From Candidatus Bathycorpusculum sp. (GTDB lineage Archaea > Thermoproteota > Bathyarchaeia > Bathyarchaeales > Bathycorpusculaceae), in NCBI GenBank assembly GCA_009781395.1, contig WQYG01000005.1, positions 1-48,449 of the forward strand: 48,449 nucleotides of DNA. Direction: 5' to 3'. This document shows, in pieces, positions 1 through 48,449 of this stretch (within the stretch, counting starts at the first letter, position 1; each line of letters opens with the position of its first letter). The translations under genes and the position numbers were made by a program. Below the pieces are notes generated by a model. The model was not told the DNA's origin. It worked only from the letters and a program-made list of their open reading frames with translations, and did no database searches.

Positions 1-1323
1 ACGCTCCCTATACAAACCCAAAACCTCACCACAACTCAAACCACCATCACTACACAACAACACAAAAAACCCCGCCCGACCAAGCCACCTATCCACCAAC
101 CCCTCATCCAACACAAAACTCACCCCACCACCCTCCACAGCAGACACCTCTACCGCAAAATAATCCTTAAACCGCCTAGCAACCCCTCTACAAGGCTTAT
201 TTAACCCTAAAAGCTCACCCTTCAAACGCTCAATACGAGCATACAACGCTTTCTCATCAAAAGCCTGCTTCTCTGCATCAAAATAAATGTACGCCCAAAG
301 TTTATGCCCATAAAGCTCCAAAGACCGCTTAACACCATAAACCTCAAACTCGCCAATACGATTAGCTGATTTGCGCACCTCAGACTTGTTTTCATCAACT
401 AGCTTGCGCGCCTCTACACGACCCGAGGATAAAGCCGTGACAAAATCATACCGGTTTTTGTAGAGATAGTTAAAATTGTCCTCTGTTACAAAAATACGAT
501 CCAAAATTAGGCTTATGGTGTTTAAGCCTATTTTTTGGGCAGTGGTCATCATGAATTCCAGATACGATTTGTCAGGAATGCTTCCGTTGTAGAGGGTGTA
601 GTATGTTGGTATGTGTGAGGTTACGCCGTAGTAGAGGCCCATGTTTATTTGGGGTAGAATGTCGCGGTCGCGGTTGTAGCCCCATTCTGCGAGGTCTATG
701 TTGTTTGAGTGGGTGGAAAGTGAGGTTACGTCGTAGGCGTGGTGTTCTTTGTCTTTGCGGGTTTTTATCCAGTTGGTGAAAAAATTGGTTTTTTCTTGTG
801 GGGTTATGGATGCGAAGAGTTTGCTGGCGTGTATGTCGGTGAAGGGTTCTGTGATTGTTGTTTGGGTTTGGTCGAGCCAGTTTTGTATGTAGCTTAGGGT
901 GTTGCCTTTGCAGATCATGTAGATGGCGGTGGTTAAGAGTTGGTTGTGGTTTGTGGGGAAGGTTGTTTGTAGGGTTTGGGTTAGTTGTAGTTGGTTTGCT
1001 ATGTGGTTTAAGACGGTGGTTGTGCCGATGCTTTGGATTGTTTGGATGGTTGGGGGTGTGTTGTTTGTGGTGGTGGTGTTTGTTGTTGGTTGGTTTGTTG
1101 TTGGTTGGGGGAAGAGATCGTGGTAGTTTCTGTTTGGGATTAGCATGTCTGTTTTTGTGTCTTTTTTTCCGATGGATATGACTTGGCTTGTGGGTTTGCC
1201 GTTTTTGTTTCGGTAGGCGCGTATTGTGTAGTAGATGTATTGGGTTCCGTTTTTGTTTTTTCTGGTTGTGGTTTTTTTGTTGGGTATGGGTACGGGTTGG
1301 TTTTTGAGTGTTATGTTTTTCGC
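1..1323 (-). CDS. IS1634-family DDE transposase, 3' truncated by the window
   Basis: The minus-strand frame is open from 1323 to the window edge (441 codons) after a TAG at 1326-1324. The translation has the IS4/IS1634 pattern: an N-terminal region with NGTQYIYYTIRAYRNKNGK, then YDVTSLSTHSNN (first catalytic Asp), AEWGYNRDRD, LPQINMGLYYGVTSHIPTYY, then SLILDRIFVTEDNF (second Asp). The last visible residues, GFFVLLCSDGG...VLGLYRER, normally lie just before the Y-R-IE motif carrying the catalytic Glu, which falls beyond the edge. No ATG, GTG or TTG occurs in frame upstream of ATG 1146, and that Met lies inside the conserved N-terminal region. Codon usage flips from A/C-rich in the N-terminal half to T/G-rich in the C-terminal half. 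Overlapping plus-strand frames are antisense shadows. Confidence 0.75.
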
Positions 1324-1340
1324 CTACGTTTGTATATTAT

Positions 1341-1490
1341 AATTGTGATATACTTTTATATGTGTTTTGGTGGTGTGGTTGTTGTGTTGTGTGGTTGAGT
1401 GTTTTGTTTGTTTTGTTGTGGTTTGTGGGTTTTGTATTTTTCAAAAACTAGATTTGGTCAGCGTAATTTTGAGGCCTGTATATCACAATT
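1341..1490. repeat. 13-bp perfect inverted repeat at the IS end
   Basis: AATTGTGATATAC at 1341-1353 and GTATATCACAATT at 1478-1490 are exact reverse complements, 124 bases apart. A related sequence, GTATATTATAATT, lies at 1332-1344. The outer copy probably marks the terminal inverted repeat of the insertion sequence; the inner copy sits at its promoter. The spacer is very rich in G and T on the plus strand. Confidence 0.55.
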
Positions 1491-1631
1491 TAGCTAAGAG
1501 TTCAGGTTGAAGTAAAAAACGAGGGAGTTAATGATCCACATGATAAGTAACAAAAAAGTAAACTAAGGCAAACAACCTGCATTTGAAACTTTACAATTAT
1601 GGACTTACAAAAAAAGGAATATACATTTTTG

Positions 1632-3755
1632 TCAATTTTGATGTTTTTGCATGTTATGAGGATGCCCCTTTGGAGCATTAACATTTTTTGCAGGATCTGG
1701 TTGATAGACACACCATGGATCCTCTTTTAAGTAGTCACCTTTTGCCTCAGTTGGCACATGTAAGTCACCACAGTAATCTATAAAGTCAGCTGAAAGACCA
1801 TACGCTCTTGCTCTGCAACCACCACACAAAGACTTATAGTCACATTTACCACATTTACCTGTCAGAGTGCTGGGATCACACAGGGCTTTGAACATGTCAG
1901 AGTTATGCCAGATTTCTTTGAAACTCTTCTCACGAACATTTCCAACTTTAACAGGTAAATATGGGCAAGGAGTTATGTCACCGTTTGGATATATTCGACA
2001 ATAGTGCATGCCTGCAATGCAACCACGTATCCATTGACGCACATCTAGAGCCATACCTTGAGCTATACGCATGAATTGTGGAGCACACGAAGGACGTACA
2101 TTAAGACGATACTTTGACACTTTAGCAAAAGTTGTGGTTATCAGATCCTCATATTTTTGAGGAGAAATATCATCCAGTTTAACACCCCTGCCCGTTGGAA
2201 CAAGGAAGAACAGATGAAAGTTTTCTACACCAATACTTTCAGAGAAACTCAGTATATCATCAATTTGATCGTAATTATCATGTGTTAAGGTTGTGTTAAC
2301 TTGGACCAAGACATCATTAGCACGCAATGCTTTTATGGCGTTTACAGCCTTGTCCCAACTACCTATAACACCACGGAAGTCATCATGTTGAGCAGCAATG
2401 TGTGAGTCTAAACTAATTGAAACAGTAGTTATACCTGCTTCTTTGAGTTTTTTTGCAACGGCATCATCAATTAAGCTACCGTTACTACCTAGACCCATCT
2501 TTAGACCCTTGCTTGAACCGTATTTGATAAGTTCGTACACATCGGATCGTAGAAGAGGCTCACCACCACTTAAAACCAGAAGGGGATGACTGACCTTACA
2601 AATTTGATCAATTAGCCGTTTTCCTTCTTCGGCGGTTAATTCATTTTCTAATTTTCTGTCGGTTGCATTAATGTAGCAGTGACTACATTTCAAGTTGCAT
2701 TCACGCGTTACGTTCCAAGACAAGATTAAAGGAACAAAACGTTCTCTTTTCTCCGCCTCGTGAGAGTAGGCAAGTTTTAAGTAGAAAGAACACACCCCAT
2801 CAGAGTCCATAAGTTTTGGTTGCCAAAGAGTTAATGGAAAAGGCATAACTGTTTCAAGCATCGCTTTCGCATGAGCAAAACAAAAATTTTTACAAAACAA
2901 CGTTGATACATCATCACTAAGGCCAAGGTTTTTTATTATGTACTGATGACTGCCGTGTATTGGACAATTTAAGAAATCCATTTGGCCATCAAGAGTTTCA
3001 ATAGACATAGCATTTTTAATATAGTGATCACTTAGCATAACAGATTGCAATTTTTCTCTACGCATACCAGCTTTTAACGTTACATCTAAAGCGATATCAA
3101 CAGTCTCTTTACCAAAAACGTCTTTTACAGCACACATTACATCTTGGATTTTTTCGACACCATAAGTTTTTATAAGCACGTCAAGAGTAAGCGCTCCTTT
3201 GATTGTTTCGTATTCCTGAATAAGACGCATTTTTGTAACCAGAGCAGCCCATTCATAAAACAATTTCTCAAGAGTACTACTTGTGTCAGGTTCTTGATTT
3301 GTTAACTGTTTTTCTAACGCTTTATATTTTTTAGATAGGTCTGAAAAGAGAGCGAATTTTTGTTCGGAATTCAAACGTTCCGTGGCAACAGATGGATCAC
3401 CCATTTTAAAACTAATCAGTATACCATTTAGCAGCGTGTTAGCATCCTCTTCAAAAAGACCAAAAAAATGGTCAAGATTTTTTTGAACATCAGGCTGTGT
3501 AATATTTAATTTTTCAAGCACAATTGTAGTTTCGGATTCCATTTTTGTAACCATTGCCATGTGGTAAAGCAATGACCCAGCCATACCAGGATCCGCTTGT
3601 TTACCCATTATGCCATAAAAAAGTTGATTTGATAATTGTTTAGCGATGTCATAATTCCCTGCGTCTATAGCAGTTTGTGCTTGGCTAAACTTGTTTTTTC
3701 TTTCAGCTAACAGCAACGCCCATTTATGGCAATGTCGCTCATCATAATTGGTCAT
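1632..3755 (-). CDS. AhbD/NirJ-like radical SAM-SPASM protein with a long N-terminal extension
   Basis: This 707-residue protein carries a radical SAM core from about residue 340, with the cluster motif CNLKCSHC and an SGGEPLL glycine-rich motif. The C-terminal SPASM region has CRIYPNGDITPCPYLP, CGKC, CGGCRARAYG and EDPWC, the arrangement seen in AhbD/NirJ haem-synthesis enzymes and related peptide-maturing enzymes. The first 340 residues are extra. They are helical at first, then hold a cysteine/histidine cluster (CPIHGSHQ at about 265, CKNFCFAH at about 289, CSF at about 323) reminiscent of ATC-hydrolase/V4R-type sensor domains, possibly another metal site. There is no haem operon beside it, so haem b synthesis is only one option. 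Start ATG 3755; a TATA-like box lies about 45 bases upstream. Confidence 0.75.
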   Translation of the reverse strand: MTNYDERHCHKWALLLAERKNKFSQAQTAIDAGNYDIAKQLSNQLFYGIMGKQADPGMAGSLLYHMAMVTKMESETTIVLEKLNITQPDVQKNLDHFFGLFEEDANTLLNGILISFKMGDPSVATERLNSEQKFALFSDLSKKYKALEKQLTNQEPDTSSTLEKLFYEWAALVTKMRLIQEYETIKGALTLDVLIKTYGVEKIQDVMCAVKDVFGKETVDIALDVTLKAGMRREKLQSVMLSDHYIKNAMSIETLDGQMDFLNCPIHGSHQYIIKNLGLSDDVSTLFCKNFCFAHAKAMLETVMPFPLTLWQPKLMDSDGVCSFYLKLAYSHEAEKRERFVPLILSWNVTRECNLKCSHCYINATDRKLENELTAEEGKRLIDQICKVSHPLLVLSGGEPLLRSDVYELIKYGSSKGLKMGLGSNGSLIDDAVAKKLKEAGITTVSISLDSHIAAQHDDFRGVIGSWDKAVNAIKALRANDVLVQVNTTLTHDNYDQIDDILSFSESIGVENFHLFFLVPTGRGVKLDDISPQKYEDLITTTFAKVSKYRLNVRPSCAPQFMRIAQGMALDVRQWIRGCIAGMHYCRIYPNGDITPCPYLPVKVGNVREKSFKEIWHNSDMFKALCDPSTLTGKCGKCDYKSLCGGCRARAYGLSADFIDYCGDLHVPTEAKGDYLKEDPWCVYQPDPAKNVNAPKGHPHNMQKHQN

Positions 3756-3796
3756 TTGTAATCCATCCGAATTAAATTACAAAAGAAGGTTCTAAG

Positions 3797-3808
3797 AGTA
3801 TATAAGGT
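3797..3808 (-). promoter_or_regulatory. TATA-box promoter of the radical SAM gene
   Basis: CCTTATATAC on the minus strand lies about 45 bases upstream of ATG 3755, as expected for an archaeal TATA box. No BRE or transcription start can be confirmed from sequence. Confidence 0.4.
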
Positions 3809-3904
3809 AGCAGTATAACGATTTCTAAAAAACGTACATCTTTGCACCAACACACAAGTACGATAAACTAATTAAGCACCACTGGAACATACAAAACAAT
3901 AACG

Positions 3905-4207
3905 GTGAAAAATTTGGAATTAAGCTTTGATTTAATTTATGCTTTAATCGGTTTCCTTATAATGGTTGGCATACTTGGCGGCATCGGAATAAACAAACCA
4001 AGAGGCATGAGCGTCAAAACATGGTGCATCGGCTACCTTGCAGTCGCAATAGGCTTTGACATACTAGTCATTATAGGCCTACTAGGCAACTATACACCAC
4101 TAAACAACCTATTAATCGGACTCGCTGCAGGCGCCGCCACAGGCCTAGCAATCCACGTCATGCACCACATAAACGAAGAAGACGCCCACCCAACCATCAT
4201 GGGCTAA
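3905..4207 (+). CDS. Small integral membrane protein of unknown function
   Basis: This 100-residue protein starts at GTG 3905. Three hydrophobic segments are visible: about residues 8-27, 41-62 and 66-86. A short polar loop with NKPRG follows the first segment, and the C-terminus ends in an His/Glu/Asp-rich tail (HVMHHINEEDAH) that could bind metal. I do not recognise a family. Codon usage is distinctly A/C-rich in the second half, unlike most neighbours. It is divergent from the radical SAM gene and stands alone, so context gives no function. Confidence 0.6.
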   Translation: MKNLELSFDLIYALIGFLIMVGILGGIGINKPRGMSVKTWCIGYLAVAIGFDILVIIGLLGNYTPLNNLLIGLAAGAATGLAIHVMHHINEEDAHPTIMG

Positions 4208-4584
4208 CCGACCATTTTTTCAAAAAACAGGTTTACACATAAACGAGCTTCAATCTGTTCATTAGATGATTTTGAGCAAAGCAAATAACAAACGGTTAAA
4301 CCTTTGGAAAAAACACTTGTGCTTTTTACACCATAATTACTTTTTTAAGACCTATTTTACCACCATTCAACATTTAAAACACAAAATCTGAGTAGGCATT
4401 TAGGTTGTCTCAAAGAGTAGAAACATTAACACAACAGCACTGCAAAAACTGTTCACAAATTCTATAACATACTAAACACACACTACTGAAAAAGTCCAGT
4501 AGCAAAAGAAAAGAGAAAACAAAAGACAAAATGCGGATAAGTACACCATTGTTGTAAAATTCAATTCATACCCACGAATGAAAA
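4208..4584. other. Intergenic stretch with no recognised feature
   Basis: About 375 AT-rich bases between the small membrane protein and the tRNA. I see no open frame of credible composition, no tRNA or C/D-box pattern and no extended repeat. Confidence 0.5.
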
Positions 4585-4709
4585 TGGCGCCGGGGAAGGG
4601 ATTCGAACCCCTGCAGGCACGAAACCTACCAGCTATCTTGCCGTTTTAATCAAAGCCCACATTCTTTAAGATCTCGAGGCTGGCGCGATAACCACTCCGC
4701 CACCCCGGC
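4585..4709 (-). tRNA. tRNA-Ser(CGA) with a 38-nt intron at 37/38
   Basis: Reading the minus strand from 4709, the acceptor GCCGGGG pairs with CCCCGGC, followed by discriminator G and an encoded CCA (4587-4585). The D stem is GCGG/TCGC, the anticodon stem CCAGC/GCTGG and the T stem AGGGG/CCCTT around TTCGAAT. A long variable arm and discriminator G fit serine. The loop CTCGAGA gives anticodon CGA (codon UCG). The exon is interrupted after position 37 by a 38-base insert (4672-4635) whose ends ATCTT and AAGAT are complementary, as in the bulge-helix-bulge motif cut by archaeal splicing endonuclease. Confidence 0.92.
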
Positions 4710-4862
4710 TACAATAGACATAACCTATATGCCACTCTAAAAGAGTTTCCAGTAAAAACTGACCATAACTAACTATGGTTAAGCTGTTTCTGCTATTGAC
4801 ATTTGATCCAAGAGGAGTACATAAAAACTGGAGTGTAACTGAATAAAGCAGCTAAAAAAAAG

Positions 4863-5834
4863 TTATGCAACTAGATCAGCCATGTCGAGACTATGTTCAT
4901 AAATCTGGAGCACAAAAGAAATAGCAGCTAAAAGTTGTGGTATGACATCAACGGGTTGATTTTTTGCAATTTTCTCAATATCTGCATAAATATCTTGAAT
5001 TCTGGTTTTTGCTTTTCGAACATTTTCTGCCAGAACCATATCTTTGTTAATAAAAGAGTTTATCGCTTGTTCATTTGCTTCAAGACACACAGTCTGTAAA
5101 TCAATCAGCACCTTTAGTAATTCACCAGATGGTTTAAACCCATGTAGATTAAGAACCGCTGTGGCTACCTGTACGCAAGCATCACCCATGGATTCAAGTA
5201 AACTGGCGGCAAGACGATAATCTAAACAGTCAATCGGGGTTATTCCTAGTTTCTCACTAAGACGGGGGGTCTGTATGATAGTTCGAAGAATTCGCACTAA
5301 TAAGAAATACAACCGATTGCTTTCTACATCACGAGCTATAACAGTTTTTGCCAACTGTAAATCGCCATTAATAAAAGAGTTTGTAACGTCGCGAGCCATT
5401 CCAGAAACTATGGCATAATTTCGGCGCAAAATTTTTTCAGGCTGCGAACCTGAAGGATCAAGCAAACACTGTAAAACCACTTGAGAATAATTCTCTTCAA
5501 CAATCTCCAGGCCTACAAGAGAACTTGCAGTAGATTTCACAGTAGCTCTTACTTCAAGGTCAAGACGGCCTTTGGCTTCAATACAAATAACATCAAACCC
5601 CAATAGATATCGACCAATAATTTCTCTACTTAGAAAAGGTTCAACAGTTAAAGTAACAATTTTTTGCGGAGCTTCAGAGGCATATTTAGCATCAACAACA
5701 AGTTTACCATCACCAGTAACATCTAAATTAACCATGGCACCTTTTTTTAATCCATTCTGTTGAGCCCAAGACTTTGGCACACAAACAAAAAATGTACCAG
5801 TGGGGGTTTGCTGAACCTTACGTAAATCACTCAC
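4863..5834 (-). CDS. phoU: AbrB-PhoU phosphate uptake regulator
   Basis: A 323-residue archaeal-type PhoU. Residues about 1-50 form a SpoVT/AbrB-like DNA-binding swapped-hairpin domain (TPTGTFFVCVPKSWAQQNGLKKG). A linker is followed by two three-helix PhoU repeats at about 120-215 and 220-323. Such proteins are thought to link phosphate status to transcription or to the Pst transporter. No pst genes are visible here, so the local target is unknown. The start is GTG 5834, with an AGGGG-type ribosome-binding sequence upstream and a TATA-like box about 45 bases before it. Confidence 0.85.
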   Translation of the reverse strand: MSDLRKVQQTPTGTFFVCVPKSWAQQNGLKKGAMVNLDVTGDGKLVVDAKYASEAPQKIVTLTVEPFLSREIIGRYLLGFDVICIEAKGRLDLEVRATVKSTASSLVGLEIVEENYSQVVLQCLLDPSGSQPEKILRRNYAIVSGMARDVTNSFINGDLQLAKTVIARDVESNRLYFLLVRILRTIIQTPRLSEKLGITPIDCLDYRLAASLLESMGDACVQVATAVLNLHGFKPSGELLKVLIDLQTVCLEANEQAINSFINKDMVLAENVRKAKTRIQDIYADIEKIAKNQPVDVIPQLLAAISFVLQIYEHSLDMADLVA

Positions 5835-5879
5835 TCAAGTTACCCCTTTCAAACATGGGCTAAATAAACGTTTTACAGC

Positions 5880-5889
5880 TATATAAATT
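5880..5889 (-). promoter_or_regulatory. TATA-box promoter of phoU
   Basis: The minus-strand sequence AATTTATATA lies about 45-55 bases upstream of GTG 5834. It is a good archaeal TATA match, though unverified. Confidence 0.4.
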
Positions 5890-6063
5890 TGGCATAAACT
5901 ATTAAAAAATCAGCCAAACACACAATCAACAAACAAAAAAACACATAAAAATTGTCTTCAAAAATTTAAGTAGATAAACAATAACAGTAAATACGTCAAC
6001 ATCATAAATGGCTAAACATACAAACCATATTATTGAAAAAAGTTAAAGCGAGAAATCGCAAAC

Positions 6064-7698
6064 ATGAACAAAAACGAAAGATTGCAAAAAGCCATTGAGG
6101 CAACAATCATTGCGGGACATCAACTTAGCAATGAAGCCTTTTACTATCTATGTCACAACTGTGAAGAAACTGACCCGCTTGCAATAATGAATATGGTACT
6201 ACATGAAATAAAAAATCTAAAAGACAAACCCTTCTTTATAGAAAAAAAATTCTTAGAAAACATCGTTAACCAATTAACTCAGACACACCAAGCAGCCCAA
6301 AACAGAAAAAACCAAACAACCAATCAAACAACAAAAAGCACAGAGTTCAATAAAGAGGAAGAAGAAAAAATACAAGACTGCAAAACACAACAACCATCAT
6401 TTAGACCATCAACAGCTTTTGACGAGAACACTTTTCACCCCTACGCAAAATACATATCCTCAGAATTAAAAATTCTTGAGGATGCAACAGACAAACTTAC
6501 CTCAAACGGAACCCTTGAAGAATACAACACACTTTTTCAAGATCGCTATAAACGCATAGAAAAAATCCTACGACAAAGAATAGACGTTAAAGCAGCAACA
6601 CCAATCAGAGAAGCTTTAAAATCACAACCAAAAACTAAACTAAAAATTATCTGTATGCTAACCGAAAAAAGGGACAACAAACAACAGACAATACTTTCCG
6701 TAGAAGACCTAGATAGTAACGCAACTGTGTTAGTTCCAAACAAAGCACCAGACGAAGTAAAAAAAAAAGCACTGCAAATTCTTCCAGACCAAGTTATCTG
6801 CATCGCAGCAATAAAAACCAAAAGTAACCTGTTTCTAGCGGAAGACATAATATTTCCAGATGTCGGACAAAAAACCCCACAAAAAGCACAAGAACCAATC
6901 TACGCCGTATTCACATCAGACATTCACATAGGCAGTACAAAATTTAACAAAGAAGCCTTCAAAAAATTCATTCTTTGGCTTAAAGGCAAATACGGCACAC
7001 CCGAAATGAGAAAAATTGCAGGGTACGTAAAATATCTCCTTGTAGCAGGAGACATTGTCGATGGTGTAGGAATTTATCCTGGTCAACAATTTGAACTAAC
7101 AATTCGTGACGTCCACAAACAATATGATTTCGCCATCAAATATTTAGAAAAAATTCCAAAATACATAGAAATAGTATTGGCACCTGGAAACCATGACACA
7201 TCAAGAAAAGCTCTGCCACAACCCGCCATTCCATCAGACTATTTAACTGCAATTGAAGGAAAAACAAATTTTCACTCAGTTGGAAGTCCATGCCTATTAA
7301 GCATTCACGGTGTCAACGTACTTATGGATCATGGAAGAAGTTTAGATGACATTGTAGCAACCATTCCAGGAATGAGCCATAATCATCCAGAAAAATCAAT
7401 GAGACTACTTTTACAAGGCCGACATATAGCACCAGTGTATGGCGGAAAAACCATGCTTTCCCCAGAAAACCGTGACTACCTAGTTATTGATAAAGTTCCA
7501 GATATCTTACATGCGGGTCATGTCCACGTTTTAGGATTCTGTAATTACAAAGGTGTCCTAGTTGTTAACTCTGGCGGTTGGCAAGAACAAACAGATTACA
7601 TGGAAAAATTAGGTTTAGTTCCAACCCCAGGAAAAGTACCAGTAATAAACTTGATGACCATGGAAATAACAGTATTAGACTTCAAAACAGAAAATTAA
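6064..7698 (+). CDS. polB: DNA polymerase D small subunit DP1 (3'-5' proofreading exonuclease)
   Basis: This 544-residue protein is the DP1 subunit of the archaeal replicative polymerase PolD. An OB-like domain precedes a calcineurin-type phosphoesterase domain. Its metal-binding motifs are intact: DIHIG (from D286), GDIVDGVG, GNHD (N376-D378), and the C-terminal HAGHVH (H483-H488). These support an active Mre11-like proofreading nuclease. A lysine- and glutamine-rich linker at about residues 70-115 separates a small N-terminal helical domain that would contact other replisome parts. The gene converges on cdc6, overlapping by four bases. DP2, its partner, is encoded about 7 kb downstream. Confidence 0.95.
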   Translation: MNKNERLQKAIEATIIAGHQLSNEAFYYLCHNCEETDPLAIMNMVLHEIKNLKDKPFFIEKKFLENIVNQLTQTHQAAQNRKNQTTNQTTKSTEFNKEEEEKIQDCKTQQPSFRPSTAFDENTFHPYAKYISSELKILEDATDKLTSNGTLEEYNTLFQDRYKRIEKILRQRIDVKAATPIREALKSQPKTKLKIICMLTEKRDNKQQTILSVEDLDSNATVLVPNKAPDEVKKKALQILPDQVICIAAIKTKSNLFLAEDIIFPDVGQKTPQKAQEPIYAVFTSDIHIGSTKFNKEAFKKFILWLKGKYGTPEMRKIAGYVKYLLVAGDIVDGVGIYPGQQFELTIRDVHKQYDFAIKYLEKIPKYIEIVLAPGNHDTSRKALPQPAIPSDYLTAIEGKTNFHSVGSPCLLSIHGVNVLMDHGRSLDDIVATIPGMSHNHPEKSMRLLLQGRHIAPVYGGKTMLSPENRDYLVIDKVPDILHAGHVHVLGFCNYKGVLVVNSGGWQEQTDYMEKLGLVPTPGKVPVINLMTMEITVLDFKTEN

Positions 7699-8936
7699 CG
7701 TTTATCAAGACTATTTTTTTGTGGGGCTTGGGGCTTATAATCAAGTATATGGCTAAATCTTTTGTCAGCACCAAACACATCACGAATAAGAGCTCTAGAA
7801 ATTTCAAGACGAATTTTCTTAGTTCGTCCATAACGCCCCATACTTACGACTTTAGCGTTAACAAGACCCATAGAATCTAATTCGTTAACTAAACTACTCA
7901 AACGGCGCTGGGTTAGAAGACCAGCTCCAAATTCGCCACAAAGCTCATTGTAGACATCATAAATTTCACCAGTATTTGCACTTGACTTGTTAAGATGATA
8001 AACACTTAGCAATACTAATTTTGAGTGTAAAGTCAAGTTATTGAGAGCTTCAACAACACGATTATGTTCAATGTGTTTCTCCGCTTGGTGCACATGATCC
8101 ACAGTAATGTTTTTTGCTTCTTGACGTTCAGCCACTTCTCCAGCTACACGTAACAAATCTAACGCGCGACGGGCATCGCCATGTTCTGCAGCTGCAAGAG
8201 CTGAACAAATACTTAAAGCAGAATCAGTTAAAACAGCGTCTTGAAAAGAAAGTTTTGAGCGTTCAAGTAAAATATTTCTCAATTCACTTGCATCATATGG
8301 TCGAAAAACGAGTTCTTCTTCACTTAAAGAACTAAAGACTCTTGGATCAAGAAACTCTTTAAGACGTAAATCATTAGAGATTCCGATGATAGAAACTTTA
8401 CTTTTTGCAAGTGTTTCATTTATTCTAGTTAACTCATACATGAAGGCATCGCCTTTCTCTTTAATTAAAGCATCAACTTCGTCAAGCACGATTATAAAAA
8501 GAATGCGCGAGGTATCAAGACTTGTACGAAATCGGGTAAAAACTTCTTCCACAGACAAACCAGTAAAAGGTATGGAAATGCCTACGCTTTGACTTAAACT
8601 TGCAAAAACACGATATTCAGAACCAGTCATACGACAATTTATATAACAAAACTTTACTTGTGCACCATACTGTTTTGCTTTTGCTTCTAAATGACTTAAA
8701 ACATATTTTGTTACAGCCGTTTTTCCAGTTCCAGTTTTTCCATAAATAAAAATGTTTGAACATCTAGCATCTTTGAGAACTGGTGCAACTCTTTCACCTA
8801 ACAATCGAATTTGATCTTCTCTATGAGGTAACTTGTCAGGTATATAGTCGTGCCTAAGCACTTCTCGGTCTTTGAAAATATTTATTCTGTTAACGAAACT
8901 ATCGAATACATCATCAAGCACGTTTGTGAATTCCAT
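7695..8936 (-). CDS. cdc6: Orc1/Cdc6 replication initiator
   Basis: This 413-residue AAA+ protein binds ORB elements and loads MCM. Walker A is GKTGTGKT (residues 66-73), Walker B LDEVDAL (151-157) and sensor 1 IIGISND (183-189). The C-terminal 120 residues form the winged-helix DNA-binding domain. It is transcribed away from an AT-rich region with three ORB-like elements, the classical archaeal arrangement of initiator beside its origin. The 3' end overlaps the end of DP1 by four bases. It is the only Orc1/Cdc6 gene in the window; other paralogues could exist elsewhere. Confidence 0.96.
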   Translation of the reverse strand: MEFTNVLDDVFDSFVNRINIFKDREVLRHDYIPDKLPHREDQIRLLGERVAPVLKDARCSNIFIYGKTGTGKTAVTKYVLSHLEAKAKQYGAQVKFCYINCRMTGSEYRVFASLSQSVGISIPFTGLSVEEVFTRFRTSLDTSRILFIIVLDEVDALIKEKGDAFMYELTRINETLAKSKVSIIGISNDLRLKEFLDPRVFSSLSEEELVFRPYDASELRNILLERSKLSFQDAVLTDSALSICSALAAAEHGDARRALDLLRVAGEVAERQEAKNITVDHVHQAEKHIEHNRVVEALNNLTLHSKLVLLSVYHLNKSSANTGEIYDVYNELCGEFGAGLLTQRRLSSLVNELDSMGLVNAKVVSMGRYGRTKKIRLEISRALIRDVFGADKRFSHILDYKPQAPQKNSLDKR

Positions 8937-9072
8937 GTTACAGCCTCAAGTTTTCAAAGGATATACCGTTATTTCTATTGGAACAAATAAAGCATCAGGT
9001 ACAAAAATCTGGTTTGTTCACACAAGATTTCTACAAAACTATGTTTAACTAAGGAAAAATATTTACAAAAAG

Positions 9073-9103
9073 ACACACCCCCAAATTTCCACTGGATAAA
9101 AAC
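9073..9103 (-). promoter_or_regulatory. ORB1, Orc1/Cdc6 binding site
   Basis: The minus strand reads TCCAGTGGAAATTTGGGGGT followed by GTGT, an excellent match to the archaeal ORB dyad plus G-string. It lies 137 bases upstream of the cdc6 start, so it may also control cdc6. Confidence 0.88.
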
Positions 9104-9257
9104 TTAAGTGTAGTATAATTAACCTTAAGTTTAATTATTAATAATATATACATTGGGTATTACATACTATTTTTATATAATAAACTCTGTTATCCAAATT
9201 TTTAGATACTTTTTTTATAAAAATTCTGAACGGCAAAATTTGCAGCATAATTATAAC

Positions 9258-9283
9258 CTCTCGAATGGAAACCAAGGGGTGTG
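9258..9283 (+). promoter_or_regulatory. ORB2, Orc1/Cdc6 binding site
   Basis: The plus strand reads TCGAATGGAAACCAAGGGGT then GTG. The right half and G-string are intact, while the left half of the dyad is degenerate (TCGAAT instead of TCCAGT). It is inverted relative to ORB1 across the AT-rich element. Confidence 0.8.
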
Positions 9284-9402
9284 CCTATAAAACGTTAAGA
9301 ACCATTTTAACAGCCTTATTTTTCTTGGGAATAACCCTTCTTTTTTCACTGACCCTTCTCTGTTGATGAACTGCTTTGAAAATATGAAAATACACATTGA
9401 CA

Positions 9403-9431
9403 CTTCACAAAACTGTGAAGTTCATGTGAAG
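9403..9431. repeat. Palindromic CTTCACA/TGTGAAG cluster inside oriC
   Basis: CTTCACAAAACTGTGAAG (9403-9420) is a perfect 7-bp inverted repeat, followed by a third half-site TGTGAAG at 9425-9431. It lies between ORB2 and ORB3 and about 300 bases upstream of the winged-helix gene. The TGTGA core is shared with the TGTGAT repeats at 11.07-12.36 kb, but the spacing differs, so a common binding protein is only a possibility. Confidence 0.6.
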
Positions 9432-9504
9432 TGCTAATGAAATCTCTTTAGTTTGAGCTCTATTTTCATTAAAGCTTAAGATTTTATGATGATTTTTGTG
9501 AATA

Positions 9505-9536
9505 ACACACCCCTGCATTTCTACTGGAAAATGTGG
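9505..9536 (-). promoter_or_regulatory. ORB3, Orc1/Cdc6 binding site
   Basis: The minus strand reads TTCCAGTAGAAATGCAGGGG then TGTGT. The core has one change from TCCAGTGGAAA, and the G-string and GTGTGT tail match ORB1. Confidence 0.82.
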
Positions 9537-9725
9537 ATTAACGGTGAAATATTTTTGTTTTTATTTTTTATTTAATTGTGAAGCTTGTAAAAGCATAATC
9601 AATGAAATTTTTGACTAAAAATCAATTTAAAGCATGTTTTAGGCTTTTTCACATTACATACTTTCACCATAACAGCTATAAGCTCTGAAGTCATAGAGTT
9701 GTGAACAAACACCTAGGTAAAAGAT

Positions 9726-10166
9726 ATGCCTGCAAACAAAATGCGCGTGGAGATATATGATAACGAAGGCAACAAATATACTGTTGCATTCGACGGTCAA
9801 ATTACACGCGATAAAACTTTACGTATCTTAGATATTGCAGAATTACTAGGTGGTATGTCTAACGAAAGACAATCAACAATAACTTCAAACAATCCTCTTC
9901 CAAATATAACTTCGCGATTTGAAAAAGTTCAAAAAGTTATTCAGAAAAGTTTTCCATTAGTTTGGTTTGTATCTAAAGATGTACAAGCAATTTATGAACA
10001 AGACCTTAAGGAACCAATCAGTTTAAGCACGGTTTCAACATATTTATCAAGAATGACAAACAAGGGCTTACTTATACGAACAGGTACTGGAAACAGTGTC
10101 AAGTACAAAATAACACCAAACTTACCACAAACAAAAATCAAACAACAAATTGAAAATAACTATTAA
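9726..10166 (+). CDS. Origin-adjacent winged-helix protein
   Basis: This 146-residue protein has a short beta-rich N-terminal part (VEIYDNEGNKYTVAFDG, residues 8-24). A helical stretch ILDIAELLGGM follows, then a winged-helix domain at about residues 62-135 (SLSTVSTYLSRMTNKGLLIRTGTGNSVKYKI, with recognition helix and wing visible). No enzymatic motif is seen. The gene reads away from oriC and its start lies about 190 bases from ORB3, so origin firing and its promoter share DNA. It could be a transcription factor or an accessory initiator in the spirit of crenarchaeal WhiP, but sequence alone does not show that. The family is not recognised beyond the fold. Confidence 0.8.
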   Translation: MPANKMRVEIYDNEGNKYTVAFDGQITRDKTLRILDIAELLGGMSNERQSTITSNNPLPNITSRFEKVQKVIQKSFPLVWFVSKDVQAIYEQDLKEPISLSTVSTYLSRMTNKGLLIRTGTGNSVKYKITPNLPQTKIKQQIENNY

Positions 10167-10235
10167 CTATTTGTTCCCTTCACAGGGGCATGTTAATTTT
10201 GTTTCACAACTTAAATGATGAGCCATATACTTTTA

Positions 10236-11054
10236 TTATATTTCGTGTGTACTGATTTTCTCCTCTTTTTTCAAAAATTTTTCCATTTCCTTTTTAACAC
10301 TATACTTAAAAGGAATTTTTCCCATTTCCCTTTCAAGATATCCCCCTTCATAGAGTTTTTTCATTAACCGTGCTGTATGCTCTCTACTAAGTTCAACACG
10401 TTCTTTAATTTCAGGAGCAGTCTTTGCTCCTTCAGAAGATAACATTTCCAATACTATTATCTCAGTATTAGTTAATGAAGCTAAGGCTTTATCTCGTTTG
10501 ATAGGTACGACTGGAATTACTTGTTCGACCTTAAAATCATTAGGTGCTAACAAGATTTTTTCTATTTGTTCCTCAAATATAACGATTTTGTTTTTGAATA
10601 ATTCGTGGTTTGTTTCAATATCTTTTATTTTTACATCTAAGCCTGACAAGTTACTGATGTTTTGTGTCAAACTGTTAAGTTGATTTATTTGTGTCTCAAG
10701 TAAACTCTTTTGGTTTTCAATAATATTTCTTTGATCTTCCAAGTTTTTTTTCTGATCTTCAAGATTGCCAAGTTGGTTCTCTACAGGTGAAATTCTTTTT
10801 TCAATATTGTCTATTTTTCTTAGCCCAGTATCGGATTTTGCTAGACTTCCTTCAACTTTAAACGCTATTTGCTCAAGCCTTTCCGACTCACGTTTAAGCT
10901 CACGATTGAAACTTAGTACAATATCTTCAATAGCGTCATGGGCTTTTTCATACTCTTTTTGAGCCTGACGTATTCTGCCATAATAACCAGTTGACGCAAC
11001 AACTATTGCTGCTAATAATATACTCATTAATGTTGGTAATATAATTTCACTCAA
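10236..11054 (-). CDS. Membrane-anchored coiled-coil protein with C-terminal winged helix
   Basis: This 272-residue protein has an N-terminal hydrophobic segment (about residues 4-24, ILPTLMSILLAAIVVASTGY). A long coiled coil follows (about 30-165), rich in Glu, Lys, Gln, Asn and Leu and including a near-repetitive stretch of NLEDQKK / NLEDQRN / IIENQKS units. The C-terminus (about 190-268) is a winged helix (LTNTEIIVLEMLSSEGAKTAPEIK...SREHTARLMKKLYEGGYLERE). The architecture is a membrane-tethered, probably oligomeric, DNA-binding protein. Its start faces an intergenic array of TGTGAT/ATCACA half-sites, suggesting autoregulation or a DNA-anchoring site. It converges with the 9726-10166 gene. 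Function is unknown. Confidence 0.78.
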   Translation of the reverse strand: MSEIILPTLMSILLAAIVVASTGYYGRIRQAQKEYEKAHDAIEDIVLSFNRELKRESERLEQIAFKVEGSLAKSDTGLRKIDNIEKRISPVENQLGNLEDQKKNLEDQRNIIENQKSLLETQINQLNSLTQNISNLSGLDVKIKDIETNHELFKNKIVIFEEQIEKILLAPNDFKVEQVIPVVPIKRDKALASLTNTEIIVLEMLSSEGAKTAPEIKERVELSREHTARLMKKLYEGGYLEREMGKIPFKYSVKKEMEKFLKKEEKISTHEI

Positions 11055-11066
11055 GTTTCCACCTCA

Positions 11067-11188
11067 TGTGATGTAGATGTGATTTTTCTATGATTTAGCG
11101 TGTTGCATCACACATCACAGTTCTGTATGTGCCTTTTAAGCCTTGTGGTAATTCCCATGTAATGCAATATATGACATCACACATCACA
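11067..11188. repeat. TGTGAT half-site array upstream of the coiled-coil wHTH gene
   Basis: Half-sites occur as tandem pairs: TGTGAT at 11067-11072 and 11078-11083 (11-bp spacing), ATCACA at 11107-11112 and 11114-11119 (7-bp), and ATCACA at 11176-11181 and 11183-11188 (7-bp). All six sit within 135 bases of the start codon at 11054, where an operator for that gene would be expected. The first pair is in the opposite orientation to the other two. Confidence 0.7.
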
Positions 11189-11336
11189 CGAATCACGTTA
11201 TTTCGTTGATTTTCACATTTTCCATAAGTTCGAAAACAAGCTCATTTTATCTCTTATTTTATAATTGCTTCTTATTTTATCTTGGTTGAATATTGTTGTT
11301 AACTTGTGAAAAAGAAGTCAAAATTAGCCTTTTTTC

Positions 11337-11356
11337 TGTGATTTGTGATGTCACAA
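11337..11356. repeat. 14-bp palindrome TTGTGATGTCACAA with an extra half-site
   Basis: The perfect palindrome TTGTGATGTCACAA occupies 11343-11356, preceded by another TGTGAT at 11337-11342. It overlaps the stop codon of the 11351-11830 gene. An identical 14-mer occurs at 12223-12236 on the other side of that gene. Confidence 0.75.
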
Positions 11357-11830
11357 AGGCTGATTTGATGGGCTAGAGAGGCGTTTTAAGCTTGTTTCTA
11401 TCTCTTCTCTGATGATTTCTATCATTTTTACGTGATTTTCTATCTCTTCTTGCTTTCCGGGTATGTCTTGATGAGCCTCCACATAATCTCTTAGTTTATT
11501 CGCTATTTCGAGGTATGGGTCTAAAGTTGAGCTTTCAAACACACCTAAATAACCTAAAAGTAGTACAGTGTAAATGGATTTTATTACATTTTCTTTGGAC
11601 TGTGCTAATGTCCTGTTAAATGAACCTCGACTTATTTTAGCCTTTGTTAATCGTAATTTGGCTTTTTCGTCGTACTTTAGTTGTTTGCCTGATATATTTT
11701 CAGCTAATATGTCAATTAACAATGTTTCGAGTTGTATTCTTGTTAATTGACTGTTTTTTGCCAATATTTTAACAATGGGGTCATTTAAAACCCCATTTAA
11801 CCATGTTGTTGTGCTGTCTTTTAGCTTCAA
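11351..11830 (-). CDS. Small helical protein with helix-turn-helix-like segment, flanked by palindromes
   Basis: This 159-residue protein is mostly helical. Residues about 55-100 (KAKLRLTKAKISRGSFNRTLAQSKENVIKSIYTVLLLGYLG) have the look of a DNA-binding helix-turn-helix followed by a hydrophobic helix. The C-terminal third (about 105-155) is charged and could form a coiled coil. I do not recognise a named family. It lies alone on the minus strand, bracketed by two identical TTGTGATGTCACAA palindromes, one overlapping its stop codon and one about 390 bases upstream of its start. It shares strand and repeat family with the membrane-anchored winged-helix gene downstream, which suggests they work together. 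Confidence 0.72.
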   Translation of the reverse strand: MKLKDSTTTWLNGVLNDPIVKILAKNSQLTRIQLETLLIDILAENISGKQLKYDEKAKLRLTKAKISRGSFNRTLAQSKENVIKSIYTVLLLGYLGVFESSTLDPYLEIANKLRDYVEAHQDIPGKQEEIENHVKMIEIIREEIETSLKRLSSPSNQPL

Positions 11831-12222
11831 AACTTATGTCTCCTTTGTTATGTTAAATGGATACAACTTTGTATACTATCGACACTTTTATAGCTTACTA
11901 CCCCTAAAATAACCTTTTTCAAACAACTAAAACAGAATAAATTGCGGTTATTATGTGATAATATTGAATTATTGAGTTCATCGTGATATTTCCAATAAAA
12001 ATCACGCCTAAAACAATATTTAAAGGACACTCTGCCGTTATGTATTTAACTTACTATAGTGACTTTTCATCTTTTTCTAAACTTTTATGCTAATTCCTAA
12101 TTCCCACTCTAACGCTTCTTTGCTTGTTTAATGTTTATTTTTTCAGCCAAAACACTTTTTCTTTCTCATCAGCATTACAATTTTTCTTACTAAGCCACAT
12201 ATAAATAACCACATTGACATAG

Positions 12223-12357
12223 TTGTGATGTCACAAAACATGTATAATCCACGCTAAATCACGTGTGTTTCCCATGAAAAAGCATGATGTCACAGATTGT
12301 GATGAGCTCGTAACGTAAATGTGATAAACTTGTGATTTGTGATTATCACGATCACAA
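12223..12357. repeat. Second TGTGAT/ATCACA palindrome cluster
   Basis: The cluster starts with a perfect TTGTGATGTCACAA (12223-12236). It continues with ATGATGTCACA (12285-12295), TTGTGATG (12298-12305) and TGTGAT (12320-12325), then a compound site at 12330-12357 made of two direct TTGTGAT units followed by inverted TATCACG and ATCACAA. It lies in the roughly 700-base non-coding gap 11831-12527, upstream of the 11351-11830 gene. Nothing else convincing is seen in this gap. Confidence 0.75.
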
Positions 12358-12527
12358 TTACAAAAATTTAAATTTAAAGTCGTAGCTGTTTTCTGAAAAC
12401 TACCAAAAGGTCGTCTTAAATCTCTAAATATGACAATGAAGGTTTCAGTAGCTCTTAAATCATGAAATGGCTACCACAGATGAAACTTTCGTCATATTTT
12501 ACCTTGTCTAAAACATTTTCTGTGGGC

Positions 12528-12767
12528 TTAAGCAGTTTCCATCCAAATCACAAACCTTCTTAAATTCCAAAGATTGACATAATCAGAAAAGATTATCCAA
12601 GTCTGAACCTTGTTTTTGGCTTTAGGTGTTATTTCTTCGTGTTTTTGCAGATTTACCTGTTTGTTTTCACGGATGCAATTAATTTGAACAAGAGCCAGTT
12701 TGGTGTTGTCTTTCATGTCTCCATTTTCTTTAACAATCTTGACTTGGAGACCTGAAATCATTTCCAA
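12528..12767 (-). pseudogene. Remnant of a nitrilase-family amidase next to nadE
   Basis: A 79-codon frame begins six bases after the nadE stop on the same strand. Residues 23-50 (TKLALVQINC followed by NLQKHEEITPKAK) match the N-terminal strand and helix of carbon-nitrogen hydrolases, which start with LAxxQ and a helix ending near the catalytic Glu. Beyond that the expected FPE Glu motif is replaced by WIIFSDYVNLWNL, and the frame stops at 12528. The Lys and Cys motifs are absent. Glutaminase domains of this family supply ammonia to NAD synthetase, which fits the position. It is probably a decayed gene; a short real protein is possible. Confidence 0.55.
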
Positions 12768-12772
12768 CGGTT

Positions 12773-13573
12773 CTAAACCCCAAGTTTAACTGTTATGGGT
12801 AGTTGTCGTTTATGTTCATTATATAGTAAACGGTTCTTAACTGCTTCAATAGTTCTATGTTCCACGTTTAGTTGACTTGCAATTTCATCTGTTGGCATGA
12901 ATTTTTCAAGCCCATAGAGGATGAGATCTAAGGTTTCATATTTTATTCCAAGTTCTCCTTCAGCTGATTGATTAGGCCAAAGTGCTGGTGTGGCTGGTTT
13001 TAATGCGATTGTTTCTGTGATTCCAAGTGTAATTGCAAGTTTACGTACTTGTGTTTTGTAGAGATCTTTTATGGGTGACATGTCTGCTGCGCCGTCTCCC
13101 CATTTTGTGAAATAGCCCATTAGAGTTTCTGATTTGTTAGAACTTCCACAAACAATTTTGTTAAGCTTATTTGCGTAATAATAAAGAACAATCATTCGGG
13201 TTCTTGCTTTGATATTTCCTTTACAGATTTGATTTTTTTGGTCGTATATGGGTATTGTATTGTAGAGCTCTTTAAGGGCATGTGTCATGTCAACTGTTTG
13301 GGTCTCAATGTTAAACTGTTTAGTAATAGTCTCTGCATCGTCAATGTCTTTTTGGGTTTTTGTTTCCTCTTCAGGTAAAACTAGCGCTAGAACATTTTTG
13401 CTTCCTAATGCTTTACTGCATAGTGCTGCAATAGTTGCGCTGTCAACTCCGCCCGAAAGCCCAAGTACAACACCTTTAGCTTGACTATTGGTTACGTATT
13501 CTTTGATAAAACGGATAATTCTTGTTTCTATTTTGGGAAAATCCAAGTTTAATACGGAAGGTGTTAACTTCAC
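12773..13573 (-). CDS. nadE: NAD+ synthetase
   Basis: This 266-residue enzyme adenylates and amidates nicotinic acid adenine dinucleotide to make NAD+. The PP-loop SGGVDS lies at residues 40-45. The downstream motifs KARTRM, GSSNKSE and GDGAADMSPIKDLYKTQVR are those of the family, and the length is that of the single-domain form. Such forms use free ammonia or ammonia from a separate glutaminase. The adjoining nitrilase-like remnant suggests a glutaminase was once encoded beside it. The gene is divergent from elf1, sharing a short promoter region. Confidence 0.93.
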   Translation of the reverse strand: MKLTPSVLNLDFPKIETRIIRFIKEYVTNSQAKGVVLGLSGGVDSATIAALCSKALGSKNVLALVLPEEETKTQKDIDDAETITKQFNIETQTVDMTHALKELYNTIPIYDQKNQICKGNIKARTRMIVLYYYANKLNKIVCGSSNKSETLMGYFTKWGDGAADMSPIKDLYKTQVRKLAITLGITETIALKPATPALWPNQSAEGELGIKYETLDLILYGLEKFMPTDEIASQLNVEHRTIEAVKNRLLYNEHKRQLPITVKLGV

Positions 13574-13608
13574 GGTTTGTACACGTCTTTATTCTTCTGG
13601 TTGGTAGG

Positions 13609-13642
13609 CAAGTATTTAAAGACAAGCATAAATATTAAAGGA
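13609..13642. promoter_or_regulatory. Divergent promoter region of nadE and elf1
   Basis: The 97-base gap between nadE (start 13573) and elf1 (start 13671) holds two TATA-like sequences: TATTTAAAG at 13613-13621 and AAATATTAAAGG near 13630-13641. Either could serve elf1, and the reverse strand could serve nadE. Confidence 0.35.
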
Positions 13643-13670
13643 ACATACTATTATCAATGAAGGTTGTTTC

Positions 13671-13940
13671 ATGGGTCGCAGAAGGAAAAAAACTGTTCAT
13701 ATTCCAAAAAAACGTTTGCCTAAATTCTTCTCGTGCCCTACATGTGGAAAAGAAACAGTGCTTGTTGAAATAAATCGAGAAGAAGGTGGAGGGCACGCAG
13801 TTACTCAATGCAGTAGTTGTGGCCTTGTAAAAGAGTTTCAAGTAAAACCAGCACAAAGTGAAGTTGATGTTTACTGTATGTTAACTGACCATGTGTATAG
13901 TGCATTAAAACGTACATCTCTAACTAAACTAAAAGAGTAA
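13671..13940 (+). CDS. Transcription elongation factor Elf1
   Basis: This 89-residue protein has the Elf1 signature. A basic N-terminus (MGRRRKKT...PKKRLPKFF) precedes a four-cysteine zinc ribbon, CPTCGKE (from C24) and CSSCGLV (from about C49). Elf1 associates with RNA polymerase during elongation and is found in eukaryotes and several TACK and Asgard archaea, but not in most Euryarchaeota. Its presence is one of the reasons to place the organism in TACK. It is the first gene of an apparent operon with GGGP synthase, 16 bases downstream. Confidence 0.88.
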   Translation: MGRRRKKTVHIPKKRLPKFFSCPTCGKETVLVEINREEGGGHAVTQCSSCGLVKEFQVKPAQSEVDVYCMLTDHVYSALKRTSLTKLKE

Positions 13941-13956
13941 TTTGAGAGAATAACTA

Positions 13957-14721
13957 ATGCTTGGACGAGTAGAAAAATATCTTTTTGAAAAAATTGCGAT
14001 TGAAAAAACAATTCATATGACCCTTATTGACCCTGAAAAAATTACTTCTACTCAAGCTTCCGTCGTGGCAGAAAACTCTAAACATAGTGGAACCGCAGCC
14101 ATAATGATCGGAGGTTCAACATTTTCTTCGCAGGCTCATCTAGATACAGTGATTCAAACAATTAAGAAAACTGTTGATTTGCCCATTATACTTTTTCCAA
14201 ATAACGAGAACGGTATCAGCAGATACTCCGATGCAATATGGTTTATGTCTCTCTTAAACTCTGTAGATCCATACTACCTAGTCGGTGCCCAAATCCTAGG
14301 TGCCCCTTTAATTAAAAAATTCAATATCGAACCACTTCCTATGGGGTACATAATTGTTGGACAAGGAGGAACCGCAGGCGTTGTCGGCAAAGCAAACACC
14401 ATACCATACGACAAACCTGAGTTGGCAGCTGCACACGCTTTAGCGGGACAATACTTTGGTATGCGGTTTATTTATCTTGAAGGTGGCTCTGGAGTAGCGA
14501 ACCCTGTTCCACCCGATATGATCAGAACTGTTAAAAAATGTCTTGATATTCCTTTGATTGTTGGAGGCGGTATTCGAACTCGTGAACAAGCAACGGCAGC
14601 CGCACAAGCAGGTGCAGATGTTATCGTAACAGGAAATCTTATTGAAACCACCGATAACAAACAACGCATATCTGAGATTATTGAAGGCCTTAAACAAAAA
14701 ACCCTGACTAATAATTCTTGA
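13957..14721 (+). CDS. Geranylgeranylglyceryl phosphate synthase
   Basis: This 254-residue TIM-barrel enzyme of the PcrB/GGGPS family makes the first ether bond of archaeal lipids, from sn-glycerol-1-phosphate and geranylgeranyl diphosphate. Visible motifs are LIDPEK near residue 24, MIGGS, LFPNN (pyrophosphate side), a Tyr-rich stretch with YLEGGSG near 170, VGGGIRT near 200 and ADVIVTGN near 225. The phosphate-binding GG and GN motifs are intact. It is cotranscribed with elf1 and followed by a T-run. Confidence 0.94.
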   Translation: MLGRVEKYLFEKIAIEKTIHMTLIDPEKITSTQASVVAENSKHSGTAAIMIGGSTFSSQAHLDTVIQTIKKTVDLPIILFPNNENGISRYSDAIWFMSLLNSVDPYYLVGAQILGAPLIKKFNIEPLPMGYIIVGQGGTAGVVGKANTIPYDKPELAAAHALAGQYFGMRFIYLEGGSGVANPVPPDMIRTVKKCLDIPLIVGGGIRTREQATAAAQAGADVIVTGNLIETTDNKQRISEIIEGLKQKTLTNNS

Positions 14722-14740
14722 GTTTTATTTTTTTTTAGAA
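14722..14740 (+). terminator. T-rich terminator after GGGP synthase
   Basis: The sequence directly after the stop codon contains TTTTATTTTTTTTTAG, an oligo-T tract of the kind that terminates archaeal RNA polymerase. DP2 starts about 55 bases later. Confidence 0.5.
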
Positions 14741-14793
14741 AAATCAAAATACCTTTATTGTTAACTTTTATTATTTCTTAGAAGGGTGTTTAC

Positions 14794-17700
14794 TTGAGCA
14801 GTAATTTAAGTCAAAGTTACCAAGATTACGTTGATGAACTGAAACAACAGTTAAAAGAGTTATACACAGTCAGTGATAGTGCCAGAGCCAAAGGCTTAGA
14901 CCCTGCTTTAAAAACTGAATGCATTGAAGCTCAAGACATTGCTGACTTGGTTGAGGGTCTTGTTGGACCAAAAGGTGTTGCTTTAAGTATCCGTAGATTA
15001 AGTAGTCAAATGCCTCGTGAAGAAGTTGCTTTCAAAGTTGCGCAGGAAATTGCTCAAGGCAAATTTATAACCCCTGAGGAAGAACAAGCCCCTGATGCGC
15101 TAGCTGAACAGGCTATTAGGACTGCGCTTGCAATTTTTACTGAAGGTTTAACTGCTGCTCCTATTCAGGGTATTGCTCAAGTTAAAATAAAAAAAAATGT
15201 TGATCAATCTCGTTACCTAGCTATATATTTTGCTGGTCCGATTCGTTCAGCAGGTGGCACTGACCAGGCTTTAACGCTAGTTGTGGGTGACTATGTACGT
15301 CGAGAATTAGGGTTAGATGCATACAAGCCTACTGAAGATGAGATTTCCCGTTTCATTGAAGAATTGCGACTCTATGAACGTTCTGTAGGGCGTTTCCAAT
15401 ACCACATTCCAGACGAAGAACTACATAAAGCTCTAAATCTTGTTCCTGTAGAATGTACGGGCACTGAATCAGACCCTGTTGAAGTTTCCTCATATCGTAA
15501 TCTGGAACGTGTGGAAACCAATCGTGTTCGAGGTGGTGCATTAAGAGTCATTAATGACGGTATTGTTGGTCGTGCGCAAAAAGTATTTGTAATAATTGAT
15601 AAGATAGGTTTTCAAGGTTGGACTTGGTTACAAACTTTCAAAAAAAAATCTGAGAAAAAAACTGGCGGTTTCATGGACGATGTTATCGCTGGAAGACCCA
15701 TCTTTGCTTTTCCATCAGCTCGAGGAGGTTTTCGGCTTAGGTATGGGCGCTCACGTAATACTGGTCTTTCAGCAGTTGGCATTCATCCCGCTACGATGCT
15801 TGTAGTTGAAGGCTTTCTGGCAGCGGGTACACAGATGCGTTTGGAACTACCTGGTAAAGGCGGGGTTACTCTACCTGTCGATAGCCTCGAAGAACCAATT
15901 GTTTTGCTTAAAGATAATTCTGTTGTACGGGTATCACTTGAAAATTTTTCTAAAGTTAAGGGTAAAATTCAAAAAATACTCTTTCTTGGTGATATACTGA
16001 TTGATTTTGGTGATTTTCTCTACTGCAACAAGTCCCTATTGCCTTCTGGTTACGTGGAAGAATGGTGGGTTAAAGATCTAAAAGATGCGATTGCAGCAAA
16101 ATTTGATGGTGATAGTCAGAAAGCATCTGACGCCTGTTGTCTTTCAATACAACAGCTTGAATCTTTTCTTGTTGACCCTTTCAAAAATAAACCTACAGTT
16201 AAACAAGCTTCTGCTCTTAGCAAAAACTTGAATATACCCTTATCACCCAATTGTACTCTCTTTTGGTCCAGTCTTTCCACCCCTCAAGAAGTTGATTGTC
16301 TGAGAAGCTGGTTACTCGCTTCTGACATGTCCTCTAATGATGGGATTCTATGTAATATAACTGGAGTCGCTAATGACGAAGTTGTAAAGTTGCTTAGAAA
16401 AATTTTGTTACCTCATCGAATTATTGAGGATAAAGTTGTGATTGAGGGTGAAGATGCTGCCGTTTTTGGTTTTTCACTTGGTTATGGCCTGCCTAATTTA
16501 CAGGAATCGGTACAAGTTGATACCGCATTGGATTTGTTGGTTGCTCTTAGTGGTGTGCAGATTAGAGATAAAGCTCCAAGTTATGTAGGTGGTCGTATGG
16601 GTAGGCCTGAAAAAGCTAAACATCGTGAAATGCGGCCACTGGTTCATGTGTTGTTTCCTGTAGGTTTAGCTGGAGGGGTTCATAGAGATTTTGTTGAGGC
16701 TGGTAAAAAAGGTTCTACCTTTGTTGAAATAGCCAAGCGTAAATGCCCGCAATGTAGCGTTTATACGTTAAAAGTTCAATGTTCCACGTGTGGCTGTGGT
16801 ACAGTTGCAGAAAACTCGTGTCCTCGTTGTGGTAAAACTCTGAAAGGTAACTATTGTGGCGCTTGTAAATCGAAATCAGTTTTGTATTCTAGGCAGTCTG
16901 TTAATTTTAAGGAAATGATTGAATCCGCTTGTTCTTCTTTAGGTGTTTCTGCTCCAAAGATTCTGCGTGGAGTTAAAGGATTGACTAATGAAGATAAGAT
17001 GCCTGAATTTCTCGAGAAAGGTATTCTGCGTGCTAAACATAACGTGTCCACCTATAAGGATGGCACGATTCGTTTTGATGGTACCAACGCTCCTCTGACA
17101 CACATAACACCCGTTGAAGTAGGTGTTTCAGTTGAGAAACTACGTTTACTTGGTTATACATGTGATATTTACGGAAAAGAATTAACTAACTCTAATCAGA
17201 TTCTGGAGTTAAAACTTCAAGACGTGGTTATTCCCTGGAAAGCTGGTGAATATTTTATCCAGATAGCAAATTTCATTGACGACTTGCTTGAACGCGTTTA
17301 TAAGTTACCGCGTTTTTATAGTATTGGAAAGACCGAGGATCTTGTAGGGCAGTTGATTTTTGGTTTAGCTCCGCATACTTGTGCCTGTATTCTTGGGCGT
17401 GTGATTGGCTATACTGACCGTAACCTAGTTTATGCTCATCCCATATGGCACTCCGCTAAACGCCGAGATTGTGATGGTGATGAGGATGCTATCATGTTGG
17501 CTCTTGATACTCTGATTAATTTTTCAAGGCAGTATTTGCCCGCTCAGATTGGTGGAATTATGGATGCCCCCATTTTGATGATTCCTTTTGTTAATACTAA
17601 AGAAGTTCAGCGTCAAGCTCATGATTTTGATGTTAGTGCGTCTTACCCTGTAGAGTTTTACCAAAAATCTTGGCAAAAAGTTGAAGCTAGACAAATAAGT

Positions 17701-18225
17701 TCTATTATGGATACTGTTGGCCATCGTCTTGGTACTGAAGCACAATTTGAAGGCTTTATGTTCACTGTGCCTGCCACAAGTATTAATTTGGGTAACGCGC
17801 AAAGTTCTTATAAAGAGCTCAAGTCGATGATTGATAAGCTTAATATGCAGTTAAGTCTCGGTGAGCAAATAGTTGCTGTTGATGCTAAACGTGTTGCGCT
17901 TAAGGTTATTAATACTCATTTTATGCGTGATATCGCTGGGAACTTGCGTGCTTTCTCAACTCAGTCTTTTCGTTGCAAGAAATGTAACAAAAAATTTCGT
18001 CGGTTGCCGTTAACTGGGAAATGTTCTTTTTGTGGTGGAAGTTTAACGCTTACCGTTTATCGGGGTAACATTGAAAAATATCTAGCTGTGGCTCAACATT
18101 TGGTGGATAAATATGGATTGCCCAAATATTACACTCAACGTTTGATTTTAATTAAGGAAGAACTTTCTTTGATGTTTGATAACAAGAAGGCAAAACAGAC
18201 TACCCTTTTTGATTTTGGAAGCTAA
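14794..18225 (+). CDS. polC: DNA polymerase D large (catalytic) subunit DP2
   Basis: This 1143-residue protein is the catalytic subunit of PolD, a double-psi beta-barrel polymerase. The catalytic acidic loop RDCDGDED has D894 and D896. A multi-cysteine zinc module lies at about 651-700 (CPQC, CSTCGCG, CPRCGK, CGAC), and another near the C-terminus (CKKCNKKF...CSFCGG). The C-terminus ends with KQTTLFDFGS, a PCNA-binding PIP-box. Length is normal with no sign of an intein. It starts at TTG 14794 after GAAGGGTG, a fair ribosome-binding site; no ATG fits better. DP1 is encoded about 7 kb upstream, so the two subunits are unlinked transcriptionally. Confidence 0.96.
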   Translation: MSSNLSQSYQDYVDELKQQLKELYTVSDSARAKGLDPALKTECIEAQDIADLVEGLVGPKGVALSIRRLSSQMPREEVAFKVAQEIAQGKFITPEEEQAPDALAEQAIRTALAIFTEGLTAAPIQGIAQVKIKKNVDQSRYLAIYFAGPIRSAGGTDQALTLVVGDYVRRELGLDAYKPTEDEISRFIEELRLYERSVGRFQYHIPDEELHKALNLVPVECTGTESDPVEVSSYRNLERVETNRVRGGALRVINDGIVGRAQKVFVIIDKIGFQGWTWLQTFKKKSEKKTGGFMDDVIAGRPIFAFPSARGGFRLRYGRSRNTGLSAVGIHPATMLVVEGFLAAGTQMRLELPGKGGVTLPVDSLEEPIVLLKDNSVVRVSLENFSKVKGKIQKILFLGDILIDFGDFLYCNKSLLPSGYVEEWWVKDLKDAIAAKFDGDSQKASDACCLSIQQLESFLVDPFKNKPTVKQASALSKNLNIPLSPNCTLFWSSLSTPQEVDCLRSWLLASDMSSNDGILCNITGVANDEVVKLLRKILLPHRIIEDKVVIEGEDAAVFGFSLGYGLPNLQESVQVDTALDLLVALSGVQIRDKAPSYVGGRMGRPEKAKHREMRPLVHVLFPVGLAGGVHRDFVEAGKKGSTFVEIAKRKCPQCSVYTLKVQCSTCGCGTVAENSCPRCGKTLKGNYCGACKSKSVLYSRQSVNFKEMIESACSSLGVSAPKILRGVKGLTNEDKMPEFLEKGILRAKHNVSTYKDGTIRFDGTNAPLTHITPVEVGVSVEKLRLLGYTCDIYGKELTNSNQILELKLQDVVIPWKAGEYFIQIANFIDDLLERVYKLPRFYSIGKTEDLVGQLIFGLAPHTCACILGRVIGYTDRNLVYAHPIWHSAKRRDCDGDEDAIMLALDTLINFSRQYLPAQIGGIMDAPILMIPFVNTKEVQRQAHDFDVSASYPVEFYQKSWQKVEARQISSIMDTVGHRLGTEAQFEGFMFTVPATSINLGNAQSSYKELKSMIDKLNMQLSLGEQIVAVDAKRVALKVINTHFMRDIAGNLRAFSTQSFRCKKCNKKFRRLPLTGKCSFCGGSLTLTVYRGNIEKYLAVAQHLVDKYGLPKYYTQRLILIKEELSLMFDNKKAKQTTLFDFGS

Positions 18226-18279
18226 AGCTTTACAAACAATTTTGTCTATTAGTATCAGCGACAAGAAAGGTCTTTTAAT

Positions 18280-18531
18280 ATGTTTCATCCAAATGCTTAC
18301 CTAAAAAATATGCGCAACGTGCGATGTGGTCTTGAGGCAAGAACAAAAATCTTACTGCTTCTTGATGATCAATATTGTAGTGCTGGCGAATTGGCCCATA
18401 AAACAGGGCTTTCATACAATGTTGTTATGTATCATCTGCGTTTGTTGGATCATGGGGGTATTGTTGGGCGTAAAGGTGGCAGAAAATATGTTTGGTTGTC
18501 TACCGGTGTTGGACAGACACGGCTGACGTAA
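18280..18531 (+). CDS. Small ArsR-like winged-helix regulator
   Basis: This 83-residue protein consists of one winged-helix domain: ARTKILLLLDDQYCSAGELAHKTGLSYNVVMYHLRLLDHGGIVGRKGGRKYVWL. The recognition helix (about 44-58) and wing (about 62-70) are clear. The C-terminal TGVGQTRLT tail is typical of TACK homologues. It lies 54 bases downstream of DP2 on the same strand, a position I associate with TACK archaea, so it may belong to the DP2 transcript. Targets are unknown. Confidence 0.78.
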   Translation: MFHPNAYLKNMRNVRCGLEARTKILLLLDDQYCSAGELAHKTGLSYNVVMYHLRLLDHGGIVGRKGGRKYVWLSTGVGQTRLT

Positions 18532-18548
18532 TTTCTATGAATTTACAG

Positions 18549-18716
18549 TATTGCTTTGACCACGTTATAATTAAGGGTTGTATTCAAGCAACTATTACAA
18601 GTTTATTGATGTAAGGGTAAAACTTGGCTAAACTATCAAAATAATCTCAAAACATGCTTAAACGAACCCATAAAAATGAATTATGAACCCTAAAATATAA
18701 TTTGGTCAAAGCAGTA
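18549..18716. mobile_element. MITE-like element with about 35-bp imperfect terminal inverted repeats
   Basis: The left end (TATTGCTTTGACCA... from 18549) and the reverse complement of the right end (TACTGCTTTGACCA... from 18716) match through TGCTTTGACCA, then TTATA, AGGGTT and ATTCA, at about 25 of 31 positions. The 168-base element has no open frame. Both ends carry TA, which could be a TA target duplication as in IS630/Tc1-type elements. It sits in the 570-base gap between the wHTH gene and Sec61-beta; the rest of that gap shows nothing else. Confidence 0.6.
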
Positions 18717-19102
18717 TGGTGTTTGTTGACATTTTGAGCATTCATGATAGTGTTTCTGTAAATGGTTTTTAAAATTTATTTTTGTGATGTTGAGTTTAAG
18801 ATGTAAGCTATTATATGTTTTAGCGGCCTCTTTTTCTAAGACTGTCTTGTTTTGCTATTTAGATTTTTTTTGAGTTCTTATAACTTGTTGTTAATTCCAT
18901 TTTACAGTTGCTTTTCTCTTGTTTCTTGTGTACACGTGTTCAGTCATTTTTGAATTTTGCAAATCTATGCATGTGTCATTGTTGCATGTATTGTGCTGTC
19001 TGTTTTAATCTCTTAAGCATAAAACACCGTTGTTTTTTACACAACCTTAATAATCTACCGTAAATCATGAATATTCAATTAATTAATACTGGTGAGATGT
19101 TG

Positions 19103-19273
19103 ATGAGCAGAAAAAGAAAAGAGGCTGGTCCAATGCCTGCCGCAAGTGCTGGTTTACTTAGATTCTTTGAAGAAGAAACTGAGGGCATAAAAATTAGACC
19201 TGAGCTTTTGGTGGTTCTTTCTATTACTCTGATTGTCGTGTCTGTTCTGGCAAAAGTTTTTTTCCCAGTTTAA
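19103..19273 (+). CDS. secG: Preprotein translocase subunit Sec61-beta
   Basis: This 56-residue single-pass membrane protein has the archaeal Sec61-beta pattern. A basic, small-residue N-terminus (SRKRKEAGPMPAASAGLLRFFEEE) precedes one transmembrane helix (about 33-53, LLVVLSITLIVVSVLAKVFF) at the C-terminus. It is the small subunit of the SecY translocon. I chose ATG 19103 because GGTGAG at 19091-19096 lies six bases before it; ATG 19067 would add twelve unconserved residues. It stands alone. Confidence 0.85.
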   Translation: MSRKRKEAGPMPAASAGLLRFFEEETEGIKIRPELLVVLSITLIVVSVLAKVFFPV

Positions 19274-19303
19274 ACTAATCAAGTATTTTTCTTTTAAAAA
19301 TTT

Positions 19304-19669
19304 TTATCTACTTCTATTTTGTGTTTGTTGTAATATTTCAACTCTTTGAACTGCGCTTAAAGGCAGATATATGTCGCCTGATTCTTCTCTGCTTGCTACT
19401 TGTGGAATCGGTTGCACAAGCGTTGAACGCAAAACTATGGCATCTACTTCTGATAACCAAATTCCTGCAGGCTCCTGAGTGATCGCCTCTAGAACACCCT
19501 CAAAACCATAGTTTGAATCCATTATTACTCTAACTTTTTTGCCAACGTTCCTTTCAAACATGTGAAATATGGATCGGGGCAAATCTGACACTGGCATAAG
19601 CTTTGCAGAACTTATACATTGCTCTTTTGAGGATAAAACAGTTATCCCTGCTAAAATGTCTCTCTGCAT
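19304..19669 (-). CDS. LSm/Sm-like domain protein
   Basis: This 121-residue frame carries an Sm-like beta-barrel at about residues 38-115: VGKKVRVIMDSNYGFEGVLEAITQEPAGIWL, with Sm1-like pattern, and IYLPLSAVQRVEIL, with Sm2-like pattern. It is more diverged than canonical archaeal Sm proteins. The true start may be Met 25 (about 19597), since the first 24 residues look unlike the rest. A role in RNA binding or as a regulatory scaffold is plausible but not shown. It is divergent from DUF2070. Confidence 0.6.
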   Translation of the reverse strand: MQRDILAGITVLSSKEQCISSAKLMPVSDLPRSIFHMFERNVGKKVRVIMDSNYGFEGVLEAITQEPAGIWLSEVDAIVLRSTLVQPIPQVASREESGDIYLPLSAVQRVEILQQTQNRSR

Positions 19670-19850
19670 GGTATTTTTGATTTTTCAAACTCAAACGGTT
19701 GGTGAGTTTTGAGCTGTTTCTGTCTAAATTTACTTTATCTGTTTGTTTGAAAGTATGGCTTATTGTATTTATTGTCAACTAATTTATGCTCAACACGAGC
19801 TACCTTTTAATAATGACGTTTCAATAAAAACACGATATGAGATGTTTAAC

Positions 19851-21674
19851 ATGACGGATAACACTTCTAATAGTCACTTCAACAATTCTATGGATGGCGC
19901 ATTGAAACACTACTCATCTATGTTTTCTCTACCTCCATACAAACAGATGATCTTGGCTATGGCGGTGTTGTGCATTGGTATAGTTGGGTTATCAACTTTT
20001 GTTTTGTTTTCCACAGCTCAGGGGTTAACAAACAGTTTAACTCTTGGTATAACCTTGTTTGTTATAACAATTATTGTTGACGCAATAATAAGCAAATTAA
20101 TCTTAAATGACCCTATTTACATACTACGTAGAACTGCAGCGGTGTCACTTGTCTGTTGGATATTTTGGACTTTATTTCTTATTATTGGTGTGGTTTTTGG
20201 ATTAGCGTTTGATACTGCCTGGTGGCTCAATTCATCTCTGTTAGGGTTTGGTGCAGTTTTAACTCTGCGTTTTATTGTTTTACTTGCCACTTCATCAGCA
20301 AGTTTTGTGCGACAGATTGTATCTGCCTTGCTTTTGCCTTATCTTGGTATTGGTGTGTTTTTAGGCTTCTGGTTAAATATGTCAGGCGGCACATTAACTC
20401 ATTTTTTGCCTTATCTTGTATTTGCTCCAATAATTGCTTACATAGCGGTATTCGTATTCTTACGTTCATTAGACAAAATTGGTAACCGCCTTAATGGTGT
20501 ACCAGCATTACCTCTGTTTAAAGCTTTCATGCTTAACTGGGTTGTCGCCGCCAACGCTCCACTTGAAACTCATCTAGAAAGGATGGGTGAAAACGAAGAC
20601 ATAGATGTTACCCTATTGCGGTTTGATGCCTCTAAACCTAAAGCTGCCATAATCGTGCCCCTGGTTCATCCTGGACCATTTAAAAATATAGGCAGCAGCC
20701 TATTGCCTTCTTTGCTTAAAAAACACTTTGAAGAAGCTTATGGATGCCAAACTTGTACGCCCCTTGGTCTTTTAGGTCATGAACTTGATCTGGCTTCTCA
20801 AGCACAAAATTTCAAAGTTATAAATCAGATCATTGACGCCGCAAAGTTTGAAACAACAGAAACTTTGGCTTCTCCTTTTGTGCAAGTTTCTGAGGGGTAC
20901 GCCACAGCTTCAGGTCAAGTTTTTGGTAACACAGTTTTTCTTTCTTTTACACTTTCGCCAAAAACCACTGAAGATCTTCCACAAGAACTTGGACAAAAAA
21001 TTCAAAGAGAAGCTCAAAAATATGGATTAAATTGCACACTTACTGTTAACTGCCACAACAGTTTAACAGATGTAATTGACACAATTGAACATTTAACCGA
21101 GCTTGAAGGTGTCGCTTTCAAATGTCTTCAAAAAGTTGCCTTACTGCCCAAGAAACCTTTCAAAATTGGCTCCTCAACATTTTATCCCAAAGATTTCACA
21201 CTTAAAGAAGGTATGGGAACAGGTGGTATCACCGCAATAGTTGTTCAAGTTGAAGCTCAGAAAAATGTCTACATAGTTATCGATGGAAATAACATGGTTT
21301 CTGGATTGCGAGAAAAAATTCTCTCAGCTCTAAATACCAAGTTTGATGCCAGCGAAGTCTTCACAACTGACACTCATGCTGTAAGTGCGCTCGTCACTGG
21401 TAAACGAGGTTATCATCCAGTAGGTGAAGTTATGGATCAAGACAAACTAATCAGCTATATCGCAGAGGCTGCAAAAGACGCTACAGCTAACTTGGAACCC
21501 GCTAAAACCGGTTGTAAACACTTAATTGTTCCTCAAGTTCGTGTTATCGGGGGTTTACGCATAGAATCTCTCTCCTTGCTTGTAGCCCAAGCAATTAAGA
21601 AAGCAAAACAGATTGTTATTCCAGTGTTCCTTACTGAAGGATTATTGTTGCTTCTTCTGTTAGCTCTACTCTAA
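19851..21674 (+). CDS. DUF2070 multi-pass membrane protein
   Basis: This protein of about 607 residues has seven or so hydrophobic segments in its N-terminal third and a large soluble domain. That domain carries the DUF2070 hallmark VPLVHPGPFKNIGSSLLPSLL, GHELDLASQ, and TTDTHAVSALVTGKRGYHPVG, which resemble metal- or phosphate-binding loops. A last transmembrane helix lies at the extreme C-terminus. The family is archaeal and uncharacterised. The frame is open from ATG 19743, but residues before Met 19851 look unrelated to the family, and GAGATG lies before 19851, so I prefer the shorter form. It converges on nob1, nine bases apart. Confidence 0.85.
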   Translation: MTDNTSNSHFNNSMDGALKHYSSMFSLPPYKQMILAMAVLCIGIVGLSTFVLFSTAQGLTNSLTLGITLFVITIIVDAIISKLILNDPIYILRRTAAVSLVCWIFWTLFLIIGVVFGLAFDTAWWLNSSLLGFGAVLTLRFIVLLATSSASFVRQIVSALLLPYLGIGVFLGFWLNMSGGTLTHFLPYLVFAPIIAYIAVFVFLRSLDKIGNRLNGVPALPLFKAFMLNWVVAANAPLETHLERMGENEDIDVTLLRFDASKPKAAIIVPLVHPGPFKNIGSSLLPSLLKKHFEEAYGCQTCTPLGLLGHELDLASQAQNFKVINQIIDAAKFETTETLASPFVQVSEGYATASGQVFGNTVFLSFTLSPKTTEDLPQELGQKIQREAQKYGLNCTLTVNCHNSLTDVIDTIEHLTELEGVAFKCLQKVALLPKKPFKIGSSTFYPKDFTLKEGMGTGGITAIVVQVEAQKNVYIVIDGNNMVSGLREKILSALNTKFDASEVFTTDTHAVSALVTGKRGYHPVGEVMDQDKLISYIAEAAKDATANLEPAKTGCKHLIVPQVRVIGGLRIESLSLLVAQAIKKAKQIVIPVFLTEGLLLLLLLALL

Positions 21675-21682
21675 AGGAGATT

Positions 21683-22237
21683 TTACTCTTTTATTTTTCT
21701 TATTGATTTTTTGGGTTTTCTTTTGAGTTCTGTTCCACAGACTTGACAGGTGTTAAACAAGCTGTTAACGGCGTATTCTCGGTGGCATGCGGGACAATAG
21801 CGCACCCATTCTAGAATTCTCTGAATGCCAAAAGTTGCAAGTGCATAAAACTCAATTCCGTTCTGTTTAGCAACGTTTTGAATTGAGTAATCATCGGTTA
21901 TGATTTCTGGCTGTTCCCCTTGAGATTTTAATTCTAGCGCTAAGGCGAGGAGTTGCATATCCGTTTCAGAGAGACGGTATGAATCGCCTAATCTGCTCGC
22001 GGACGTTTTTATTTTGTTTGAGTATTCCTCATGGGGTATTTTGATTTTTACTTTGCCACTTTCCACGGCAGTGTTGAAACGTACCCGTGCCATTGAGTTG
22101 GTTTTTATTTCATCATGTACTTTGGGCACAGTCACTTGTTCTTCGCCAAGCGAGAAAGGATCAAACCCTGCTAAAAACGCAGAAGTATCTAATACAGCAA
22201 TTTTTTTCTGAGAATTGTTATGTATTTGTATCTTTTG
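21683..22237 (-). CDS. Nob1-like PIN endonuclease with zinc ribbon
   Basis: Nob1 matures the 3' end of 16S rRNA. The frame encodes a PIN domain with N-terminal AVLDTSAFLAGFDP (first catalytic Asp), SETDMQLLALAL (acidic pair) and IITDDYSIQN (acidic pair). A C-terminal zinc ribbon follows, CPAC and CQVCG, with a basic tail. The PIN start (KKIAVLDTS) lies at about 22207-22180, upstream of the first GTG at 22135, so a GTG start would delete the first catalytic Asp. No ATG, GTG or TTG lies in frame between there and the nadK stop. nadK ends with TGA in this same frame, and ATG 22241 overlapping that stop (ATGA) is in a different frame that closes after seven codons. See findings. Confidence 0.8.
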   Translation of the reverse strand, partial: QKIQIHNNSQKKIAVLDTSAFLAGFDPFSLGEEQVTVPKVHDEIKTNSMARVRFNTAVESGKVKIKIPHEEYSNKIKTSASRLGDSYRLSETDMQLLALALELKSQGEQPEIITDDYSIQNVAKQNGIEFYALATFGIQRILEWVRYCPACHREYAVNSLFNTCQVCGTELKRKPKKSIRKIKE

Positions 22238-23077
22238 TCATCTCGGTCCTTGGAATAGTAATCTGCAACTTAATCGGTCATAAAAATCGTTTTCAAATCT
22301 GATAAAGCTTGAAACATTCTTTGACTTTGTAATTTTAACCGTGAGGCCTTTCTCACTTTTCATGTAATGATAGTTGCCATCAATCATGATATACATTGTT
22401 TTTGGTCTAATAACGTTTAACGTGATTTCGGATTCAGTGGGAAAAATGAGCGATCTAAATACTGTCAACGCACATATAGGTGTAACTAAAATTGCATCAA
22501 GCATTTTATCAAGCACTGGACCACCCGCGGAAAGTGAATATCCTGTAGCACCTGTTTGAGTTGCAACAATTAAACCATCTGCTTGACATTTCAAGATTGG
22601 TTTCCCATCCTTGCAAAGTTCGGTATAAAGAATTTTTGAAGGTTCCCCTGCTGAAATCACTACGTCATTTAATGCATCTGGTAACGTTGCATCGTCTATT
22701 TTGGCGGAAAGTTTGGTGCATTTTTCAATTCTAAAGTCACCTTTAAGAATTCTATCAACTGCATTACATGCTTCAATAGGTTCAACCTCTGTTAAGAATC
22801 CTCTAGCACCCATGTTTATACCTAATATGGGTGGCTCTGGTTTTGGACTATTTAGGCATGCACGTAGGATCGTCCCATCTCCACCAATGGTGATTATAAA
22901 GTCAGTTTTCATCTCTTTAAGAGAAACCGTTTCTGCTAGAGTGTCTATCTTATCAGATAAGCTATCTTCAATAAAAACTTTAATGCCTCTGCTGTTTAGA
23001 TGCACTGCTAACTCTTTTGTTAACTGTAGAGCTTTCTCTTTATCGTAACGAGCGACTATTCCTGCGCTTTTAAACAC
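22238..23077 (-). CDS. nadK: NAD kinase
   Basis: This 279-residue enzyme phosphorylates NAD to NADP. Visible motifs are the GGDGT loop (TIGGDGTILRA, about residue 63), NMGARGFLTE, and the conserved ATQTGATGYSLSAGGP region near 175, followed by the VTPICALTVFRS strand. Length is typical. It is divergent from aIF5A and lies directly upstream of nob1, whose frame continues in phase after the nadK TGA. Confidence 0.94.
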   Translation of the reverse strand: MFKSAGIVARYDKEKALQLTKELAVHLNSRGIKVFIEDSLSDKIDTLAETVSLKEMKTDFIITIGGDGTILRACLNSPKPEPPILGINMGARGFLTEVEPIEACNAVDRILKGDFRIEKCTKLSAKIDDATLPDALNDVVISAGEPSKILYTELCKDGKPILKCQADGLIVATQTGATGYSLSAGGPVLDKMLDAILVTPICALTVFRSLIFPTESEITLNVIRPKTMYIMIDGNYHYMKSEKGLTVKITKSKNVSSFIRFENDFYDRLSCRLLFQGPR

Positions 23078-23111
23078 AATGTCACCGTTCGGGTTAATAT
23101 CGTACCTTAAT

Positions 23112-23119
23112 CTATATAT
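23112..23119 (+). promoter_or_regulatory. TATA-box promoter of aIF5A
   Basis: CTATATAT lies 52-59 bases upstream of ATG 23171 in the short divergent nadK/aIF5A gap. This is a good archaeal TATA match. Confidence 0.5.
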
Positions 23120-23170
23120 GGATGTTGTTCAGCTTTTTGCATTAATAGACAAAAGACTTGTGGTGAGTGA

Positions 23171-23563
23171 ATGAGTAGACCAGTTGATGTAGGAGAACTT
23201 CGTGTCGGTGGCTACATGATGATTGATGGAGAACCCTGTCGTATTGTAGACATAGCAAAATCTAAACCTGGAAAACACGGTTCAGCAAAAGCAAGAATTG
23301 TTGCTATAGGTGTTTTTGATAACCAAAAAAGACAATTTGTCAAACCTGTTGACGGAAGTGCCGAGATTCCCATTATTGATAAGCGTCCAGGTCAAATTTT
23401 TGCTGTCAATCCCAGCGGTGTCCAAATCATGGATTTGGAAACATATGAGTATGTTGATGCTCCATTTCCTGACGAAGAAGACTTAAAAGCTAAACTAGTT
23501 GCTGGCGCAGAGATTGAGTATTGGAAAATCTTGGGCAAAATCAAAATAAGCAGAGTTAAATAA
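23171..23563 (+). CDS. eif5A: Translation factor aIF5A
   Basis: This 130-residue protein stimulates peptide-bond formation at stalled ribosomes. The N-terminal SH3-like domain carries the modification loop KSKPGKHGSAK with Lys35 as the expected hypusine (or deoxyhypusine) site. The C-terminal half is the OB-fold. Sequence and length are canonical. No deoxyhypusine synthase gene is nearby. Confidence 0.96.
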   Translation: MSRPVDVGELRVGGYMMIDGEPCRIVDIAKSKPGKHGSAKARIVAIGVFDNQKRQFVKPVDGSAEIPIIDKRPGQIFAVNPSGVQIMDLETYEYVDAPFPDEEDLKAKLVAGAEIEYWKILGKIKISRVK

Positions 23564-23764
23564 TTCTGCTCCAAAACATTTTTCAGTTTATATCTAACCT
23601 ATTTTTGGTAGTATATGTTTGTTATGCGATTTCATACTTTTTGTTTGGTGTTGTACACTAATAATTTCACTTTTATGAACGGGTTAATTTTCTAAACACC
23701 TAATAGAGAACGCATGTTGTTAGTAACTATGTTTATTTGTATGTTTATTGCCTTTTGTGATTTG

Positions 23765-23830
23765 AAGCCAATGATGCATGAAGAGCCGTCTGAATTGTGA
23801 AGAATAAATTATTATGGGGAACTGAGGCTT
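23765..23830 (+). ncRNA. Probable C/D box guide sRNA
   Basis: A terminal stem AAGCC (23765-23769) pairs with GGCTT (23826-23830). Inside it come a C-like box ATGATGC (23771-23777), a 12-base spacer ending in D' CTGA (23790-23793), a C'-like box GTGAAGA (23797-23803), an 18-base spacer, and D box CTGA (23822-23825). Order and stem are right for an archaeal 2'-O-methylation guide. C and C' each have one mismatch to RTGATGA, and the second spacer is longer than usual. It sits in an otherwise empty 383-base gap upstream of SRP54. The target RNA could not be assigned. Confidence 0.5.
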
Positions 23831-23946
23831 TAACTTACGGCAAACATTTTCCCAAAATTGAATTAACGTTTTTATTTGTATTGGTGTGTTTTTATGCTGT
23901 AAACTTTAAAAGTGGATGTGACTGTTTAAAGGTAGCGTGAGAATGG

Positions 23947-25305
23947 ATGGCACTTGACCGTTTAGGTTCATCACTAACTAATGCAATTAAAAAATTATTT
24001 AAAGCAGGTGTAGTTGACGAAGCAACAGTAAAAGAGCTTGTACGTGACATACAGCGGGCTCTACTTCAGTCTGATGTTAATGTACAGTTAGTGTTGGATA
24101 TTTCTAAACGCATCGAAGAAAGGTCGTTAAAAGAAAATGTGCCCCCTGGGATATCCCGTCGAGAGCATGTGATAAAAGTTGTATATGAAGAGTTAACTCG
24201 TTTCGTAGGTGACAAACCAGTTTCTCTCAAAGTTGAGCCTGGTAAAAAGAAAATTATTATGCTTGTTGGTATTCAAGGTTCAGGTAAAACTACACATGCA
24301 GCTAAGATAGCCCGTTATTACCAGAAACGTGGGTTCAAGCCAGGTATGATTGCGGCTGATACTTTTCGTCCAGGTGCGTATGCGCAACTTTTACAACTTG
24401 GTAATAGAATAAACTTGCCTGTTTTCGGTGATGCAAAAGCTAAGGATCCTGTTAAGGTTGTCCGTGAAGGTCTTAAGACGTACACTGACAAGGATTTGAT
24501 TATTGTTGATACTGCTGGTCGCCACAAGGAAGAGAAAGATCTCATTAAAGAAATGAAAGAACTTGAAAAAAATATCAAGCCTGACGAGGTTATAATGGTT
24601 ATCGATGGCACTATAGGTCAACAAGCTCTGGCTCAAGCAAAAACATTTCATGAAGCCACACCAATCGGGGCTATTATCGTTACCAAACTCGATGGTTCTT
24701 CACGTGGGGGTGGTGCCCTTTCTGCAGTTGCGGCAACAGGTGCTCCAATTAAATTTATTGGAACTGGTGAAAAAATTGAAGACATCGAATCATTTGTGCC
24801 TTCTCGTTTTGTCGGTCGTTTATTGGGTATGGGTGATTTGGAAACTTTGCTGGAGAAAGTACATGATGCCGAAGTAAAGGTTCCTCAGAAAAAAGCTAAA
24901 GAACTTCTTAGTGGTAAATTTACATTAACTGATATGTATGAACAGTTTAGTGCTGTTAAAAATATGGGTCCTTTTAGTAAGGTATTAAAAATGCTTCCAG
25001 GTATGTCTTATAATGTACCTGATGAGATGTTAAACACTGCTGAGGGTCGTCTTGATAAATGGCGTGTAATTATTCAGTCAATGACGCCTGAAGAGAAAGA
25101 AAATCCAAAAATGCTTAATTCTTCACGTGCAAGACGTATTGCCCGAGGCTCGGGGACAACAGAAAAGGATGTTAAAGAGCTTCTTAAACAGTATCTTATG
25201 ATGCGTAAGATGCTCAAGATGTTTAAACGTAAAAAGAACTTACCTTTTGGTCTTGGTGGCAAAGGCGGTATGGGAATGGGCGGTATTCCGCCCAACTTTA
25301 AGTAG
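23947..25305 (+). CDS. srp54: Signal recognition particle subunit SRP54
   Basis: This 452-residue GTPase binds signal peptides and 7S RNA and targets ribosomes to SecY. It has an N domain (residues 1-95), a G domain with GIQGSGKTT (about 105), DTFRPGAYAQL, DTAGRH (about 188), TKLDG and GTGEK motifs, and an M domain (about 320-452). The C-terminus is Met- and Gly-rich (LKMFKRKKNLPFGLGGKGGMGMGG). Two ATGs are possible, 23943 out of frame and 23947 in frame; 23947 is the start. It is followed after eleven bases by pus10. Confidence 0.96.
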   Translation: MALDRLGSSLTNAIKKLFKAGVVDEATVKELVRDIQRALLQSDVNVQLVLDISKRIEERSLKENVPPGISRREHVIKVVYEELTRFVGDKPVSLKVEPGKKKIIMLVGIQGSGKTTHAAKIARYYQKRGFKPGMIAADTFRPGAYAQLLQLGNRINLPVFGDAKAKDPVKVVREGLKTYTDKDLIIVDTAGRHKEEKDLIKEMKELEKNIKPDEVIMVIDGTIGQQALAQAKTFHEATPIGAIIVTKLDGSSRGGGALSAVAATGAPIKFIGTGEKIEDIESFVPSRFVGRLLGMGDLETLLEKVHDAEVKVPQKKAKELLSGKFTLTDMYEQFSAVKNMGPFSKVLKMLPGMSYNVPDEMLNTAEGRLDKWRVIIQSMTPEEKENPKMLNSSRARRIARGSGTTEKDVKELLKQYLMMRKMLKMFKRKKNLPFGLGGKGGMGMGGIPPNFK

Positions 25306-25316
25306 GTACTTGATTT

Positions 25317-26648
25317 ATGGATGTACTGCAAAAAGCTTTTGAGCTTCTTAGTAAATATCCTTTGTGTGATCATTGTCTTGGCAGACAATTTGCTACTTTA
25401 GGGTATAGTATGGAAAATAACGTCAGGGGTTTTTCTCTTAAGGTGGTTTTAACCATGCAAACTAATGCATTGTTAAAAGAAAAATATGCTGAAGGTATCG
25501 CTAAACTTCAAGTTTTGGCTGTAAATGGTTTCTCAAAGACTGCGCAGGAAACTTTGAGGCATTTAAAACAAGAAGTTGACCTGCAGACTGAGGCCTGTTT
25601 TCTTTGTGATGGTACTTTTGATAAAGTTACAGAGTTAACCCAAAAGGCGTTATCTGCTCTTGATGGTTGCGAATTCTCCACGTATCTTGTAGGTATCGAA
25701 TTGCCCGTAAAAGTTGAAGAACGAGAAGATGAATTCAAAGCCCTGTTTGGTATCGATACTGCTGAAAGTATGAAACACGAATTCGGTAGACTTTTCGGTA
25801 AAGCCATAGGTGTACGTACTGGTAAGGAAGCAGAATATCTAATTCCTGACATTGTAGCTGTACTCAACCCTTTCTTAGATAAAATAAAGCTTCAAGTTAA
25901 TCCTCTATTTGTTGGTGGTAGATATCGTAAACTTGTTCGTACTGTTTCCCAGTCAAAATGGTTCTGTTCAAATTGTCGAGGACACGGTTGTGAAAAATGT
26001 GGTGGAACGGGAAAACTTTACTCTGAATCGGTTGAAGAGTTTGTGTCTAAACCTATTTTGGGTGTGACTGAAGGGGGGAACTCGTTTTTCCATGCTTCTG
26101 GCCGTGAAGATATTGATGCGCGTATGCTTGGAACGGGGCGTCCTTTTATTGTTGAAATTTCTAAACCTATGAAGCGATTTATTGATCTGAAAGTTATGGA
26201 GGAAGTAATTAATGCTGATGCTGTGGGTAGGGTTGAAGTTTCAGGTCTTCATTTTGCGACTAAGGCTAAAGTGCGCAGGCTTAAGAAGGGTGAAAATGCT
26301 GTGAAGGAGTATAGGTTGCTTGCAGAGTTTGAAAATGACGTATTGGCTGAAGATTTATGTTTGATTGAAGAAAAACTTACTGGAATTACTGTTAAACAAC
26401 AGACGCCTATACGTGTTTTGCATAGAAGGGCTGATTTAATTCGAGAAAGGTACATATATAAGGTTAAAGTTAAGAAGGTGTCTCTTAAAATGGCTCTGAT
26501 GGAAATTCGTTGCCAGGGTGGTCTTTACGTAAAAGAATTGGTGTCTGGCGATGGAGGTCGGACGATTCCGAGCGTTTCAAGTTTGCTTGGGAACAGAGCA
26601 AAGACGCTTAAGCTTGATGTGCTTAACGTTATAATGGATGATAATTAA
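25317..26648 (+). CDS. pus10: tRNA pseudouridine(54/55) synthase Pus10
   Basis: This 443-residue enzyme makes pseudouridine in the T-loop of archaeal tRNAs. The N-terminal part holds a THUMP-like domain with zinc-binding cysteines (CDHCLGRQF near residue 19, CFLCDG near 97). The catalytic domain starts after about 200 with CSNCRGHGCEKCGGTGK, and the catalytic Asp is in GREDIDARMLGTGRPF (about 262-277). The C-terminal ends with the VKELVSGDGGRTIPSVSSLLG loop. It lies in the SRP54-Pus10-L21e-RpoF block. Confidence 0.94.
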   Translation: MDVLQKAFELLSKYPLCDHCLGRQFATLGYSMENNVRGFSLKVVLTMQTNALLKEKYAEGIAKLQVLAVNGFSKTAQETLRHLKQEVDLQTEACFLCDGTFDKVTELTQKALSALDGCEFSTYLVGIELPVKVEEREDEFKALFGIDTAESMKHEFGRLFGKAIGVRTGKEAEYLIPDIVAVLNPFLDKIKLQVNPLFVGGRYRKLVRTVSQSKWFCSNCRGHGCEKCGGTGKLYSESVEEFVSKPILGVTEGGNSFFHASGREDIDARMLGTGRPFIVEISKPMKRFIDLKVMEEVINADAVGRVEVSGLHFATKAKVRRLKKGENAVKEYRLLAEFENDVLAEDLCLIEEKLTGITVKQQTPIRVLHRRADLIRERYIYKVKVKKVSLKMALMEIRCQGGLYVKELVSGDGGRTIPSVSSLLGNRAKTLKLDVLNVIMDDN

Positions 26649-26661
26649 AAGGTGAAATAGA

Positions 26662-26958
26662 TTGAGAGGTTCAAAAGGATATTACTCTGGGACTCGTAGT
26701 TTACTACGTAAACCCCAACGTGAACGTGGAAAACCGCATATTAGTAAGTTGCTTCACGAGTATGAGCTTGGCTCAGAAGTAATCATAAAAATGAATTCTA
26801 GTGTACAAAAAAGCATGCCTCACAAACGATTCCATGGTAAAATTGGTGTCATTCAAGAAAAACGTGGGCGAGGTTATGTTGTCAACGTTCCACAAGGTGA
26901 GGCAATTAAAACAATTATTGTACGTTGTGAACATTTAGAGCCATACACTGGGAACTGA
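26662..26958 (+). CDS. rpl21e: Ribosomal protein L21e
   Basis: This 98-residue basic protein has the L21e pattern: RGSKGYYSGTRSLLRKPQRERGKP at the start and MPHKRFHGKIGVIQEKRGRGYVV in the middle. The start is TTG 26662, with GGTGAAATAG just upstream; no ATG is available before the conserved region. It overlaps no neighbours and sits eight bases before rpoF, so cotranscription is likely. Confidence 0.93.
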   Translation: MRGSKGYYSGTRSLLRKPQRERGKPHISKLLHEYELGSEVIIKMNSSVQKSMPHKRFHGKIGVIQEKRGRGYVVNVPQGEAIKTIIVRCEHLEPYTGN

Positions 26959-26965
26959 GTCGAAA

Positions 26966-27304
26966 ATGGGTCAAGATGAACTAAGCGAAGCTCGGCTTAC
27001 TTTGCCACAAGTTAAAAAGTTATTGGAGTCAATCGGTGAGGAGAATCTAGATCAATTCCAACGTCGTACTCTTGATTATGTTAGTAAATTCACTAAAATT
27101 ACTTCTGATAAGGCTGAAGAGTTGCTAACGATACTTGTTAAAGAGTATGAGCTTGATGAGGTTGAAGCTGTTCAAATTATAAATTGTATGCCTGAAACTG
27201 CTGATGAATTACGAGTATTTCTTGCTGGCGGACGTAAAATTATAGAAGCTCAAAAACTTGAAAAAATGGTTTCGCTTCTAAACGAAAACAGAATACTCAA
27301 GTAG
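26966..27304 (+). CDS. rpoF: RNA polymerase subunit RpoF (Rpb4)
   Basis: This 112-residue, all-helical protein matches archaeal RpoF, which pairs with RpoE to form the polymerase stalk. The family pattern is visible: LTLPQVKKLLESI, then YVSKFTKITSDKAEELL (about 47-63), then EAVQIINCMPETADELRVFLAGGRK near the C-terminus. The L21e-RpoF-DUF655-KsgA order is conserved in archaea, which supports the assignment. Confidence 0.92.
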   Translation: MGQDELSEARLTLPQVKKLLESIGEENLDQFQRRTLDYVSKFTKITSDKAEELLTILVKEYELDEVEAVQIINCMPETADELRVFLAGGRKIIEAQKLEKMVSLLNENRILK

Positions 27305-27318
27305 TACAATCCCATAAG

Positions 27319-27328
27319 TATTTTTAAG
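27319..27328 (+). promoter_or_regulatory. TATA-like promoter upstream of the DUF655 gene
   Basis: TATTTTTAAG lies 42-51 bases upstream of the preferred start ATG 27370, suggesting that the DUF655-ksgA-hemK genes have their own promoter besides read-through from rpoF. Confidence 0.35.
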
Positions 27329-27369
27329 CGTTAAGTGTTAATTATATTGATGAGGACATTGTGATTGTC

Positions 27370-27936
27370 ATGGAGAAGCGATACGAAGAGTATGCTTACG
27401 TGTTAGACTTCTTACCACACGGTAAGCCTGGAGTTCGTCCATCTGGAAGAGCTGGTTATCGAGCTGGTGCTCTTATTCAATGTGTTGGTGAAGAATTTTT
27501 TACTGCTCTTGAGGCCTTAGTAAAGGAAGGTTTAATACTAAAACCTGGAGACCGTGTTTATGTCGGTAAGGCTTCACGTGAAGAAGTAACCTACATTATT
27601 GGAAGAGTAAGCTTTGAAGAGTTTACAGCATCAGCTAAAGCTGAACTTCCTATGGTTATAAATAAAATTGTGATTGATCGTGAAAAATGGTTTGTCAACT
27701 TTTTTAACACCGCCCGCGCTATTACTCCTCGTATGCATGCACTCGAATTGGTTCCTGGAATTGGCAAAAAATATATGTGGCAAGTCATAAACGAGCGGAC
27801 GCGCAAACCCTTTGAAAGTTTTGACGATTTACAGAAGCGCACTGAATTACCGAGTCCTGCCAAACTAATCACCAAACGAGTTATGGAGGAACTTGACGGC
27901 GACAGTAAATATCGCCTATTCACTCGGACGCAGTAG
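27370..27936 (+). CDS. DUF655 family nucleic-acid-binding protein
   Basis: This protein of about 188 residues has an N-terminal OB-like part (YVLDFLPHGKPGVRPSGRAGYRAGALIQ). A C-terminal helix-hairpin-helix-like region follows, with LELVPGIGKKYMWQVINERTRKPFESFDDLQKR. The family is conserved in archaea beside ksgA and rpoF and is thought to bind RNA, but no function is established. I prefer ATG 27370 over GTG 27361, because TGAGGACATTG gives a better-placed ribosome-binding site for the later start. KsgA starts five bases after its stop. Confidence 0.88.
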   Translation: MEKRYEEYAYVLDFLPHGKPGVRPSGRAGYRAGALIQCVGEEFFTALEALVKEGLILKPGDRVYVGKASREEVTYIIGRVSFEEFTASAKAELPMVINKIVIDREKWFVNFFNTARAITPRMHALELVPGIGKKYMWQVINERTRKPFESFDDLQKRTELPSPAKLITKRVMEELDGDSKYRLFTRTQ

Positions 27937-27941
27937 CTAAA

Positions 27942-28763
27942 ATGAGTCTTGAAGAAACGCAACATTTGTTGCAAACTTTTCAGATTACGCCAAACAAGCT
28001 ACTTGGGCAAAACTTTATGATTGAGTCCACTCTTTATCCCAAGCTTGCAAGCTATGCTGAACTTGTCTCTTCTGATGTTGTGTTAGATGTAGGCGCTGGT
28101 TTTGGTTTTTTATCTCGATTTTTGGCTGGTAAATGTCGTAGTGTTGTTGCGGTTGAAAAGGACCCACAGATTGCCTCGGCATTACGTCAACAAACGAGTA
28201 GTTTCGATAATATTGCTGTTGTTGAAGGTGATGTGCTAAAAACCCCTTTACTTAGTTTTAATAAAGTCATTGCCGCACCGCCTTATTATCTATCCTCTGA
28301 TCTTGTACTTTTTTTGCTAAAACATTCTCATATTGATTGTGTGCTATTGATTGTGCAAAAAGAATTCGCTGATCGTCTTGTTGCACAGGTTGGAACTGAA
28401 CTCTATAGTTGGTTAACAGTCACTGTTTACCAAAAAGCTCACGTTGAACTTTTAGACCTCGTACAAAAAGACATGTTTTATCCTCCGCCAAAAGTTAACT
28501 CAGTTATTCTACGTATAAAACCTTGGAAAATTCCGCCCTTTATTGTAAAAGACGAACTGTTTTTTGAGCGGATGGTTAAATGGCTGTTTACTGAACGAAA
28601 CAAAAAACTCTCAAACGCCCTTGAACCCTTCATCAAAAATACCTTGCAAATAGATAAACAGGATTTCCAAAAAACGCTCCACCACTTACCGTACTATAAA
28701 ATGCGACCCCGTGAACTTACGCCTGAAATCTTTGGAGCCATAGCTAATGCATTTACCAATTAA
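27942..28763 (+). CDS. ksgA: 16S rRNA dimethyladenosine transferase KsgA/Dim1
   Basis: This 273-residue methyltransferase dimethylates two adjacent adenines in the 16S helix 45 loop. The N-terminus GQNFMIE, the SAM-binding DVGAGFGFLS (about 47-56) and EKDPQ are as expected. Motif IV reads IAAPPYYLSS, where most family members have NLPY or NxPY; the catalytic-site Asn is Ala here. The C-terminal substrate domain (FTERNKKLSNAL) is normal. Its stop overlaps the start of the hemK-like gene by 17 bases. Confidence 0.92.
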   Translation: MSLEETQHLLQTFQITPNKLLGQNFMIESTLYPKLASYAELVSSDVVLDVGAGFGFLSRFLAGKCRSVVAVEKDPQIASALRQQTSSFDNIAVVEGDVLKTPLLSFNKVIAAPPYYLSSDLVLFLLKHSHIDCVLLIVQKEFADRLVAQVGTELYSWLTVTVYQKAHVELLDLVQKDMFYPPPKVNSVILRIKPWKIPPFIVKDELFFERMVKWLFTERNKKLSNALEPFIKNTLQIDKQDFQKTLHHLPYYKMRPRELTPEIFGAIANAFTN

Positions 28764-29379
28764 ACGTGTTTGGTTTCAAAATTTAAAATTTGACCTAACA
28801 GAAGACGTGTTCGAGCCTTCTGATGATTCTTTTCTATTTGCAGAAAAACTTGACGTCCATATAGGTGATGAGGTTCTAGATTTGGGTACAGGCTGTGGAA
28901 TTCTTGGGATTTTAGCTGCAACTAAAAAAGCAAAGAATGTACTAGCTGTTGACATTAACCCCTATGCAATTAATTGTGCCAAAAAAAATGCTGCTCTTAA
29001 CCATGTGCAAAATAACATGAGTTTTTTGAGAAATGACTTACTGTCTGCACTAAAAACTAACACAATGTTTGATCTAATACTATTTAACGCTCCTTACTTA
29101 CCCACTGAACCACGCGAAACTGAAACATGGATTGAGTACTCATGGGCTGGCGGTGCTACTGGACGCGATGTAATAGATCGCTTTATCCCCCAAGTAACCA
29201 CATATTTAAAACAGACTGGCAGAGTACTTTTATTACAATCCAGCTTGACAGGTTTAGAATTAACCATACAGAAATTTCATGATTGCGGTTTAACTGCAGT
29301 AATTAAAGCTGAACAAAAGCTACCTTTCTTTGAATCCATATATCTAATAGAAGCCAAACTAAAAAATAAGTCCTACTAA
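28747..29379 (+). CDS. HemK/PrmC-like (Mtq2-type) methyltransferase
   Basis: This 210-residue SAM-dependent methyltransferase resembles the archaeal/eukaryotic Mtq2 group, which methylates the GGQ glutamine of the class I release factor. It shows EPSDDSFLFAEKL (residues 20-32), DLGTGCGILGI (about 41-51), DINPYAI, and motif IV LFNAPYLPTEP, with Ala in place of the usual second residue of NPPY. The start ATG 28747 lies inside the ksgA end, suggesting translational coupling. Confidence 0.87.
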   Translation: MHLPIKRVWFQNLKFDLTEDVFEPSDDSFLFAEKLDVHIGDEVLDLGTGCGILGILAATKKAKNVLAVDINPYAINCAKKNAALNHVQNNMSFLRNDLLSALKTNTMFDLILFNAPYLPTEPRETETWIEYSWAGGATGRDVIDRFIPQVTTYLKQTGRVLLLQSSLTGLELTIQKFHDCGLTAVIKAEQKLPFFESIYLIEAKLKNKSY

Positions 29380-29412
29380 TGGACAAAATACGCTCACGGA
29401 CTCCTTTGGGTG

Positions 29413-29907
29413 TTATTGATTTTTGTACTGTGCCATTTCATTATTCATAATTGTTAATTCGATGCCTGCTTGTTTGAAATATTCAAGTGTGTCAGCGTCA
29501 GCGTGATACCTTTTTTCACAGACTACTCGTTTAATGCCTGCATTAATAATCATCATTGCACATGTTCGACATGGTGTCATCTTACAATACAATGTTGAAC
29601 CTTCAAGTGGAATTCCGAAACGTGCGGCTTGGATAATTGCGTTTTGTTCAGCGTGTAATGTACGAACACAGTGCTGGGTTATGGATCCATCATTGTTTAA
29701 AACTTTACGCATGTCATGTCCCACTTCGTCACAATGTGGTAAATCTGCCGGTGCACCAACATAACCTGTGGTCATTATACGTTTATTTTTAACAATTACT
29801 GCCCCGCATTTTCCCCGGTCACATGTGGCACGTTTGGAAATTGCTTCGCACAAGTCAAGAAAATAACGATCCCAATCTGGTCTTTTGTTAATTTCTTCAA
29901 TACTCAT
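29413..29907 (-). CDS. dCMP deaminase family protein
   Basis: This 164-residue zinc-dependent deaminase (ComEB/dCMP-deaminase group) shows the HAEQNAI zinc-ligand and catalytic Glu motif (near residue 85) and PCRTCAMMIINAGIKRVVC (near 112), which holds the two zinc cysteines. DRGKCGAVIVKNKRIMTTGYVGAP is the substrate-loop region, and the additional CDEVGHDM segment matches dCMP deaminases. It would feed dUMP into dTMP synthesis. It is convergent with hemK and lies 63 bases from the TrmG10 gene end, both on the minus strand. Confidence 0.88.
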   Translation of the reverse strand: MSIEEINKRPDWDRYFLDLCEAISKRATCDRGKCGAVIVKNKRIMTTGYVGAPADLPHCDEVGHDMRKVLNNDGSITQHCVRTLHAEQNAIIQAARFGIPLEGSTLYCKMTPCRTCAMMIINAGIKRVVCEKRYHADADTLEYFKQAGIELTIMNNEMAQYKNQ

Positions 29908-29970
29908 AGTAATCTACACTGCATATTGCTTTAGAATCAACACGTGTAAACAAGCTTAAAATATTAATGT

Positions 29971-31266
29971 TTATTTGCGAAACACGTGAATTTCTCTACC
30001 AATTAAATGTCGAGAATCAACCTCTACAAGCGATTCTAAGCCCATTAAAGCTTCAATGTTATTTATATTTTTGTTGAAAATTTCTGGGCTAAACGGTTTT
30101 ATCCGCACAAAATTAATGTTTTCTGCTTTTTCACAGATCGGCAACGTAACTACCTGTTTTGTACGAGTAACAATATATGGCGTAACCACAACAAGTTTAC
30201 CGCCTGGTTTAAGCACTTCATAAGCTTCTTCAACAAACCCAAAAAATAATGGCATAAGTTTGTCAATGATTTTTTTTGCGTAAGGAGTTGTGGGAATTTG
30301 ACGCAAAGCTGGGCCTAAATCAGGCTCTGAAACTATACAATCAATATTTTCTCTACCAATCTTTTTAGATAAAAAATTAACATCACTTTGAACAACTCGA
30401 TAATCCCCATTTTGAAGATCATATTCCTGTGTTAACCATTTCAAATTGTCTTCGGCTGCCTTAATACACCATGAATTAATATCTGTTCCCACAACATTAG
30501 CTTTAATTAGCAAAGCTTCTTGCAAAACTGTGCCTACCCCACAAAAAGCATCAAGTACCGTTTTACCCTCAGTGCAACCTGAAAGATTAACCATGATTTT
30601 CGCCAGTCGCGGGGGCATCCCAAAAATTTTTCTCTGCCTTGGTTTGTACACGTCTCGTTTTTGAAACTCAAACGGATTATGAACAGCAAAAGTTGTCGCT
30701 ACCCAACTAGTTTCTTTACCAATACAGAAAAGTATTTCTGACTTATTCTCCACTAACCCTTTTTTTAAAACCTCAACATGACTAAGCTGCCCCTGAGATT
30801 TATCCGCAAACCCCATAAAACGAGCCTTTTTACCCTGCGCTGCTAACTCATTTTTAACCGCGCTCCCAAGCAGACGCTGGATCTCACCCGCACGAGTTTT
30901 AAGACAGTCTTCTTCAAGGTAAACACTAACTCCAAAAAACACTTTACCTATTTGTTTGGCTATTTGAACAACTATGCCACTTTTCTCCAAAGCTTCTGCA
31001 ACTTGTTTTTCAGCTTGTTTATCATGCTTTACATAAGCGGCCTTTACTTGTTGACTAGACAATTCCAACATAACTGTACCAATTTTAATGATACCGCCTA
31101 AATCCTCTATAACCTTTGAATCCAAAAGTTGTTGAGTTTGAATGATGAAAAATTTCTTGGTGAACTGTTGTATTTCAAAGTTTATTTGCCTTGCTTGCAA
31201 GTAAGCCGTAAGCTCTGCTAAAGAAAGCTGCCAATTTTTCCCTGGAATAAACAACAAAGAGAACAT
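29971..31266 (-). CDS. THUMP-domain tRNA methyltransferase (TrmG10-like)
   Basis: This 431-residue protein has an N-terminal THUMP region (about 60-165) and a C-terminal Rossmann methyltransferase with VLDAFCGVGTVLQEALL (about 240) and GTDINSWCI. Family members methylate N2 of G10 in tRNA. Motif IV here is CIVSEPDLGPALRQIP instead of SDPPYG; related COG1041 proteins carry an EPxLGP form, so the enzyme is probably active but divergent. It is a single-gene unit divergent from L10e. Confidence 0.85.
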   Translation of the reverse strand: MFSLLFIPGKNWQLSLAELTAYLQARQINFEIQQFTKKFFIIQTQQLLDSKVIEDLGGIIKIGTVMLELSSQQVKAAYVKHDKQAEKQVAEALEKSGIVVQIAKQIGKVFFGVSVYLEEDCLKTRAGEIQRLLGSAVKNELAAQGKKARFMGFADKSQGQLSHVEVLKKGLVENKSEILFCIGKETSWVATTFAVHNPFEFQKRDVYKPRQRKIFGMPPRLAKIMVNLSGCTEGKTVLDAFCGVGTVLQEALLIKANVVGTDINSWCIKAAEDNLKWLTQEYDLQNGDYRVVQSDVNFLSKKIGRENIDCIVSEPDLGPALRQIPTTPYAKKIIDKLMPLFFGFVEEAYEVLKPGGKLVVVTPYIVTRTKQVVTLPICEKAENINFVRIKPFSPEIFNKNINNIEALMGLESLVEVDSRHLIGREIHVFRK

Positions 31267-31558
31267 TAAGGCAACAACAAGGCATTTAACTATTTAAGCA
31301 CACATGTGAATGTTGAAAACATCAAATTGAAAACAAGCCATGTATATTTAAAATGTGGTACAACTGAACACGCTTGTGAACTATGGAGTGTTGTTGGTAT
31401 ATTTACGTTTCGTTTGTGATGTGTATGACCTATAATTAACGAGTTAACGGAACATGGCTTGACTTGGTATGTGGTTGTGTCTGTTCTTAAAATATTCAAC
31501 AACACGGAAAAGCTTTTAATTGAGGCTTTCGATATTTGCAATAAAAAGGTCGCTATAC

Positions 31559-32092
31559 ATGCACGCAAGAAACTTTAGACATGTCAAAAATCGTGCTTAC
31601 ACAAGAAAAGATTATGCTCGTGGTTTTCCACCACCAAAAATCGTAAAGTTCACCATGGGTGATACAAAAGGAACTTTCGATTTAGAAATTCAACTTTTAT
31701 CAACGAAACGTGTTCAAATACGCCACAGTGCACTTGAAGCGGCACGCGTAGCCACAAATCGCATTTTAATGGATAAATTGGTTAATGAATATCTAATGGT
31801 TGTTCATCCTTATCCTCACATTATTTTGCGTGAGAACAAAATGATCTTTGGTGCTCATGCTGACCGTCTTCAGCAAGGTATGAGACGTTCTTTTGGAACA
31901 GCAGTCGGTACTGCGGCAAAAGTTGAGGTGGATCAGCCGATAATTACTGTGAAGGTAAAGGCTGCATCTGTTGAAGTTGCAAAAGTTGCTCTTAAACGCG
32001 GTAGCGCAAAACTGCCTATTCACTGTAAAATGGTAGTAACTAAATCTCCAACTACAGCCACATCGGCTCCAACGGAGACTGAAACCGCTTGA
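31559..32092 (+). CDS. rpl10e: Ribosomal protein L10e (uL16)
   Basis: This protein of about 177 residues matches archaeal uL16: HARNFRHVKNRAYTRKDYARGFPPPKIVKF at the start, then RMSFGTA-like MRRSFGTAVGTAAKV near residue 115. The open frame extends upstream to 31520, but family members begin at the Met-His-Ala (ATG 31559), and AAAAAGGTCGC lies before it. The C-terminus has a Thr/Ala/Ser-rich tail. Its TGA overlaps the TTG start of ppsA, implying translational coupling. A TATA-like AGCTTTTAAT lies near 31511-31520. Confidence 0.92.
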   Translation: MHARNFRHVKNRAYTRKDYARGFPPPKIVKFTMGDTKGTFDLEIQLLSTKRVQIRHSALEAARVATNRILMDKLVNEYLMVVHPYPHIILRENKMIFGAHADRLQQGMRRSFGTAVGTAAKVEVDQPIITVKVKAASVEVAKVALKRGSAKLPIHCKMVVTKSPTTATSAPTETETA

Positions 32093-34545
32093 GCGAAACG
32101 AGCGGTTCTGATAGCGTAAGTAAGGCTTTGATTTTATGGTTTGATGGTGTTAGGAATACTGATGTTCCTGTTGTTGGTGGTAAGAATGCTAGTCTTGGTG
32201 AGATGATTCACGCTGGCTTACGGGTTCCTGACGGGTTTGCTGTTACAGCTTTTTCGTATGAACGATTTATTGAAGAGTCAAAGATTTCTCAGAAAATTTA
32301 TGCTATAATTAGGGATGTTGTTACGAATCCTGCTAATCCTAAGCAGTATGAAATTGCTTCTGAGCGTATTCGTGAGTTAATTGAAAAGACTCCTGTGCCT
32401 AAGGATATTGAGAAGTCAATTAGAGAGGCTTATGATCAGTTAAACAAACGTTTTAACCTTAAGGATGCGTTTGTTGCTGTTCGTTCGAGTGCTACGGCTG
32501 AGGATTTGCCTGATGCTTCTTTTGCGGGTCAGCAAGAGACTTTTCTTAATGTTAAGGGTTCGGATGATGTTGTTGATAAGGTTGTGAAGTGTTGGTCTAG
32601 TTTGTTTACTGCGAGGGCTATTTTTTATCGTGCTGAGAAGAATTTTGCGCATGATAAGGTTTTTATTAGTGTTGGGGTTCAGAAGATGGTTAATTCTCGT
32701 GCTGCGGGTGTGATGTTTACTATTAATCCTGTTACGGGTGACCGTAGTGAGATTGTTATTGAGGGTACTTTTGGTCTTGGTGAGTCGGTGGTTTCGGGTG
32801 CTGTTAATCCTGATTATTTTGTTGTTGACAAGTCTGATATGTCTGCTTTGGTGATTAAGGAGCGTCGGGTTGCGAAGAAGACTGTAAAGTATGTTCGTGA
32901 TCTTGTTACGGGGAGGACGGTTCATTTGGATGTTTTGCCTGAGCAGCAGATGGAAGTTTGTGTTAGTGATAAAGAGATAATGGCGCTTGCTGAGCTTGCC
33001 TGTAGGATTGAGAAGCATTATGGTAAGCCGATGGATATTGAGTGGGCTATTGATCAGGACTTGTCTTATCCGGGCAATATTTTTTTGGTTCAGGCGCGTC
33101 CAGAAACAGTGTGGTCAAAAACTATGGGAACCTCTGTCGTTGATACTAAAGAAAAAGTCGAATCTTTAAATATCGTTGTTAAAGGTATTAGTGCTGGTAA
33201 ACGTGGTTACGGTTTTGGAGTGGCCAAAGTTGCCAAAACAACTAACGAAGCGTCGGCAGTCATGCAAAAAGGTGACATTCTAGTTACCGACATGACAAAT
33301 CCTGATTTTGTTCCGTATATGAAGCTTGCTTCTGCGATTGTAACTGACAAAGGCGGTATTACTTCACATGCGGCGATTGTAAGTCGGGAATTAAACATAC
33401 CGTGTGTTGTTGGAACAGAAACTGGAACTCAAGTTTTGAAATCTGGTAAAGAATACACTGTTGATTCAAGAAATGGCATAATTTACGAAGGTATATTGAA
33501 GCAGGCACAAACTGCAACGGAAAGTAGTAATCCATCGTTACGTATTACAGGTGATACAGTTGATGCTCCTGTTCCGGTAACTGCCACAAAGATTTATATG
33601 AATTTGGCTATTCCTGAGATGATTGAGGAATACAAGAATTTGCCGTTCCAAGGTATTGGTTTAATGCGTGCAGAATTCATCTTCGCTGACTACGTTAAAG
33701 AACATCCCATGTCTTTGGTTGACAAAGGGGAATCTAAAAAGCTTGTTGATAAGTTTGCTGAGGGTATAGCGACAGTTGCGCGTGTAATTCAGCCCCGAAT
33801 AGTGGTTGTACGATTCAGTGATTTTAAGACTAACGAATACCGTGGCCTTGAGGGTGGCGAGAAGTATGAAATTGTTGAAGAAAATCCAATGTTGGGTTGG
33901 CGCGGTTGCAGTCGTTACATCAGTAAATGGTATGAAAAAGCTTTCCGTCTTGAATGTCAAGCAATAAAGAAATGTCGTAACGAGTGGGGGCTTAAGAATG
34001 TTTATGTAATGCTGCCAATGATTAGGACTCTTTGGGAAGCAAAACAGGTTCTTGAGATCATGCGACAAGAGGGTCTTGAACGTTCTCGTGATTTTAAGAT
34101 TTGGTTTATGGCTGAAACTCCGAGCATTGCAATTATGGCTGATGAATTTAGCAAATTGGTTGATGGCTTTAGCATCGGTAGTAATGATATGACTCAGGGT
34201 ATTTTGATGATTGATCGTGATTCTGAGCGGCTTGGTCAAATGGGTTATTTTGATGAGCGTGACCCAGCAGTAAAGCGTATTATTGCACGACTAATTACGG
34301 TTGCTCATGAAAATGGATGCACCGTGAGTATTTGTGGTGAGGGGCCATCGAATCTGCCTGATTTTTGTGAATTTCTTGTTCGTGCGGGCATTGATAGTAT
34401 ATCTGTAAATAATGATGCTGTTGCAGCAACACGAAGAAATGTTGCAGCTATAGAGCAAAAGATTATACTTGAACGTTTAGCAGAAGCTGCCGCAATCACA
34501 GCAGGTAAACCCTTAAAGAAACCCGTTCCCGACTGGGAATGGTAA
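32089..34545 (+). CDS. ppsA: Phosphoenolpyruvate synthase
   Basis: This 818-residue enzyme converts pyruvate and ATP to PEP, AMP and phosphate, feeding gluconeogenesis. An ATP-grasp domain (VVGGKNASLGEM, about residues 25-36, to about 345) is followed by the phosphohistidine swivelling domain with GGITSHAAIVSRELNIPCVVG (about 424-444, catalytic His). The C-terminal TIM barrel has GLMRAEFIF (about 524), FSIGSNDMTQ and SICGEGPS. Start TTG 32089 overlaps the L10e stop. Codons from about 32130 to 33100 are almost all T- or G-ending, unlike the rest of the gene, and an antisense frame at 32440-33018 is an artefact of this. Confidence 0.95.
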   Translation: MSETSGSDSVSKALILWFDGVRNTDVPVVGGKNASLGEMIHAGLRVPDGFAVTAFSYERFIEESKISQKIYAIIRDVVTNPANPKQYEIASERIRELIEKTPVPKDIEKSIREAYDQLNKRFNLKDAFVAVRSSATAEDLPDASFAGQQETFLNVKGSDDVVDKVVKCWSSLFTARAIFYRAEKNFAHDKVFISVGVQKMVNSRAAGVMFTINPVTGDRSEIVIEGTFGLGESVVSGAVNPDYFVVDKSDMSALVIKERRVAKKTVKYVRDLVTGRTVHLDVLPEQQMEVCVSDKEIMALAELACRIEKHYGKPMDIEWAIDQDLSYPGNIFLVQARPETVWSKTMGTSVVDTKEKVESLNIVVKGISAGKRGYGFGVAKVAKTTNEASAVMQKGDILVTDMTNPDFVPYMKLASAIVTDKGGITSHAAIVSRELNIPCVVGTETGTQVLKSGKEYTVDSRNGIIYEGILKQAQTATESSNPSLRITGDTVDAPVPVTATKIYMNLAIPEMIEEYKNLPFQGIGLMRAEFIFADYVKEHPMSLVDKGESKKLVDKFAEGIATVARVIQPRIVVVRFSDFKTNEYRGLEGGEKYEIVEENPMLGWRGCSRYISKWYEKAFRLECQAIKKCRNEWGLKNVYVMLPMIRTLWEAKQVLEIMRQEGLERSRDFKIWFMAETPSIAIMADEFSKLVDGFSIGSNDMTQGILMIDRDSERLGQMGYFDERDPAVKRIIARLITVAHENGCTVSICGEGPSNLPDFCEFLVRAGIDSISVNNDAVAATRRNVAAIEQKIILERLAEAAAITAGKPLKKPVPDWEW

Positions 34546-34615
34546 ACCTAAACCTTTTTTATACGCAACTTTTTTTAATTTTTAATTCCTATTAATGATT
34601 TAGCGATTTGAGAAC

Positions 34616-35617
34616 ATGATCGATTTTGATTTTGAAGAAGAAAGAATCAGACAGGAACTTCAACGTCTTGCTGCTAAACGTGTTTTAATTCAGTTGCCTC
34701 AAGGTTTAAAACCTGAAGCCACCCGAGTAGCTAAGATGGTGGAGGAAACGGGTGCTCTTGCCATGATTTCAGCGGATCCATGTTATGGTGCTTGTGATAT
34801 TGCCACTAATGAGGCGGAAAGTCTTGAAGCAGACGTGATTATTCATTTTGGGCATTCAAAATTTGTAAAACATGAAACTGTTTCAACTATTTATGTTGAG
34901 GCAAGAGCCTTAGTAAATATTAATGAACCCTTAGAGAAAGCTCTACAACTGCTAAAGGGGTACTCAAAAATTGGTTTAGTCACTTCTGTTCAGCATCTGC
35001 AAACTCTTAGTGAAACACGCGAGTTTTTGGTACGTTCAGGAAAAACTGTAATAATTGGTGCCGCTGGACATGTTGGATATGCAGGGCAAGTGATTGGGTG
35101 TGATTACAGTAATGTGAAATCGATTGATGATGAGGTAGATGCATATCTATTTGTTGGCGGAGGGATATTTCATGCGTTGGGTATAGCTTTAAACACTTCT
35201 AAACCAACATTTGTTGTTGACCCCTACGATAATAGGGCGTTTTCGCTTAGTGAGTTTGCTCAGAAACTTTTAAAGCAACATTGGGCCTGTATTGAGCAGG
35301 CAAAAAATGCCCAAAATATTGGGATACTTATCGGTTTAAAGCCTGGACAGAAACGACTTGAGGATGCCTTGAAAGTTAAAGAGTTAATTGAAAAGCATGA
35401 TAAAACTGCTTATCTTATAGCGATTCGTGAAGTAACTCCTGAAGCACTTCTTGACTTTCCAACGATTGATGCCTACGTTAACACAGCTTGTCCACGGATC
35501 TCTCTTGATGCGCCAGAAAAATTTGTAAAGCCCCTCTTGACAATTAACGAGTTTATGGTTGCATCTGGTGAAGCTTCATGGGAAAGTATGCTCAAAAAAG
35601 GCTTATTCGAAAAATAG
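34616..35617 (+). CDS. dph2: Diphthamide synthesis radical enzyme Dph2
   Basis: This 333-residue archaeal Dph2 transfers the 3-amino-3-carboxypropyl group of SAM to the elongation factor 2 histidine, using a non-classical 4Fe-4S radical mechanism. Candidate cluster cysteines are in SADPCYGACD (Cys56 and Cys60), GCDYSN (about 162) and NTACPRIS (about 289), one per domain of the threefold fold. RVLIQLPQGLKPEA (residues 22-35) matches the first domain. The METTL5-like gene begins inside its last 40 bases. Confidence 0.92.
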   Translation: MIDFDFEEERIRQELQRLAAKRVLIQLPQGLKPEATRVAKMVEETGALAMISADPCYGACDIATNEAESLEADVIIHFGHSKFVKHETVSTIYVEARALVNINEPLEKALQLLKGYSKIGLVTSVQHLQTLSETREFLVRSGKTVIIGAAGHVGYAGQVIGCDYSNVKSIDDEVDAYLFVGGGIFHALGIALNTSKPTFVVDPYDNRAFSLSEFAQKLLKQHWACIEQAKNAQNIGILIGLKPGQKRLEDALKVKELIEKHDKTAYLIAIREVTPEALLDFPTIDAYVNTACPRISLDAPEKFVKPLLTINEFMVASGEASWESMLKKGLFEK

Positions 35618-36285
35618 ATCTTGAACGGTTTCTCTCCACTGTACAGGTTAACCCCCAGCCCAAAGTTAACCTTGAGCAATATACCACTTCGGAACATATC
35701 GCTGCAGTCATGCTCTATATTGCAGCCTACACAAACAACGATATAGTGGGCAAAAGTGTCTTGGATTTGGGTTGTGGTACAGGTAGACTAAGTTTGGGTG
35801 CTGCTTTTCTTGGTGCTAAAACTGTTTTAGGCGTTGATATTGATAGAACTGCTTTGAAAGTTGCTATTGCAAACGCAAAAAACACTGGTTTAGCTTCTTC
35901 TAATGTTGATTGGGTTAACGGCGATATTTCTGTTGTTAATGGTTGTTTTGATACAGTTTTACAAAATCCTCCTTTTGGTGTACAAACTCGTAACGCTGAC
36001 CGTGCTTTTTTGGTTAAAGCTTTAGCATCTGGTAAAATGGTTTATTCTTTGCATAATCACCCTAAAATTGATAAACGCTTAATTGACATGCTTAAATCGT
36101 CTGGGTCTGGCTTGTTTGAGGTTCAGCCCTCAGTCTTTTTAAAACGTTTCATTGAACAACATGGTGGTATAGTTCGAACAGTTTATGCAACACTTATGTC
36201 CATTCCTAAAATGTTTGACTTCCACACTAAGGTACGACATGATTTTGTGATTGATCTCTACATCATTGAGAGTAATAATGTGTAG
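35578..36285 (+). CDS. METTL5-like rRNA/tRNA methyltransferase (COG2263)
   Basis: This protein of up to 235 residues contains LEQYTTSEHIAAVML (about 33-47), SVLDLGCGTGRLSLGAAFLGAK (about 62-83), GVDID, and the catalytic motif LQNPPFGVQTRNADRAFL (about 123-140). NPPF marks N6-adenine or related methylation; the eukaryotic homologue METTL5 modifies 18S rRNA. The start ATG 35578 overlaps dph2 by 40 bases, so the first 10 residues are uncertain, but the conserved LERFL-NPQPK-LEQY region is all inside. Confidence 0.9.
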   Translation: MGKYAQKRLIRKIDLERFLSTVQVNPQPKVNLEQYTTSEHIAAVMLYIAAYTNNDIVGKSVLDLGCGTGRLSLGAAFLGAKTVLGVDIDRTALKVAIANAKNTGLASSNVDWVNGDISVVNGCFDTVLQNPPFGVQTRNADRAFLVKALASGKMVYSLHNHPKIDKRLIDMLKSSGSGLFEVQPSVFLKRFIEQHGGIVRTVYATLMSIPKMFDFHTKVRHDFVIDLYIIESNNV

Positions 36286-36421
36286 CAGTCTCTTTTTGTG
36301 ACGGGTTTGTTTTTCTTTACTAAATCAAAAGGTTTATTGCATGCGCAGAATTTTAGCATATACTATTTAGTAAGATGTGAATTATAATTTCAGCTATTAA
36401 AAGTCAAAGAGAGAAATTGCC

Positions 36422-37003
36422 ATGAGTCTAAAATCACCTGATCAAAAAAATGGTCATATAGTTTTACCGGGCGAACGCTTAGGTGTTATTGAAGAGTTTA
36501 TTCCTGATTCAGGAACTTATGTTAAAGACAGTGTTATTTACTCAAAAATTGTCGGTCATGCATTAATGGATCTTCTTAACAAACGTGTTTCAGTTTACCC
36601 TTTAATTAACAGTGCTGTAACTCCAAAAGTTGGTACAATAGTTCTTGGTCAAGTTGGAAATGCCCAATCAGATAACGCGCTGGTACGAATTTTTAAGGTC
36701 GGTAACAAAAAAATTAGCGGCGTTTTTGGTGGTATACTCCATATTTCTGATGTTTCTGATCGCTACATTAACTCCATGAATGAAGTCTGTAAATCAGGTG
36801 ACATTATTCGTGCCAAAGTTATCAGTGAAAAGAACCAAGTTTTCCATTTAACAACTCAAGATAGAAATTTGGGTGTTCTATATGGATTCTGTTCGCGTTG
36901 TAGCACTGTTATGAATCTTGACCGTTATGAAGTGCGTTGTCCTAAATGTGGCAGCATTGAAAAACGGAAAACAACCATTGACTATGGTGCTGAACCACTC
37001 TGA
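36422..37003 (+). CDS. csl4: Exosome subunit Csl4
   Basis: This 193-residue RNA-exosome cap protein has an N-terminal domain with VLPGERLGVIEEFIPDSGTYV, an S1 domain (about 70-145, VGTIVLGQVGNAQSDNALVRI) and a C-terminal zinc ribbon, CSRC...CPKCG (about 160-182). The archaeal exosome with Rrp41/Rrp42 degrades and tails RNA. It is followed 12 bases later by rpoL, a pairing common in archaea. Confidence 0.94.
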   Translation: MSLKSPDQKNGHIVLPGERLGVIEEFIPDSGTYVKDSVIYSKIVGHALMDLLNKRVSVYPLINSAVTPKVGTIVLGQVGNAQSDNALVRIFKVGNKKISGVFGGILHISDVSDRYINSMNEVCKSGDIIRAKVISEKNQVFHLTTQDRNLGVLYGFCSRCSTVMNLDRYEVRCPKCGSIEKRKTTIDYGAEPL

Positions 37004-37015
37004 GAGGTAAAGTAA

Positions 37016-37297
37016 ATGAAAATTAATATATTAAAGAAAAATGAACACGAACTAAAAATTGAAATTGAAGGAGCCGATCACGGCATCTGTAACTTGCTTC
37101 AGAAAAAAATTCTGTTGGACGAAAACGTTGACCTAGCTGGATATGATGTTCCCCATCCTTTAGCTTCAAATCCAATCATTTACGTTAGAATGAAAGAGGG
37201 CTTCAAACCTCAGGACACATTAATCGTTGCTGCTAAAAAGGCAATTGCAGACAATGAAGAATTCAGCAAAGAGCTCAAAAAAGCCCTAAAAGCCTAA
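37016..37297 (+). CDS. rpoL: RNA polymerase subunit RpoL (Rpb11)
   Basis: This 93-residue protein contains the RpoL dimerisation motif: LKIEIEGADHGICNLLQKKILLDENVDLAGYDVPHPL, where most family members read HTxxNLL. It forms the RpoD-RpoL assembly platform. Start ATG 37016 is preceded by GAGAGGTAA, a strong ribosome-binding site. It ends the csl4-rpoL unit, with a T-run right after the stop. Confidence 0.94.
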   Translation: MKINILKKNEHELKIEIEGADHGICNLLQKKILLDENVDLAGYDVPHPLASNPIIYVRMKEGFKPQDTLIVAAKKAIADNEEFSKELKKALKA

Positions 37298-37298
37298 C

Positions 37299-37311
37299 TA
37301 TTTTTTTTGTT
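37299..37311 (+). terminator. Oligo-T terminator after rpoL
   Basis: ATTTTTTTTGTTG follows the stop codon within a few bases, typical of archaeal intrinsic termination. Confidence 0.55.
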
Positions 37312-37512
37312 GTTAACGAATTTATATAATAGAGTTGCCTTTTTTCTGAAAAGTAGCAGCCGTCAAAATTGATATCACCTGAGTTCTCGCTGTTTTTATA
37401 GTATATGCTCATATGCATTTATTTTAATTTATTCGTATAAATAGTAAGTTAATTAAGACGTGTTTCATGTCAAATATTATTGTTTGCAACCCACATTTTT
37501 GCCGTATACCGT

Positions 37513-37658
37513 AATTATAGTATACACCATGTATCGAAACTATTGCTAAAATAGACGTAAAAAAATAAGAGAAAACACATAAAAAATGAGCGCCAGAACA
37601 GAACAAATGATGTATGGTACAATCTGATGAACAAAAATCAGGCCCGTATACTATAATT
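37513..37658. mobile_element. MITE-like element with 13-bp perfect terminal inverted repeats
   Basis: AATTATAGTATAC (37513-37525) and GTATACTATAATT (37646-37658) are exact reverse complements enclosing 120 bases without an open frame of note. The right end read inward, AATTATAGTATACGGGCC, matches the IS end at 1490-1473 (AATTGTGATATACAGGCC) at 14 of 18 positions, so this may be a non-autonomous relative of the insertion sequence at the window start. It lies in the roughly 990-base gap between rpoL and TFS. Confidence 0.55.
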
Positions 37659-37846
37659 TTGATGAGAATTCAGGGTATCAAAAACATTTTGTTACTCACA
37701 CAGAATTGGGCGCAGCTCAAAGTTATGAATCCAAATCTCACAGTAAAGATTAATGAAGAAGAAAAATGCTCCACTACCATGATCCCAAATACGGTTTTTT
37801 AGCCTACAAATGCGCAGACTGTAATACCGCAAAACTATCCCTTTAG
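37614..37846 (+). pseudogene. Decayed coding remnant with a CxxC pair
   Basis: A frame at 37614-37802 ends in KVMNPNLTVKINEEEK, and a second frame (37766-37846) carries on with LHYHDPKYGFLAYKCADC and stops. Joining them by one frameshift near 37766 would give a short protein ending in a zinc-like CADC. It partly overlaps the right end of the MITE-like element. I do not recognise a family, and it may be chance. Confidence 0.25.
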
Positions 37847-37877
37847 TATGTAAAAGCCACATTTGTCCTGATTATGT

Positions 37878-38012
37878 TGTTTTGCGCGTGTTGTTGTAGG
37901 CGCTATTTGAGTTGTTTTTTGTTTTTGATTTTGGCAATGTGTTTTAATTGTGTGGTTGGGTATTTTTTGCAAGGTGTTTGGTGTGGTTGTTGAGTTGTTT
38001 ATAGGGTTTAAT
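37878..38012. other. Non-coding GT-rich tract
   Basis: The plus strand here is strongly biased to G and T (for example GTGTGGTTGGGTATTTTTTG), similar in look to the leader of the IS at 1361-1440. No coding frame or fold is apparent. The neighbouring sequence to 38290 shows nothing else. Confidence 0.45.
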
Positions 38013-38290
38013 AGTGAATCTTAAGATAGCTCAAAAAAAGGAAATAATTTTGGGACAAGACAACAAAAAAATGTAAGCAACTTTTCTGATGTCTGGAGTG
38101 TTTATTTCTGTGCGGAGACGCTGAATTTTTTGTAACTTATGGATTACACTGTCCGATAGTCTAATTATTGCTTTAACTTCACGATGTCACTCTCTGCATT
38201 TTTGGGTGTCACATTTAACTGTGTATGTGGTCTATTTGTAACAGAAAATTTAGAAAATGTTTAAAAGCAACAAAACTAAGGAAATCAAAA

Positions 38291-38662
38291 ATGGATGAGG
38301 AACCGGTAATGGAATTCTGTCCTAAATGCGGTAGTCGTCTTGAGCCAAAGAAATCAAAAAGCGGTAAAGATGCTTCTTTGGTTCTTGCTTGTCTTAAATG
38401 TGGATACAAAAAATCTGAAGCTGGTATGACAATTGAACCTAAGTCTACAAAAGTTATTCAACATAATCCTCAACAGTTTGTAGCTGTAATCGGCAAGGAA
38501 GAACAGAAACTAAACACTATGTCCACTGTCAGAGTGGAATGTCCAAAATGTGGAAATAACATTGCTTACGTATGGCAAGTGCAAACACGCGGTGCAGACG
38601 AATCTTCAACACAGTTTTTACGTTGCACAAAATGTAACTATACTTACAGAGAATACAGTTAG
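38291..38662 (+). CDS. tfs: Transcript cleavage factor TFS
   Basis: This 123-residue protein has an N-terminal zinc ribbon, CPKCGSRLEPKKSK...CLKCGYKK, and a C-terminal one, CPKCGNNIAYVWQVQTRGADESSTQFLRCTKCNYTYREYS. The RGADES loop carries the acidic Asp-Glu pair that stimulates RNA cleavage by backtracked polymerase, so it should be active. ATG 38291 is preferred over upstream codons because the family starts just before the first zinc ribbon. It precedes the PCNA-primase operon but has its own gap. Confidence 0.93.
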   Translation: MDEEPVMEFCPKCGSRLEPKKSKSGKDASLVLACLKCGYKKSEAGMTIEPKSTKVIQHNPQQFVAVIGKEEQKLNTMSTVRVECPKCGNNIAYVWQVQTRGADESSTQFLRCTKCNYTYREYS

Positions 38663-38791
38663 CCTGCTTTTTCTATTTTCTTCCATTTTTATCAACCTTT
38701 TTCTCTGCTCATAGAACATGTTTTAAAGTTCATTCCTCGACAGGTTTATTCAAAGGTTAGAACAAGTTTATCTATAAGAATAGTGATAAAG

Positions 38792-38803
38792 CATATTTAT
38801 AAC
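38792..38803 (+). promoter_or_regulatory. TATA-box promoter of the PCNA-primase-GINS operon
   Basis: CATATTTATAAC lies about 35-45 bases before the GTG start at 38837, leaving a short 5' leader that would contain the GAGGAAG ribosome-binding site at 38824-38830. Confidence 0.5.
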
Positions 38804-38836
38804 TAGGCATATGTGCATTATGCGAGGAAGAGAACC

Positions 38837-39592
38837 GTGTTTAAGCTCAAAGTATCTGATGCTAAACTATTAAGAGATATGACGACTGCAATTTCGATAT
38901 TAATCGATGAGGCAACTTTCAAAATTGACTCTGAAGGATTAAAATTACGCGCAATGGATCCGTCACGAGTGGCAATGATAGATTTTGAATGGCCAAAAAC
39001 AATTTTTGAAGAATACGCATGTACTGAACCCACAAAAATGTGTATAAACATAAGTGAGCTTCTCAAACTTCTCAAACGAGCCGGTCGAGATGAATCTGTA
39101 GAACTCTCACTTGATGATAAAACTGGACGTTTACAAATCAAAATCACAGGTAAATACGCTCGAAACTTTACGATGCCCACTCTTGAAGCATCAGAAGAAG
39201 AGGTTCCTACTCCAAAAATCAACTTTAACGTTAAGGCAAAAAGTACAACTTCTGGTTTAAGCCAAGCAATCGAAGACGCACAGTTAGTCAGCGATCATGT
39301 GCGAATCGAGGCAGACTCCGAAAAACTGGTTTTAAGTGCAACTGGTGACTTGATGGGTGCTACAATTACCCTGCAAAAAGGCAGTGATGCTCTCCTTGAC
39401 TTGGAAGCTAAAGAAAACTCTAAAGCAACATTTAGTTTAAGCTACCTCTCTGAAATCATCAAAGCGGCTTCAGCTACTTCAGACATTGCAACACTTGAAT
39501 TTTCAAGCGATATGCCTGTGCATATTGATTTCCAACAAACTAAGGAAGGCAAATTGACGTTCTTCTTGGCACCAAGAATCGAAACTGACTAA
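38837..39592 (+). CDS. pcn: DNA polymerase sliding clamp PCNA
   Basis: This protein of 251 residues matches archaeal PCNA throughout: VFKLKVSDAKLLRDMTTAISILIDEATFKIDSEGLKLRAMDPSRVAMIDFEWP at the N-terminus, the interdomain loop region, and LTFFLAPRIETD at the C-terminus. I chose GTG 38837 because the family starts at FKLKV and GAGGAAG sits seven bases upstream; ATG 38813 would add eight odd residues. Its stop overlaps the ATG of priL by one base, so clamp and primase are translated as a unit. The PIP-box of DP2 would bind here. Confidence 0.95.
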   Translation: MFKLKVSDAKLLRDMTTAISILIDEATFKIDSEGLKLRAMDPSRVAMIDFEWPKTIFEEYACTEPTKMCINISELLKLLKRAGRDESVELSLDDKTGRLQIKITGKYARNFTMPTLEASEEEVPTPKINFNVKAKSTTSGLSQAIEDAQLVSDHVRIEADSEKLVLSATGDLMGATITLQKGSDALLDLEAKENSKATFSLSYLSEIIKAASATSDIATLEFSSDMPVHIDFQQTKEGKLTFFLAPRIETD

Positions 39593-40701
39593 TGATGGAT
39601 AGAAATTTACCAATTGAACCAGCAGGTTTCACAAAAAGTGACTTAGCCAAATATCCCTTTTTAAAGGAAACTGCCCGATACCTTTCTCCTTTAGATCTTC
39701 AAATTGAAGATTTAACCAGTCCTGATATGCACCAGATTTTAGACCGTGCAATGGAACGTGTAACCTCGGCAATAACTGACCTTGTGAGTAACTCTTTAAT
39801 TGACACACAAGAAACATATCTCAAAAAAGAATCACAAGAGATAATTTCTTTTCCTGTTGCAATCATGCTTATTTCTGCAACTGACAACTCCCTAATAAAA
39901 AAACGGTATGCATTAGCTGAAGCTAAACAGGCAACGAACGCGTTATTTTCAGAGTCAAAAGAGTTTATTTTAAAAATTGCTTTTGACTTTGGTTGGAAAA
40001 TCGCTTTAGCTCCATCTGATAGTGCGTTTGATTTTGTTTTGTATTTTAACGATTTTTTACAAAATGCTAGTCATCTTCATGCTGCGAAATGGAAAATAGT
40101 GAACAGTAAACTTTCTGAGGGTAATGTGTACCTTAACAAACGCGACATTATACGTTTACTTCAAGAAGAGATAAAGCGACGAATAGACAAACGGTTCAAC
40201 AGTGTCCTTATAGAGAAATATCCGACTGAGATTTCTGAGTTAGCAGAAAAACTCAAAACTCTTGCGACAGAACATATCAGACAAACTGAAGCTGATTTTC
40301 CAAAAGTGGTTGTTCAAGAGGCTTTTCCTCCCTGTATCAATACTCTTTATGATACTGCCTCAAAAAACCATCATTTATCTCATATGGGTCGGTTTGCACT
40401 AACAACTTTTCTAGTAAACATAGGTATGAGCGCTGAATCTGTAACTGAACTTTTCAAATCTTTTTCTGACTATAATGAACGCCTTACTCGCTATCAGGTT
40501 GAACACATTGCTGGTGAACGAGGTTCAGGCACAAAATATACCTGTCCACAATGTTCAATTCTTCAAACTCACAATGTTTGTAAAAACCGTGATGACCTCT
40601 GTAGACGTATCTATCACCCGTTGAAGTATTATAAAATCAAATCTGGAACGACACTGCAGACTCAGTCTGAAACCTTGGAAAAATTAGCGGCTAAAAAATA
40701 G
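39592..40701 (+). CDS. priL: DNA primase large subunit PriL
   Basis: This 369-residue protein pairs with PriS to make RNA/DNA primers. The helical N-terminal domain is followed by the C-terminal Fe-S domain, with the cysteines AFPPCINTLYD (about 244), YTCPQCS (about 317-320) and NRDDLCRRIYHPLKYYK (about 340). Four cysteine positions of the 4Fe-4S cluster are thus visible (Cys in PCI, CP, QCS or NVC, and LC). Start ATG 39592 or the adjacent 39595. It overlaps PCNA by one base. Confidence 0.93.
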   Translation: MMDRNLPIEPAGFTKSDLAKYPFLKETARYLSPLDLQIEDLTSPDMHQILDRAMERVTSAITDLVSNSLIDTQETYLKKESQEIISFPVAIMLISATDNSLIKKRYALAEAKQATNALFSESKEFILKIAFDFGWKIALAPSDSAFDFVLYFNDFLQNASHLHAAKWKIVNSKLSEGNVYLNKRDIIRLLQEEIKRRIDKRFNSVLIEKYPTEISELAEKLKTLATEHIRQTEADFPKVVVQEAFPPCINTLYDTASKNHHLSHMGRFALTTFLVNIGMSAESVTELFKSFSDYNERLTRYQVEHIAGERGSGTKYTCPQCSILQTHNVCKNRDDLCRRIYHPLKYYKIKSGTTLQTQSETLEKLAAKK

Positions 40702-40800
40702 TTAAACCTCCAATCAAAAAACAAAGGTCATTAAAGATAACATACAAAATATTTCTTTTGTAGTTAGGGTTAAATTAGGGAAAAATATATTTTATTTTAG

Positions 40801-42039
40801 GTGTTATCTGTGTCCTCGAGGGATTTTGTCTACTCCAAGTTCGTAGAGTTTTACAATAACCCCTCAACAATGGTTCCTATCCCCTCAAGTTTTGCACATC
40901 GCGAGTTTGCTTATCTTATGTTTAAGGAGCGCTTCATGGTTCGTCACAAACGTTTCGAAAGTATGCAAGCGTTTCAGAATGTTTTGGCCAGAAACGTGCC
41001 TTCGGACGTTTATCATTCCTGTGCTTACTATGAACAACCTGATCTTGAAATGGATAAAAAAGGCTGGATTGGCTCTGACCTTGTTTTTGATATAGACGCA
41101 GACCACATTCCTACGTCATGTGGTAAGATTCATGATGAATGGGTCTGCCAAAAGTGTGAGTTTAGCGGAAAAGGCATAACTCCTGAAGAATGTCCCATTT
41201 GTAGTGGTGATAGGTTTTCAGTTAAAACTTGGCTTTGTGATCTCTGTATTGAATCAACTCGTGTAGAAACCGCCAAACTAGTTGATATACTCACAAAGGA
41301 CTTTGGATTTGCTGCTAACGAGTTACATGTCTTCTTTTCTGGACATCGTGGTTATCATGTACATGTGGAAGATGAGGTGGTACGTTCGCTTGATGCGTTA
41401 TCAAGAAAAGAAATTGTTGATTATGTGACTGGACTTGGTTTGTCTGTTCTTGACAAGTCTTCAAAAGAAAAGTCTATCCAAGGGCGAACACGTGTTGCAA
41501 CTACAAAAAAATTTAGTCTGCACAATTATGGTTGGAATCAACGACTAAAAATGGGTATGATAAAATTTCTTTCAACGGCATCGGATGAGGATCTGAAAAA
41601 ATTGAACAATAATCTGTTTAAAAATAAGAGTTTTATTCTTAAGCAGCGGGTTATTGAGGAGAGTCGTTGGGACGATGTTACGGGCGTTGGTGTGGCAACA
41701 TGGCTTAAATTAGCTGAGCAAGCTAAAATTTTGGGGTCGGCAAATATTGATACAGTTGTAACTACCGATATCCACAGACTAATCAGAATGAATGGTACTT
41801 TACATGGTAAAACAGGGTTGCTTAAAATAGAGTTCCCAACACACAAGCTTGATGATTTTGACCCGTTAACTCAAGCAGTAGCTTTTAAAAAGGACACTGC
41901 TAAAGTATTGGTCTCTGACGCGCCTAAATTTAGACTGGGTGGCGCAACATGGGGCCCATACAAAAATGATAAGGTCGTGTTGCCCACTGCTGTGGCAGTT
42001 ATGCTTATCCTAAAAGGCAGAGCTGAGGTGACAAATTAA
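40801..42039 (+). CDS. priS: DNA primase small (catalytic) subunit PriS
   Basis: This 412-residue AEP-fold primase has the catalytic acidic pair FDIDAD (Asp97 and Asp99), a zinc knuckle (CQKCEF...CPIC...CDLC, about 116-149), and SGHRGYHVHV (about 180-189) with the nucleotide-binding His. A third catalytic Asp is expected in TDIHRLIR, about residue 322. Start is GTG 40801, or GTG 40810. Its stop codon overlaps the ATG of the next gene (TAATG), so PriS and Gins51 are coupled. Confidence 0.95.
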   Translation: MLSVSSRDFVYSKFVEFYNNPSTMVPIPSSFAHREFAYLMFKERFMVRHKRFESMQAFQNVLARNVPSDVYHSCAYYEQPDLEMDKKGWIGSDLVFDIDADHIPTSCGKIHDEWVCQKCEFSGKGITPEECPICSGDRFSVKTWLCDLCIESTRVETAKLVDILTKDFGFAANELHVFFSGHRGYHVHVEDEVVRSLDALSRKEIVDYVTGLGLSVLDKSSKEKSIQGRTRVATTKKFSLHNYGWNQRLKMGMIKFLSTASDEDLKKLNNNLFKNKSFILKQRVIEESRWDDVTGVGVATWLKLAEQAKILGSANIDTVVTTDIHRLIRMNGTLHGKTGLLKIEFPTHKLDDFDPLTQAVAFKKDTAKVLVSDAPKFRLGGATWGPYKNDKVVLPTAVAVMLILKGRAEVTN

Positions 42040-42584
42040 TGTATGATGAACTATACCAAGCATGGAAACATGAAATAACAGAATCTACTCTTGGTATTTT
42101 GCCACGCGATTTTTACGAAGGTATCACACGATATCTGCGTAAAATAACTGAAGAAAGCAATCTAGCAGACAACAAGTCGCTTAAAATAGTTCTGCTTGAA
42201 AAGGAAGCTACAAATGTTAAGCGTATACTTGGAGAATTGCTATGGTTAAGATACAAAAAATTGGTCAAATTTACTACCCAAACACAAAAACTTTCTACTG
42301 AGCTGTTAGCTTTAGAGGAAATTCAAATTTTCGAAAGTTTTGTTCCTTTTACTGAGGCATACCAAAAGTTTGCTAAAAATTTGCTTCAAGGACAAACCCG
42401 TAAGTCAAGTCAAGAAACTCGTAAACGTGTTACCTTGCGTTTTTCCAAAGATATTCCTCAAATTGTGGGTGTTGACATGAGACCCTATGGTCCGTTCATT
42501 GTTGAAGATCTTGCATCCTTGCCTGTTCAAAACGCTAAAATTTTTGTAAAGCAAGGTTTAGCTGTAATAGTTGATGTAACCTGA
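42039..42584 (+). CDS. gins51: GINS complex subunit Gins51
   Basis: This 181-residue protein has an N-terminal alpha-helical A domain (MYDELYQAWKHEITESTLGILPRDFYEGI) and a C-terminal small B domain (VDMRPYGPFIVEDLASLPVQNAKIFVKQGLAVIV). That order is the Gins51 (Sld5/Psf1) arrangement. It joins MCM into the CMG-like helicase. Position next to PriS is common in archaea. The other GINS type is at 47333-47884. Confidence 0.88.
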   Translation: MYDELYQAWKHEITESTLGILPRDFYEGITRYLRKITEESNLADNKSLKIVLLEKEATNVKRILGELLWLRYKKLVKFTTQTQKLSTELLALEEIQIFESFVPFTEAYQKFAKNLLQGQTRKSSQETRKRVTLRFSKDIPQIVGVDMRPYGPFIVEDLASLPVQNAKIFVKQGLAVIVDVT

Positions 42585-42858
42585 CTGTCTTGTTTCGATG
42601 ATGGGTGTTATGATGCTGTTTAACAAGTTATCTTTTTGTGTCTGATTCGATAGTTGATATGGTGCACAAAAATCTGTTGTAAGTCTGTAATTATGCTGAA
42701 AATGGTTTTAAGTGGTGTAAAATACGTTTTTTAACCTGTTGCCTTGTTTATCGACCGTATTGTTTTGTTTGACGGTTCTTTGTTTTAATTTTAAAAGTGA
42801 AAAGGTATAAGAATAGGTGCGTTACTTTTATGGAAAGCTAAAGCTGGTAGTGAACAAA

Positions 42859-43134
42859 GTGAACGTTCCTAAAGAAGTCAAAACTTACTGTCCGAAATGT
42901 AAAGATCATGAAGCTCACGCTGTATCTCTATATAAAGCTGGAAAACGTAGAGCTCTAGCAGTTGGTGAACGCGCTCACGCTCGCGAAAAAAGAGGCTATG
43001 GTGGACAAAAATATCCACTCCAACATGAATTCGCCAAAACGACAAAGAAGCAAACTCTACGTTTGAAATGCAAGAAATGTGGCTACATGCGTCATAAAGA
43101 TGGAATAAGGTTAAGAAAATTAGCCCTAGTTTAA
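42859..43134 (+). CDS. rpl44e: Ribosomal protein L44e
   Basis: This protein of about 91 residues has the L44e zinc pattern, VNVPKEVKTYCPKCKDHEAHAV near the start and LRLKCKKCGYMRHKDGIRLRKL near the end. I chose GTG 42859, since family members begin just before VPKEVKTYCPKC; the open frame extends to 42817. It is first in the L44e-S27e-aIF2a-Nop10-PAC2 operon, which is widely conserved in archaea. Confidence 0.92.
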   Translation: MNVPKEVKTYCPKCKDHEAHAVSLYKAGKRRALAVGERAHAREKRGYGGQKYPLQHEFAKTTKKQTLRLKCKKCGYMRHKDGIRLRKLALV

Positions 43135-43157
43135 ATCTATAATGGAGTTAAAATGTT

Positions 43158-43355
43158 ATGTCAGAATGGAATAAACTTATCCCCAAACCGAGTAGCACTT
43201 TTTTGCGTGTTAAATGCTTAAAATGTGGTAATGAGCAACTGGTGTTCAGTCACGCAACAAACAAAGTAGCATGCAATGTATGTAGTGAAACCTTAGCTTC
43301 TCCTGCTGGTGGAAAAGCCAAAATTAACGGTGAAATCCTCTCAGCATTAGAATAA
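43158..43355 (+). CDS. rps27e: Ribosomal protein S27e
   Basis: This 65-residue zinc-ribbon protein shows FLRVKCLKCGNEQLVFSHATNKVACNVCSETLASPAGGKAKING. The two CxxC pairs are intact. It lies 23 bases after L44e and 22 bases before aIF2-alpha. Confidence 0.94.
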   Translation: MSEWNKLIPKPSSTFLRVKCLKCGNEQLVFSHATNKVACNVCSETLASPAGGKAKINGEILSALE

Positions 43356-43377
43356 GCAAAATGGGTGATATTGTAAA

Positions 43378-44163
43378 ATGGCAGAGCGTAAGTCTGAATG
43401 GCCAGAGAGTGGCGACTTAGTAATTGTTACTATAGAGTCTGTAACTGACTATGGTGCTTACGCAAAACTTGACGAGTTCGATAAACGTGGACTGCTTCAC
43501 GTTTCAGAAATTTCTTCTTCATGGATTCGTAATATCCGCGATTTTGTACGTGAAGGGCAAAAAGTTGTCCTCAAAGTTTTACGTGTAGATTCTGAAAAAG
43601 GCCATATTGATCTTTCTTTACGTCGAGTTACTAAACGTGAACGTATCGAGAAGGTCATGTCTTGGAAAAAGGAACGCAAAGGTGAAGCTTTACTCCGTGA
43701 AGTTGCAACAAAAGTCGGCTTAACTGGCGATGAGCTTTATCAACAAGCTGGCGAAAAAATTGATGAAAAATTTGGCATATATGAAGGATTTGAAAAGGCC
43801 GTAAAAGAAGGTCCCGAGGTATTAACAAAAATCGGAGTTCCAGAAAAAATTGCTGCTGCCTTTGCTGAAGTTGGAGAAGAACGTATTCACGTAAAAATGG
43901 TCAAAGTTAAAGGCGTCCTTGAAATTAGATGCATGAAACCAAACGGTGTAAAAGTGATCAAAGAAGCTTTTGCAGCTGCAAAAGTAGAAAAACTTCGTGT
44001 AGCCGATGTAAAATTCTATGTAATCGCAGCACCAAAGTACAGCATTGAAGCTAGGGCAGAGAATTATAAAAAAGCTGAAGAAGTCTTCCAGAAAGCTGCT
44101 CAAAGTGTCGTGTCGAGCATTACTAAAGCAGGCGGACAAGGCACTTTTAGAAGGGAAAAATAA
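43378..44163 (+). CDS. eif2A: Translation initiation factor aIF2-alpha
   Basis: This 261-residue protein has an S1 domain (about residues 10-85, GDLVIVTIESVTDYGAYAKLDEFDKRGLLHVSEISSSWIRN), a helical middle domain and an alpha-beta C-terminal domain with IRCMKPNGVKVIKEAF. It forms the heterotrimer that brings initiator tRNA to the ribosome. The S27e-aIF2a-Nop10 order is conserved. Its TAA is directly followed by the TTG start of Nop10. Confidence 0.95.
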   Translation: MAERKSEWPESGDLVIVTIESVTDYGAYAKLDEFDKRGLLHVSEISSSWIRNIRDFVREGQKVVLKVLRVDSEKGHIDLSLRRVTKRERIEKVMSWKKERKGEALLREVATKVGLTGDELYQQAGEKIDEKFGIYEGFEKAVKEGPEVLTKIGVPEKIAAAFAEVGEERIHVKMVKVKGVLEIRCMKPNGVKVIKEAFAAAKVEKLRVADVKFYVIAAPKYSIEARAENYKKAEEVFQKAAQSVVSSITKAGGQGTFRREK

Positions 44164-44331
44164 TTGGTTTGGCAACTACGAAAATGTGCTAACTGCAAGC
44201 ATTACACATTAAACAAAGCAAACTGTCCTTACTGTAATAGTGTTGTAAAAATTCCTCATCCAGCAAAGTTTTCACCTGATGATAAATATTTGAAATATCG
44301 CTTGGCAATGAAAAGAGGCAACGACGAATAA
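44164..44331 (+). CDS. nop10: H/ACA RNP protein Nop10
   Basis: This 55-residue protein is missed by standard length cut-offs. It begins at TTG 44164, directly after the aIF2-alpha stop. It carries the Nop10 zinc ribbon, LRKCANCKHYTL and CPYCNS, followed by the conserved helix segment PHPAKFSPDDKYLKYR. Nop10 joins Cbf5, Gar1 and L7Ae in box H/ACA pseudouridylation. Its last base overlaps the ATG of the PAC2 gene. The location between aIF2-alpha and PAC2 is standard. Confidence 0.93.
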   Translation: MVWQLRKCANCKHYTLNKANCPYCNSVVKIPHPAKFSPDDKYLKYRLAMKRGNDE

Positions 44332-45107
44332 TGAAAGAATCATACATTAAAGAACTTCAGCAAATACAACCTAACAATCCCATCTTAATCGAAGGTCTTC
44401 CAGGTTTAGGTTTAGTTGGCAAAATCGTCATGCGTTATTTGATCAAACAGTTGAAAGCCCAAAAAATTGCTTATCTATATTCCCCACACTTTCCATATTT
44501 TGTCTTAGTTAACAAAAAAGGTAACGTACGCCTGTTACGTGGCACCTTTTATTATTGGAAAAATCCTAAAGAGGATGCAAACGATCTTATATTATTCACT
44601 GGCGATAGTCAGTCACAAACCATTGAAGGGCAATATGAAATCACTGACTGCCTGTTGAACTACGCCGAGAAAAACCATGTACACACTCTTGTAACAATTG
44701 GTGGCTACCGTATGGAAACAAGCGACAAACCCAAAGTCTTTGTTGCAGCAACCAATAAAACGACACTCGATAAATCCATCGTAGCAGGAGCCACATTGAG
44801 CAGTTCAGGAAGCCCAATTGTTGGAACAGCAGGTTTAATCTTGGGGCTATCTAAATTTAAAAAAATTGTTGCACTCTGCCTTCTGGGCGAAACACGCGGA
44901 TATATCCCTGATCCATTAGCAGCAAAAAGTGTACTTGAAATCCTAAAAAACACTTTCAACTTTGATATTGATCTAGACGGATTAAATGAAGAAATCGCTC
45001 GAGCAGAAAAAATGGTTACCCGCTTACAAGCAATTGAAGAAAAACGCGTTCTGCAAGCAGAAGAAATAAAGAAGGAAGACGAAAAGAAAACAACCTATAT
45101 ATCTTAA
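44331..45107 (+). CDS. PAC2-family proteasome assembly chaperone
   Basis: This 258-residue protein has the PAC2 signature PILIEGLPGLGLVGKIVMRYLI (about 17-38), then TFYYWKNPKEDANDLILFTGDSQSQTIEGQYEITDCLLNY and VTIGGYRM. A long C-terminal charged coiled coil follows (about 215-258, EEIARAEKMVTRLQAIEEKRVLQAEEIKKE). Archaeal PbaB-like proteins assist 20S proteasome assembly. It ends the operon, with a T-rich tract just after. Confidence 0.88.
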   Translation: MKESYIKELQQIQPNNPILIEGLPGLGLVGKIVMRYLIKQLKAQKIAYLYSPHFPYFVLVNKKGNVRLLRGTFYYWKNPKEDANDLILFTGDSQSQTIEGQYEITDCLLNYAEKNHVHTLVTIGGYRMETSDKPKVFVAATNKTTLDKSIVAGATLSSSGSPIVGTAGLILGLSKFKKIVALCLLGETRGYIPDPLAAKSVLEILKNTFNFDIDLDGLNEEIARAEKMVTRLQAIEEKRVLQAEEIKKEDEKKTTYIS

Positions 45108-45253
45108 TCTTTTTTCCTTACGCATTTTTCTCTTATTCCATAAATAGCTACTCATAGACATGGTAAAAACATGTATTTGTGTCTAGATTACTTTATTTAC
45201 GGTTAACTTCAGCAAATTTTTGGCTTGTAATCAGTAGCTTCTTTAGCTATCTT

Positions 45254-47320
45254 TTAGGTTTTCTTTAGACATCCTTCGCGCGGTTCGTAGATGGTGCCTT
45301 CTCGGAGTAGTTGACTTATCATGCGTTCAATTTCGCCTCTTGGGATTTTATGGTTAGTTTCTAATTCGGTGACAAATGTCTCTCTTTCTACAATGCCTGT
45401 TTGTTTTTCCATGTCTATGAGAACTGATAGGACTATATGGTAGCGGTCTCTGATACTTTTTGGTTTACCTGTCATGATAATGTCAATGTCTACTTTGAAG
45501 TTGGATAGGTCAATTCCGACTTCTTCAAGCGATTTTTTCATGATTGCTATTGCTGCTTCTGCATCTTCTGCTGTTACTTCTCTGCGTAGTGCTACACGTG
45601 CACGCGCTTCGGCACATCTAACTAATGATTCAAGTTGTCGAGCAGTAATTGCTACAGGCGAACCTTCTGACTCGCTTGCATTACGCATAGCCAGATAAAA
45701 TTCTTTAAGTCTTTTTAATGCATCCGTGTTCAATGCTGGGTATATACTTTTAGCGTAGCTGACATATTTACGCAAGAGATCTGACTCGATTGGTGCTTCA
45801 ACTGGACTTATGCCCCGTCTGTGAATTTCTAAGATGTGTTCTGACATTTTGCTATCTGTTTCTTTGTTGGGTACATCACGTAACACAAAGATTAAATCAA
45901 AACGTGAAAGTATGGTGACTGGTAGGGAAATGTTTTCGGCTACTGTACGGTTTGGTTCATATCTGCCCAGAGATGGATTGGCTGCTGCTAAGACGGATGT
46001 TCGTGCGTTAAGTGTTGCAACGATGCCCCCTTTGGCTACTGAGACGGTGTGTTGTTCCATGGCTTCATGTATGGCAACTCGATCTTCGGGACGCATTTTG
46101 TCCATTTCGTCAATACATGCTATGCCTTTGTCTGCCAGAACAAGTGCTCCTGCTTCAAGTGACATCGAGCCACCTTTTTCGCGAACAACTGCCGCGGTTA
46201 AGCCAGCGGCGGTGGTGCCTCTACCTGAAGTGTATAGACCTCTTGGTGCGATGCGTGAGACGTATTGAAGCATTTGTGATTTAGCGGTACCTGGATCACC
46301 TATGATTAGAGCGTTCATTTCGCCTCTAACAGTCATGTCTGGGAGGCTTCTTGAAACTCCTCCAAAGAGCAGGTACATGACTGCTTCTTTTAGATGTTCA
46401 TTTCCAAAGATGGATGGGGCAATGCTGTTCATGATTTTTTTGTGAACAGAGGGATCACGTGAAAGTTCTATTATTTTTGCTTCTTCTTCTTGTGAGGGGG
46501 GTGAGGTTTCAGGTTCTTTGCCTAAAAGTTCAACAGAGTTAGCTTCTATTTGTAATATGAATGTACGCAGTTTTCCCATACCGACTAGTGATGGTGCATG
46601 GGCACGGACTATGCCAACTATGGAGACGTGGTCTCCAGGTCGTGCTTGATCCACAATTTCGTCACCAACTAATTTTACTGCTAAAACTCTGGGCAGTTGC
46701 CCTGGGGGTAGATCTTCTGGTTTTTCTTGTAATCTTAGATCTTGAGAATCTATGAATGTTGATTCTTCTTGTGCAAACTCAAACGGACCGTCTTTTCCGC
46801 AGTCGACACCCATGCAAACTGCTGGAGCTCTAAGAAATTGTCCTGTTTGTTCAATTTTCATCATTGTTCCACATCGTTTGCATTTATATGATGCTTGCAG
46901 AACCATTGGGCGAACGGGGGTAGCACGGACGACTATGCCTTCAACAAGAATTAGCTTACCCATATTTTTGGAGCCTATTTTGCGTAATACTTCTTTGCCT
47001 AAAAGTTTGGCAATGCGAATGATTATTTTTTCTATTTTTCCCGCGTATTCCTCATCTTCAATTCTTAATTGCTCATATGCAGCTTTGCTTGCGTATTCTA
47101 AATATTCTTCAGGTTTGTTGAGCAACTGTTCTGCTAAGTTTTGGTCAAAACTGTATAATTCATCAAAATTGATTGTGATACTGGTTTTTCCTGTAATGGC
47201 TAACTGACCAAGTTTTGCTCTATATTTTTCTTTTTGGCCTTTTTCAGAATCTATTTTAAAAATTTTGAAAAATTCCAAGAAACGTTCCTGTGGATCAACT
47301 TGGTCAATGTTTTTAGCCAT
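45254..47320 (-). CDS. mcm: Replicative helicase MCM
   Basis: This 688-residue helicase has an N-terminal zinc-binding domain (YKCKRCGTMM...CMGVDCGKDG, about 146-175), an AAA+ core with GDPGTAKSQML (about 342-352), CIDEMDKM (about 400), LSRFDLIF (arginine finger, about 460) and a C-terminal winged helix (LEVERETFVTELETNHKI-type). No intein is visible. It lies 12 bases downstream of Gins23, a common archaeal pairing. The C-terminal residues ETNHKIPRGEIERMISQLLREG are the usual wHTH. Confidence 0.96.
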   Translation of the reverse strand: MAKNIDQVDPQERFLEFFKIFKIDSEKGQKEKYRAKLGQLAITGKTSITINFDELYSFDQNLAEQLLNKPEEYLEYASKAAYEQLRIEDEEYAGKIEKIIIRIAKLLGKEVLRKIGSKNMGKLILVEGIVVRATPVRPMVLQASYKCKRCGTMMKIEQTGQFLRAPAVCMGVDCGKDGPFEFAQEESTFIDSQDLRLQEKPEDLPPGQLPRVLAVKLVGDEIVDQARPGDHVSIVGIVRAHAPSLVGMGKLRTFILQIEANSVELLGKEPETSPPSQEEEAKIIELSRDPSVHKKIMNSIAPSIFGNEHLKEAVMYLLFGGVSRSLPDMTVRGEMNALIIGDPGTAKSQMLQYVSRIAPRGLYTSGRGTTAAGLTAAVVREKGGSMSLEAGALVLADKGIACIDEMDKMRPEDRVAIHEAMEQHTVSVAKGGIVATLNARTSVLAAANPSLGRYEPNRTVAENISLPVTILSRFDLIFVLRDVPNKETDSKMSEHILEIHRRGISPVEAPIESDLLRKYVSYAKSIYPALNTDALKRLKEFYLAMRNASESEGSPVAITARQLESLVRCAEARARVALRREVTAEDAEAAIAIMKKSLEEVGIDLSNFKVDIDIIMTGKPKSIRDRYHIVLSVLIDMEKQTGIVERETFVTELETNHKIPRGEIERMISQLLREGTIYEPREGCLKKT

Positions 47321-47332
47321 TTGTCTTTTCGC

Positions 47333-47884
47333 CTATTGTTTTCCTTGCTTTTGAAGAATTTGATTTTTCCAAGTGGAAATTATTTCGACAAGTTGTTCAT
47401 AGATGATTTTTTCTTCTGAGGTCAGTTTCTTTAATATTTGATCACTTTGAGCTGAAGCTGATGACAGGGCTATAATTTTTTTAAGCCGTGAATTGATGAT
47501 ATCTTTTGCTAACGCTTTAACTTTGTGATACTCTTGAATTTTTTCAGGCTGAACCGCTTCAGCCTCAGCAAAAGTTAAAAACCTGCGAAGTTTTGGGTAA
47601 AAATCTTGTGGTAATTCTGAAATCATGCCTGGAATCTGAATACCCTCTTTCCACTGCACCTTGTAAAGTTTACTTCCATCTAGAACCGCTTCTTCTCTTA
47701 GGTGTACAACACCTGTGGCTTGCAGTTCTTTGGCTATCCAATAGTAAACTTGGTACTCATTCCCCGCATCAAACGGTCCTACATTTAAACCCGCCAATTT
47801 TATTTCAGCAAAGTTGCGGTTGGCAACAACAGTAATAAGCGAATTCTCATAACAAAAATCTAGTATTCCAATGTTTGTGTGCAC
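47333..47884 (-). CDS. gins23: GINS complex subunit Gins23
   Basis: This protein of about 183 residues has an N-terminal B-like domain (ILDFCYENSLITVVANRNFAEIKLAGLNVGPFDAGNEYQVYYWIA) and a C-terminal helical A domain containing LPQDFYPKLRRFLTFAEAEA. This order marks Gins23 (Psf2/Psf3). The frame is open to TTG 47899, but GAGAGGG sits six bases before GTG 47884, so I favour GTG; a TATA box near 47922-47929 gives a transcript start only about 15 bases before it. It is the first gene of the Gins23-MCM operon. Confidence 0.86.
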   Translation of the reverse strand: MHTNIGILDFCYENSLITVVANRNFAEIKLAGLNVGPFDAGNEYQVYYWIAKELQATGVVHLREEAVLDGSKLYKVQWKEGIQIPGMISELPQDFYPKLRRFLTFAEAEAVQPEKIQEYHKVKALAKDIINSRLKKIIALSSASAQSDQILKKLTSEEKIIYEQLVEIISTWKNQILQKQGKQ

Positions 47885-47920
47885 TCTTTTCCCTCTCAAA
47901 CTGTTTTGCCCTTTTATCAG

Positions 47921-47930
47921 CTATAAATAA
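47921..47930 (-). promoter_or_regulatory. TATA-box promoter of the Gins23-MCM operon
   Basis: The minus strand reads TTATTTATAG, a good archaeal TATA. Transcription should start near 47899, so the mRNA would have a very short leader. Confidence 0.5.
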
Positions 47931-48350
47931 TGATAGAAATGCATTAAAAGGATTCTATGGGAAAATCTATTTTTCAACAATAGTATCTGTGCCTGTTCTG
48001 CTGTTTGAAGGTGTCTTTTGGCATATTGCTGACAATTTTTAACAAACAACTTGAGAATTATTGGCTATATTTGTCAAGTTTCTATTCCGCAAAATTAAGT
48101 GTTACCTATAGAAAGTCGTCTGATGTCTGCGATTTTAGCTCTTAATTGTAAAACAACCTTAAATTGATGTTTTAATAACGTGACAAATGCCTATAGACGT
48201 CAACTAACCATGTGTTGTTAGTCCACATCTTTTTACAATTGGGCGTATTGTGTGAAATTAAAGGCTTAGTGACAGGTTATTGTCTGAAATGTATGAGTTA
48301 GGGGTATTAGGTGAAATAGTGTTAAACCGTAACTTTTAGTGGTTAGGGAG
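47931..48350. other. Intergenic stretch with no recognised feature
   Basis: About 420 AT-rich bases between the Gins23 promoter and a truncated minus-strand gene. I see no credible frame, no RNA fold with conserved motifs and no repeat of more than about ten bases. Confidence 0.45.
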
Positions 48351-48449
48351 CTAGGTTTTGGTTGAAAGAGTAGCCTTTGGATCTAAAATCGATAAACCCA
48401 GTTTCTCACACAAAATCTTAGCCTGCTTAGTATACTCAGCCATACGCCA
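48351..48449 (-). CDS. C-terminal fragment of an unidentified protein
   Basis: A minus-strand frame is open from the window edge for 32 codons and stops at TAG 48353-48351. It reads WRMAEYTKQAKILCEKLGLS then ILDPKATLSTKT. Composition and codon use look like the surrounding genes, so it is probably the real end of a gene lying mostly beyond the window. Family unknown. Confidence 0.4.
   Translation of the reverse strand, partial: WRMAEYTKQAKILCEKLGLSILDPKATLSTKT

Follow-up and report, generated by a model that had tools for sequence, protein, structure and literature searches.

Directly beside the predicted replication origin of Bathyarchaeia lies a conserved gene trio, w146, w272 and o159, together with an array of TGTGAT/ATCACA half-sites that is largely specific to the locus and absent where w272 is absent. 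The w272 product is predicted to join a transmembrane helix to a winged helix, and from sequence comparison we see an even chance that the locus is an origin-linked nucleoprotein system, anchoring or centromere-like in character, which would also autoregulate w272.

Gene order at the predicted origin

The window, by which we mean the whole 48,449-nucleotide stretch of DNA analysed, matches Candidatus Bathycorpusculum (Bathyarchaeia), most of its nearest named relatives being Bathycorpusculum MAGs. It carries the following features around the predicted origin:

7698..8936, minus strand: orc1/cdc6 initiator
8937..9725: predicted replication origin, the gap between cdc6 and w146, with ORB-like elements near 9075-9095, 9265-9285 and 9508-9530
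9726..10163, plus strand: w146, 146 aa, with an N-terminal beta-hairpin/helix domain and a C-terminal winged helix
10239..11054, minus strand: w272, with an N-terminal transmembrane helix, a coiled coil and a C-terminal MarR-like winged helix; proposed array-binding membrane anchor
11354..11830, minus strand: o159, a 159-aa helical protein of unrecognised family, highly conserved
11857..11876, no strand assigned: second cis-element TGGATACAACTTTGTATACT, 28 bp upstream of o159

The preliminary description had recognised three reading frames here (9726-10163 on the plus strand, 10239-11054 and 11354-11830 on the minus strand) and called their products DNA-binding-like. The frames are as described, whereas the label is unproven for o159, which matched no family in Pfam, NCBIfam or PDB. 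When dozens of Bathyarchaeia loci were compared, the order phoU-DP1-cdc6-ori-w146-w272-o159-nadE-zf-pcrB-DP2 was conserved, with the trio adjoining orc1/cdc6, DP1 and DP2 in essentially every locus examined, even where the identity of w272 had fallen to 37%. The trio was found beside cdc6 in relatives across Bathyarchaeia, and this linkage reaches the ammonia-oxidising archaea. Its neighbours in the window are a phoU-like gene, DP1, orc1/cdc6, a nitrilase remnant, nadE, a small zinc-finger gene, pcrB and DP2. The PhoU-domain protein (4866-5834), which lies beside DP1 and is conserved in Bathyarchaeia loci, carries an N-terminal AbrB/MazE-type DNA-binding domain. The reading frame o79 (12531-12767) resembles what is left of the N-terminal part of a nitrilase-type gene; in many relatives a seemingly longer version lies between array B and nadE. 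Literature searches, confined to open-licence papers, found no paper on the locus.

The gap between cdc6 and w146 measures about 0.8 kb, a length kept in relatives, and contains ORB-like elements in both orientations (e.g. ACACACCCCCAAATTTCCACTGGA); its designation as the predicted origin is a reasonable one. It holds 0-2 half-sites per locus, which is no enrichment, and gave no Rfam match to a known RNA. One locus, L086, has a gap of 2181 bp versus the usual ~800 bp, and in L075, L076, L079, L083, L091, L102 and L104 some 2.6 kb of DNA that is absent from the window separates w146 from w272.

Among the three proteins, w146 gave one match per genome in 52 of the 53 good-quality family genomes. 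Its winged helix matches the penicillinase-repressor type weakly, and its model resembled the generic winged helices RosR, Fur and MecI (AspA lower in the list), none at E<0.001. For w272, the architecture read earlier from its 272 residues was recovered in full: the protein starts with a hydrophobic helix, continues as a long coiled coil and ends in a winged helix (HTH_27, E=1e-5; MarR, E=1.5e-5). The C-terminal domain alone exceeds the curated cut-offs, with 25.2 bits for MarR (cut-off 24.6) and 26.2 bits for HTH_27 (cut-off 22.2). Among homologs the recognition helix SREHTARLMKKLY is near-invariant and the transmembrane helix is conserved, and the coiled coil drifts, with low sequence conservation. 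The membrane helix is followed by positively charged residues, which would place the coiled coil and winged helix in the cytoplasm. Profile matches of w272 in the PDB were to coiled coils (tropomyosin, chemoreceptors) and were uninformative.

Homologs of o159 occur through much of Thermoproteota. Its AlphaFold model reached a pLDDT of only 66, and a Foldseek search with it returned no significant match. Four-fold identity in o159 is 0.44 versus 0.30-0.33 in seven neighbouring genes at matched distance, so that its synonymous sites are unusually conserved; expression, an overlapping RNA or a DNA-level function may be the cause. The second cis-element at 11857-11876 belongs to a type of inverted repeat, ATACAnnnTTTGTATAC, which 53 of 61 loci carry 27-42 bp ahead of o159; a similar element is found in two lineages that lack w272 (f8 and f10). 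This type of repeat is probably a separate operator, of o159 or of w146.

A locus-specific array that follows w272

The half-sites fall into two groups, arrays A and B, whose elements have no assigned strand:

11067..11083: array A, first cluster, immediately ahead of the w272 start codon, with two TGTGAT at a spacing of 11 bp
11107..11119: array A, tandem element D2 ATCACACATCACA, a 7-bp direct repeat, about at the inferred w272 transcript start
11176..11188: array A, tandem element D1 ATCACACATCACA, on the upstream side of the w272 core promoter at a distance of 69 bp from D2
11337..11355: array A, triple element TGTGATTTGTGATGTCACA, in which one half-site is inverted and two are direct; the o159 stop codon falls within it, and most relatives keep it
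12224..12235: array B, inverted repeat TGTGATGTCACA, some 395 bp ahead of o159
12289..12356: array B, main cluster of six half-sites (one GTCACA, four TGTGAT and one ATCACA)

Here the w272 start site was inferred from a TATA-like sequence, CTTAAAAG, at about 11131-11138. Over a dozen half-sites had been reported, and we counted 15 exact copies of TGTGAT/ATCACA in 11055-12357, or 18 when TGTGAC/GTCACA were added, whereas the other 47 kb hold 31. Chance clustering was rejected, as 5000 Markov simulations averaged 1.4 half-sites and never exceeded 8. The reported spacings of 7 and 11 bp were both present. Across 61 relatives, same-strand pairs were dominated by the 7-bp spacing (169 instances, with 22 at 11 bp), and convergent pairs were spaced by 6 bp (51 instances) or 13 bp (50 instances). 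Such fixed spacing suggests that neighbouring binding domains touch. The supposed perfect palindrome TTGTGATGTCACAA had to be corrected: it is an inverted repeat, TTGTGA-TG-TCACAA, with an asymmetric two-base centre.

Array A recurred in all 61 distinct Bathyarchaeia loci, and TGTGAT, present in each of them, was enriched 19.8-fold over the flanks. Relatives share a common layout, with half-sites in the w272 leader, ATCACACATCACA on either side of the w272 TATA-like region and TGTGATTTGTGAYGTCACA at the o159 stop codon. Array B is located upstream of o159, at about 390-740 bp, with cluster B at 390-530 bp in most loci. The tandem element, RTCACANRTCACA, is near-exclusive to the locus: the window's whole genome has four matches to it, all of them there, and the single-contig genome G053 has three, likewise all there; it is present in 54 of 61 family genomes where, among the matches listed, most are at the locus. 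Half-site pairs outside the locus were no commoner than a reversed control pattern in the window's genome (16 versus 26). Because of this near-exclusivity and the scarcity of outside pairs, a genome-wide regulon does not fit and was rejected.

Beyond the main Bathyarchaeia set, the array follows w272. Ten loci from families without w272 (f8, f10, f31 and f32) showed no half-site enrichment, though w146 and/or o159 remain there, and half-sites were enriched in 28 of the 37 loci in which w272 is present (Fisher p=1.8e-5, with loci classified by hand, three contig-cut loci left out and related genomes counted separately). Families f8 and f10, which belong to the same class as the window, keep w146, o159, cdc6, DP1 and DP2 in order and lack both w272 and the array. 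Since the array is lost with w272 while the other elements stay, it tracks w272 rather than o159, w146 or the origin. This distribution makes w272 the likely binder of the array, and we hold with considerable confidence that its predicted winged helix binds these sites.

The family f12, which carries archaeal AmoA, has w146, w272 with its transmembrane helix and o159, all beside cdc6, and 9-14 half-sites versus about 2.5 expected. One f12 genome, G181, is AmoA-positive, consists of one contig of 1,645,259 bp and contains the trio; its size is that of the genome of Nitrosopumilus maritimus SCM1. SCM1 is a cultured organism for which reviews give 1645 kb of DNA and one mapped origin. Families f17 and f21 have the w272-o159 pair at a place away from cdc6, with few sites. 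Three lineages have a w272 that lacks the membrane helix, of which f15 and f23 have few sites, yet f28 has 10 half-sites. The helix-less homologs in L179, L197 and L200 (f15 and f23) start with short segments such as MVSLFGKGKKEVEE, reminiscent of the amphipathic membrane-targeting start of bacterial Noc.

Selection on the array and competing explanations

An aminotransferase gene stands at the position of cluster B in 14 deep-branching loci, and the sites lie inside its reading frame. Among its Val codons, three are GTG in 14/14, 14/14 and 13/14 of these loci (100, 100 and 93%), and the same codons complete TGTGAY in 13, 12 and 10 of the 14. None of the 16 other conserved Val columns stands in a TGTGAY context, and their GTG use is 7-46%; the seven most codon-conserved columns of the whole gene all fall within cluster B. 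An ortholog at the locus in f4, about 61% identical, has all three sites, which were found in none of 29 aminotransferase copies elsewhere in the genomes. In the window's own lineage the aminotransferase gene is absent and cluster B is still there. Because the cluster codons are kept at the locus and not in copies elsewhere, the sites are under DNA-level selection inside the reading frame. Autoregulation of a promoter would hardly explain by itself why sites are kept in an aminotransferase gene, and we lean towards a role for the array beyond control of the w272 promoter.

These findings bear on the possibility that w272 is an autoregulated membrane-bound transcription factor, which would sense a membrane or cell-cycle signal and repress or activate its own gene and o159, with the array as operator and the proximity to the origin as inherited gene order. 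The w272 core promoter has a tandem element on either side, one of them over the inferred start, with more sites in the leader; few sites remain in f17 and f21, away from cdc6; and transmembrane transcription regulators are common in archaea (PMC10269533). However, array B, some 390-740 bp upstream of o159, is under selection inside an unrelated reading frame in the 14 deep loci, and the sites go beyond a usual operator in their number, their geometry and their near-restriction to the locus. We regard this explanation as unlikely, if far from negligible.

The family f31, which lacks w272 and the array, provides a different view of o159. A Soj-type ParA gene neighbours o159 in seven f31 genomes from three genera, directly preceding it in L174, L193, L196, L212, L213 and L215 and lying 1.4 kb away in L195; the closest solved structures to this ParA are Soj/ParA segregation ATPases. 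No ParA is found beside o159 in genus g93 of the same family (L214, L217). In this lineage without w272, o159 probably works with ParA. A ParB-type gene also lies near o159 in L174 and L212 (ParB_N E=3e-8 in L174). In several f31 loci, where w146 is convergent, ParA is preceded by a small conserved gene of about 115 aa that has no Pfam or significant PDB match.

Control of replication initiation was also considered, whereby a membrane-bound complex beside oriC would limit or time Orc1/Cdc6 firing, or tether the replication machinery, rather than act in segregation. The constant proximity to ORB-like elements, cdc6, DP1 and DP2 would suit such a role, but the origin gap itself has no half-site enrichment and f31 couples the partner o159 to a segregation ATPase, which makes the explanation improbable. 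That o159 or w146 rather than w272 binds the array is more improbable still: o159 is flanked by the array on both sides, but f8 and f10 retain o159, w146 and cdc6 in order without w272 or the array, and the o159 promoter has its own, different element, ATACAnnnTTTGTATAC, a similar form of which persists in those two families.

Origin anchoring or segregation had been proposed in the preliminary description, with an autoregulated membrane-bound transcription factor as the plainer reading. A lack of synteny or of the array in relatives would have refuted the proposal, and neither was observed: both are kept across Bathyarchaeia and reach the ammonia-oxidising archaea. Sites in unrelated coding sequence and the coupling of o159 to ParA favour anchoring or segregation over a simple operator, whereas the part of the array that flanks the w272 promoter and the three lineages with a helix-less w272 speak against it; we consider the case for such a role to be evenly balanced. 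Under the anchoring reading, w272 would be held in the membrane by its N-terminal helix, and the coiled coil would make it a dimer or higher oligomer and space the winged helices off the membrane. The winged helices would bind the rows of TGTGAT flanking o159, about 1-3 kb from the origin. The many clustered sites could then assemble a multivalent complex that keeps the origin region attached to the membrane, either anchoring the chromosome or acting in a centromere-like manner, while sites around the w272 promoter would let w272 limit its own expression, and o159 and w146 would be partner or regulatory proteins of the same module. Since part of the array flanks its promoter, w272 is likely to be autoregulated as well, which is compatible with anchoring.

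Several observations count against anchoring. The placement of array A around the w272 promoter is that expected of an autoregulatory operator; f15, f23 and f28 have a w272 without the membrane helix, with the array still present in f28; the pair in f17 and f21 is not near cdc6 and has few sites; and lineages without w272 live without it. Furthermore, adjacency to ParA is confined to one family, and there w272 is absent, and the w272 coiled coil is poorly conserved in sequence. The fullest form of the proposal is that one membrane-spanning protein with a coiled coil and a winged helix binds a centromere-like array of its own next to oriC, with no ParA needed at the locus, from Bathyarchaeia to ammonia-oxidising archaea, and with a partner, o159, that is coupled to ParA elsewhere. 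We put it forward tentatively, at slightly less than an even chance.

Comparison with known segregation and anchoring systems

The locus resembles ParABS in that sites cluster near the origin and a single DNA-binding protein (w272, predicted) would recognise them, and in the Soj-type ParA that neighbours o159 in f31. The array lies beside the predicted cdc6/ORB origin in 61/61 loci, its binding being predicted. However, w272 is predicted to be membrane-anchored with a MarR-like winged helix and without ParB_N, a domain that had no match in w146, w272 or o159. No ParA was found among the genes around the locus, or at the locus in Bathyarchaeia or ammonia oxidisers; the f31 cassette alone has one. 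SegAB of the Sulfolobales, a segregation system of archaea, likewise has its DNA sites grouped near its own genes (PMC5120986, PMC12284271), and foci of SegB towards the cell periphery have been read by their authors as possible membrane tethering (PMC5120986, PMC12284271). Unlike the present array, SegB sites are also scattered over the chromosome (PMC5120986, PMC12284271), and no ParA/SegA-type ATPase gene that could form a SegA and SegB pair is present at the locus. Pfam AAA_31 matched in every genome tested, all controls included, and is uninformative on the absence of SegA. Neither ParABS nor SegAB fits as the identity of the locus.

Transmembrane transcription regulators, such as the membrane-bound ones of Sulfolobus, likewise combine a transmembrane helix and a helix-turn-helix in one protein (PMC10269533, PMC6396743), and w272, with a predicted transmembrane region and a predicted DNA-binding domain, falls within their broad definition (PMC10269533). 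It differs from them in its large array, long coiled coil and fixed linkage to the origin, and no target operon outside the locus is suggested. RacA, Noc and PopZ tether the origin or chromosome to the cell envelope in bacteria. The proposed action of w272 would be like theirs, in that the origin region or chromosome is attached to the envelope, but the proteins are unrelated and w272 joins a membrane helix and a winged helix in one polypeptide. WhiP of Sulfolobus oriC3 is, like w272, an origin-associated archaeal protein other than Orc1/Cdc6; by description it is a Cdt1-like initiator that binds the origin (PMC5333045), whereas w272 is predicted to be membrane-anchored and its sites lie outside the ORB-bearing gap.

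Taken together, there is a fair chance that the locus represents a new type of archaeal chromosome anchor. Chromosome positioning and segregation in archaea are largely open, SegAB of the Sulfolobales being the best-known system, and a 2016 review named, among its outstanding questions, the form that centromeres take in archaea and whether chromosome orientation within the cell is fixed (PMC5120986). For two archaeal groups that are very abundant, the locus offers a concrete candidate centromere or anchor site and a candidate anchor protein, and the presence of the trio in G181, whose size is that of the genome of the cultured Nitrosopumilus maritimus, makes a direct test possible.
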